Shown here one piece after another: positions 1 through 37,542 of a DNA stretch of 37,542 bases; position 1 is the first letter of the stretch, and each line of letters starts with the position of its first letter. This DNA comes from a virus, in the IMG/VR virus record IMGVR_UViG_3300003324_000445, positions 1-37,542 of that record. One strand, 5' to 3'. Position numbers and translations under genes: made by a program. The notes beneath the pieces are model-generated. The model made no database searches. It was not told the DNA's origin and worked only from the letters and a program-made list of their open reading frames with translations.

Positions 1-23
1 AGGTGGCGGAGGCGGAGGCGGCG
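1..23. repeat. Left copy of the terminal overlap
   Basis: The first 23 bases are identical to the last 23 (37520-37542). They are low-complexity G-rich sequence inside the glycine-rich fibre gene. The simplest reading is the overlap left when a circular or terminally redundant phage genome was assembled. A functional terminal repeat would not be expected in the middle of a gene. Confidence 0.85.
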
Positions 24-100
24 GAAGCCTTAACGGAACGAACTCTGGAGCTGGTGGTCCTGGCGGCCGTGGCGAGATCTGGGTCTTTGAATACAAATAA
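2..100 (+). CDS. C-terminal end of the glycine-rich tail fibre protein (continues from 35864-37542)
   Basis: This frame has no start of its own. It reads a glycine run, then SLNGTNSGAGGPGGRG and finally EIWVFEYK before TAA at 98-100. A glycine-rich stretch closed by RGEIWVFEY is the usual C-terminus of phage glycine-rich tail fibre proteins, which are surface-exposed host-contact proteins. The rest of the gene is at the right end of the window. Joined through the 23-base overlap, the upstream frame is off by one base, so a single-base error or a real +1 shift lies just before the junction. The next gene follows after ten bases that include its own ribosome site (AGGAG). Confidence 0.85.
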   Translation, partial: GGGGGGGGSLNGTNSGAGGPGGRGEIWVFEYK

Positions 101-110
101 AGGAGAAGCA

Positions 111-302
111 ATGTACAGATATGCAATCTGCCGCAATGCAGATCACTTCGTAGTGAATGTTATTATTTGGGATGGGCAGACCAAGTGGGCTCCTCCTGCT
201 GGCCATTATGTCGTCAGGCATGATCAGTGCGATATAGGGTGCACCTACGATCCAGAATCCAATACGTTTGCTTATCCTCCAAGTCCAAAAGAAGGGGAAT
301 AA
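111..302 (+). CDS. Small tail-fibre-associated protein (63 aa)
   Basis: ATG at 111 sits 5-6 bases after AAAGGAG. The protein reads VVNVIIWDGQTKWAPPAGHYVV near the middle, then a glycine-Cys-Thr-Tyr-Asp element and a proline-rich end. A 'VVNVI-WDG-..-W.PP.G..VV' pattern with a 'G.TYD...F..PP' end is common in small proteins or domains next to phage tail fibres, often annotated as fibre-assembly-like or hypothetical. No membrane segment or signal peptide is seen. It is sandwiched between two fibre genes, and its stop codon lies two bases before the next ATG, so it is translated with them. A fibre assembly or capping role is inferred from context only. Confidence 0.7.
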   Translation: MYRYAICRNADHFVVNVIIWDGQTKWAPPAGHYVVRHDQCDIGCTYDPESNTFAYPPSPKEGE

Positions 303-303
303 G

Positions 304-1167
304 ATGGCGGATTCAACAAACAATAATGCGCTTAATGGGCTCTATCCATTAGCCTATCTTGGAGTAAATCCAAGAACCCCTCCAAACTTTGTCCAACATC
401 CATTTCCTCCAACCTCAGCTGACTTTAAGAACTTCCAGATCGGCTGCTTTTGGCTCGATACGGCCGCTAACAATCCTCCAACGATCAATGATCTTTATGT
501 GCTTGTGTCATTGGCAGGAAGCGTAGCCACGTGGTTGCCCTTTTCTTCTGGTGACTTGCAGTTTCTGACGGGCAATTCAGGAGGTCCTGTTCCGCCTACT
601 GCTAACAATATCAACGTCGTAGGAGATGGAACAACCATCGATGTTGTCGGCAATCCAGGAACATCAACGCTTACTATTTCTGCGGTAGGAACCGGTATCA
701 TATCCTCTCTTACAGGTAACTCAGGAGGGGCAGTATTTCCCACGGCTGGCAATATTAATATAGTCGGCTCAGGAAGTATCACCGTAACGGGTAATCCAGG
801 AACCAGTACGCTCACTATAAGCTCTTCAGCCACTCCAGGTGATACCTGGTCGGTGATTACCGCCAATCAGACTGCTGTAGTGAATAACGGGTATTTCTGC
901 AATAAGGCAGGAACGCTTGCTCTCGCTCTGCCTGCAACTTCAACAGTGGGTAATATTATAGAAGTTTCCAATGAGAATACTGCGCTCGGTATTCAGATTA
1001 CCCAAGCGGCTGGCCAACAGATTCTTATAGGAAGTTCTAACACCACCTTGGGCGCTACGGGAACGCTTACCTCTTCTGCTGTCGGAGATACGTTAAAACT
1101 TGTCTGCTATACAGCTAATACCGTCTGGCGAGTAGTGAGTATGGTTGGCAACTGGTCTGTGGTATAA
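304..1167 (+). CDS. Tail fibre protein with GNSGG/NPGTSTLTI repeats (287 aa)
   Basis: I chose ATG 304, six bases after AAGGGG. The N-terminal ~85 residues contain an 'IGCFWLD..' segment. The middle holds two copies (about residues 86-125 and 132-170) of a module reading LTGNSGG-.V.PT..NINVVG..., then GNPGTSTLTI. This module is typical of beta-rich phage and prophage fibre proteins. The C-terminal ~110 residues (WSVITANQTAVVNNGYF..NKAGTLALALP) resemble a trimeric beta-prism or beta-helix end domain that also appears, in divergent form, in the fibres at 31913 and 34091. It is a structural, probably trimeric, receptor-contact protein. Host specificity cannot be read from sequence. It belongs to the fibre operon that starts at 31913 and runs across the contig ends. 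Confidence 0.75.
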   Translation: MADSTNNNALNGLYPLAYLGVNPRTPPNFVQHPFPPTSADFKNFQIGCFWLDTAANNPPTINDLYVLVSLAGSVATWLPFSSGDLQFLTGNSGGPVPPTANNINVVGDGTTIDVVGNPGTSTLTISAVGTGIISSLTGNSGGAVFPTAGNINIVGSGSITVTGNPGTSTLTISSSATPGDTWSVITANQTAVVNNGYFCNKAGTLALALPATSTVGNIIEVSNENTALGIQITQAAGQQILIGSSNTTLGATGTLTSSAVGDTLKLVCYTANTVWRVVSMVGNWSVV

Positions 1168-1176
1168 AGGAGCGCT

Positions 1177-2052
1177 ATGTCTACAACGAATAGTTGGAAT
1201 AATCAGATAGCAGCTGCAAACAGTGTTATCACCTTAAACTCAGGTACCAATGGAGTTAACGTTTCAACTGATGCTACTACTACGACGGTCAATATAGCTG
1301 CTGGTGGTGCTGGTAATAAAACGCTTACCTTGGGCAGCACGAATACGACATCTACTACCAATCTCCAGTCTGGTTCGGGGGGAATTAATATCCCTGCGTT
1401 TACTGAGGGTGCCTTAATAACGAGCTCAACAGGAGAAGTTACTACGGTTACCGGAACGGCTGGCTATGTACTGACGGCCAATGTGGCGGGAACAGCTCCG
1501 AGCTTTCAGCCTGCTGCAGGAGGAGGAACGGGGAGTCGGACACTTATTCAGAGTCAGACGGCAAGCGGTTCTGCTACGATAGATTTCACGACAGGAATAA
1601 CGGGCTATACCTACTATGAGATGGAATTCCTAGGAGTAGTGCCGGCAACGGATAATACCGATCTTCAAATGCAGTTTTCGAATAATGCGGGTGTTTCTTG
1701 GACTGCAGGTACGGCGTACCAATATTTCACGACTAATACCGATTCTGGAGCCTCTACCTTTAGCGCAGTTGTAAGTGGTGCAGGAGGAGATAGTAAGTTT
1801 GTGCTTGCTCCTGGAACAAGTAACAATGCAAGCTATGGTCTGAATGGGATAGCGCAGCTTTTTGCTTTTTCTGCAAGCAATCCACAAGTTACGGCAAGCC
1901 TGGCATCAACAGCCTCTACCTCTTTAGATGCACTTCAATGTCTATCGGCGGGTAGATGTGGTATTGGTGGTGCGGCGACCAATGGTGTTCGTTTGAAGTT
2001 CTCTTCAGGGAATATATCGGTAGGAACATTTAGGCTCTTTGGTATTTCGTAA
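1177..2052 (+). CDS. Tail fibre protein, paralogue A (291 aa)
   Basis: ATG 1177 follows AAAGGAGCGCT. The N-terminal half is Thr/Ser/Asn-rich beta-repeat sequence (NKTLTLGSTNTTSTTNLQ, then SGSGGINIPAFTEGALITSS). It is followed by a TAPSFQP linker and a C-terminal domain starting GSRTLIQSQTASG..TIDFTTGITGY.YYEMEF and ending GTFRLFGIS. The next gene (2062-2925) has the same architecture with the same N-terminal repeat block and the same ends, so the two arose by tandem duplication. The middle of the C-terminal domain, probably the receptor-facing part, differs most. No enzyme motif is visible. Gene spacing is nine bases, so translation is probably coupled. Confidence 0.75.
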   Translation: MSTTNSWNNQIAAANSVITLNSGTNGVNVSTDATTTTVNIAAGGAGNKTLTLGSTNTTSTTNLQSGSGGINIPAFTEGALITSSTGEVTTVTGTAGYVLTANVAGTAPSFQPAAGGGTGSRTLIQSQTASGSATIDFTTGITGYTYYEMEFLGVVPATDNTDLQMQFSNNAGVSWTAGTAYQYFTTNTDSGASTFSAVVSGAGGDSKFVLAPGTSNNASYGLNGIAQLFAFSASNPQVTASLASTASTSLDALQCLSAGRCGIGGAATNGVRLKFSSGNISVGTFRLFGIS

Positions 2053-2061
2053 GGAGTCGTT

Positions 2062-2925
2062 ATGTCTACGAATAATAACTGGAACAACCAGGTGGCAGCT
2101 GCCAATAGTCCTATCACGCTTAATGCGGGAACGCATACTATTGGGGTATCTACTGATGCTTTTGCGTCTACGATCAATGTCGCTACCGGTTCGGGCAATA
2201 AGACCTTGAATCTGGGTAGCACTGATACAACGTCTACTACGAATCTTCAATCAGGATCCGGCGGAATTAATATACCGGCATTTACTGAAGGTGCACTGGT
2301 TACTAGTTCCGCTGGAAGAGTGTCGAGCGTGGATGGGGTAGAAGGGTATATTCTGACTGCCAATGGAGCTGGAACGGCTCCTAGCTTTCAGCCTGGTGGT
2401 TCTGGATCCAGAGTCCTTATCCAGTCCCAGACAGTTTCTGGAGTAACCACTGTTGATTTTACTACGGGTATTACCGGGTATAGTTACTATGTACTTGAGT
2501 GTCTAAAGTACTTCTTTGATTCTACTTCTAACCAGCTCCTTGGTGTCCGGTTTTCATCCAATGCTGGTGGCAGTTGGAATGCGTATACGTATAATGTTTT
2601 TATTCAGTCGAATGAATCTGACTTTGCGGTATTTAGGGCCTTTGGAACTAATAGTGCAGATAGAGGAACCTTCTTGAACGGTTTTCAAGGTACTATTGCT
2701 CCTGCCCAAGCCTACGGAATTGCTCAGATTTATGGACTTGGATCTGGATCTTTATCAAAGCAGACGACCTTTTCTGGAACGGATCTTTCTAACGATGCGA
2801 TCAATAGAGAGCAGTTGCTTGATGCGACAATCACTAATGAAACAACGATTGTAAACGGGATCCGTATTTTAAATCCAGCCTTAGCGCTCTTTAGTGGGAC
2901 ATTTAGGCTTTTTGGTGTTGTTTAA
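2062..2925 (+). CDS. Tail fibre protein, paralogue B (287 aa)
   Basis: ATG 2062 follows AAGGAGTCGTT. It shares with the preceding gene the block NKTLNLGSTDTTSTTNLQ, the SGSGGINIPAFTEGAL block, the APSFQP linker, the GSRVLIQSQTVSG...DFTTGITGY start of the C-terminal domain and a GTFRLFGVV end. Residues ~165-275 differ strongly from paralogue A, with insertions around AFGTNSADRGTF. This is the last gene of the fibre operon. Its stop lies 33 bases before a bidirectional terminator. A second receptor-binding or decoration fibre is inferred. Confidence 0.75.
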   Translation: MSTNNNWNNQVAAANSPITLNAGTHTIGVSTDAFASTINVATGSGNKTLNLGSTDTTSTTNLQSGSGGINIPAFTEGALVTSSAGRVSSVDGVEGYILTANGAGTAPSFQPGGSGSRVLIQSQTVSGVTTVDFTTGITGYSYYVLECLKYFFDSTSNQLLGVRFSSNAGGSWNAYTYNVFIQSNESDFAVFRAFGTNSADRGTFLNGFQGTIAPAQAYGIAQIYGLGSGSLSKQTTFSGTDLSNDAINREQLLDATITNETTIVNGIRILNPALALFSGTFRLFGVV

Positions 2926-2957
2926 TTGTGGCTTCTTTCATTCTCACTCCTTTAGAT

Positions 2958-2986
2958 CTATGCGGGGACTGCTTCACCCCGCATAG
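2958..2986. terminator. Bidirectional terminator between convergent operons
   Basis: CTATGCGGGG (2958-2967) pairs perfectly with CCCCGCATAG (2977-2986) around a nine-base loop. T-rich sequence follows on the plus strand (TTCTATTTCTTTC). It separates the plus-strand fibre genes from the minus-strand early genes, which end at 2990. Confidence 0.85.
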
Positions 2987-2989
2987 GTT

Positions 2990-3238
2990 CTATTTCTTTC
3001 GTGCTTTGAGAAAGCAGCAGCAGGTGACAGTGGCATCATCTGCTAGATCTCGAGCCTGTATGCGCTCATGCGCTGCAATCACATCAGGATGCTTTTCTCC
3101 TGCTTTGCGTGCAACTCCAGCACGCGGATGGAGAGTCTTAGTCGGTTGAGTAATGGTGACATTGGTGCTTACCGTCTGATTGTGCTGGTCGCCTGCATAA
3201 CAGGATGTGCAGAGTGCTAAAAGAGCATAGATCTTCAT
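2990..3238 (-). CDS. Small exported protein (82 aa)
   Basis: I chose the ATG at 3238 because AAGGAG lies six bases upstream. The longer frame, up to 3274, has no ribosome site. The protein begins MKIYALLALCTSCYAGDQHN, a short classical signal peptide with likely cleavage after CYA. The mature part is about 65 residues: a Thr/Asn-rich stretch, then HPRAGVARKAGEKHPDVIAAHERIQ, and finally a cysteine cluster (CCC) and basic tail. No known family is recognised. It is the last gene of the early minus-strand operon. Export to the periplasm or cell surface is inferred, and a role in superinfection exclusion or host modification is only a guess. Confidence 0.65.
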   Translation of the reverse strand: MKIYALLALCTSCYAGDQHNQTVSTNVTITQPTKTLHPRAGVARKAGEKHPDVIAAHERIQARDLADDATVTCCCFLKARKK

Positions 3239-3254
3239 AGGAGTCTCCTTGGGA

Positions 3255-3650
3255 TTAAGAAAGTATCTCCTCATCAGTATACCCTATTTTTATTCCTTCT
3301 TGCTCCTCGAGTATTTTCACGAAGGTGTCTGCTATGAATTTAAACTCCTGTCCATTGTCTATGATCTCGCTGAAATCACGCGCAAGAGAATCAAATCCCA
3401 CTATGACATACCCGAAATAAGCGTAGATGCTGATGCTCTTGGATATGCGTTCGTACTCATCATCTTTAGCGAACTCTCGGAGTTCTTCCAGTCTTTTTTG
3501 CATGCTAACGATGTGAGACCGAAGAGCTTCTACTGATTGTATCAAGACTCGCAGGTCATTAAACAGTTCACTCTTCTCTTGGGGAGATCTTACGAGCTGC
3601 TCTAGGATAGGCTTGATATATTTTTTGGGGATATGATGCTTCTTTGCCAC
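3255..3650 (-). CDS. Hypothetical early protein, helical (131 aa)
   Basis: The start is a GTG at 3650 with GGGAG five bases upstream. The protein is charged and mostly helical. Residues ~20-70 (QEKSELFNDLRVLIQSVEALRSHIVSMQKRLEEL) have heptad-like spacing consistent with a coiled coil, followed by a less charged segment (ISIYAYFGYVIVGFDSLA) and a second helix rich in Glu/Lys. No signal peptide, zinc site or enzyme motif is seen and the family is unknown. It lies between the 77-aa gene and the exported 82-aa gene in the early minus operon, so early expression is expected. Confidence 0.65.
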   Translation of the reverse strand: MAKKHHIPKKYIKPILEQLVRSPQEKSELFNDLRVLIQSVEALRSHIVSMQKRLEELREFAKDDEYERISKSISIYAYFGYVIVGFDSLARDFSEIIDNGQEFKFIADTFVKILEEQEGIKIGYTDEEILS

Positions 3651-3661
3651 TCTCTCTCCCT

Positions 3662-3895
3662 TTATCTATATGCTTCTAACTGACTCTTTATGAACTTAGG
3701 ATCGAACGCCTTCTCTCGCATGGTCTTGGAAAGGAGATCCCCGAGTGTTAACCACTCAGGAACCTCCACGTTGTCGGATGTCTGCACGTATAAGGTGCTA
3801 ACACTGTCCGTATCTGTTTTGTGGATCCAAATCGATCCTTGTGGCTCTTTGTCGAACCGTGTAGGAGGTGTGTACTTTTCTATACGGTTCTGCAT
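3662..3895 (-). CDS. Hypothetical early protein (77 aa)
   Basis: ATG 3895 follows GAGG with four bases between. The sequence is soluble and mixed: a Thr/Asp/Ser segment (HKTDTDSVSTLYVQTSDNVEVPEWLTLGDLLSK), then a basic helix to the C-terminus. No family is recognised. It starts nine bases after the ERF gene and ends 11 bases before the next gene's GTG, so the operon is tight. A partner role to the annealing protein is suggested by position only. Confidence 0.6.
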   Translation of the reverse strand: MQNRIEKYTPPTRFDKEPQGSIWIHKTDTDSVSTLYVQTSDNVEVPEWLTLGDLLSKTMREKAFDPKFIKSQLEAYR

Positions 3896-3904
3896 AAGGC
3901 CTCA

Positions 3905-4660
3905 CTATTTTGAAGGAGTGTTTAGAGTCTTTTTGCGCTCTAAGATCTTTCTACGGGCATCATGATACATGCTACTAGGAAGATCACAAAGTTCTTCGAT
4001 CTTCATCGCGTTCAGGAATGCCTTAGCCAGATCTGGATATCCATCCAACTCCATCTCCAACTCTTCTACTTGTTCTTTGGTGATAGTGGTGGGTGATTGT
4101 TTTTTAGGATCGTAGTGATGGCTTGGACTTGGAGCAAGGGTTCTATGTTTCTCCATTAGGCCCTCAGCATCATCATCGCTACTATCATTGCTAGCAGTAA
4201 GACCGAGAAGACCCATAAGTGCATAACGTTTATGATAAGACACGGCTCTGCCATAAGATTGTACATCCCCTTTTTCTGGTATGATTCTGCTTCTGGTTTC
4301 AATCCATTGACCACTGGTGTGCATAAGCCTGGTATGAAGAACGATCTCTCCTGCAGGGTGAATGACAGTGAACTGGGTGTAAGAAAGCCCATGCTTGGAA
4401 AGGACGGGTCGAACTACACTGGCAATGGCATGAAGATCCGCATAGCTACTTTTAAAGAAGGCGTTGTCTCTATTGTGGCCTATGGTTGGGAACTCTCCCT
4501 GTGCTTTAGCAAAGGCCATACAGAGCTCCCCATTCGTATCGCTTTGATAGGGGTCATGCACTGCAACGGGTTTAAGTTTCTCTAAGACGTCTATTTCTAT
4601 CTTCTTGCTCCACAGGTCGTTAAAGGCTTGGAGCATCTTGGTTATGTCGTTCTGTTCCAC
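3905..4660 (-). CDS. erf: ERF-family single-strand annealing protein (251 aa)
   Basis: The N-terminal ~155 residues match the ERF recombinase pattern: LCMAFAKAQGEFPTIGHN, then FKSSYADLHAIASVVRPVLSKHGLSYTQ, a central H-TSGQWIETRS strand and QSYGRAVSYHKRYALMGLLGL. An acidic ASNDSSDDDAEG block then ends the domain. ERF proteins anneal complementary DNA strands and support phage recombination and genome circularisation. The C-terminal ~85 residues are a charged helical tail, as in other ERF proteins, probably for protein contacts. The GTG at 4660 is the first possible start after an in-frame stop, and its ribosome site is poor. Together with the RusA resolvase on the other side of the control region it makes up a recombination module. 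Confidence 0.88.
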   Translation of the reverse strand: MEQNDITKMLQAFNDLWSKKIEIDVLEKLKPVAVHDPYQSDTNGELCMAFAKAQGEFPTIGHNRDNAFFKSSYADLHAIASVVRPVLSKHGLSYTQFTVIHPAGEIVLHTRLMHTSGQWIETRSRIIPEKGDVQSYGRAVSYHKRYALMGLLGLTASNDSSDDDAEGLMEKHRTLAPSPSHHYDPKKQSPTTITKEQVEELEMELDGYPDLAKAFLNAMKIEELCDLPSSMYHDARRKILERKKTLNTPSK

Positions 4661-4684
4661 GATGTGCTTTCATGAGTTAGAGGG

Positions 4685-4903
4685 TTATTGGTTGTCTATT
4701 TCTTTTGCGAGTTTATCGGTCATGGCTTCTAAAGCTAATTTCTGGATGGTCTTTTCTTTTGCCACCGCAAGTAGTTTGAACTTTTTGTACATTGCTTCTG
4801 GAACATCAAAGCAGACTCTATAGGGATATTTCTTGCTGTTGGGACCCTTCTTGGCTGTGGGTCCTTCATCAAAGAGTGCTTGGTAGGCTTCTTTCAACTT
4901 CAC
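4685..4903 (-). CDS. Ribbon-helix-helix-like DNA-binding protein, early operon (72 aa)
   Basis: The start is GTG 4903 with AAGGGAG about eight bases upstream. After a Lys-rich N-terminus, residues ~26-70 show the RHH plan: a beta strand (YRVCFDVP), a helix (EAMYKKFKLLAVAKEK), a turn with Thr, and a second helix (IQKLALEAMTDKLAKEI). Proteins of this size and fold (Arc/CopG/MetJ class) are dimeric repressors. It is the first gene of the minus operon. The palindrome AAGTATACACTT (4945-4956) covers the -10 box of its own promoter, so autoregulation is plausible. A second RHH protein (31650-31814) controls the other end of the genome. Confidence 0.65.
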   Translation of the reverse strand: MKLKEAYQALFDEGPTAKKGPNSKKYPYRVCFDVPEAMYKKFKLLAVAKEKTIQKLALEAMTDKLAKEIDNQ

Positions 4904-4945
4904 TTCTTGCTCCCTTTAGAAAACGTAACTTTTTCTCTTTAATTA

Positions 4946-4974
4946 AGTATACACTTTTCTGAAGGATTTAAGAA
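4946..4974 (-). promoter_or_regulatory. Leftward early promoter
   Basis: Read on the minus strand, TTCTTA (4974-4969) is followed after exactly 17 bases by TATACT (4951-4946), a good sigma70-type -10. It lies about 40 bases upstream of the first gene of the early operon. The -35 box is poor, which would suit activator dependence or an AT-rich UP context. Confidence 0.5.
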
Positions 4975-4976
4975 GT

Positions 4977-4996
4977 AAAAAAGGGCCCGAAGGCCC
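4977..4996 (-). terminator. UUCG intrinsic terminator on the minus strand
   Basis: On the minus strand GGGCC-TTCG-GGCCC is followed by six T. This is a textbook UUCG-capped terminator. No gene reads into it from the right, so it either ends a short non-coding RNA made from 4997-5262 or insulates the early promoter from leftward readthrough. Confidence 0.8.
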
Positions 4997-5147
4997 ACCG
5001 ATGTACATACGTTGTTCTTAGAAAGACGAGGAGCCACCAGGGTTTTCTGATGGCCCGAACTAAAAGGAATTTTGCTTTCATTCACAAAGGCCTTGCCAGT
5101 TAGGCTAGGAACCTCTATTCTTACTCATGTTTTTTTGATTCACCTAT

Positions 5148-5161
5148 TAGAACAGCTTCTA
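5148..5161. promoter_or_regulatory. Perfect palindrome, possible operator
   Basis: TAGAA-CAGC-TTCTA is a perfect 5+5 inverted repeat about 100 bases upstream of the replication gene start. Its position in the divergent region suits a repressor or initiator site. The binding protein is unknown. Confidence 0.4.
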
Positions 5162-5235
5162 CTTGGACGGTGCTGCTGAACTAACAACTGAGAGATAACA
5201 ATGACGAACCCCAAGGTTAATAAAACAATAAACCC

Positions 5236-5259
5236 AAGGAGGATTTCAAGGAGGATTTC
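5236..5259 (+). repeat. Tandem duplicated Shine-Dalgarno block
   Basis: AAGGAGGATTTC occurs twice head to tail (5236-5247, 5248-5259). Each copy holds a full AAGGAGG. The second copy is eight bases from the TTG start at 5263 and is the working site by spacing. The first may serve as a standby ribosome site that offsets the weak TTG start. Confidence 0.85.
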
Positions 5260-5262
5260 GCT

Positions 5263-6834
5263 TTGTTAATAAACAAATCCTACCAATCTTGTAAGATATT
5301 GCAAGCCTTTCCTAACAATACAAACACGGAAAATAAGGTCTTTTTAACGATCTTTAAGCAGTGTGCTAAGTATAGTCGCATGTTCATGTCGGTGGAAAAG
5401 ATCGCTCGCATCGTCAATGTCTGTCCACGAACCGTATCCAGGGCTACCAATAAGTTTGAAGAGCTTGGCCTTATGACCAAGACCATTATCGATAGACGGT
5501 GCCATTACACCATTACCGACACCGGTAAGCATATGCATCCACATATAGTCCAAGCCTATAGATTAGCCACTATGGTTTTTCTTTCTATTGGACTTCTTTC
5601 TTCCCTGGGAGATAGTAGTGTCCTACTATTAAAGTTAAAAGGAGAAGAGACTAGGGATTGTTACTTTCCATTCCACTATTTATCTATAAATCCAAGTACA
5701 AGTTCTATCCAAGTTATCCAAAGTCCAACTGTTAGAGAGAGTTACAAACAGGAGCTCAGTAAAAAAGGGGCAAGTAGTATGCAACAGATTCCAAATAGAC
5801 AGGTAATCGCTGACATCAAGTCACTCAAGCTCACACAATGGGGTACGATTCGCTTACAAGCGTTCTCGGACCGAGTGATTCGGTATGCTGACAACCTGAT
5901 GAAGTCAGCCGATGTGAAGAAACTGAAGGATCCGTTCTCATTCTTTGTGTCCACCTGCTTGAAAGAGAGTGCTCGTCTTGGTGAAACACCAAACCAAACG
6001 TTAGTCCAGGATCTGTATAGAGCACATCAAGCACCAGACGATAAGCAGTACATAGAACGCCGACAAGATGTCGACAGTGTGGAGACAACTGGACCTGGAT
6101 TGGATTTTAAAAAGGCTGGACTGGAAAGCATGGCTGCTAAAGTCACTACTTTCAGCAAGGAAAAGTTTACGAAACAAGAGTTAACAGACATTGACAAAGC
6201 GTATTGCGGACTCAAGGATAAGGCGTATAAGTTTTGGATTGGATTGGGTAAACCTGAGCAATGTGGTTGGAATAGATTTATCCCTTACAGTGAGCACTTC
6301 AAGCGTAATGCTCGCACTGCTCAGCAAGCAATAGATGCTATCCAGAGCTTTGATATTGCGTCTAACGTGGTGATAGAGCATCAAGGATCGATTACAAGCG
6401 AAGAGAAATCCAAACTTGACAAAGACTTCGATACTTTGCAAAACTTACGCCTGAGGTCAAATTTGAACGAGTTTGAAAAGCTTGCCATGGTGACTTTGGA
6501 GAACAAGATAGAAGAAGCAAAGCGTAAGTGGGGATTGGATAATGAATGGAAGCAGAACGAGTGGGCAGAGCAGGATAAAGAAATTATTGCGTGGTCTCTT
6601 TCCTTTCTGGAAACCATGCAGAATCATTGGAATCCTTGGTATAAGACCCTAAAAGGGGAAATAGAGTTAGGACCGTCGAGTCCACGAGCACTTACTAGAG
6701 AGTTACAGGAAGGCCTTCTATTGATGAAGCAAATCTTAGAAGAAGGAAGCAGTAATGACGCCCAAGGAACAGCCGTTAATAAAGAAGTACCTGCTACCGT
6801 GGGAGCCGATCCCGTGGAAGAGATGCGGGGCTAA
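5263..6834 (+). CDS. Winged-helix protein, probable replication initiator (523 aa)
   Basis: The start is TTG 5263, eight bases after AAGGAGG. Residues ~43-88 form a winged helix-turn-helix: SVEKIARIVNVCPRTVSRATNKF is the HTH, then EELGLMTKTII and a HYTITDTG wing. This resembles N-terminal domains of plasmid and phage replication proteins and of helper-type initiators. The remaining ~430 residues are mostly helical and charged, without Walker or polymerase motifs. It is the first gene of the rightward operon and its 3' end overlaps the RusA gene by 80 bases. Initiation of phage DNA replication is inferred from the HTH, the size and the position beside the control region. A transcriptional regulator is the alternative. 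Confidence 0.55.
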   Translation: MLINKSYQSCKILQAFPNNTNTENKVFLTIFKQCAKYSRMFMSVEKIARIVNVCPRTVSRATNKFEELGLMTKTIIDRRCHYTITDTGKHMHPHIVQAYRLATMVFLSIGLLSSLGDSSVLLLKLKGEETRDCYFPFHYLSINPSTSSIQVIQSPTVRESYKQELSKKGASSMQQIPNRQVIADIKSLKLTQWGTIRLQAFSDRVIRYADNLMKSADVKKLKDPFSFFVSTCLKESARLGETPNQTLVQDLYRAHQAPDDKQYIERRQDVDSVETTGPGLDFKKAGLESMAAKVTTFSKEKFTKQELTDIDKAYCGLKDKAYKFWIGLGKPEQCGWNRFIPYSEHFKRNARTAQQAIDAIQSFDIASNVVIEHQGSITSEEKSKLDKDFDTLQNLRLRSNLNEFEKLAMVTLENKIEEAKRKWGLDNEWKQNEWAEQDKEIIAWSLSFLETMQNHWNPWYKTLKGEIELGPSSPRALTRELQEGLLLMKQILEEGSSNDAQGTAVNKEVPATVGADPVEEMRG

Positions 6835-7225
6835 CTTCAATCGTAAAGTAATCTATGACCAACAGAAGCAAGAGAAGCTTGTCACCGGTATAGAGCTTAT
6901 CAAACAGCACGAAGATGAGCGTATGTTCTTCGGTCCCTTACGGATCAGCTTTATATTCTCTATACCATTACGTGCAGATCATTGCAGACGAATCACTCAT
7001 AAACGTCCATCACCCATAGAAGGAAAGTATTATCACTTCTTCAAGCCTGATATCGATAATTATGTCAAATATATACTGGACGCGATGATGCAGACAGGCG
7101 TTATATTCCAGGATGATGGACAGATTGCTGAATTGTACGCAATTAAGGTATTTAGTGCCCATCCGCAGACCGAGATAACTATTGGAGAAATATATGAGCG
7201 TACGATCCAAACGAAAATTGACTAA
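6755..7225 (+). CDS. rusA: RusA-family Holliday junction resolvase (156 aa)
   Basis: ATG 6755 follows GAAGGAAG and lies inside the end of the preceding gene, in another frame. The RusA signature is at residues ~96-127: KPDIDNYVKYILDAMMQ, then VIFQDDGQIAEL. The acidic residues D99, D101 and D120/D121 match the metal-binding aspartates of the family. RusA proteins are dimeric, Mg-dependent nucleases that cut four-way junctions. In phages they resolve branched DNA before packaging. The length is slightly above the usual ~120-140 aa because of a longer N-terminus. It pairs functionally with the ERF annealing protein. Confidence 0.9.
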   Translation: MTPKEQPLIKKYLLPWEPIPWKRCGANFNRKVIYDQQKQEKLVTGIELIKQHEDERMFFGPLRISFIFSIPLRADHCRRITHKRPSPIEGKYYHFFKPDIDNYVKYILDAMMQTGVIFQDDGQIAELYAIKVFSAHPQTEITIGEIYERTIQTKID

Positions 7226-7712
7226 TGGTGATCCCTTAGTAAAACAGGATCCCAATCGGGAGCCTAGGAAGAAAGTCTGCGTCTTTGATACGTACTATGA
7301 TCTACAGACGTTTAAGATGAAACCGTTCCCTTACTCATGGCTTGTTCGTCTTTCAGAAGATCTACGCGCTTGGTCTTTAAAGGACACTTCACTGCGTATA
7401 GAGTCTTTCTACTTGGATAATGGTATACGCCAGCTAGATTACTATCGCTTTGTGGATCGCTGTGAAGAGCTGCGAGAGTCACATGAGACTGCTCTACAGC
7501 GCATTGCTATTCGTAGAGACCAAGGAGCGCTTACTAAGAAGTTTGATTCTTCCTGGGCTGCGCGTACCCAGGCTGCCTTTGATCCTGAGTATCGCAAGGC
7601 TCGTAAGTTTGAAGCAGAGCTTGCTAAAGAGACGCAAGATGGCGGACAGCGAGTGGTGATCATAGAGAGAATGCCTGAAACTAAAGAAGTGAAAGAGAAG
7701 AAAGATGAATAA
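7194..7712 (+). CDS. Probable terminase small subunit (172 aa)
   Basis: I chose ATG 7194 over the upstream TTG (7182) because GGAG lies six bases before it. It overlaps the RusA end by 32 bases. The middle shows an HTH-like arrangement (SLRIESFYLDNGIRQLDYYRFVDRCEELRESHETALQRIAIRRDQGAL). It is followed by FDSSWAARTQAAFDPEYRKARKFEAELAKET, which resembles the 'yDp.w....e....L' end of several small terminase-like phage proteins. The C-terminus is a charged tail. Small terminases recognise the phage pac or cos site and hand DNA to the large subunit. Position two genes upstream of terL supports the call, but no diagnostic motif proves it. Confidence 0.45.
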   Translation: MSVRSKRKLTNGDPLVKQDPNREPRKKVCVFDTYYDLQTFKMKPFPYSWLVRLSEDLRAWSLKDTSLRIESFYLDNGIRQLDYYRFVDRCEELRESHETALQRIAIRRDQGALTKKFDSSWAARTQAAFDPEYRKARKFEAELAKETQDGGQRVVIIERMPETKEVKEKKDE

Positions 7713-8133
7713 ACTGTACATGTACTCGTTTTGTAGCATTGATTATGACTGGTCCCGTTTACCTACGGTCAAGGATTATCTCCAGGACCACCTGTTTAAA
7801 GAACAGCTTTCCCACCATTCCAAAGCAACTATGGGAGACTTCTACCGTAACATGCATCTTTCTTTCACAGAAGCCCAGCATATCGCTTCAGCCCTGAAAG
7901 CCTGTCTTGAGTATTCCAAGAAGAATCTGTGTTGGGATGGAACATTCTGCGAAGAGCCGCGTATATTCTTTGTTCCTGCCGTGAAATGTTCGTGGGGATT
8001 CGAATTTGGGTTCGCTTGGAAAATAACAAATAATGGATCGGCTTACGTAGCTTCCCCTATTGAAAGACCGGACATCTTTGATCAGTGCGGTGCAGATCAT
8101 GGTGTGGTTGAAATAGGGAGGATGAGCGAGTGA
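7705..8133 (+). CDS. Hypothetical protein (142 aa)
   Basis: ATG 7705 overlaps the preceding gene by eight bases, and AAAGAGAAGAAAG lies just upstream. The protein is soluble and aromatic-rich (MYSFCSIDYDWSRLP, then YRNMHLSF, later CSWGFEFGFAWKI). It has several cysteines but no ordered zinc site. No family is recognised. It is embedded in the replication-to-packaging operon, so mid-infection expression is likely. Confidence 0.6.
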   Translation: MNKLYMYSFCSIDYDWSRLPTVKDYLQDHLFKEQLSHHSKATMGDFYRNMHLSFTEAQHIASALKACLEYSKKNLCWDGTFCEEPRIFFVPAVKCSWGFEFGFAWKITNNGSAYVASPIERPDIFDQCGADHGVVEIGRMSE

Positions 8134-8342
8134 AAATAACCCATATCTGTGATGAGCAGAAGTACCTGCTCTGTATAAAGCGAGAAGAACTACCAATGGT
8201 ACTCACCGCCTGTGCCAAGAAAGATGATTGTCGAATACACATGTTTGCTAGGCTGCCCACATCCACGTGGAAGCACTGTAAGTATACAGGAGAATGGCAG
8301 GTAAGAGCCTGTCCAGTCTGTGGGTATAAGTCAGGAAAGTAA
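8130..8342 (+). CDS. Small Cys-rich, possibly zinc-binding protein (70 aa)
   Basis: The start is a GTG at 8130 that overlaps the preceding stop (GTGA), with GGGAGG eight bases upstream. Cysteines come as HIC, KC-type pairs and a C-terminal CPVCGYKSGK, which looks like one knuckle of a zinc ribbon. A second pair could come from CAKKDDC. It may be a nucleic-acid or protein adaptor. It ends 21 bases before the large terminase. Confidence 0.5.
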   Translation: MKITHICDEQKYLLCIKREELPMVLTACAKKDDCRIHMFARLPTSTWKHCKYTGEWQVRACPVCGYKSGK

Positions 8343-8363
8343 GACTCTAGAAAAAGGAGAGTC

Positions 8364-9722
8364 GTGAACGTAGCAGAGCAAATACACCTTAACCGCTTTA
8401 AGGCGAGACCCTACCAACTTCCCTTTTTTGATGCTGTTGAGAATAAGGGATATAAACGCGTACTGCTTATCTGGCCACGCCGAGCAGGCAAAGATATTGC
8501 AGCCTTTAACCTTGCTATTAGAGCAGCGCTTAAAAAAGTACAGGTGATCTATTATATCTTCCCTACGTACAACCAAGGAAGAAAAGTACTGTTCGATTCG
8601 ATCACCAACACTGGAGAACGGATACTGGACTTTATTCCGCCCACGCTTATAGCTTCTACCAATCACCAAGAGCTCAAAATCAAGCTTATTAACGGATCCA
8701 TTATCCAAGTTGTTGGTTCAGACAATTACGATTCCCTTATGGGAACCAATCCACAGCTTTGTATCTTCTCTGAGTACGCACTCCAAGATCCAAGAGCTTA
8801 CCAATATATCCGTCCAATCCTCACGGCCAATGACGGCGTTGCTGTCTTTCTGTCCACTCCACGAGGACGGAACCATCTTTATGATCTCTACCAAGTTGCC
8901 TCCAACTCTCCCGATTGGTTCAGTCAGAAGCTCACGGTAGAAGACACACTCCACATAGATCTGCATGAGATTGAAAGAGAGCGTGCTCTTGGAGAAATGA
9001 GTGACGATCTTATACAGCAAGAGTATTACACCAGCTGGGATCTTGGCGTTGAAGGAAGCTACTATGCTCGCTACATCGACAAGATGAGAACCAAAGGACA
9101 GATTGGCATGGTGCCGTGGGAAAATGGGTTTCCGGTGCATTCAGCATGGGATATCGGCGTCCGAGACAATACCTCCATCATCATGTTTCAGATCATTGGT
9201 ATGTCTATTCGTATAATAGACTGCTACGAGAATAGTAAGGTTGGCTTGGAGCATTACGCTAACGTGCTCAAGCAGAGGCCTTATCAATGGGGTAAGCATA
9301 TAGCACCTCATGATATACGGGTAAAAGAGTTTGGATCTGGCATGACTCGTTGGGAAAAGGCCAAAGAACTTCAAATACAGTTCACGATTGCTCCTCAGAT
9401 AAGTGTAGAGGATGGCATAGAGGCAGTTCGTTCGTCTCTGGGTAAATTCTGGATTGATGAGAAGGCTTGTGCTCCATTAATCAAGGCGCTAGAGAACTAT
9501 AGACAAGAGTATGACCATAAGCGTAAAGTCTATGCGGCTCATCCGCTGCATGACTGGTCCAGCCATTTTGCAGATGCGATGAGATATCTGTGTATCAGTC
9601 TGCCAAAGGTATCTGATCGAGCTGATGCTGCTGCTCTTGATAAGAGATTCTTACAGACGAGATATGGAGATAATTACAATATGCCGCCAATATTTAGGGA
9701 CGACTTACCGGAGATGAGATGA
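8364..9722 (+). CDS. terL: Terminase large subunit (452 aa)
   Basis: GTG 8364 follows AAAAAGGAGA. This is the packaging motor: an N-terminal ATPase and a C-terminal RNase H-like nuclease. Walker A is WPRRAGKD (residues 37-44). A Walker B-like strand with catalytic Glu is LCIFSE (132-137). A coupling motif FLSTPRG lies at ~162-168. The nuclease domain has AWDIGVRDNTSI (D263), a second acidic site near APHDIRVKEFGSG, and a third in HFADAMRYL close to the C-terminus. Its length is typical of the family. The 3' end is unusual: the last codons and stop/start junction with the next gene are repeated 181 bases downstream. Confidence 0.95.
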   Translation: MNVAEQIHLNRFKARPYQLPFFDAVENKGYKRVLLIWPRRAGKDIAAFNLAIRAALKKVQVIYYIFPTYNQGRKVLFDSITNTGERILDFIPPTLIASTNHQELKIKLINGSIIQVVGSDNYDSLMGTNPQLCIFSEYALQDPRAYQYIRPILTANDGVAVFLSTPRGRNHLYDLYQVASNSPDWFSQKLTVEDTLHIDLHEIERERALGEMSDDLIQQEYYTSWDLGVEGSYYARYIDKMRTKGQIGMVPWENGFPVHSAWDIGVRDNTSIIMFQIIGMSIRIIDCYENSKVGLEHYANVLKQRPYQWGKHIAPHDIRVKEFGSGMTRWEKAKELQIQFTIAPQISVEDGIEAVRSSLGKFWIDEKACAPLIKALENYRQEYDHKRKVYAAHPLHDWSSHFADAMRYLCISLPKVSDRADAAALDKRFLQTRYGDNYNMPPIFRDDLPEMR

Positions 9723-9724
9723 AT
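9702..9724 (+). repeat. Direct repeat, copy 1 (end of terL, start of next gene)
   Basis: These 23 bases begin GACTTACCGGAGATGAG, carry the CGGAG ribosome site and contain the ATG/TGA overlap. They recur exactly at 9883-9905. The 181-base period encloses the 52-residue membrane protein gene. Confidence 0.9.
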
Positions 9725-9877
9725 GAGTCAGCACAAGCAGTTATAGAAGTTCTTAGTTGGTGTTTGGACCATGGCGGTTCAACGCTTATTTGGTGGTATA
9801 CCTGGTTTTATATAATTCAGGGAGTTTTTTCACTACTAGGGGCCGTTTTCGTTGGTCTAAGGGTACTTTATGAGTAA
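9719..9877 (+). CDS. Small membrane protein (52 aa), holin candidate
   Basis: ATG 9719 overlaps the terL stop (ATGA), and CGGAG lies five bases upstream. After ~22 soluble residues (MNESAQAVIEVLSWCLDHGG), one strongly hydrophobic segment runs TLIWWYTWFYIIQGVFSLLGAVFVGL to a short RVLYE tail. That is one long or two short membrane helices with an acidic N-terminus. Size and topology fit small phage holins or holin-like accessory proteins. No endolysin is next to it, so this is only a candidate. The gene is bounded by two exact copies of the terL-end/start-site sequence, as if inserted as a cassette or left by a local duplication. Confidence 0.65.
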   Translation: MNESAQAVIEVLSWCLDHGGSTLIWWYTWFYIIQGVFSLLGAVFVGLRVLYE

Positions 9878-9882
9878 TGGAT

Positions 9883-9905
9883 GACTTACCGGAGATGAGA
9901 TGAAT
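9883..9905 (+). repeat. Direct repeat, copy 2 (ribosome site and start of next gene)
   Basis: Exact second copy of 9702-9724. Here the CGGAG and ATG start the exported 106-aa protein. The sequence is no longer coding for terminase, so the copy is conserved only through recent origin or because it supplies a working ribosome site. Confidence 0.9.
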
Positions 9906-10220
9906 AAACGAATTCTATTTTTATGTATGTTCTTTACCACTTGTAACGCTGCAGAGAAAGTTACTCTTGTTAACTTTTATAGCAGCATGACCAGTAAGCG
10001 CCAGAAGCATGAGATTACCCTAAGCAACGGTGTCTTCATAACCCTAGTAAGTTCTTTGGTAGACCAAGGTGATATTAAAGTGACTGTGACACAAGGTCCG
10101 CTACCTATACCAAAAGACGATGGCAAGTCTGCTGCGCGTAGAAGATCACTTTCCCCTTCAGGATCAATGCCTCGCAAAGCAGCAAGAACAGATGGTCAAC
10201 GTTCACAATCGTTAAGTTAA
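9900..10220 (+). CDS. Exported protein with basic, Ser-rich tail (106 aa)
   Basis: ATG 9900 lies five bases after CGGAG in the second repeat copy. The N-terminus MNKRILFLCMFFTTCNAAEK is a classical signal peptide (basic n-region, hydrophobic core, cleavage after CNA). The mature part is a ~50-residue beta-like segment (KVTLVNFYSSMTSKRQKHEITLSNGVFITLVS) followed by a disordered Arg/Ser-rich tail. No family is recognised. Periplasmic or cell-surface location is inferred. A spanin-like or host-interaction role is possible but unsupported. It is one of six likely exported products in this genome. Confidence 0.65.
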   Translation: MNKRILFLCMFFTTCNAAEKVTLVNFYSSMTSKRQKHEITLSNGVFITLVSSLVDQGDIKVTVTQGPLPIPKDDGKSAARRRSLSPSGSMPRKAARTDGQRSQSLS

Positions 10221-10229
10221 AGGATGAAT

Positions 10230-10688
10230 ATGATAGATAATCTGGTGAGACGGATTAAGTATAACCTGATCTGGTTAAAAGCTCGGTGGGCTTGTGGCCC
10301 TAAGTGGGAGGAGATTCACAAGGGACATTACGATGAGTCCATAAAGCGCATAGTGGAATCCAAAGAAACTCTCTGTTTGTGTGGAGTAGATAGGATTGCA
10401 CGACAGTTCCATGATGAGATAGAGAGTGCCGCACAGGAGTGTGACGCTGCGCAGGAAGAATGCAGACAAGTAGTTCCAGGCAAGAGCAGTGTAGACGAAC
10501 TAGAGCGACTTATAGATGGCTACATCCGAAAAGAGATTATGATAGGCGCTCTTTTAAGTTCCCTCAATCATATTTGTGAGAACTGGAAGATAGAATCTCC
10601 TGCTTCCCTGCAGTCTATGGAGCTGTATGAGAAGTATTATAAGATGTACAAAAGCAGTAAAAAACGTGGTTCAACTTGTCACAAATAG
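10230..10688 (+). CDS. Hypothetical helical protein (152 aa)
   Basis: I chose ATG 10230 because AAAGG lies six bases upstream. The ATG at 10224 touches the same site. The protein is largely helical, with an N-terminal basic-aromatic stretch (RRIKYNLIWLKARWACGPKW). Five cysteines are spread through the middle (CLCG, ECDAAQEEC, HIC). A helical segment SVDELERLIDGYIRKEIMIGALL follows. No domain is recognised. It lies in the packaging operon between the exported protein and the SpoVG-like protein. Confidence 0.55.
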   Translation: MIDNLVRRIKYNLIWLKARWACGPKWEEIHKGHYDESIKRIVESKETLCLCGVDRIARQFHDEIESAAQECDAAQEECRQVVPGKSSVDELERLIDGYIRKEIMIGALLSSLNHICENWKIESPASLQSMELYEKYYKMYKSSKKRGSTCHK

Positions 10689-10696
10689 GAGCAGTT

Positions 10697-11119
10697 GTGA
10701 AATTGGAGACAAAGGTTCGTAAGAGCGTATCAGAAGTTAAGTTCATACCAGCCAAGTTAGAAAAATGGCCTACTATGATAGGGTGGATTCAGTACCTGGA
10801 TAATGGATACCGTATCAAAGGGATTGGTCTTCATACCAATGGTAAAGGCTATTGGGCGCAGTGGCCATGGTGGCAAACAGACAAAGAGGTTCTTTTCTAC
10901 AATAAGCCCGATAGTGAAGAATATCAGTTAGTATTGATATCTCTTTTTGTGGAAGCGATGGAAAAACATTTAGAGACGAAGAGCAAGACCATAGCTCCTG
11001 AACTTCAGAACCAAGTCATCTTTCATAAGGTTGAGACCAAGCCCAAAGGACAAAAGCCTGTCGTTGGAGATGGAGTGGTTTTTGTTCCTTCGCATACCCG
11101 CAAATATCCCATCAGATAA
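10697..11119 (+). CDS. SpoVG-like protein (140 aa)
   Basis: The start is GTG 10697, five bases after AGGAG. The upstream in-frame TTG has no ribosome site. Residues ~8-80 (VSEVKFIPAKLEKWPTMIGW, then QYLDNGYRIKGIGLHTN, then KGYWAQWPWW) follow the pattern of the SpoVG/septation-regulator fold: V..V.F.P, a 'G.......GI.L' strand pair and a hydrophobic W-P-W strand. A helical Y..L..LFVEAMEKHL segment comes next. SpoVG-fold proteins bind nucleic acids. In phages such genes are uncommon and their role is unknown. The C-terminal 50 residues are low-complexity and basic. This is a weak family assignment from pattern only. Confidence 0.4.
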   Translation: MKLETKVRKSVSEVKFIPAKLEKWPTMIGWIQYLDNGYRIKGIGLHTNGKGYWAQWPWWQTDKEVLFYNKPDSEEYQLVLISLFVEAMEKHLETKSKTIAPELQNQVIFHKVETKPKGQKPVVGDGVVFVPSHTRKYPIR

Positions 11120-11131
11120 AAGGAGTTAGAG

Positions 11132-11305
11132 ATGATAGAAAACCTTACTGAATATAAGTACACCATTACTTGTAGAATAAACCATGAAGATTACTGCATG
11201 TCGTTTACGCAAAAGGCTACGTGTGACAACCTTGATCTTATGGAAGAGATACGTAATTCGTTGGCTATCTTGGACAAAAAGATAGCTTCTCATTTCGAAG
11301 AATAA
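11132..11305 (+). CDS. Small hypothetical protein (57 aa)
   Basis: ATG 11132 lies seven bases after AAAAGGAG. The product starts MIENLTEYKYTITCRINHED and ends with a helix DLMEEIRNSLAILDKKIASHFEE. It has two cysteines and no membrane segment. It is the last gene before the tandem terminators that close the replication/packaging operon. Strong ribosome site, tight spacing and a clean stop make it a real gene. The function is unknown. Confidence 0.6.
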   Translation: MIENLTEYKYTITCRINHEDYCMSFTQKATCDNLDLMEEIRNSLAILDKKIASHFEE

Positions 11306-11320
11306 GTCGTATACTTCGGC

Positions 11321-11348
11321 CGGGTTGATTCTTTACCCGTCTTTTTTT
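11321..11348 (+). terminator. Intrinsic terminator 1 of the packaging operon
   Basis: CGGGT (11321-11325) pairs with ACCCG (11335-11339), followed by TCTTTTTTT. It is the first of two terminators in tandem. Confidence 0.8.
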
Positions 11349-11351
11349 GTT

Positions 11352-11385
11352 AACCCCGAGTCTCGCACCTCGGGGGTTTTTATTT
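11352..11385 (+). terminator. Intrinsic terminator 2 of the packaging operon
   Basis: CCCCGAG (11354-11360) pairs with CTCGGGG (11369-11375), followed by GTTTTTATTT. The stem is strong. With terminator 1 it isolates the structural operon from upstream transcription, so the promoter just after it must drive the head genes. Confidence 0.9.
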
Positions 11386-11389
11386 CCGA

Positions 11390-11419
11390 TTTTGTTCCCT
11401 GCCTTTATCTTCCTAGAAT
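11390..11419 (+). promoter_or_regulatory. Structural (late) promoter
   Basis: TTGTTC (11392-11397), 16-base spacer, TAGAAT (11414-11419). The 12-base block TTTTGTTCCCTG (11390-11401) is identical to the one at 31850-31861 before the fibre operon, and the spacer length is the same. It lies directly after the tandem terminators and about 40 bases before the portal start. Confidence 0.7.
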
Positions 11420-11460
11420 TTTCTTACTGTTAACAAAGAAAAGTTCTTGGAGGGTCTTAC

Positions 11461-13518
11461 ATGCTTTTCCCCCAGCTTGGGCCACAATACTATGACGAGC
11501 GCCATAAAGGTATCCTGGCGCGTATGGAAGCTGCATATGCTGAATCTATCACCATTAACCAATCACAATGGGCTGAAGCTGACACTGATCTTCGCTTTTA
11601 TACTGGCGATCAGACCATGTGGAACGATCTTTATGGGAACTTGCCTGCCAACAGACGCAGGAACTTCAATTTCAATAGAGTTCGCCGCGTTGTCGACATG
11701 GTTTCTGGACATCAGCGCCGCAATCGTAAATCCACCATCTGTACCCCGGTTGAAAATGGAGATGCAGAGACAGCTGACCAGTTCACCAAGATACTTATGT
11801 GGATTAACAATCAGGAAGGCGTTCTAGATACGATCTCAGAAGCCTTTCAGTCATCACTGATCACCGGTATGAGCTTCTTACAGCTTTGGATGGACTACCG
11901 TGAGGATCCTATTTCAGGAAACATCAAAGTTGATAGCTGCGCCTACAACTCTTTCCTTGTTGATCCCTACATGCGCAAGCAGGATATGTCCGACTGTAAC
12001 TACATCTGGAAGCGTTCTTACTTAACCAAGCGCGAATGTATTGCTCTTCTACCAGAATATACCGATGAGATTCTCTCTTTATGGGGCCATGATAACCGTG
12101 ACGGTAAGTTCCAGTACATGCCAGAATCTTACAATTACGGACTCAAGAATCTTCTTACCTATGACGAATATTATTACCGTGACTATAGAACCCAAAAGAT
12201 GCTGGTCGATACCCAAACGGGTGAGACCATGGAATGGAAGCATGAAGCTGACGAACGTCTGAACAAGTTCTTATCCACCTATCCACAAGTTACGGTTATA
12301 GACCAAGAGATTCCAACGGTTCGCCTTGCTATCGTTGTCCAAAATAAAGTTATGTATGACGGTCCACAGCCAATTGGTATAGACTCGTATCCATTCGTTC
12401 CAGTGCTCACTTATTACCATCCGGAGAGTCCATACTGGCCATTCCGTGTTCAAGGGATGGTTCGTGGATTACGTGATGCCCAATATCTCTACAACCGTAG
12501 ACGTATTGTAGAGCTTGATATCTTAGAGTCTCAGATCAATAGTGGGTATATCTATAAAGAGAACGCTCTGGTCAATCCCAGAGACGTTTTCTTGTCGGGT
12601 CAGGGTAAAGGCCTTGCTCTTAAATCTGATGCGAATATGACCGACGTCATTCCAATCCAAGCACCACAGATTCCACCATCCATGATCCAATTGTCTGAAC
12701 TCTTAGCCAAAGAGATACAAGAGGTTGCAGGGGTTTCTGATGAACTTCTTGGTTTTGATAACAAAGATACTCTTTCTGGCTATCATTCCATGCTTAAGCA
12801 GTCTGCTTCTACAACGACCTTACAATGCGTCTTTGATCTTTTAGACAAGTCCCAAAAGCTCCTAGGTCGTAAGATGATCGATCTTATCCAGGCTAATTTC
12901 ACTCCTGGTAAGGTTAAAAAGATCCTTGAAGGTGAAGAGCCGCAACCGCAGTTCTATTCTAAGGCGTTTGGCAAGTATCATGCCGTTGTTGAAGAAGGTC
13001 TTAATACTTCTACACAGCAACAGATGCAGATGGCCCAAATGCTTATGCTTCGTGAAGCGGGCGTTGCTATTACGAGTGAAGATCTTCTTGAAGTATCAAC
13101 CATTCAGAACAAGAAACGTATCATCGAGAACATGCAGAAAGCTCAACAACAGCAGGCTCAAGCACAACAACAACAGATGCAGGCAGCTCTTCAAGAACAG
13201 GCAGCTCGTACAGAACTTGCTCATGCTCGTGCTGAGGCTGATCGTGGACTTGGGGTTGAACGTACGAGTCGAGTACAAGAGAATCAGGCGCTTGCCGTTG
13301 AACGTCGTGCTGCTGCAATCAAGGATCAAGATATTGGTCTACTCAACTTAATCAAGGCTCTAAAAGAAATAGAAGGAATAGACCTAGCACACGTTGAGAA
13401 ACTGATCTCGCTGTCCCATATTTTAAAGGATAGAGAGGAAGTTGCTTCCCAACCTAATGTTAGTCAGAATGTGAAGGAAATACGCCCTGAGCAGAATGGT
13501 TCTGCCACAGGTAGTTAG
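11461..13518 (+). CDS. P22-type portal protein (685 aa)
   Basis: ATG 11461 lies seven bases after GGAGG. The protein forms the dodecameric ring at the head vertex through which DNA is packed. The N-terminal third has the pattern of P22-like portals: WAEADTDLRFYTGDQ-MW, NRVRRVVDMVSGHQRRNRK, then GMSFLQLWMDY. The middle has YPFVPVLTYYHPES..PFRVQGMVRGLRDAQYLYNRRR and ends near EVAGVSDELLG. Residues ~550-620 are Gln/Ala-rich coiled coil (QKAQQQQAQAQQQQMQ), corresponding to the long helical barrel of P22 portals. It is the first gene of the late operon. Confidence 0.92.
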   Translation: MLFPQLGPQYYDERHKGILARMEAAYAESITINQSQWAEADTDLRFYTGDQTMWNDLYGNLPANRRRNFNFNRVRRVVDMVSGHQRRNRKSTICTPVENGDAETADQFTKILMWINNQEGVLDTISEAFQSSLITGMSFLQLWMDYREDPISGNIKVDSCAYNSFLVDPYMRKQDMSDCNYIWKRSYLTKRECIALLPEYTDEILSLWGHDNRDGKFQYMPESYNYGLKNLLTYDEYYYRDYRTQKMLVDTQTGETMEWKHEADERLNKFLSTYPQVTVIDQEIPTVRLAIVVQNKVMYDGPQPIGIDSYPFVPVLTYYHPESPYWPFRVQGMVRGLRDAQYLYNRRRIVELDILESQINSGYIYKENALVNPRDVFLSGQGKGLALKSDANMTDVIPIQAPQIPPSMIQLSELLAKEIQEVAGVSDELLGFDNKDTLSGYHSMLKQSASTTTLQCVFDLLDKSQKLLGRKMIDLIQANFTPGKVKKILEGEEPQPQFYSKAFGKYHAVVEEGLNTSTQQQMQMAQMLMLREAGVAITSEDLLEVSTIQNKKRIIENMQKAQQQQAQAQQQQMQAALQEQAARTELAHARAEADRGLGVERTSRVQENQALAVERRAAAIKDQDIGLLNLIKALKEIEGIDLAHVEKLISLSHILKDREEVASQPNVSQNVKEIRPEQNGSATGS

Positions 13519-13571
13519 ACGTATAACGTTGTCCCTGTAGAAGGGGGCAGTTTCTACCAAAAGGAACGACT

Positions 13572-13859
13572 ATGGCACATAAGAAAAGACATCACAGTTC
13601 TCACCATTCTGGAATGCACCACAGGGAGCATTATGCAGGAATGGAGCCACGCAGACGCCAAGAAATGGAAGATGCAGGCATGATCCGCGAAGATCACAGC
13701 GCTATTGCTAACATGCCTCAAGAGGTGATGATCAAGGCGTATCCAGTGGAAAAGAACTATATGCCTGAAATGCTTGATGACACTATTCGTGGTGTTGATA
13801 AGCAGATGGATTATGACGATAACAAACGCCGTGAACACTTCATGCCTAAAAAGGTGTAA
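13572..13859 (+). CDS. Small head protein, His-rich, with GM..ED..A.AN motif (95 aa)
   Basis: ATG 13572 follows AAAAGGAACGACT. The N-terminus is Lys/His-rich (HKKRHHSSHHSGMHHREHY). Residues ~27-55 read PRRRQEMEDAGMIREDHSAIAN, then MPQEVMIKAYP. The same plan recurs in the gene at 14084 (PRRRVEKAEGGMVQEDPRAMAN.., AIHTEYP), so the two are paralogues. Small proteins with this motif are found in phage head gene clusters without an established function. Internal or decoration protein is inferred. Confidence 0.65.
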   Translation: MAHKKRHHSSHHSGMHHREHYAGMEPRRRQEMEDAGMIREDHSAIANMPQEVMIKAYPVEKNYMPEMLDDTIRGVDKQMDYDDNKRREHFMPKKV

Positions 13860-13861
13860 TG

Positions 13862-14011
13862 ATGCCAGCGATTCCAAGAATATCTAAGAAGGCTCAGAAA
13901 ATAGCCTTTGCGATATTAGGTGTCCCCGTAAACTTACAAGTAAAGCGCACTAAACAGCAAAAGCGCGTTAATCAGCGCCTTCTGTTTGAGGAAACGGTTC
14001 GCGTTCGTTAA
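13862..14011 (+). CDS. Small basic protein (49 aa), possible stop readthrough
   Basis: I chose ATG 13862, five bases after AAGGTG. An overlapping ATG at 13859 is the alternative. The product is strongly basic: MPAIPRISKKAQKIAFAILG, a short hydrophobic centre, then QVKRTKQQKRVNQRLL. It probably binds nucleic acid or the portal. Directly after the TAA the same frame stays open for 20 codons (KKFGGGGVLPYAMPPPLPKP, stop at 14072-14074). A long hairpin begins only six bases after the stop. This could allow readthrough to a proline-rich extension, or it may be chance. Confidence 0.55.
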   Translation: MPAIPRISKKAQKIAFAILGVPVNLQVKRTKQQKRVNQRLLFEETVRVR

Positions 14012-14017
14012 AAGAAA

Positions 14018-14067
14018 TTCGGTGGGGGAGGAGTCTTACCATATGCGATGCCTCCTCCCTTGCCGAA
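14018..14067 (+). other. Long RNA hairpin before a head gene
   Basis: TTCGG (14018-14022) pairs with CCGAA (14063-14067), and GGGAGGAG (14026-14033) pairs with CTCCTCCC (14052-14059). A small internal loop separates the two stems and the apical loop is 18 bases. No T-run follows, so it is not a normal terminator. It may protect or process the late mRNA, or stimulate readthrough of the stop at 14009. Confidence 0.6.
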
Positions 14068-14083
14068 ACCATAAAGGAAAGAT

Positions 14084-14386
14084 ATGAAGAATAGAAAAGC
14101 TATATCCCGTCCCGGTTCTGAAATGGAATACGGCACTATGGGCAAGTATGAGCGTCGTATGGACGAACTTGCTCACCAAAGAGCTCAACAGGTTGCTGAT
14201 TCTTTCTGGCGTGGTGTAGATCCGCGTCGCCGTGTAGAAAAAGCCGAAGGCGGAATGGTCCAAGAGGATCCAAGGGCCATGGCCAACCTTTCTGAAAAAG
14301 CAATCCATACCGAGTATCCAAGACGTTCTCTCAATTCATTCGGCTTTGGCACTAATCAACTTTTTGATACTGAAGGGTATCTATGA
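14084..14386 (+). CDS. Small head protein, paralogue of the 13572 gene (100 aa)
   Basis: ATG 14084 follows AAAGGAAAGAT. The first ~45 residues are Arg/Glu-rich (KAISRPGSEMEYGTMGKYER, later AHQRAQQVADSFW). Residues ~50-80 carry the shared PRRR.E....GM-.-ED..A.AN motif followed by AIHTEYP. The C-terminus is less polar. The two motif genes flank the 49-aa basic protein. The stop overlaps the ATG of the peptidase gene. A virion component is inferred. Confidence 0.65.
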   Translation: MKNRKAISRPGSEMEYGTMGKYERRMDELAHQRAQQVADSFWRGVDPRRRVEKAEGGMVQEDPRAMANLSEKAIHTEYPRRSLNSFGFGTNQLFDTEGYL

Positions 14387-15189
14387 TCTCATTAGCACTC
14401 TTATTCTCACTCATTATGAACTGCGCTGCTGACCATCATGAAGGGTACACGCATCTTGCTTGTGATGTTAAGCCCATCAAGAGAGCTTCACGTAGGCATC
14501 TGCTTGATACCACCGTTTCTAGCAACAACTGGTGTGGCTATGTAGCAGCTCCTAATCTCCTTAATCCTGTTCTTCATCAGGTAACAGATGTTGAAGGTGC
14601 ATGGATTGTTCCTAATGTCGTTGCAGCAGGGGAAAATACCTCCTGTTCAGTTTGGGTTGGAATAGATGGATCAGGAAGTAGAACTGTTGAACAGCTTGGA
14701 ACAGAGCATGATTGGACAAATGGTCAAGAAGTTCATTATGCCTGGTACGAAATGTTTCCAGCAGGAAGCCATGAGATCGTAGGATTTCCTGTTGAAGTGG
14801 GTGATTCCATTAGCGCTTCAGTTACTTTCGACCCTTTAACTAGCTTTATGCCTGCTTCTCAGAATCTGTTTATTCTCGAGATCACTAATCACACTAAAAG
14901 AGTCTACAGCATTATCCCCTGCATAGCTCCGGCCATTCTGGACCGTGTCTGTGCGGAGTGGGTAGTAGAAGCTCCCTGGCTCAATCAAACGCTTCCCCTA
15001 TCTGATTTTACCCTTATCTATCTTTCAGGATGCACCTGCTCGATGAAAGGTATCAAAGGGGCGATAAATAACCCAGCGTGGGCTTGTGAGGCGATGAATA
15101 TGATTGCTCCTGACGGAACTTCTAAAGCTTTGGCATCGGCTCTTTCTGCTGATGGATCGTCTTTCTCGGTGAGTTGGATGCACGTATAA
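14383..15189 (+). CDS. Peptidase family G1 (eqolisin-type glutamic peptidase), exported (268 aa)
   Basis: ATG 14383 overlaps the preceding stop and lies five bases after GAAGGG. The first ~16 residues (MISLALLFSLIMNCAADHH) look like a short signal peptide, followed by a basic pro-like segment (KPIKRASRRHLL). From residue 48 the sequence follows family G1: NNWCGYVAAP, then VEGAWIVPNV, SVWVGIDGSGS, TVEQLGTEHDW, YAWYEMFP and VEVGDSISASV, then CAEWVVEAPW. The catalytic pair of G1 enzymes is Gln plus Glu. Q104 and a Glu of AEWVVE (E192/E196) are present, as are W91 and D95 near the substrate site. Length fits a 200-residue mature enzyme. Such a peptidase among head genes is odd. Lysis, envelope penetration or capsid maturation are all possible. 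Confidence 0.85.
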   Translation: MISLALLFSLIMNCAADHHEGYTHLACDVKPIKRASRRHLLDTTVSSNNWCGYVAAPNLLNPVLHQVTDVEGAWIVPNVVAAGENTSCSVWVGIDGSGSRTVEQLGTEHDWTNGQEVHYAWYEMFPAGSHEIVGFPVEVGDSISASVTFDPLTSFMPASQNLFILEITNHTKRVYSIIPCIAPAILDRVCAEWVVEAPWLNQTLPLSDFTLIYLSGCTCSMKGIKGAINNPAWACEAMNMIAPDGTSKALASALSADGSSFSVSWMHV

Positions 15190-15204
15190 CTTGTGGGAGT
15201 AGTA

Positions 15205-15507
15205 ATGAAGAAAAAAGTAACGGTTGCCAAGGGCGTCAAAGTAGCTCGTGGCGTAGAAGAGAAGATGCGCAAGAAAAAGGGCTCATCATCTTCTGGCAAA
15301 TACAAAAACGTAGCGCCAAAAGACTTTGCGGGTAAATCAGGAGGATCGTCTGCGTATTCCTTTCCTGTGCCCGACTTAGCACACGCCAGGAACGCGTTAG
15401 CGCGTGCTCACTTTGCACCCAATCCGGCTGGCATAAGAGCAAAAGTTTATCGTCTTTATCCAGAGTTAAAAAAGAGACATGAGGCTCGTTCTAAAAAGGG
15501 GAAGTAA
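15205..15507 (+). CDS. Lys-rich protein with DUF6582-like C-terminus (100 aa)
   Basis: I chose ATG 15205 because GGGAG lies five bases before it. A TTG at 15193 is in frame but unsupported. The first ~45 residues are basic and low-complexity. The C-terminal half reads YSFPVPDLAHARNALARAHFA, then IRAKVYRLYPEL. This resembles the 'F..P......HA.NA..R' pattern of DUF6582-type proteins seen in phages and phage-derived regions. The role is unknown. It is adjacent to another basic small protein, and both may be packaged with DNA. Confidence 0.6.
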   Translation: MKKKVTVAKGVKVARGVEEKMRKKKGSSSSGKYKNVAPKDFAGKSGGSSAYSFPVPDLAHARNALARAHFAPNPAGIRAKVYRLYPELKKRHEARSKKGK

Positions 15508-15761
15508 TGGCTACTAAAAAGATGAAACGTGCTGGTAAAAAAGCAGGACGTGTGATCAAGAAGATGGTTAAGCGTGCCAAGAAAGAGGGCAAAGTGGCGA
15601 AAGTTATGCATGAGTTCAAGCATGGAGAACTTCACTCTGGATCTAAAAAAGGACCAGAAGTGAAATCTCGCAAGCAGGCTGTTGCCATAGCTCTTTCAGA
15701 AGCACGTAAAGCCGGAGAGTCAGTAAAGCCTAAAAAAAGAGGCTCTAAGAAGAAAAAATAA
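15507..15761 (+). CDS. Basic DUF6496-like protein (84 aa)
   Basis: The ATG at 15507 overlaps the preceding stop (TAATG). Nearly a third of residues are Lys/Arg. The core reads KVAKVMHEFKHGELHSGSKKGPEV followed by SRKQAVAIALSEARKAG. That is the 'MHEFK.G.L.SGS....V..RKQAIAIALSEA' signature of DUF6496, a small family widespread in bacteria and phages with no proven function. A DNA-binding internal head protein is a fair inference from charge and position. Confidence 0.75.
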   Translation: MATKKMKRAGKKAGRVIKKMVKRAKKEGKVAKVMHEFKHGELHSGSKKGPEVKSRKQAVAIALSEARKAGESVKPKKRGSKKKK

Positions 15762-15773
15762 AGAGAGTGAAGC

Positions 15774-16286
15774 ATGGAAGAAAAGCGACCCGTCGACGCC
15801 AAGGCTATGCCGGGCAGGGAGACAGTAGGAAAGCTATCGTCGGAGCTTCTTTTGCAGGAGTCTCCGACGCAATCTCCTATCGAACTAGAACGAGAGATGC
15901 ACACAGAGTATGAAGCGAATCTGTTTGCATGCGCCCAGCAAGCCAAAAACAAGTACAGAAACAACTTTTATCTTGTCGTGATCACTAAGCGTGAACGGCT
16001 GATGCCTAACGTCTTTAGGAACTACTTTTTCTCTCGAGAAAGCTGTCCAACTCCAGACTGGGATCAGACTGTCTATCGCTACGATAAGTCGTGTGACGAG
16101 ATCGAATTCCTGTGGGTTATTCCTTCCAAAGACACCTGTGAACATCTGAAGCTTAATGCTTTACAGGTAGCACCGGAGGAACGCGCACTCCTTGGATTCG
16201 TTCTGTCGTTCTCAGACGGAACATTATTCAAATTAGCAAAGAAACTGAATAAGGAGATGGAGAATTCTCCACTACTAGAAGCATAG
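15774..16286 (+). CDS. Conserved phage structural-region protein (170 aa)
   Basis: ATG 15774 follows AGAGAGTGAAGC, a weak site 12 bases after the previous stop. The first 40 residues are a variable linker. The rest is compact: FYLVVITKRERLMPNVFRNYF, then ESCPTPDWDQTVYRYDK, EIEFLWVIPSKDT, and EERALLGFVLSFSDGTLFKLA. I recognise this layout as a conserved but uncharacterised protein of phage head clusters, usually next to the scaffold gene. No enzymatic motif is visible. A head-assembly role is inferred from position. Confidence 0.65.
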   Translation: MEEKRPVDAKAMPGRETVGKLSSELLLQESPTQSPIELEREMHTEYEANLFACAQQAKNKYRNNFYLVVITKRERLMPNVFRNYFFSRESCPTPDWDQTVYRYDKSCDEIEFLWVIPSKDTCEHLKLNALQVAPEERALLGFVLSFSDGTLFKLAKKLNKEMENSPLLEA

Positions 16287-16306
16287 CTTTTTAAAAAAGG
16301 AGCAGT

Positions 16307-17143
16307 ATGTCAATGCATTCCCTGCCGCCCGTGTCGCAGCAGCAGATAGATCTTATGAATAAAACCGCACAGAAGAATTTTGGAGTTGTGCCCGATGAAC
16401 CGGTACAAGAACAGGAAGTAGCTGAGCAAGAGACTCAAGAAGAAACTCCTATTGAAGCGGCTCCTGAACCTGAACCTGTACAAGAAGTTGCAACACCTGT
16501 TGCAAAACCGAGTGCCTATTCCAAAGAAGAGAATATGGCTCTTTTGCGTGAGCGTGCGCGTAAGGCGGAGGCTGAGCGTGAAGAGTTAATGCGCCAACTC
16601 CAATCTTATCAACAAAAACCAGTCCAAAACCAAGCCCAAGCTACCCAAGATCCTGAAGACTTTTCAGTAGGGGCAGATGATCTGGTTGAAGGTAAGCATC
16701 TAGCCAAGCTTCATAAAAAGATCCGTAGCCTTGAAGAGCAGGTTAATCAGAGCAAACAACAAAGCCAATCCTGGAACACAGAAGCTCGCTTGAAGCATCA
16801 GTATCCAGACTTTGATAAAGTTGTCTCTGCGTCTAATATTGCCTCACTCTCGGAGATGTACCCTGATGTCGCTAAGACTATTGGTGATTCTCAAGACTTA
16901 TATAGTAAAGCCGTTACTGCTTATACCGTCATCAAGAACCTTGGCATCTATACCGATGATTTTCAGAAGGATAAGGTGATAGCTTCCAAGAATGCGGCTA
17001 AACCAAGACCGTTGACCAGCATTGCTCCTACACAGGCTGATACTCCATTGTCTCGTGCGAATGCATTTGCGGACGGATTGACTGATGACCTTGCCAAGCA
17101 GTTACGCCAAGAGATGTTCCAAGCCATGAAAAATAGATATTAA
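16307..17143 (+). CDS. Scaffolding protein (278 aa)
   Basis: ATG 16307 lies five bases after AAAAAAGGAG. It has the typical scaffold composition: a Pro/Glu/Gln-rich acidic N-terminus (residues ~25-65) and a charged coiled coil (LLRERARKAEAEREELMRQL, and KLHKKIRSLEEQVNQSKQQS). A middle domain reads ARLKHQYPDFDKVVS, then YPDVAKTIG. A short basic C-terminal helix (DDLAKQLRQEMFQAMKNRY) probably contacts the capsid protein. It lies directly before the capsid region, as scaffolds usually do, and is followed by a strong terminator. Confidence 0.8.
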   Translation: MSMHSLPPVSQQQIDLMNKTAQKNFGVVPDEPVQEQEVAEQETQEETPIEAAPEPEPVQEVATPVAKPSAYSKEENMALLRERARKAEAEREELMRQLQSYQQKPVQNQAQATQDPEDFSVGADDLVEGKHLAKLHKKIRSLEEQVNQSKQQSQSWNTEARLKHQYPDFDKVVSASNIASLSEMYPDVAKTIGDSQDLYSKAVTAYTVIKNLGIYTDDFQKDKVIASKNAAKPRPLTSIAPTQADTPLSRANAFADGLTDDLAKQLRQEMFQAMKNRY

Positions 17144-17168
17144 AGTTACTGCTTCTCTTCTGGCTCCT

Positions 17169-17213
17169 CCTCACTTACCGGTTTCTGCTTTCCGGTAGGT
17201 GAGGATTATTTTT
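17169..17213 (+). terminator. Strong terminator after the scaffold gene
   Basis: CCTCACTTACCGG (17169-17181) pairs with CCGGTAGGTGAGG (17192-17204) over 13 positions with one G-U pair, followed by ATTATTTTT. It would reduce transcription into the capsid gene, so the capsid either has its own promoter nearby or relies on readthrough. Confidence 0.85.
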
Positions 17214-17277
17214 GTCACACAAGGGCCCGGTACCGTGACAATTCTCGCGAAACGATCGCGAAATAATTACGAAATAA
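17212..17277. repeat. Inverted repeat plus CGCGAAA-type direct repeats
   Basis: TTGTCAC (17212-17218) is inverted at 17235-17241 (GTGACAA). TCGCGAAA occurs at 17245-17252 and 17256-17263, and a related ACGAAATAA lies at 17269-17277. The stretch is non-coding and AT-rich on its right side. It resembles an iteron or operator cluster, but I cannot assign a function. Confidence 0.5.
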
Positions 17278-17401
17278 AATTCTATGCGCGCTTGATTTAT
17301 CGCGGCTGGACAACGTTTTTTGCATGTCGTCTAAAAGTCGGCCCGAAAGTCGGCTATAAAGCGCGCTAAAACTGTGGTAGTATCATTAATTTTTTAGCAA
17401 C

Positions 17402-18046
17402 CTATCGTTTGCCTCTATTATTGCAGTTATCCTTATGCGATACCCATCGGCAATTGGATGGCTCATAGTCTCCGTCATTGTTAATTCTATCTATGGTCGT
17501 CTTCTCTGGGCGTTCACCCATGTCTGCTATAAAGTTCTCGAACTTCATCCACCTTTCGCATACTTTTATTCCCCTTCCGCCATACCAGTAATAGGAAGTA
17601 GATTTCGGATCTCGACAACGACTCAACATCGAGCTCCATACTTTGTATATCGCAGTTCCGTGCATCCCGTGCTTTACGTTTCCTTTCGAAACTTCTCGAT
17701 TGTGACACATAAAGCATTGGGTGGATTTATGTGCTTTCAGGTCAGATAGTAAATGCTTAGATTCTTTACCGCACTCACATCTTGCTTGATACTGATGCGA
17801 ATTATTATGAGTCCCCAAAAATGAAACTATCGTCCATTTACCGTATTTTTTCCCGATGAACCTGGCAGGATTATAGAGTTCTGCGTACTGGCATTCTCGG
17901 CACTGTTTTCCTTTTCCTGCTCTTAGCTCGGTTCCCGACTTTATACGTATATTTCCGCAATCGCATATGCACTCGTACTGCTTTCCTGGCTTATCCATGT
18001 CAACTTCTTGGATAACAGTCCATCTTCCAAATTTTGTTCCCACCAT
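17402..18046 (-). CDS. Free-standing HNH/AP2-type homing endonuclease (214 aa)
   Basis: I chose the ATG at 18046, three bases after AGGAAAG. The frame is open 53 codons further upstream but without a start signal. The first ~115 residues hold two repeats of a zinc-ribbon-like DNA-binding unit: G-.-KFGRWTVI..., YECICDCG..., C..C, and [10 protein letters not shown]..., YQARCECG..., C..C. The C-terminal ~90 residues read [38 protein letters not shown], then [20 protein letters not shown]. This is the phage homing-endonuclease domain common in free-standing HNH genes. It is on the strand opposite to all neighbours, so it is a mobile intruder just upstream of the capsid gene. Confidence 0.88.
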
Positions 18047-18251
18047 GTTCTTTCCTATAGTTAATTTGCTGCGTAATCGGAGCTCGCATCTCCAAATTGA
18101 TCCGTCCAAGTCTTCGGCCAAAGATGAAAACGGAGTCGGCGTACGGGACTCGCCAACCCAGACGTATGAAGTTCTCGTCAGACTTAAGTATAACATGCAC
18201 GTCATGATTCATAAAGAGTCTGTGTGCTATTCTATAACTTAGGAGGCCATA

Positions 18252-18563
18252 ATGGCTATAACAACGACTTCAACCTTGCCGGCGCCCGTCCAGCAAAGTT
18301 TTAGTTACAAACTTTTGTCAGTACCAGTTCCCAACATGATTCATAAAATACCTGCGATGCGTAAAAACATGCCACGCAATGGTGGTACAACTTTACGTAT
18401 GAGACGGTATAACGCTTTAAATACAGCAATGGTTCCACTTGGAAACTCAGGCGTTACTCCCCCTGCACAAAATCTTACTGCAGTGGACATAGACGCCAAA
18501 ATATCATTCTACGGAACATATGTACAGTTGAATGAGCAGGTAACTCTACAAAATCAAGACCCT
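18252..18563 (+). CDS. Major capsid protein, exon 1 (residues 1-104)
   Basis: ATG 18252 follows TTAGGAGGCCATA. The product is the N-terminal third of an N4-gp56-family major capsid protein: LLSVPVPNMIHKIPAMRKNMP, then TTLRMRRYNALNTAMVPLGN, and FYGTYVQLNEQVTLQNQDP. Without splicing the frame continues for only seven more codons to a TGA at 18585. Joining CCT (18561-18563) to GTA (19775) gives QDP-VLNECAARLGVSLRQTED, a continuous family sequence with the frame preserved. The spliced protein is 316 residues. It is the HK97-fold shell subunit, by family. The exon ends in T, as group I splice sites require. Confidence 0.9.
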
Positions 18564-19774
18564 AGACTTAATTTGGTGTTCGCGTGAGTTGTATTAAATA
18601 GTGAGGATGTTATACTTCTTATATAACTAAAACTATATAAGAGGTGATTATGGAAAACGGGAATACATTGATGGCGTATATAGCGGGATTATTTGACGGC
18701 GACGGTAGCTTTACCTTAGGAAGGGCAAAACCTTCCAGGGAAGGTCAGTCGCATCTTTATTATCCTCTTATACAGTTCTGCAATAGGGATAGAAGTGCGT
18801 TGGGTATTATAAAAAACGTATTTGGTGGCTATATAAACACAAGGAAACCCTACGTGGCCAAAGACGGAAGCCCAAGGCAAACTTCTTATACTCTAAAAAT
18901 AGAAAAATCCACGCATTGTGCTCCTCTTCTTGAGTCCTTGATGCCATATCTTATAACAAAGCGAGAACGGGCAGATTTCTTGTTGTCTTTTATAAATAAA
19001 AACCCATTTGTTCGTGGTAGCAATAAGCTGTCTAATGAAATAGTGTCTTCTCGCGAGCGAGACTACATTCAAATGAAGCTTTTAAATGACCATAGAGAAG
19101 GTAACTACAAAATCTCTCTAAGATACGCTAGGCGTAACAGCTTAGATGAGTGCTTTTGGGCTTATATATCTGGTCTACTCGACACTGATGGTTCGTTCTC
19201 TATAAAAAGAGAAGTGAGAAAGAACGCTAAAAATCCTGTTTATGGGCCTGCTATTTTACTAACGATGATTGACTCTAAGGCGATTCAGTATGTTAGAGAT
19301 AACTGTGAATTAGGGGTCATAATGATGGTAAAGTCCAAGGCGGCAACTCAAGGATTTTGTTATAGGTTTGGAATATATGGACGAGAAGATTCTTCCCGGT
19401 TTATACGTAAGTGTCTTCCGTATTTAACAATTAAAAAGGACGCGGCATTAATCTTGTTAGATTTCTGCGAGAAGTATGTTTCTTTCGCTGGTCCTCAAGG
19501 GGTTCCAGACAAGGAGATTGTATTTCGTGAGGATTGCTATCAAAGATTAGTTCATGTGAACAAATATGGGGTCTCTAAATCTCCTCTGGTTGACTTAAAA
19601 ACCTTACCGGATAGTGCCGAAGGCAATAAGGCGGAAGCAGCGCAAGCGTGCACCGTGAACGCAGTAAGCGAGGAGACGCCGAAAGGCGATGCGGTACTCT
19701 GAACATTGCAGAAATGCAGTGAGGTAGGCTGAGAAGATCTACCCGCCCGAAAGGGTCACAAAAGTAACAGATTG
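18564..19774 (+). ncRNA. Group I intron in the capsid gene (1211 bases)
   Basis: Boundaries come from protein continuity: the exon ends in T (18563) and the intron ends in G (19774), as in group I introns. A likely P1 pairs exon GACCCU (18558-18563) with GGTGTT (18575-18580), with the expected U-G pair at the splice site and one mismatch. TTAAT (18568-18572) could pair with ATTAA of exon 2 (19777-19781) as P10. The last 160 bases are packed with small stems: TGCC-GAA-GGCA (19615), one GCAA loop (19637-19651), and GAAA loops at 19677-19688, 19704-19721 and 19746-19755. A GGTAG/CTACC pairing (19723/19739) is also present. This is the compact catalytic core. The intron also carries a homing endonuclease gene. 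Confidence 0.85.
18650..19702 (+). CDS. Intron-encoded LAGLIDADG homing endonuclease (350 aa)
   Basis: ATG 18650 lies five bases after AAGAGG. A GTG at 18644 is in frame but overlaps the site. Two LAGLIDADG motifs define a monomeric double-motif enzyme: YIAGLFDGDGSF at ~residues 10-20 and YISGLLDTDGSF at ~171-182, each with the catalytic acidic residue. Each is followed by an alpha-beta DNA-binding half, for example the KSTHCAPLLESLMPYLITKR segment. The enzyme cuts intronless capsid alleles and so spreads the intron. Some also act as maturases. The last ~29 codons (from ~19615) run through the intron's catalytic-core stems. That explains the odd Ala/Glu-rich tail with no family resemblance. 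Confidence 0.93.
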   Translation: MENGNTLMAYIAGLFDGDGSFTLGRAKPSREGQSHLYYPLIQFCNRDRSALGIIKNVFGGYINTRKPYVAKDGSPRQTSYTLKIEKSTHCAPLLESLMPYLITKRERADFLLSFINKNPFVRGSNKLSNEIVSSRERDYIQMKLLNDHREGNYKISLRYARRNSLDECFWAYISGLLDTDGSFSIKREVRKNAKNPVYGPAILLTMIDSKAIQYVRDNCELGVIMMVKSKAATQGFCYRFGIYGREDSSRFIRKCLPYLTIKKDAALILLDFCEKYVSFAGPQGVPDKEIVFREDCYQRLVHVNKYGVSKSPLVDLKTLPDSAEGNKAEAAQACTVNAVSEETPKGDAVL

Positions 19775-20413
19775 GTATTAAACGAATGTGCAGCACGTCT
19801 TGGCGTGTCACTTCGTCAAACAGAAGACCAATTGACTCGTGACATGTTGGCTGCAACAGCATCCTTCATCAACTGTGTTGGTGGTGTCGATGGTGATGTT
19901 CCGACTGAAATAACTCGCTCTGATGTTGATACCGTGGTTCGTGCCTTGTTGAATAACAACGCATATACCATCATGGATAACATTGAGGGTGAAGATAAGT
20001 TTGGTACAGCGCCAGTTCGTGACGCGTATTTTGCTCTTTGCAGCACAAACTTAACAGGAAACTTGGATAACATTGCTGGCTTTGTACAAAAGAACCAGTA
20101 CCCAGCTCCTATGAACGCTCTCCGTTCAGAATGGGGTGCGGCAGGCAACCTCCGTTTCCTTATATCTTCAATCGGTTCACAAGTTGCTAATGCATCAAGC
20201 TTAGGCAATACCGTATACAACATCTTCTGTGTTGGTATGGAAGCTTATGCATGCATTGAGCAAGACGGATACAGCGCAAGCTTTATCTATCGACCACCGA
20301 TATATGATGGCCCATTAGCGCTTAACGCTTCTGTAGGCTACAAATTCGCTGAAGTCCCACGTATCACAAATGACCTTTGGGTCATCAACCTACGCGCAAC
20401 TTTAGCAAGTTAA
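19775..20413 (+). CDS. Major capsid protein, exon 2 (residues 105-316)
   Basis: The exon continues the capsid frame with VLNECAARLGVSLRQTEDQLTRDML. Then come TDVDTVVRALL-type and ANASSLGNTVYNIFCVGMEAY segments and the family C-terminus (YDGPLALNASVGYKFAEV, then NDLWVINLRATLAS). An unspliced TTG at 19772 could start translation but has no ribosome site. Splicing is therefore needed for shell protein. It ends nine bases before the next structural gene. N4-gp56-type capsid proteins are usually 300-400 residues, so the joined 316 fits. Confidence 0.9.
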   Translation, partial: VLNECAARLGVSLRQTEDQLTRDMLAATASFINCVGGVDGDVPTEITRSDVDTVVRALLNNNAYTIMDNIEGEDKFGTAPVRDAYFALCSTNLTGNLDNIAGFVQKNQYPAPMNALRSEWGAAGNLRFLISSIGSQVANASSLGNTVYNIFCVGMEAYACIEQDGYSASFIYRPPIYDGPLALNASVGYKFAEVPRITNDLWVINLRATLAS

Positions 20414-20422
20414 GGAGATACT

Positions 20423-21625
20423 ATGGACGGAACTATTATAGGACAAGGTACATTTGTTGCCTCATCTGCCGGATTATCCAATCCAAACCCTGGCGTAGCT
20501 TCTTATAGCAATGCAGTCCCAGCTGTAATCCAAATCCCTTCTGGAGTGGACTGGTTATACGTCTATAACTATACGCAGTTCGGGACAGTAGGAAGTGCCA
20601 AAGGCGCTTATTTCAATGGAACTGCCAATGCTGCTGAAGGCGTTGAGTTCTACTGGCAACGTGGAATGGCTATTGGTACTGGTCTTGCTAAATACCATGC
20701 TGCAGCTAGCGAAGTTCTTTCAAGCGATACGTTTGTTTCTGGTGGATTTACTCTGTATGATCCATCTGGACAAGATCTAAACGCATTGCCTCTTGTAGGA
20801 GCGGCGGTAGCGGTTTCAGCAGTTACTAATGCAACTCGCCCTGTTGTTACTCATACGGCAGATGCATCAGTTGTGGTTGGATCTGTTGTTCGCTTGAGCA
20901 ATACAGCACAAACAGATGTTAATGGCGTGGATATGGTTGTTGGTACAGTAAGTAGCAACACTAGCTTTACTCTCTTAACAGCTACTAACCCATTGGCTAC
21001 TGCTCCAGGAGCTATTGGTGGTGCTGGATTCTATAGAGTGATTAATGTTAATCCACTCTTTTACCCTCGTGCTCGCTACGTGGTTAACATCACACAAGCG
21101 GCTAATGCACAGGTTTCTACTTCTGTAGCTCACGGGTTTACCGTTGGTCAAGAAGTGCGATTCAATATACCTCTTGTTTCAGGCATGGTTCAACTGAACG
21201 GTACAACTCAGAACAACTATCAACCTGCAATAATCTTGAGTGTTATTGATGACTATAACTTCACGATCAACATCAACACTACTGGCTTTACTGCCTTTAC
21301 GTGGCCGACAATTGCACAGCAACCAAGCTCATTCCCGCAAGTAACTCCTGTAGGCGAAGATACAGCGACAGCTCTTTCTTCTAATGCAGCACAAGTTCCT
21401 TCTATTGGTGGAGTACAAATCTTCAACACCAATACAGGCATCCTTGCTGACTCAACAGTCAATACTGGATTCTTGGGAATGGTTCTAGGCGCTGGTGGTA
21501 ATGGTACGGCTTTAACTACGCCAATTATAGGACCTGCTGGTGGTATTTCCTGGTCTTCAGGAAACGTTGCTACCGGTGACGTTATGTACTGGCGCGCAGG
21601 TAAGTCTACCTACGGCGGACTGTAA
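20423..21625 (+). CDS. Structural protein with FCCH-like beta repeats (400 aa)
   Basis: ATG 20423 follows AAGGAGATACT. It is Ala/Thr/Val-rich and beta-rich. Two repeats of a ~90-residue domain are visible. One lies near residues 125-210 (ATRPVVTHTADASVVVGSVVRLSN). The other lies near 215-300 (AQVSTSVAHGFTVGQEVRFNIP, then GMVQLNGTTQNNYQPAIILS and FTININTTGF). This 'H.F..G..V.......GM..LNG....V......FT..I' pattern resembles the E1 FCCH domain-like units seen in phage structural proteins. A smaller paralogous domain is in the 22158 gene. Position directly after the capsid suggests a decoration or head-fibre protein. Confidence 0.65.
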   Translation: MDGTIIGQGTFVASSAGLSNPNPGVASYSNAVPAVIQIPSGVDWLYVYNYTQFGTVGSAKGAYFNGTANAAEGVEFYWQRGMAIGTGLAKYHAAASEVLSSDTFVSGGFTLYDPSGQDLNALPLVGAAVAVSAVTNATRPVVTHTADASVVVGSVVRLSNTAQTDVNGVDMVVGTVSSNTSFTLLTATNPLATAPGAIGGAGFYRVINVNPLFYPRARYVVNITQAANAQVSTSVAHGFTVGQEVRFNIPLVSGMVQLNGTTQNNYQPAIILSVIDDYNFTININTTGFTAFTWPTIAQQPSSFPQVTPVGEDTATALSSNAAQVPSIGGVQIFNTNTGILADSTVNTGFLGMVLGAGGNGTALTTPIIGPAGGISWSSGNVATGDVMYWRAGKSTYGGL

Positions 21626-21633
21626 TAAATAAA

Positions 21634-21664
21634 AGAGCAGCGGAGCTATCAAATCCGCTGCTCT
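21634..21664. other. Intergenic hairpin after the 400-aa structural gene
   Basis: AGAGCAGCGGA pairs perfectly with TCCGCTGCTCT (11 pairs, nine-base loop). There is no T-run on the plus strand, but a T-rich tail (TTTTATTTATT) follows on the minus strand. Either it stabilises the abundant capsid-region mRNA 3' end, or it is a terminator for leftward transcription. Confidence 0.65.
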
Positions 21665-21730
21665 GACCAACCCGAGGAGAGTTGCGTCTCATGAAGCTTG
21701 CTGAGTATATCACATAAAAAAGGAAGTGAA

Positions 21731-22156
21731 ATGATAGCAGAAAAAGAAACCACTGTTGCAGCGCCAAAAACGGTAGAAAAAAAAACGAAGAACAATACCA
21801 ACTATGAGAGAGAAAAGGACAAAGAAAAAGTCCGCGGAATCTTCAAGTACTACGAAGTACCGGGAGGAACTTTTTCTTTTGTATACGGTCCTATTTATAA
21901 AGGCGATTCCACTGAGCGTTTTGATTTTGAAGATGGTAAAGTCTACTCCATCCCTCTTGGTGTCGCTAAACACTTGAACAAAAACGGCTGGTATCCAGAA
22001 CATAAACATGTCGTTGATGAATACGGCAAATCCATAGCAGTCATCGGTACCAAGCATCGTAGGTTTGGATTCCAGAGCTTGGAATTTGTGGATATTGATG
22101 ATCTTACCCCTGAAGGAACACCACTTGTCACGATAGAACGTGGTATTGGAGGATAA
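21731..22156 (+). CDS. Conserved structural-region protein (141 aa)
   Basis: I chose ATG 21731, since AAGGAAG lies five bases upstream. An in-frame TTG at 21698 has no site. The first 40 residues are a charged linker (KEKDKEKVRGIFK). The rest follows a pattern found in several phages downstream of the capsid: YYEVPGGTFSFVYGPIYKGD, then GKVYSIPLGVAKHLNKNGWYP and KHRRFGFQSLEFVD. The function is unknown. A neck, connector or tail-completion component is inferred from synteny. Confidence 0.65.
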   Translation: MIAEKETTVAAPKTVEKKTKNNTNYEREKDKEKVRGIFKYYEVPGGTFSFVYGPIYKGDSTERFDFEDGKVYSIPLGVAKHLNKNGWYPEHKHVVDEYGKSIAVIGTKHRRFGFQSLEFVDIDDLTPEGTPLVTIERGIGG

Positions 22157-22157
22157 G

Positions 22158-22532
22158 ATGCCATCCTATGTCCCTTCTTACTCTTTTAGAAGTCCTGTGT
22201 ATAAGCCGGCTATGCGTGTGATAGCCGGCATCACCAATGCCCCTATTGCAACGGTAACGACCACGGTGGACCATGGATACATTGTAGGAACAATCGTTCG
22301 TCTTGATATAGCCCCAACAGGAGGAATGCTCCAAGCAAACCAGCAGGTAGGGACCATTCTTTCAGTGCCAACACCAACGACTTTCACCGTTAGTATCAAC
22401 ACGACTTACTATGATGTGTTTACTGTTCCTTCCGGTTTTCCCCCGGCCTATAATGATTCACAAGTGGTTCCTATTGGTGAGGACAATAATATGCTGACCG
22501 CAGCAGTAGTGAACGCCCTGAATCCGACATAA
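22158..22532 (+). CDS. Single FCCH-like domain structural protein (124 aa)
   Basis: ATG 22158 lies five bases after GGAGG and one base after the previous stop. Almost the whole protein is one copy of the repeat seen in the 400-aa protein: VDHGYIVGTIVRLDI, then GGMLQANQQVGTILSV, FTVSINTTYYDVF, and finally SQVVPIGED. The final PVGED/PIGED box is shared by both. It is a small beta-domain virion protein, probably assembling with or onto the same structure. Confidence 0.65.
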   Translation: MPSYVPSYSFRSPVYKPAMRVIAGITNAPIATVTTTVDHGYIVGTIVRLDIAPTGGMLQANQQVGTILSVPTPTTFTVSINTTYYDVFTVPSGFPPAYNDSQVVPIGEDNNMLTAAVVNALNPT

Positions 22533-22560
22533 ACATCTTTTAAAAAAGGAGATGTAAGTA

Positions 22561-23706
22561 ATGGCTATAACTGCGCCTAGTGCTACACTGCAGGCAATAC
22601 AGATCAAGGTAAGAAGGCTCACCAGAAGCCCTTCGACCTCTCAGTTGAGCGATAGTGACTTACAGAATTATATTAATACGTTTGTAGTCTATGATTTTCC
22701 TGAACATCTACGCATGTTCAATAACCGGACTACGTATACGTTCTATACCAATCCAGGCCAAGATCGTTATCCAACCGATGAAGTTTCCTTTGCTGGTGTA
22801 ACCACCAATCCACTCTATAACTTCCAGAATAACTTTATATCCATCCATTCTCCTGTGTATATGGCTGGTTATAACTCGTTTTTCACTCAGTCTCGAGAAC
22901 AGTTCTTCGGTATCTACCCTAAGACCAACAGTATTGCAGCAACAGGTGCAACCGGAGATGGAATAACGACGCAATTTAGTGGGATCGTTAATACTGCCCA
23001 ATCTAGTTTAGTTCCAGGCCAATCCAACCAAGCTGCAGGCATACTCCAGAACGAAGTGCTCTTTGATTCTATAGACTCCAATGGCCTTGGGGTCACTTTA
23101 GTGGATGTTCCGGTAGTCAGTACTCTCACGGGTAACAATACTGAGATTGGTAACCTCTATGATCCTAATAGCTCATTGTATCAATCTGCATTAGCCAATC
23201 CACCTACTGTTCCTTTTCTAGGACCACTACTTCCTGGAACTGGATTCATTAACTACAACACAGGACAGTTCAATATAAACTTTACGACAGCACCAGGAGC
23301 CGGCCAACCAATCAATTCTCAGACGGTATTCCAGGTTCTGTCGTTGCCTCAAGCGTTGCTCTTTTACGATAATACGTTCTTTGTGAGACCGGTTCCTGAT
23401 CAGCCGTACAGAATACAGTTTGAAGCGTATATGAGACCAACCTTCTTGATGGCAACCAATCAGACTCCTCAGCTGGAAGAATGGTGGCAATACATAGCAT
23501 ATGGTGCGGCTAAAAAGATATTTGAAGATCGTATGGATTTGGACAGCGTAGCGTTAATTCTTCCTGAATATCAAAAGCAGGAACAGCTTTGTCTGCGTAG
23601 AACCATTGTACAGAACACGAATGAGCGTACTGCTACTATCTACACAGAACAGACTACTGGTTATTCAGGATCTGGATTCTGGGGCTGGAGTGGAGGACCA
23701 TTCTAA
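22561..23706 (+). CDS. Probable head-to-tail adaptor / neck protein (381 aa)
   Basis: ATG 22561 lies nine bases after AAGGAG in a TTTTAAAAAAGGAG leader. The N-terminus (LQAIQIKVRRLTRSPSTSQLSDSDLQNYINTFVVYDFPEHL) and the C-terminal half (LEEWWQYIAYGAAKKIFEDRMDLD, YQKQEQLCLRRTIVQNTNERT) are helical. They resemble tail-accessory or adaptor proteins that sit under the portal. The central ~200 residues are a beta-rich insertion with Gly/Asn/Thr bias. The assignment rests on the DxxLxxYIN...DFPEHL start and gene order. A tail tubular protein is the alternative. Confidence 0.55.
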   Translation: MAITAPSATLQAIQIKVRRLTRSPSTSQLSDSDLQNYINTFVVYDFPEHLRMFNNRTTYTFYTNPGQDRYPTDEVSFAGVTTNPLYNFQNNFISIHSPVYMAGYNSFFTQSREQFFGIYPKTNSIAATGATGDGITTQFSGIVNTAQSSLVPGQSNQAAGILQNEVLFDSIDSNGLGVTLVDVPVVSTLTGNNTEIGNLYDPNSSLYQSALANPPTVPFLGPLLPGTGFINYNTGQFNINFTTAPGAGQPINSQTVFQVLSLPQALLFYDNTFFVRPVPDQPYRIQFEAYMRPTFLMATNQTPQLEEWWQYIAYGAAKKIFEDRMDLDSVALILPEYQKQEQLCLRRTIVQNTNERTATIYTEQTTGYSGSGFWGWSGGPF

Positions 23707-23879
23707 TGGATAGAGATGAGCTCATAGTGGCCGTGTTTCGCATTCTCTATGAACTTGCTATTAAGCAGGAACGAATGTGCAAGCAGCAGGATCTATGCAT
23801 TCTGGTTGGCAGCATCCTAATAGCCACTCTTATGGTTGGTCTTATAGGGACAGGTATCTATTTTTGGAGAAGAAAGTAA
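23706..23879 (+). CDS. Small single-pass membrane protein (57 aa)
   Basis: The ATG at 23706 overlaps the preceding stop (TAATG), with GGAGG nine bases upstream. A ~30-residue charged N-terminus (MDRDELIVAVFRILYELAIK) is followed by one hydrophobic helix (CILVGSILIATLMVGLIGTGIYFW) and a basic WRRK end. The stop overlaps the next ATG. Position inside the tail operon and topology suit a small holin, a spanin subunit or a tail-associated membrane protein. I cannot separate these. Confidence 0.65.
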   Translation: MDRDELIVAVFRILYELAIKQERMCKQQDLCILVGSILIATLMVGLIGTGIYFWRRK

Positions 23880-24472
23880 TGGCGTATCAGAATAATATTC
23901 CTCAACCGACTGACGCACTGTCACAGTCTCAGTCGGATATTCTCAATAACTTTGCAGCTATTCAAACACTTATTGACGTGAATCATGTAGACTTTGCCTC
24001 TTCTGATCAGGGCAAACATAAGTTTGTCACGTTTCCTGTACAAGGATCGGCTCCTAGTATCAATCCTGGAGAGATAGCTCTTTATAATGCGCTTTCTGCT
24101 AAAACAGGAAACGATGAACTCTATCTCTTGAATTCTACCGGAGGAACCGTTCCTTTGACCGAATCTCAACAGGTAGCAGGTAGTCCAGGATGGGCTTATC
24201 TTCCTTCAGGGGTTCTTTTAAAATGGGGCAATAGTAGCGCCACAGGATTGAGTACTATTTCGTTTCCTGCAGGAGCGACAATCCCAGCATTCAGCAACAT
24301 ATTCACCATCATATTGACCACTGCTTATAGTAACGCCTCTGATGGGGATGGGTTTGTGCGCCTGAATAGCTTTAATGCCCCTTGGACGCAGTTTACGGTC
24401 TACGGTTCACATAGAACTTCAACAGGATCGTTCGGCCCAGTAGGCTTTCAATTCTTAGCGATAGGGAACTAA
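23879..24472 (+). CDS. Tail fibre/tail protein with gp53-like C-terminal domain (197 aa)
   Basis: I chose ATG 23879, which overlaps the preceding stop. GGAG lies nine bases upstream. The N-terminal ~100 residues (AYQNNIPQPTDALSQSQSDILNNF, later INPGEIALYNALSAKTGNDELYLLNSTG) look like a tail attachment domain. The C-terminal ~90 residues (WAYLPSGVLLKWGNSS, TISFPAGATIPAFSNIFTIILT, then GPVGFQFLAIGN) match the end domain of many phage tail fibres and collar proteins (gp53-like). It probably makes trimers at the tail tip. It is separate from the main fibre operon. Confidence 0.7.
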   Translation: MAYQNNIPQPTDALSQSQSDILNNFAAIQTLIDVNHVDFASSDQGKHKFVTFPVQGSAPSINPGEIALYNALSAKTGNDELYLLNSTGGTVPLTESQQVAGSPGWAYLPSGVLLKWGNSSATGLSTISFPAGATIPAFSNIFTIILTTAYSNASDGDGFVRLNSFNAPWTQFTVYGSHRTSTGSFGPVGFQFLAIGN

Positions 24473-24473
24473 C

Positions 24474-26837
24474 ATGCCGTTCGATCGTTTTTTTATAGGA
24501 CCACTACAGACCGGTTTGCAACAGAATCTGCGTCCCTTTCTCATCAGCGATGATGCCTTTGAGCAGTTACAGAATGCATACGTGTTTCGTGGTCGTGTGA
24601 GAAAACGGTTTGGAGAACGCCTTATGGGTACAGGATGGGATAGTGCTGTTACCGAGCCGCTTTTCTCTCGTTTTAGAATCAACCTGGGTAATACTGATGG
24701 ATCCGGGAACTTCTCTGGAACGGTACCGGGCGCAGTCTTTAAAGTAGGCCAGGAGTTTTCTATAGCTGATGAGATATTTACGGTATATCAAACCGGAACT
24801 CCTGCCGTGATGCTTGATACCGGTGCTGCTACCGTAAAGACCTATAATACAAGTACTGGTGCTGTCGTCATCCATGGAGCCGCTATTGCAACACCCGTTT
24901 ACTTTTACCCTGGCGAGCCCGTCATGGGCCTGTGCAACTACCAGAATGGCCCTATCAACAACCAGCCTTCTTATGGATTTGATACACAGTTTGCTTACAA
25001 GTTTACTGGTGGATCATGGCAGCGCTCAGGAACACTTCTACTGCACGGGACCAATATAAACTTTGTATGGACCGAGAATTACAGAAACGTTTCTCCTGGT
25101 GGCGTTCCAAGCTTATTTATAACCAATTACCAAGTTACCAATCCCAATGGTGCAGGAACGGCAACTGACGATTTTATATGGTATACGCAGGACGGTTCTA
25201 CATGGACTGAAACAAATACGAATGGTACTGCCTTCTTTTTTGCTCCTACAGGAATGGCGCATACAGGTCCTTTTGTCGTCACCTCTCGTCTTATTGTCTC
25301 TTTCAAGAACAGACTTCTTCTTTTAAGCACTATAGAGAATGATAATAGTGGCGGCTTTGGTGGCGGGAATAATACTGCTTATACCAATCGCTGTCGTTAC
25401 TCTTGGAATGGTTCACCATTTGCAGCCAATGCTTGGTATGAACCCAATACCACTGACGGCACACTAAATGGTGCTGGAGCAGGGTTTATAGACGCTACGA
25501 CAGAAGAACAGATTATTAGCGCAGAATTTATAAAAGACAGACTTATTGTCTATTTTGAACGGAGTACGTGGGAACTAGCCTACACAGGTAACTATGTGAT
25601 CCCCTTCGTGTGGCAAAAGATAAACACTGAACTTGGATCAGAGGCTCAGTTCTCCACCGTTCCGTTTGATACCGTAATTCTTACTATGGGAACCACTGGC
25701 GTACATGCCTGCTCAGGATCCAATGTTGAGCGTATAGATACCAAGATTCCAGACCAAGTATTTAATATCCAAAACCGCAATCTTGGCGTACAACGAGTTT
25801 ATGGTATTCGTGATTACTTCACAGAATTAGTCTACTGGACATTCCCAGCAACAGATGAAGAGGCCGAATCAGGAGCTTCAGTCTACCCGACTCAGATTCT
25901 GGTCTATAACTACCGCAACGGATCATGGGCAATCAATACCGACTGCATCACCGCCTTTGGTTACTTTGAGCAGCAAAATGAGAATAATTCTATTACCTGG
26001 GCTTCTACTACGTTAACGTGGCAAGAAGCTGATATGGCTTGGTCGAGCGGTACCCTCGATGCCAACTTCCGCCAAGTCATAGCAGGTAATCAACAAGGAT
26101 ACACCTTTATCTGCGACGCTGATGAAAGTAGAAATGCTCGGGCTATGCAGATTACTAACATGGTTCAGTCTGGATCAAATGTCATCGTAACCTGTATTGA
26201 CCATACGCTTTCCCCTGTCAATCCTACTGATCCAACAGATGGCGACTATGTTATCCTGGAGAACTTCCAAGGGTGCACGCTAACCAGTGTTCCAGCGACG
26301 CTTTATCCCAATAACATATTCCCTGTCTATGCATTAGGAAGCGATAAAGAGAACCAGTTTGTAATTCCGTCGGTTACCCTTACAGGAACCTACACGGGAG
26401 GAGGAACAGTTTCTCGTGTTTCTAATATTAGTATCGCTTCTAAGCAATGGAATCCGTACTTATCAGAGGGTCGAAACGTATTCTTACAGAGAATAGATTT
26501 CGGCGTGGAAAAGACTAACTCTGGTGAGATCACCGTGGATTACTTCCCTTCAGCCACCCATCTTTCCATGCTAAACGCAGGGAGTTCAACAGGAACGGGA
26601 GCCAACATGGGAACAGGAGCCTTAGAGACTCGTCCTTATGATCCACTCTATTATCCATTAGAGCAGGTCCAAGACCGTCTCTGGCATCCTCTCTATTTCC
26701 AAACCACGGGAGAATGTATCCAGATTCTTCTTTATATGAATCCAACCCAAATAACCACGCTCGTTATAGCGTTTTCTGACTTTGAACTGGACGGGTTAAT
26801 TCTACATACCAACAAATCAAGCGATAGGTTACAGTAA
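24474..26837 (+). CDS. Large beta-rich tail/neck protein (787 aa)
   Basis: ATG 24474 starts one base after the previous stop, with a weak AGGG eight bases upstream. The N-terminus (GLQQNLRPFLISDDAFEQLQNAYVFRGRVRKRFGE) resembles podovirus neck or tail-hub proteins that begin 'g......F......a..l.N......g.v.kRpG'. The body is a long series of beta motifs (WTENYRNVSPGGVPSLFITN, RLIVYFERSTWELAYTG, LVYWTFPATDEEAESG). It is compatible with a propeller or stacked-beta structure, as in P22 gp10-like hub proteins. No enzymatic site is visible. It is the largest gene product and likely a major tail component. Confidence 0.6.
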   Translation: MPFDRFFIGPLQTGLQQNLRPFLISDDAFEQLQNAYVFRGRVRKRFGERLMGTGWDSAVTEPLFSRFRINLGNTDGSGNFSGTVPGAVFKVGQEFSIADEIFTVYQTGTPAVMLDTGAATVKTYNTSTGAVVIHGAAIATPVYFYPGEPVMGLCNYQNGPINNQPSYGFDTQFAYKFTGGSWQRSGTLLLHGTNINFVWTENYRNVSPGGVPSLFITNYQVTNPNGAGTATDDFIWYTQDGSTWTETNTNGTAFFFAPTGMAHTGPFVVTSRLIVSFKNRLLLLSTIENDNSGGFGGGNNTAYTNRCRYSWNGSPFAANAWYEPNTTDGTLNGAGAGFIDATTEEQIISAEFIKDRLIVYFERSTWELAYTGNYVIPFVWQKINTELGSEAQFSTVPFDTVILTMGTTGVHACSGSNVERIDTKIPDQVFNIQNRNLGVQRVYGIRDYFTELVYWTFPATDEEAESGASVYPTQILVYNYRNGSWAINTDCITAFGYFEQQNENNSITWASTTLTWQEADMAWSSGTLDANFRQVIAGNQQGYTFICDADESRNARAMQITNMVQSGSNVIVTCIDHTLSPVNPTDPTDGDYVILENFQGCTLTSVPATLYPNNIFPVYALGSDKENQFVIPSVTLTGTYTGGGTVSRVSNISIASKQWNPYLSEGRNVFLQRIDFGVEKTNSGEITVDYFPSATHLSMLNAGSSTGTGANMGTGALETRPYDPLYYPLEQVQDRLWHPLYFQTTGECIQILLYMNPTQITTLVIAFSDFELDGLILHTNKSSDRLQ

Positions 26838-27391
26838 TGGCAGCAGACAATCTACTCCAGTATCTTGGCGAATATGTTCCTACTACGGAGATATGGCAGA
26901 TAGTAGCGGAGCTATCTTCCGCCAATCCAGGTAGTGATCAGTTCAAAGAGCTGATTGTCCGCTTGGCTCTTATAGTCAACCGTATCAATCTCGCAGTAAA
27001 TACTAAAGAAACAGGTATCTATAATAATCTCCAAGAGTTTGTAACTTCTAGTCAATATTTCGCTAATCCAAGCCTGAATTCTGGTACTGCTCAGACACCC
27101 GAGTTCCGAATTGTGTATAGGACGGTGATCAACTTTGGTGCTCTTCCTAATGCAGGAACCAAGAGCGTACCGCATCACATAACCTGTTCTTCGTCTACTA
27201 CGTTCACGAGAATCTACGGAGCGGCAACAGATCCATCTACTTCATATATTCCGCTGCCGTTTGTTTCTGCGACCGATGTTGCCCACAATATAGAGGTGAA
27301 TGTAGACACGACCAATGTGAACGTTATAACAGGTGCTAATTACTCTGCCTATACAACGAGCTATATTGTTCTAGAATATTTACAAAATTAA
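26837..27391 (+). CDS. Conserved tail-region protein (184 aa)
   Basis: ATG 26837 overlaps the preceding stop. The N-terminal 75 residues are helical (YVPTTEIWQIVAELSSANPGSDQFKELIVRLALIVNRINLAV). The C-terminal ~95 residues form a beta domain: FRIVYRTVINFGALPNAGTKSVPHHI, IYGAATDPSTSYIPLPFVS, then IEVNVDTTNVNVITG and TSYIVLEYLQN. I know this C-terminal pattern from uncharacterised podovirus tail clusters. It may be a tail knob or fibre-adaptor protein. It is translated in coupling with the large hub-like protein. Confidence 0.65.
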   Translation: MAADNLLQYLGEYVPTTEIWQIVAELSSANPGSDQFKELIVRLALIVNRINLAVNTKETGIYNNLQEFVTSSQYFANPSLNSGTAQTPEFRIVYRTVINFGALPNAGTKSVPHHITCSSSTTFTRIYGAATDPSTSYIPLPFVSATDVAHNIEVNVDTTNVNVITGANYSAYTTSYIVLEYLQN

Positions 27392-27402
27392 AAGGGGATA
27401 CG

Positions 27403-27993
27403 ATGGCAAATACATTACCTATGGCACAGTCGCCAATGGCTGTTCCTATCCAGCAGCCTAAACGTGGATTTGGTACTAAACTCAAAGAAGGACTGTTTGG
27501 AGGTCCGGGTCAAGTAGTTCAATCACCATTACTTTCTGGACCACAACAACAGCTTCAAGGTCTGACCATCCAGAATCTTATGCAGATGCTGCAACAAGGG
27601 CAACAAGGACCGGCTCAGTACCAGCAAGCGTTTGCTCCGATTGCACAGAACGCTCGTCAGAATTTCCAGACGGACACTATTCCTTCCCTTGCAGAACGCT
27701 TTACTGCTCTTGGTGGTGGTCAGAACTCTTCTGCTTTTCAAGGTGCTTTAGGAAGGGCTGGTGCTGGATTAGAAAGTGAATTAGGAGCAATGGGCGCTCA
27801 GTTTGGACAACAGCAACAACAGTTGGACCAGAGTTATCTTCTTAATCTACTACGATTAGCCTTGGCTCCTCAGTTTGAAACTTCCTACCTTCCAGGAAAA
27901 TCTGGTCTTTTTGGAGGTGTTGGAAATGCTATTGGACAAGGATTAGGTTCCGCAGGGCCTCTTCTTTCACTTAAATATTTAGGCCTGATATAA
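27403..27993 (+). CDS. Gly/Gln-rich internal or ejection protein (196 aa)
   Basis: ATG 27403 lies 6-7 bases after AAAGGGG. Composition is dominated by Gln, Gly, Ala and Leu: GTKLKEGLFGGPGQVVQ near the N-terminus, a Q-rich helix (QNLMQMLQQGQQGPAQYQQAF), and AERFTALGGGQNSSAFQGAL, then a hydrophobic YLLNLLRLALAPQFE segment. A glycine-rich tail (GLFGGVGNAIGQGLGSAG) closes it. Amphipathic, low-complexity proteins here, just before the end of the tail operon, are typical of podovirus ejection proteins that leave the head with DNA. The function is inferred from composition and order. Confidence 0.55.
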   Translation: MANTLPMAQSPMAVPIQQPKRGFGTKLKEGLFGGPGQVVQSPLLSGPQQQLQGLTIQNLMQMLQQGQQGPAQYQQAFAPIAQNARQNFQTDTIPSLAERFTALGGGQNSSAFQGALGRAGAGLESELGAMGAQFGQQQQQLDQSYLLNLLRLALAPQFETSYLPGKSGLFGGVGNAIGQGLGSAGPLLSLKYLGLI

Positions 27994-28003
27994 GGAGATT
28001 ACG

Positions 28004-29209
28004 ATGGCGCTTCCTTCAGTATTACAAGACTATCCTGGATTTGGTGAACAGTTAGGAACTGGACTTGGACAAGGACTAAGTTCTACTCTTCAGCAATTGA
28101 CTAACATGAAGCTTAATCAGATCGTTCAACGTCAACAGCAACAGCAAGCGAGTCAGGCTTTTCAGAAGCTTCCAGGAGTTACTCCTGAAATTGCTGATTT
28201 TCTCTCCGCTCTTTCTCCTGAAGAACGTAAATATCCGCTTCAAAATTTAGGATCCTTGCTGCAATTGGGACAGGCTCTTGGTCCTCAGGCTGCTCAGCAC
28301 GTACAACCACAAGCTAACCAACCAGGAGTCCAAGATCTTTCTCAGATCCTATCCAATCCAAATCCCCAATCTTTAAACCAAGTGAGTCCTCTCATTGCTC
28401 AGGCATTAGGCAAAACTCCCTTACAGCCATCAGCGGCACCAGTTGCAACAGGACTTCCCAAAGCTGCTCCTGCTTCCAACCAGCCGAACCTTGTTGAGGA
28501 TATTTTTACTTCTCCTGAAGAGAAACGTAAGCGCAGACAAGAAGAACGGGAAGAGAGAAAGCTGGCTCAAAAAGAGAAGGCTGAACGGTTTAAAATTACT
28601 AAAGAAGAGCGTAAAGAGATTACCGACAAGGCTAAATCTGCCCGTCAGCAACTACATGACCTTGATCGCATGGAAGAGCTAGAAAAGACAGGCAAGCTAG
28701 ACACTCCTGGATATGTAGAGTTTCTCAAGCGCTCTGGCCTTGATATTCCTGCCCTTTTAAATCCAGAAAGTGAAGAGTTTCAAAAGCTCGCTGCTGGGTT
28801 CTTGCGTGATGCAAAGAGTGTTTTTGGTGCACGTGTAAGCAACTACGAGATAGAGCAGTTCCTGAAGACGATCCCTAGTTTATCTCAGAGCCCGGATGGC
28901 AGACGAAGAGTCATTGCGAATCTTAAGTATCTTCAAAGGGGGAACTTAGCCTACGCTGAAGCGCTGAAAGAGATTACTAGAGAGAACGAAGGTATTCCTC
29001 CGTATGATCTTGCTGACCAGATAGACGATCGAATAGAGTCTAAGTTGGATAAGATATCTGAGAAATTCAAAGCTGATCTTGCAAAGCCTGTTCCTAATTC
29101 ATCTCCTAAATTGGCTACCGCACTCGGTTCAGTTTTGGGTAGTATAATTGGAACACCAGGAACACTATTAAGAGCCGCTGGTAATATTCTTGGACATGGC
29201 GGTGCTTAA
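28004..29209 (+). CDS. Probable ejection/internal protein, coiled coil (401 aa)
   Basis: ATG 28004 follows AAGGAGATTACG. The N-terminal ~110 residues are Gln-rich and amphipathic (QLGTGLGQGLSSTLQQLTNMKLNQIVQRQQQQQASQAF). The centre is a long charged coiled coil (KRKRRQEEREERKLAQKEKAERFKITKEER). The C-terminal ~150 residues contain RSGLDIPALLNPESEEFQKLAAGFLRDAKSVFGARVSNYEIEQFL. This segment resembles a C-terminal helical domain found in other phage structural and internal proteins. A short hydrophobic end (LGSVLGSIIGTPGTLLRAAG) could contact membrane. Together this suits an ejection protein. It ends overlapping a minus-strand gene stop. Confidence 0.55.
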   Translation: MALPSVLQDYPGFGEQLGTGLGQGLSSTLQQLTNMKLNQIVQRQQQQQASQAFQKLPGVTPEIADFLSALSPEERKYPLQNLGSLLQLGQALGPQAAQHVQPQANQPGVQDLSQILSNPNPQSLNQVSPLIAQALGKTPLQPSAAPVATGLPKAAPASNQPNLVEDIFTSPEEKRKRRQEEREERKLAQKEKAERFKITKEERKEITDKAKSARQQLHDLDRMEELEKTGKLDTPGYVEFLKRSGLDIPALLNPESEEFQKLAAGFLRDAKSVFGARVSNYEIEQFLKTIPSLSQSPDGRRRVIANLKYLQRGNLAYAEALKEITRENEGIPPYDLADQIDDRIESKLDKISEKFKADLAKPVPNSSPKLATALGSVLGSIIGTPGTLLRAAGNILGHGGA

Positions 29210-29328
29210 TCGGAAGTTAGGTCTCTATCCCAGAGCCATCGGTCAAATATAAGAGCAAGTCTGGCTACCAATACAAATGCAAAAGCTACTGTTAGCCAGA
29301 TTCTTACTAATCTCCAATACCATTTCAT
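29206..29328 (-). CDS. Small membrane protein (40 aa)
   Basis: The ATG at 29328 lies six bases after AAAGGA. The product MKWYWRLVRIWLTVAFAFVL continues into ARLALIFDRWLWDRDLTSD. It has one hydrophobic helix with an Arg/Trp-rich N-terminal flank and an acidic C-terminus. The stop codon (29206-29208) overlaps the stop of the convergent 401-aa gene. It is the last gene of the minus-strand exported-protein cassette. Small size and topology fit a holin-like or regulatory membrane peptide. It is real by start site and position, but the function is unknown. Confidence 0.5.
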   Translation of the reverse strand: MKWYWRLVRIWLTVAFAFVLVARLALIFDRWLWDRDLTSD

Positions 29329-29346
29329 AGTTATTCCTTTGTTAGC

Positions 29347-29376
29347 GGGGAGGCAAGCCATCATCTTAGCCTCCCC
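29347..29376. other. Hairpin between the last two cassette genes
   Basis: GGGGAGGC (29347-29354) pairs with GCCTCCCC (29369-29376) across a 14-base loop. There is no T-run on either side. It probably tunes expression of the last gene or marks an mRNA processing site. Confidence 0.5.
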
Positions 29377-29391
29377 TAAGTAAGCAGTCTC

Positions 29392-29577
29392 TTATACGGA
29401 CCATTTGTCCAACAGCGTAGTTCTTGAATATAAGATCATCAGTACCATGAGTACTATCTGAAGAGGTGGTTTCAACAAGTTATTTTCCACTAAGCACGGA
29501 AAGCAATACAGTATTGTGAGGCACGCAAGCATGTAATAGAGAAACCCTATGTACTCTTTGTGGTAAAGTTTTTTCAT
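29392..29577 (-). CDS. Two-helix membrane protein (61 aa)
   Basis: The ATG at 29577 lies five bases after AAAGGAG. Two hydrophobic segments are visible: FLYYMLACLTILYCFPCLV (about residues 12-30) and PLQIVLMVLMILY (about 38-50). They are separated by ENNLLKP and flanked by Lys/His at the N-terminus. This hairpin topology with ~60 residues matches class II holins. No endolysin is adjacent, so holin is a candidate call only. It lies in the minus cassette between the 250-aa exported protein and the 40-aa protein. Confidence 0.55.
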   Translation of the reverse strand: MKKLYHKEYIGFLYYMLACLTILYCFPCLVENNLLKPPLQIVLMVLMILYSRTTLLDKWSV

Positions 29578-29633
29578 TAGTCTCCTTTGATGTGAAGGGT
29601 AGGAGATAAGCCCCTACCCATATAAATGTCTTA

Positions 29634-30386
29634 TTAAGGTGTTGGCGCCATTCCACATACACCACCAACAAAGAGTGAGAACCCTTCGATTGCTCCTATG
29701 AGGCCACCTGTTGCGATTGTTGCGCTAGCAACCTGAGATGTTCCAACAATAGCCGCTGTTGCAAGGCCTGCATCTGCTGCTACTACCGTAGCAACCGCTC
29801 CAATTGGAGCAACTGTGCCGACTATACTGGCTACAGTTGTTCCTGCTCCCACAGCAATTGTACTAGGTACGGTGAATGCACCTACGGTACCCACCGCCCC
29901 TCCTACCGCTAAACCGGTCGTTCCTCCTACTGCTGCCGCAGTTGATGCTCCCAAAAGAGGAGCAGTTGCAGCTGCTACAACAGGAGTCGCCACTGCAGTT
30001 ACTGCAGCTCCACCAGCTAGGAATCCACCGCCTACTATACCGTAGCAGACTGTTTTAGTAGCCCAGTACATGAATGCTCCAAATCCAGGTCCACCAGCTT
30101 TCAAGCGCTCTATGCTATTAATACGGTAATCGTTACCGATTCGAGACACTTGAAGAGCTTTTCCTCTTGCAAAGAGCTTCTTCAAGCCATCTTTATTAAC
30201 ACCCCTCAAATCTCCACTGAGATCAACGTCGCTTACGCGCTGACCATTTACCTTAAAGCCACGCTTATCGTGCGTTATGGAGTGGCCTTGGTTGTGGAAT
30301 ATATTTTCTTTCTTAATCTCGGCTGCGCCCAATAGAGTTGAGAACAAAACTGGTGCGATCATAATTCTGGATATAACTGATGTCAT
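29634..30386 (-). CDS. Exported or membrane protein with long Ala/Gly/Val domain (250 aa)
   Basis: The ATG at 30386 lies five bases after AAGGA. The N-terminal ~22 residues (MTSVISRIMIAPVLFSTLLGAAE) look like a signal peptide. Residues ~23-95 form a soluble domain (HSITHDKRGFKVNGQRVSDVDLSG, then RGVNKDGLKKLFARGKALQVSRI). From ~100 to the end, about 150 residues are almost only Gly, Ala, Val, Thr and Ile with regular small-residue spacing, ending in VGGVCGMAPTP. This looks like glycine-zipper membrane helices. A pore-forming or membrane-inserting protein is suggested, but no known toxin or holin family is recognised. The conserved leader element lies just upstream. Confidence 0.65.
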   Translation of the reverse strand: MTSVISRIMIAPVLFSTLLGAAEIKKENIFHNQGHSITHDKRGFKVNGQRVSDVDLSGDLRGVNKDGLKKLFARGKALQVSRIGNDYRINSIERLKAGGPGFGAFMYWATKTVCYGIVGGGFLAGGAAVTAVATPVVAAATAPLLGASTAAAVGGTTGLAVGGAVGTVGAFTVPSTIAVGAGTTVASIVGTVAPIGAVATVVAADAGLATAAIVGTSQVASATIATGGLIGAIEGFSLFVGGVCGMAPTP

Positions 30387-30409
30387 ATAGTTCCTTAGGT
30401 GATTAAATA

Positions 30410-30422
30410 CAATACTTACTTT
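30410..30422 (-). promoter_or_regulatory. Conserved leader element, copy 1
   Basis: On the minus strand AAAGTAAGTATTG is followed after ten bases by CCTAAGGA and then the ATG of the 250-aa gene. The same block with the same ten-base gap precedes the 93-aa gene (31350-31363). Confidence 0.6.
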
Positions 30423-30427
30423 TTGTC

Positions 30428-31051
30428 TTACTCGTCTTCGACTTTATAGTGACCCAGATATTCCCCCTCTGGTCGTAGCCCTTTCTTTTTCATTGCTTGG
30501 TAACGTCTTGTGAAATTATCTGCTCCCTGTTTATACCAATAGGCATATCTTCCTGCAGGAGAACTACAGCGTCTTGGAATGCCTTGCTCGTTGAGATTAG
30601 TACTGTCAAAATGTCTACTCAGGCAACGGCTGAATTGATTCTCTCTATGTCCCATGATCCCTAGGTACCCTAAGAATCCAAAAGATCCTGCTACTGCTGT
30701 TCCAGCTGCAATAGGAACTGTTAAAGGAGAAGTAGCAACGGCTATAGCAGCTGCTTTTGTTCCTGCTGCAACTGTAGTGGCACCAGTCACGGTAGCTTCT
30801 ACACCTATTTCAGCACCCATTTTTGCTACAGCTCCCAGGCCGGTAAATAGACCTATTACTGCTCCGTTTGTTACTTCTTGTGCTCTTTTACCCGTAAACA
30901 TCTGGTCCAGTGTATCAACTGAGTCCTTTATGTTTTTAGACGCATATCCATAGGCAAAATCCTCAGGGTTGGATTCAGGCTTCGGTTTCTTAGGAGCAAA
31001 CAGCGCTGAAGTGCTCAGCAAAAAAACGACGGTTATTACCTTATTATTCAT
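30428..31051 (-). CDS. Exported protein with hydrophobic Ala-rich middle (207 aa)
   Basis: I chose ATG 31051. A GTG at 31060 is in frame and would add three residues. The start overlaps the end of the upstream gene by eight bases. MNNKVITVVFLLSTSALFAP is a good signal peptide (cleavage after LFA). Residues ~60-125 are Ala/Thr/Val/Gly-rich and hydrophobic (VIGLFTGLGAVAKMGAEIGV, then AAAIAVATSPLTVPIAAGTAVAGSFGFLGYLG). The C-terminal ~80 residues are soluble with paired cysteines (RCLSRHFDS and RRCSSPAGRY). It has the same design (exported head, zipper-like hydrophobic domain) as the 250-aa protein but little direct similarity. Confidence 0.65.
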   Translation of the reverse strand: MNNKVITVVFLLSTSALFAPKKPKPESNPEDFAYGYASKNIKDSVDTLDQMFTGKRAQEVTNGAVIGLFTGLGAVAKMGAEIGVEATVTGATTVAAGTKAAAIAVATSPLTVPIAAGTAVAGSFGFLGYLGIMGHRENQFSRCLSRHFDSTNLNEQGIPRRCSSPAGRYAYWYKQGADNFTRRYQAMKKKGLRPEGEYLGHYKVEDE

Positions 31052-31325
31052 AAGTGACACCCATCTTTTCTAACTGTTGATTTATCTTCTTGAGCTGTTT
31101 TTGTAGTTTCCGGATCTCTTTCACGATAGGCGCTGCAAGGGATTCTTTCTCTTTTCCAAGAAAAACTAACAGAGCTTCATACCCCAGACTTTCATTCAGT
31201 TGGGTGATCTGAATTCTTGTTTCTCGTGCTTGTTCTTCCAGCTGCTCAATTCGTTCTTCGTCAGTAATTGGATATGCCATACTCGGCAATAGAAGGGTAG
31301 CAAGAATAATATTCTTGTAGGTCAT
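31044..31325 (-). CDS. Small exported coiled-coil protein (93 aa)
   Basis: The ATG at 31325 lies five bases after AAGGAG. MTYKNIILATLLLPSMAYPI is a classical signal peptide (cleavage after SMA). The mature ~75 residues form two charged helices with heptad spacing: ERIEQLEEQARETRIQITQL and KEIRKLQKQLKKINQQLEKM. A periplasmic coiled-coil protein of this size recalls outer spanin or lysis-regulator shapes, but there is no lipobox. It is the first gene of the minus cassette, and its leader carries the repeated AAAGTAAGTAT element. Confidence 0.65.
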   Translation of the reverse strand: MTYKNIILATLLLPSMAYPITDEERIEQLEEQARETRIQITQLNESLGYEALLVFLGKEKESLAAPIVKEIRKLQKQLKKINQQLEKMGVTYE

Positions 31326-31349
31326 AAAGACTCCTTAGGTTGATGTTAA

Positions 31350-31363
31350 CGATACTTACTTTC
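31350..31363 (-). promoter_or_regulatory. Conserved leader element, copy 2
   Basis: On the minus strand GAAAGTAAGTATCG lies ten bases before CCTAAGGAG and the ATG of the 93-aa gene. A TATACT box (31372-31367) lies just upstream, so the element would be at or near the mRNA 5' end. Confidence 0.6.
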
Positions 31364-31392
31364 TGGAGTATAGCTGAAAAGGAGGTCCTGAT

Positions 31393-31411
31393 TAGACGTG
31401 ACAAGTGTCTA
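31393..31411. promoter_or_regulatory. Palindrome upstream of the exported cassette
   Basis: TAGAC and GTCTA are separated by nine bases. It sits about 20 bases upstream of the TATACT box that probably drives the cassette, a typical place for an operator or activator site. The binding protein is unknown. Confidence 0.4.
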
Positions 31412-31605
31412 GAATAATTGACTCTACTATTCGGACGTTCCCTTTAGCTCTTACATCCATAATCCAATCTAAGCAATCCAAAAAGCTTGTCAAGTGCTTT
31501 CTTTTGCAATCTTAATTTCTTACTGAAAACAGCATTGGATAGTAGCTCTTAGAGCGCAAATCGAGTATAGTCTGTACATCCTTAGTGTGTTGGGCCTGAC
31601 TCGCT

Positions 31606-31619
31606 CAATACTTACTTTC
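31606..31619 (-). promoter_or_regulatory. Conserved leader element, copy 3 (no gene attached)
   Basis: GAAAGTAAGTATTG on the minus strand, placed after the RHH gene and its CCCGG/CCGGG hairpin. It is not followed by a credible gene. An ACTAAGGATG that imitates the ribosome-site-plus-start lies downstream but opens only a 19-codon frame. Confidence 0.5.
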
Positions 31620-31649
31620 ACCCGGGCATGACTATCCTCGTGTCCGGGT

Positions 31650-31814
31650 TTATTCGTACAACTTATCTTTGATGATCTGTTTGGCTATCACCTGCAATAC
31701 ATACTTGGTGACAGTGATCTCTTTTATACGTGCCGCTTCAACTAATGCCTGGTGTATTGCAGGGTCGATATTGAGTATCAATCTCTTTCTGTAGCGTCTT
31801 ATGCGTTTCTCCAT
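31650..31814 (-). CDS. Ribbon-helix-helix (Arc/CopG-like) repressor (54 aa)
   Basis: I chose the ATG at 31814, four bases after AAGGAG. The open frame upstream lacks a site. The whole protein is an RHH unit: a basic arm (MEKRIRRYRKR), a beta strand (LILNIDP), helix A (AIHQALVEAARIKEI), Thr-Val-Thr turn and helix B (KYVLQVIAKQIIKDKLYE). Arc/CopG-type dimers insert a two-stranded ribbon in the major groove of palindromic sites. It is divergent from the tail-fibre operon. The palindrome CCTGAGTATACGCAGG fills the spacer of the fibre promoter 44-59 bases from this start. It is probably the fibre-operon repressor and may regulate itself. Confidence 0.8.
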   Translation of the reverse strand: MEKRIRRYRKRLILNIDPAIHQALVEAARIKEITVTKYVLQVIAKQIIKDKLYE

Positions 31815-31851
31815 CCAACTCCTTCCTTGGTATATATCCAATCCAATATTT

Positions 31852-31879
31852 TTGTTCCCTGAGTATACGCAGGTATATC
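31852..31879 (+). promoter_or_regulatory. Tail-fibre operon promoter
   Basis: TTGTTC (31852-31857), 16-base spacer, TATATC (31874-31879). The block TTTTGTTCCCTG (31850-31861) is identical to that of the structural promoter at 11390. It lies about 35 bases before the first fibre gene. Confidence 0.7.
31858..31873. promoter_or_regulatory. Operator palindrome inside the fibre promoter
   Basis: CCTGAGTATACGCAGG is a near-perfect 16-base palindrome centred on GTATAC (one mismatched pair). It occupies exactly the spacer between the -35 and -10 boxes. A protein bound here would block RNA polymerase. The structural promoter, otherwise alike, lacks the palindrome. The divergent RHH protein is the obvious candidate binder. 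Confidence 0.65.
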
Positions 31880-31912
31880 TGTTGATGATAAGTCTTTTAA
31901 AAAGGAGATAGT

Positions 31913-33055
31913 ATGTCATCTGTACAATTTACTCAGACCGCGTATGGTCTTTCTCAGGCGTTGATTAACGTCTTTCCCGTTCCCATTGTCTCTCCATCAG
32001 CCAATCCAACCACGTCCAACCATGCTCAGATTGGAACCGTTTGGATTAATAAGGGCTCTAACTCTGCCTTTATTCTCACATCTATAGTGAATAATTCAGC
32101 TAACTGGCTGAATTTAACTGGCGGAGCAGGAGTCTTTAGTTCTCTCACTGTTAATCCAGGTCCAACCAATCTTTCCACTGTTGGTAATGGCGCAGTCAAC
32201 ATTGGTAACTCTTCCAATACTGCCGCTATTACGATCAATTCAGGATCAGGTGGTGTAGCCGTTGATGGCAATGGTAATACAATCAGTTTTGGTGCGGATG
32301 CTGCATCTAATACTGTTCTTGTAGGAAGCACAACCTCTGGATCAGGAACTACGATCTCTGGCGGAGTAAACGGTATTACTCTTGCAACATCAACAAGTGG
32401 TAGCGCGTTTATTCAGCTTGGCTTAGCAACAATGACCGGTCCTATTATTGTTGGCGCTTCAACTGCAGGTCAGCGAATAGATATCGGTAATGCAGTTAAT
32501 GCTGGTACTCAGACCATCAATATTGCTAGTGGTAATGGCGCTGCTAATAGCGTGGTGAACATTCTTAATGGCGTTATGACGGCTGGTGCTCCTACCTTTA
32601 GCCTTATGGCTTCTGGTGGTCGGGCAGGGTTTGTTAATATTGCTAACGGAGCCGTTGCAAACACGGTTATTTTGGGTAGCTCTAATACGACTGCAAGCAC
32701 TACTATCCAGGCTGGAACAGGTGGTCTTGCTTTAAGAGGTGCTATTTATATCTCAGTGTCCAACGTATCTACAACTCCATATGCCGTTCTTGGAACTGAT
32801 CAGTACTTGGCTGTTGATACGACAGGTTCTGCAATTACGGTGACTCTGCCAGCAGTTCCTGCAGCGATAGGAAGATACCTTATTGTCTGTGATGCAAAAG
32901 GTAATGCAGGCGCTAATCCTATCACTGTAGATGGTAATGGCATCAACATATCAGTGTCTGGTGCTTCAGCTGCTACAGCAACCATAGCTGCTAACTACGC
33001 ATCACTCAACCTGTTCTTTAACGGAACAATTTGGAATGCGCAATACGTATTGTAA
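31913..33055 (+). CDS. Tail fibre protein, first gene of the fibre operon (380 aa)
   Basis: ATG 31913 follows TTTTAAAAAGGAGATAGT. The N-terminal ~75 residues (FTQTAYGLSQALINVFPVPIVSPSA, TVWINKGSNSAFILTSIVNNSANWLN) look like a virion attachment domain. The body (~85-285) is Asn/Gly/Thr/Val-rich with repeated GAVNIGNSSNT, TISFGADAASNTVLVGS, VNIANGAVANTVILGSSNT units, typical of a beta-helix shaft. The C-terminal ~100 residues (SNVSTTPYAVLGTDQYLAVDTTGSAITVTLPA) are an end domain shared with the fibre at 34091 (NVNTTPYVVLITDDYLSVDSSG). Being first and attachment-like, it may be the adsorption base fibre. Confidence 0.75.
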   Translation: MSSVQFTQTAYGLSQALINVFPVPIVSPSANPTTSNHAQIGTVWINKGSNSAFILTSIVNNSANWLNLTGGAGVFSSLTVNPGPTNLSTVGNGAVNIGNSSNTAAITINSGSGGVAVDGNGNTISFGADAASNTVLVGSTTSGSGTTISGGVNGITLATSTSGSAFIQLGLATMTGPIIVGASTAGQRIDIGNAVNAGTQTINIASGNGAANSVVNILNGVMTAGAPTFSLMASGGRAGFVNIANGAVANTVILGSSNTTASTTIQAGTGGLALRGAIYISVSNVSTTPYAVLGTDQYLAVDTTGSAITVTLPAVPAAIGRYLIVCDAKGNAGANPITVDGNGINISVSGASAATATIAANYASLNLFFNGTIWNAQYVL

Positions 33056-33061
33056 TAGTCT

Positions 33062-33088
33062 GGGGGGAGAACTAACTCCCCCCTTTTT
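33062..33088 (+). terminator. Internal terminator of the fibre operon
   Basis: GGGGGGAG (33062-33069) pairs perfectly with CTCCCCCC (33076-33083) around AACTAA, followed by five T. It would make the first fibre more abundant than the downstream ones. Confidence 0.9.
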
Positions 33089-33112
33089 AAATCTCAATAA
33101 AGGAGAAGAAGC

Positions 33113-33343
33113 ATGGAAGAAAACAAGTCGTCAGTCTACCATCTTGGCATGGTGAGCATTGAGATCTATAAGAACGAAAATAAAGTCCGCTACCAGCTTA
33201 TGGTTCCCCTTGGAACGAAGTGGGAAGATGCTACAGCCGTCTGCGATGATTTCAAGGTTGCTATTGCCGATCTGCAAGAGAAAGCAAAGGAACAGGAAAA
33301 GAGTCGTCAGCAAGAAGTAGTACACGAAGCTGAAGTAGCATAA
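33113..33343 (+). CDS. Small charged protein (76 aa)
   Basis: ATG 33113 follows AAAGGAGAAGAAGC. The first half is a compact alpha/beta segment (YHLGMVSIEIYKNENKVRYQLMVPLGTKWEDATAVCDDF). The second is a Glu/Lys/Gln helix (IADLQEKAKEQEKSRQQEVV). No family is recognised. It lies between the fibre and two small paralogues, so it may be a fibre chaperone or trimerisation factor. This is inferred from position. Confidence 0.6.
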   Translation: MEENKSSVYHLGMVSIEIYKNENKVRYQLMVPLGTKWEDATAVCDDFKVAIADLQEKAKEQEKSRQQEVVHEAEVA

Positions 33344-33376
33344 TCCGTCAACTATTCTAAAAAAAGGAGAGTAGTA

Positions 33377-33727
33377 ATGGGTACATCCATCTCTAATAAA
33401 TTATTACCACTGGTTATAGGAACCATCGACTCGGCAACGTTTACGGGTTCTTATCAACTGGTGCTTACTCTTAGTCACCCTGTCGTTTTTCTACGTATTG
33501 TAAATAGTTCTAATACGAACGTTGGAGTGAGCTTTGATGGTACGCATGACCATGATTTCGTGCCTACTGTTTCACAGTTCAATCTCCCTGTTGGTGCACT
33601 AAACCAGGCAGGTAACTATAACTGTTTTATTCCTTCAGGAACTTCTATCTACGTAAAAGCTGCTGCCAATATGGCCAATGCTGGAATAGTGACCGTTTCT
33701 GCTTATTATCAACCATACAATCCTTAA
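33377..33727 (+). CDS. Small beta-domain tail protein, paralogue 1 (116 aa)
   Basis: ATG 33377 follows AAAAAAAGGAGAGTAGTA. The protein is a single beta domain: GTIDSATFTGSYQLVLTLSHPVVFLRIVNSSN, VGVSFDGTHDHDFVPTVSQF, then FIPSGTSIYVKAAANMAN and VTVSAYYQPYN. The next gene has the same succession (SISGTY, PVRIMHIFNGSD, SIDGINDYFVVPASSF, GTRIYVKGA, SVWYGTN). They are therefore tandem paralogues, probably small capping or decoration subunits of the tail or fibres. No enzyme motif is present. Confidence 0.65.
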   Translation: MGTSISNKLLPLVIGTIDSATFTGSYQLVLTLSHPVVFLRIVNSSNTNVGVSFDGTHDHDFVPTVSQFNLPVGALNQAGNYNCFIPSGTSIYVKAAANMANAGIVTVSAYYQPYNP

Positions 33728-33736
33728 GGAACGCGT

Positions 33737-34081
33737 ATGGCAACACTTAATTCAGCTATACGTATCGTTCCAGATACCCTACGAACGTTGGCTTTTGGAT
33801 CTATTTCTGGAACCTATGCCGGTATAGGAACACCATTCACCTATCCGGTTCGTATCATGCATATCTTCAACGGTAGCGATGTGCTTTTAACTTTTAGTAT
33901 CGATGGTATTAACGACTATTTTGTCGTTCCTGCGAGCTCCTTCATCCTCCTTGATCTTACCGCGAATATGACAGCTTACGGAGGGGCTGCTTACATAGGT
34001 GCTGGAACCAGAATCTATGTAAAAGGAGCACCTTCAACGAGCGCTGTGTATTTATCGGTCTGGTATGGAACTAATGGTTAA
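33737..34081 (+). CDS. Small beta-domain tail protein, paralogue 2 (114 aa)
   Basis: ATG 33737 follows AAGGAACGCGT. It is the tandem paralogue of the preceding gene, with the same strand order and the shared S-DG..D..VP..S and GT.IYVK.A boxes. The residues between boxes have diverged strongly, as in proteins under receptor or immune selection. The stop is nine bases before the next fibre gene. Confidence 0.65.
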   Translation: MATLNSAIRIVPDTLRTLAFGSISGTYAGIGTPFTYPVRIMHIFNGSDVLLTFSIDGINDYFVVPASSFILLDLTANMTAYGGAAYIGAGTRIYVKGAPSTSAVYLSVWYGTNG

Positions 34082-34090
34082 GGAGAAGCG

Positions 34091-35854
34091 ATGAGTCAGG
34101 CCGGTATAATAGGCTTCAATTCCTCGGGGCTTATTCTTAGTTTGACGGGGAATGTTGGTGGTCCCGTTTTCCCCGTTGGAAATAATATTAACGTAGTGAC
34201 AGCGAACAGCACTGTGCTATTTTCTGGTGCTACACCCACTTTAACCTTGGATTTTGGACTTAGGAATCTCTTTTTAGGAGTAGTTCCTCCTCTTGCAGGT
34301 GGGGACGAGAACGTAGCTATAGGATTCAGTGCTGGTCAGTCTATTACGAGCGGTATAGCTAACGTTATTATCGGATTTGATGCCGGTACTAACCTGACTA
34401 ACGGAACTGCTAACGTGATTGTGGGCGATGCTGCAATGACCTCTTCGGGTCCTAACACGGATGAGTGTGTTGCTATAGGGGCCAATGCATTACAGAACTT
34501 CACTGGTTCTTCTGGAAATACAGCTGTTGGATTCCAGTCTCTTATAGCTTTGGTAAATGGGAGTAACAACGCTGCCCTTGGTATTGATTCAGGATCTAAT
34601 TATAACGGTGCCGAGTCTGACAATATCTGCATATTGAATAACGGTCAAAATGGAGAAAATGGCGTAACGCGTATCGGTACAAATGGTAATCAAACTGCTT
34701 GTTATATTGCTGGTATTGATGGCGTTAATGTTGGATCTGTTGCAACTGTTGTAACAGAGGCGTCAGACCAACTCGGAACGGCTGTTATTGCAGGATCTGG
34801 GGGTATAGTTATAACTCCCAGTGCTAATCAGATACTGATAGATGGTTCTGGTGCTGGTTCTAGTGTTGTTCTTACCGGTAATTCAGGAACTGCAACAGGA
34901 CCCGCAATAAATGTTCTCGCTTCTACAGGACAAGGCTCTTCTCTTATTACCGGCGATAATGTCTCTACGCTGACGCTTTCGTTCACTGATGTGGATTTCA
35001 ACGTAGTACTGGGAACTTCAACGTTTGAAGCAACTCGTACTGTCGGTGTTGCCGTTGCAAACGTGGGACTAGGTGCTGGTGTCTTTAACTCCATAACTGA
35101 TGGTAGTGGTAACACTGCCCTTGGTTTTGACAGTCTGACCTCAGTTACCACCGGTCAGAACAACGTCGGAATTTCTCCTAACGCCTTAAATTCCTTAACG
35201 ACTGGTTCAAGTAACGTGGCTATTTCTGCCAGTATGAATTCTCTTGTTTCTGGTAACGATAATATTGCAATTGGTGGTACTTCAGGCAGTGCTTACACAA
35301 CCAATGAATCATCCAATATTCTAATCAACAATGTTGGTGTGATTGGTGAATCAAACAAGTTAAGAATTGGTACAAGCGGTAGTGGAACCAACCAGGTTAA
35401 TGCTACCTATATAGCAGGTATTGATGGGGTCAACGTAGGTTCTGTTGCGCGGGTAGTTACTGAAGCATCAGACCAACTCGGAACAGCTGTTATTACAGCA
35501 GGTGGCGGAATAACCGTAACTCCTGGCGCAAATACCATAACTATATCTGCAACCGGTACTACATCCTTCAACTATACCAATGTCAATACTACTCCGTATG
35601 TCGTACTTATTACTGACGATTATCTTTCAGTAGATTCCTCAGGTGGCCCGATCAGTGTCTTGCTTCCTAACGCTGCTGCTCTTGGGCAAGTATTTATCAT
35701 AAAAGACAGAACGGGTTCTGCTGCTACTAACAACATCACTGTCACAACGGTCGGTGGACTAGTAAATATCGACGGAGCGACAACTTTTGTTATGAATACG
35801 GCCTTTGAGTCAATCCAGGTCATTGGTAACGGTTCTACATACGAAATATTTTAG
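34091..35854 (+). CDS. Tail fibre with YadA-like AIG repeats (587 aa)
   Basis: ATG 34091 follows AAGGAGAAGCG. A GNVGGPVFP..NNINVV module near residue 20 matches the fibre at 304. Residues ~75-165 and ~340-400 carry repeats such as ENVAIGFSAGQSI, ANVIIGFDAGTNL, NTAVGFQSLIAL, which resemble the N.AIG..A trimeric beta-roll repeats of YadA-like heads. Two copies of a ~55-residue unit (ATYIAGIDGVNVGSVARVVTEASDQLGTAV and its twin) lie near 205-260 and 435-490. The C-terminal ~90 residues match the end domain of the 31913 fibre. It is a trimeric fibre, presumably receptor-binding. Confidence 0.75.
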   Translation: MSQAGIIGFNSSGLILSLTGNVGGPVFPVGNNINVVTANSTVLFSGATPTLTLDFGLRNLFLGVVPPLAGGDENVAIGFSAGQSITSGIANVIIGFDAGTNLTNGTANVIVGDAAMTSSGPNTDECVAIGANALQNFTGSSGNTAVGFQSLIALVNGSNNAALGIDSGSNYNGAESDNICILNNGQNGENGVTRIGTNGNQTACYIAGIDGVNVGSVATVVTEASDQLGTAVIAGSGGIVITPSANQILIDGSGAGSSVVLTGNSGTATGPAINVLASTGQGSSLITGDNVSTLTLSFTDVDFNVVLGTSTFEATRTVGVAVANVGLGAGVFNSITDGSGNTALGFDSLTSVTTGQNNVGISPNALNSLTTGSSNVAISASMNSLVSGNDNIAIGGTSGSAYTTNESSNILINNVGVIGESNKLRIGTSGSGTNQVNATYIAGIDGVNVGSVARVVTEASDQLGTAVITAGGGITVTPGANTITISATGTTSFNYTNVNTTPYVVLITDDYLSVDSSGGPISVLLPNAAALGQVFIIKDRTGSAATNNITVTTVGGLVNIDGATTFVMNTAFESIQVIGNGSTYEIF

Positions 35855-35863
35855 GAGTAGATG

Positions 35864-37542
35864 ATGGCTTATAAAAGAAAATCCCCCATTCCCGTCGTAG
35901 AAGGTGGAACGGGAGCACAGACTTTAACAGTTCATGGTGTCCTTCTTGGTGAGGCTACTTCTGCTATCGTTGCCACCACTGCTGGAACCAATGGGCAAGT
36001 ATTGCTTGGTTCTACGGGTGCCGATCCTGCATTTATTACACCAACAGCAGGAACTGGATTAGCAGTAACGGCGAACGCAACAACGCTTTCCTGGGCTATT
36101 AATCCTCCTGTTTCTATTGCCAATGGTGGCACTAATGCAACCTCAATGGCTACCACTGATGGAACTGTTTATTTTGATGGTACAAGACTTGTTACTACAG
36201 CTACCGGAACTTCTGGTTGGGTTCTAACTTCAGGAGGCGCTGGAGTTGCTCCTTCGTATGCTGCTCCTGCTGCTTCCAGTATATCCATTACAGGTGACAC
36301 TGGAGGAGCATTAACGGGCAATAGTTTTACTTTTACGGGAGGCACTACTGGTCTTTCTTTTGGTGGATCTGGTAGTACAGAAACGGTATCTGGAACGCTG
36401 GTTGTTTCTAATGGCGGAACAGGAAGGACTACATTAACTAATCATGGAGTATTGGTAGGTGCTGGAACTACTGCTATTACGCAGCTTTCAGTAGGTACCA
36501 ATGGGCAAGTCCTTGTAGGTTCTACAAGCGCAGACCCCTCATTTGTAACTCCAACTGCCGGAACTGGATTAACAGGAACTTTTAACGCGACAACTCACTC
36601 ATATGCTCTATCTACTCCTGTCAGCATTGCTAATGGGGGCACTAATGCGACCTCCATGACAACGACTGATGGTGTAGTGTATTACGATGGCACCAGTCTT
36701 GTTACTACTACTGCGGGAACTTCTGGACAAGTCTTAACCTCTAATGGTGCAGGTGTTGCGCCTACATACCAAGCAGTTTCTGCTGGTAGCTCAACGATTC
36801 TTACCAAGTTCACTTCTTCAGGAACATTCACTATTAACGCGTCTACTAAATGGGTTGATGTGTATATATGGGGAGGTGGAGCAGGTGGAGGTTCTGGAAG
36901 GCGGGGAGCATCTACTACTTCTGGAGGTGGAGGCGGTGGTGCTGGTGGAGGCCGTGCCTATTATAGGGCCCCAGCTACTGCTTTTAATGCTTCTGGAGAA
37001 ACAGTCACAATAGGTGCAGGGGGCAATGGAGGAGGAGCTCAAACTACAAATACCACTAACGGCATCGCTGGATCTAATAGTACTTCAAGTTCATTGGGTA
37101 ATTTAGTAGTTCCTGCTGGTGGTGGTTTAGGGTTTGGCGGTACAACCACAACTACAAGCGCTAGCTCAGCTCAGTCAGTTGTCATCCTGGCAGTTTCTGC
37201 TTCCTCTGGAGCAGGAGGAACCGGAGATATCGTCGCTGGTAGTGCTGGAAATACGGCAACCAATATGCTTGCCGTTACTGGTGGTGGAGGCGGAGGTGGT
37301 GCTGATAGTGGTACAGCTCGATCTGGTGGCGCTGGAGGAGCTTTAACAGATGCTAATGGAACTTCCCTTGTATCTGGAGGATCGGCAGGCATTGAAACTG
37401 GAACCATTAATGGTGGCACCGGTAATAGTGGTATTGGTACTGCCAACATAGATCTCTTAATGGGTGGTACTGGTGGTGGTGGAGGCGGTGGTCAAAAGTC
37501 TGGCGGTTCTGCAGGAAGGAGGTGGCGGAGGCGGAGGCGGCG
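35864..37542 (+). CDS. Glycine-rich tail fibre protein, N-terminal and central part (continues at 2-100)
   Basis: I chose ATG 35864, six bases after AGGAG. An ATG at 35861 is too close. The protein has two copies of a ~130-residue unit (from ~residue 11 and ~residue 180): VVEGGTGAQTLTVHGVLLG, NGQVLLGST.ADPAF, PTAGTGL, then PVSIANGGTNATSM. The C-terminal part begins ILTKFTSSGTFTINASTKWVDVYIWGGGAGGG. It then becomes glycine-rich (polyglycine-helix type), like receptor-binding tips of other phages. The frame turns into an Arg-rich read (GRRWRRRRR) in the last 26 bases. Dropping one A near 37516 restores polyglycine and the RGEIWVFEYK end at 2-100. Complete length is about 590 residues. Confidence 0.8.
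   Translation, partial: MAYKRKSPIPVVEGGTGAQTLTVHGVLLGEATSAIVATTAGTNGQVLLGSTGADPAFITPTAGTGLAVTANATTLSWAINPPVSIANGGTNATSMATTDGTVYFDGTRLVTTATGTSGWVLTSGGAGVAPSYAAPAASSISITGDTGGALTGNSFTFTGGTTGLSFGGSGSTETVSGTLVVSNGGTGRTTLTNHGVLVGAGTTAITQLSVGTNGQVLVGSTSADPSFVTPTAGTGLTGTFNATTHSYALSTPVSIANGGTNATSMTTTDGVVYYDGTSLVTTTAGTSGQVLTSNGAGVAPTYQAVSAGSSTILTKFTSSGTFTINASTKWVDVYIWGGGAGGGSGRRGASTTSGGGGGGAGGGRAYYRAPATAFNASGETVTIGAGGNGGGAQTTNTTNGIAGSNSTSSSLGNLVVPAGGGLGFGGTTTTTSASSAQSVVILAVSASSGAGGTGDIVAGSAGNTATNMLAVTGGGGGGGADSGTARSGGAGGALTDANGTSLVSGGSAGIETGTINGGTGNSGIGTANIDLLMGGTGGGGGGGQKSGGSAGRRWRRRRR
37520..37542. repeat. Right copy of the terminal overlap
   Basis: Identical to bases 1-23. Removing one copy gives a circle of 37519 bases. 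Confidence 0.85.

Follow-up and report, generated by a model that had tools for sequence, protein, structure and literature searches.

Sequence comparison confirms that the N4-gp56-type major capsid gene of the phage studied here is interrupted by a group I intron carrying a homing-endonuclease gene. The phage is represented by the IMG/VR virus record IMGVR_UViG_3300003324_000445, whose 37,542 bases, with genes including terminase, portal, capsid and tail, were analyzed as a whole and are termed the window. The position of the intron, its group I fold, its P1 and P10 pairings, the family of its endonuclease and the existence of intronless alleles are shown by comparison with related phages; splicing in cells, endonuclease activity and homing are inferred. 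We give a probability of about 0.96 to the reading in which the window intron splices as an ordinary group I intron and spreads by LAGLIDADG homing.

The capsid gene was compared across 80 close loci drawn from a scan of IMG/VR. Exon 1 (18252..18563, + strand, 104 aa ending in QDP) and exon 2 (19775..20413, + strand, 212 aa plus stop) match a single PHROG family, phrog_1357 "major head protein", over adjoining profile ranges (residues 22-129 and 134-300, respectively), and join in frame to give 316 aa. In 35 of the 80 relatives the gene is uninterrupted, with the two exons contiguous, and the reading passes straight through the window junction QDP/VLN. This junction, EQVTLQNQDPVLNECAARLG (EQVTLQNQDP/VLNECAARLG), is letter-identical in 28 of these 35 genes, and the best overall identity between the joined window capsid and an intronless relative reaches 94%. 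The initial annotation, made from the sequence alone, had split the gene after T18563 and after G19774, with exon 1 ending in QDP, exon 2 starting with VLNECAARLG and the frame kept; the intronless genes bear out each of these points. It had also pointed to the N4-gp56 capsid proteins. The joined window protein barely passes the Pfam Phage_capsid_4 model (27.1 versus a cut-off of 27.0 bits), which neither capsid half reached alone, and the intronless relative L008 is an N4-gp56 capsid protein according to TIGR04387 (144 bits versus a cut-off of 60, E 6e-42). The latter model was run on L008 and not on the joined window protein, which shares about 93-94% identity with such relatives; with these two matches the assignment holds. 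That capsid synthesis requires splicing is inferred from the broken frame, without RNA evidence.

Two neighboring genes deserve a mention. An HNH endonuclease gene (window 17402-18205, minus strand; phrog_374, E 7e-66) is inserted in reverse between the preceding ORF, which ends at 17143, and the capsid gene; our covariance models R1 and R2, described below, found no intron core there. Further upstream, at 14383-15189, a 268-aa ORF without a PHROG match resembles, by eye, a secreted G1/eqolisin-type peptidase.

The intron occupies 18564..19774 on the + strand (1211 nt), with borders set by the intronless relatives; it is preceded by U and its last base is G. About 19 introns of the relative set lie at this same site (cds 312). 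The end of exon 1, AAGACCCU (18556..18563, +), forms the exon strand of P1 and makes 7 bp with the internal guide sequence GGGGUCU (19568..19574, +), with a U.G pair at the splice site. Directly upstream of the guide, AAUAU (19563..19567, +) can be read from the sequence as a P10 strand pairing with GUAUU of exon 2 (19775-19779) over 5 bp, one of them G.U. The P1 and P10 candidates that the initial annotation had merely announced can thereby be specified. The complementarity between guide and exon is seen again at other insertion sites: nearly all mapped introns, at 14 sites, have just 5' of P3 a guide that is complementary to their own exon end and forms the U.G pair at the splice site, and nearly all mapped relatives have the T before the intron and the G at its end.

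The ribozyme core extends on the + strand from the guide sequence to the terminal G (19568..19774). It contains P3 (19580-19586 with 19670-19676), in which 6 of 7 pairs show double changes, and, from the comparative structure, P4 (19594-19597/19627-19630), P5 (19602-19603/19622-19623), P6/P6a (19631-19638/19650-19656), P9 (19704-19721), P9.1 (19723-19743) and P9.2 (19746-19755). P7, the guanosine-binding helix, is formed by 19661 and 19663-19666 with 19695-19699, C19662 being bulged, and encloses P8 (19677-19688); the P3/P7 pseudoknot is present in the window core. A C-G to G-C swap in the window P7 is compensated and common to three relatives. The GNRA-type hairpins noticed earlier in the 3' part of the intron are real and correspond to the loops of P8, P9 and P9.2. 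This structure, built by hand from P3 to P9.2, was evaluated on an alignment of the cores of 14 relatives from several insertion sites, where 97.4% of the cells are paired and 31 of 44 pairs have changed on both sides. Its covariation score is 0.572, versus 0.203 for shuffled alignments (none of 500 shuffles reaches it); when the structure is slid along the alignment, the score is 0.07-0.13 and the paired fraction drops to 37-44%. ORF-less relatives of 195-228 nt demonstrate that the conserved unit is the core alone. A group II intron, an intein and a free-standing cassette were also considered and rejected: there is no D5/AY end, a stop codon breaks the frame, and the covariation is that of a group I intron. 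Compared with known phages, the intron DNA yields chance 26-mers only.

Covariance models gave a consistent picture. Model R1 matches 19568-19774 at 197.7 bits and R2, built without the window sequence, matches the same interval at 180.5 bits (E about 2e-51), although these E-values are rough because the models were short-calibrated; this is the sole credible match of either model in the window. Rfam, on the other hand, returned nothing on the window and four relatives, at gathering as well as relaxed thresholds, and its group I model RF00028 remained blank on the window even at E 5. The initial annotation had proposed that the absence of a group I covariance hit would refute the intron. Taken to the letter, that refutation has occurred with RF00028; our own model, however, finds the core, and the group I identity stands on this match together with the core covariation. 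Indeed, a match to RF00028 is a database criterion rather than a defining feature of group I introns, and the control introns T4 td and T4 nrdB score only 36.9 and 35.7, both under the gathering score of 50, so that a miss cannot count as a refutation. Whereas these T4 introns are scored below threshold, the window family is not recognized at all, including its compact ORF-less members. It was because of this low sensitivity that we mapped the insertions in the relatives and aligned their cores, and surveys based on RF00028 must consequently undercount phage introns. The model search gave 137 hits in 75 loci; those that were placed fall in the capsid gene, and a single hit concerns T4 nrdB, which R1 and R2 match only weakly (E about 1e-3 to 2e-4). 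As far as sequence can tell, the first interpretation of the insert as a group I intron is supported.

As also proposed at the outset, the intron carries a LAGLIDADG endonuclease gene (18650..19702, + strand, ATG at 18650). The 350-aa product has two LAGLIDADG motifs, YIAGLFDGDGSF and YISGLLDTDGSF, and matches PF00961 with 36 bits (cut-off 23.1, E 1.4e-8); PF14528 is also above its cut-off. Its closest sequence with a solved structure in the PDB is I-MsoI (E 5.7e-12). Because about 1 kb separates the guide sequence from the 5' splice site, the gene sits in the P1 loop, from which it extends into the core: the 3' end of the endonuclease is encoded by the ribozyme, with the stop codon directly 3' of the P7 3' strand. 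The same layout, an endonuclease in L1 and a distant guide, is found in L021 and in L081/L082, the latter having a 41% identical enzyme in the same loop at the same intron site. Just ahead of the ORF, a 12-bp hairpin (18614..18645, +; -12.3 kcal/mol, z -2.8) carries in its 3' arm the Shine-Dalgarno-like AGAGG of the endonuclease gene, and we infer that it restrains endonuclease translation. In T4 td, too, the endonuclease start is sequestered in a hairpin. Activity and homing of the enzyme are likewise inferred: cleavage data are lacking, and intronless alleles exist.

From these elements, the window intron would work as follows. The end of exon 1 would pair with GGGGUCU about 1 kb further 3', the endonuclease gene being looped out; the folded core, P3 to P9.2, would bind guanosine at P7 and cut after U18563; exon 1 would then be joined to exon 2 between G19774 and G19775, with P10 holding exon 2, and the 316-aa capsid frame would be restored. 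The LAGLIDADG enzyme would most likely cut intronless capsid genes of co-infecting phages, into which the intron would be copied. What speaks against this reading is the lack of RNA data, and since a 1-kb L1 separates the two P1 strands, co-transcriptional folding could be slow. One could also imagine that the capsid is made as two separate polypeptides around a free-standing endonuclease cassette that is never spliced, as the exon 1 frame reads 24 nt into the intron before it stops (ORF 18252-18587), and TTG 19772 could serve as a start for exon 2. However, no Shine-Dalgarno-like sequence is evident upstream of this TTG, the 3' end of the insert is a group I core that is conserved and covaries, with guide sequence, P10 and terminal G, and the relatives are interrupted at about 20 positions, which split proteins could not tolerate; we find this scenario hardly credible. 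It is just as difficult to believe in a decayed intron that no longer splices, left over in a defective phage genome. The absence of RNA evidence and the metagenomic origin of the record leave room for it, but every core helix pairs, the change in P7 is a compensated one, and the reading frames of the two exons and of the endonuclease are all open.

The intron of the window belongs, judging from the mapped insertions, to a family that Rfam does not detect and that has spread into the capsid gene at about 20 positions in related soil phages. In the first set of loci, full introns were located at cds 26, 37, 81, 93, 157, 166, 210, 237, 278, 290, 296, 312, 314, 543 and 639, a few boundaries being approximate, and later loci added cds 350, 354, 432, 516, 783 and 824. 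The most fragmented gene is that of L130 (8624-11077), with seven exons and six interruptions (at 237, 264, 290, 312, 783 and 824) of 424, 31, 195, 801, 206 and 210 nt, the in silico removal of which yields a complete capsid protein.

One site stands apart. More than 50 phages have at cds 264 an insertion of 28-75 nt with P1, P10 and a terminal G; the common class measures 28-41 nt, and divergent phages reach about 75 nt. These mini-introns have no catalytic core of their own, their length leaving no room for P3-P8; they bear group I splice sites but, strictly speaking, cannot be called group I introns. All 48 common-class mini-introns contain an in-frame stop, and the exon that follows codes for TYVQLNEQ or similar peptides and shows synonymous changes, so that the mini-intron must be either removed or skipped. 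We rejected the possibility that the double insertion at cds 264 and 290/314 is an alignment artefact: the stretch between the two insertions is a coding exon that varies synonymously, and every group I splice-site pairing is present in the small one. L018 illustrates the anatomy, with UUUACGGU followed by the mini-intron AAAGGUGCCGUAACAGUUUAUUGUUGAG (L018:5171-5198), the segment ACCUACGUUACAAUAAACGAGCAGGU and then a full intron. Its P1, GCCGUA with UACGGU, extends to the splice site, where the U.G pair stands; AGGU, directly 5' of the guide, pairs as P10 with ACCU of the 3' exon; and the last base is G. Three bases past the guide, GUUUAUUGU forms a further helix, the bridge, with the exon sequence ACAAUAAAC, which borders without a gap on the 8-base P1 strand of the following intron. 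The bridge is usually 7-12 bp long, shows compensatory changes and has its exon side abutting the P1 of the downstream intron. Odd geometries were seen in L163, whose mini-intron has a longer, different loop, and in L186, whose bridge is imperfect; in L115 (11906-12689, reverse-complement coordinates) a mini-intron and full introns at 290 and 314 occur in one gene. The window phage has no mini-intron, and its cds 264 site reads TACGGA/ACA, without the required U.

The association with a downstream intron was evaluated on 48 distinct mini-introns picked by a pattern blind to that intron. All 48 are followed by the 5' end of a complete group I intron, at cds 290 (33), 314 (9), 350 (5) or 312 (1), and the bridge strand varies with the downstream site, abutting the P1 of that site. 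With a pairing register fixed by distances and not by pairing, 94.9% of the cells are paired, with 136 double-change cells and a score reached by none of 500 shuffles; the bridge shows double changes in 10 of its 10 pairs, and a one-base bulge interrupts it in a minority of the 290 class. P1, being fixed by the search pattern, cannot vary in this set. The P10 strand matches each of the four threonine codons (ACA/UGU, ACC/GGU, ACG/CGU, ACU/AGU). Swapping the bridge strands of 32 loci in the 290 class shortened the mean helix from 9.4 to 6.2 bp (0/2000). A converse search, keyed solely on the full intron at 290 and pooled with the earlier loci, gave 55 introns, of which 45 have a mini-intron, one (L163) is unclear and nine have none (L152, L154, L156, L157, L161, L162, L171, L172 and L174, the call of an over-permissive parser in the last being false). 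The dependence is thus one-directional: mini-introns always come with a downstream intron, but 290 introns exist without a mini-intron. In this converse set P1 also covaries (UACGGU/GCCGUA; UUCGGU/GCCGAA in L155 and L168; UUUGGU/GCCAAA in L158 and L159), and longer P10 pairings follow changed exons (ACGGG/CCCGU in L158, ACUGGCU/AGCCAGU in L168, CAAU/GUUG in L167). Energy folding predicts mini-intron P1, bridge and next P1 as three consecutive hairpins (z -5.4 and -3.4).

As the mini-introns have no room for a core, the core must come from elsewhere, and since the bridge is fixed against the P1 of the downstream intron, the core of that intron is the best candidate. We think it probable, in the absence of RNA evidence, that the downstream ribozyme excises both its own intron and the mini-intron and so acts as a natural cis-acting spliceozyme; that the mini-intron is a parasitic or derived core-less substrate of this ribozyme is part of the same proposal and shares its likelihood. 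The guide of the mini-intron (P1 and P10), its terminal G and its bridge strand would together deliver its splice sites to the downstream core. The work could instead be done by the ribozyme of another intron, either in trans or from an upstream position, and L130, L089 and L107 do have a full intron upstream, at cds 237. We hold this to be unlikely, as the bridge nearly always ends at the downstream P1 strand, for four different sites (290, 312, 314 and 350), and changes in sequence with the downstream site. Still less probable is that the mini-introns remain unspliced and are skipped by the ribosome, as in the bypassing of T4 gene 60. The 28-41 nt of the common class are comparable to known bypass gaps and in-frame stops are present, but bypassing needs matched take-off and landing codons, and here the take-off codon would be GGT, whereas the landing triplet is variable (AAG, GAG, ATG, TTG, TAG) and does not match it. 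Moreover, the pairings are group I P1 and P10 helices that covary with the exon, and none of the 48 mini-introns lacks a downstream group I intron.

Several known systems can be compared with the window intron and its family. Group I introns T4 td and nrdB (group IA2) also interrupt protein-coding phage genes and combine a core with an endonuclease, but their endonucleases lie in other loops and are of the GIY-YIG or HNH type, and their peripheral helices differ. I-MsoI has one motif per chain and acts as a homodimer, whereas both motifs of the window enzyme lie in a single chain; host and target are different as well. A published precedent is mycobacteriophage LittleE (Cluster J), where splicing of a capsid-gene intron, "most likely" of group I, was demonstrated by RT-PCR and protein sequencing (PMC3706429). 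There too, the major capsid gene is split, with U at the end of the 5' exon, G at the end of the intron and an endonuclease inside; that endonuclease, however, is an HNH enzyme on the opposite strand, the capsid is HK97-like and not N4-gp56, and one site only is occupied (PMC3706429). The same paper cites Tuc2009 as a further case of a capsid-gene intron (PMC3706429), and the window intron alone is therefore of a known type. Bastillevirinae phages have many group I introns in their genes, with HNH or LAGLIDADG endonucleases, and the authors of that work remark that introns escape the Rfam and GISSD models (PMC11878797); in contrast to the family described here, the word "capsid" is absent from their main text and we found no core-less introns reported (PMC11878797).

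The contribution of the window is a well-supported group I intron in a capsid gene; its family escapes standard RNA libraries and cuts one gene into up to seven pieces in L130. As far as the searched open-access papers go, the arrangement at the level of the family, with its capsid sites and its mini-introns, is new, and neither core-less group I introns nor a natural spliceozyme were found in this literature; proof that the mini-introns are spliced would make that part new in kind. It would amount to a natural division of labour among group I ribozymes, between catalytic introns and core-less substrates. Such a step has long been postulated for group II introns on their way to the spliceosome; for group I it has, as far as we found, been achieved by engineering only. 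Engineered Tetrahymena spliceozymes, guided to both splice sites, remove a separate core-less intron of 64-100 nt from an mRNA (PMC4094466, PMC4509937), which proves that a group I core can excise such an intron (PMC4094466). The mini-intron proposal shares with them a group I ribozyme that excises a separate core-less intron (PMC4094466, PMC4509937). The spliceozymes, however, are engineered and act in trans, whereas the phage version would be natural and would act in cis, the mini-intron itself supplying the guide, P10 and the bridge strand.
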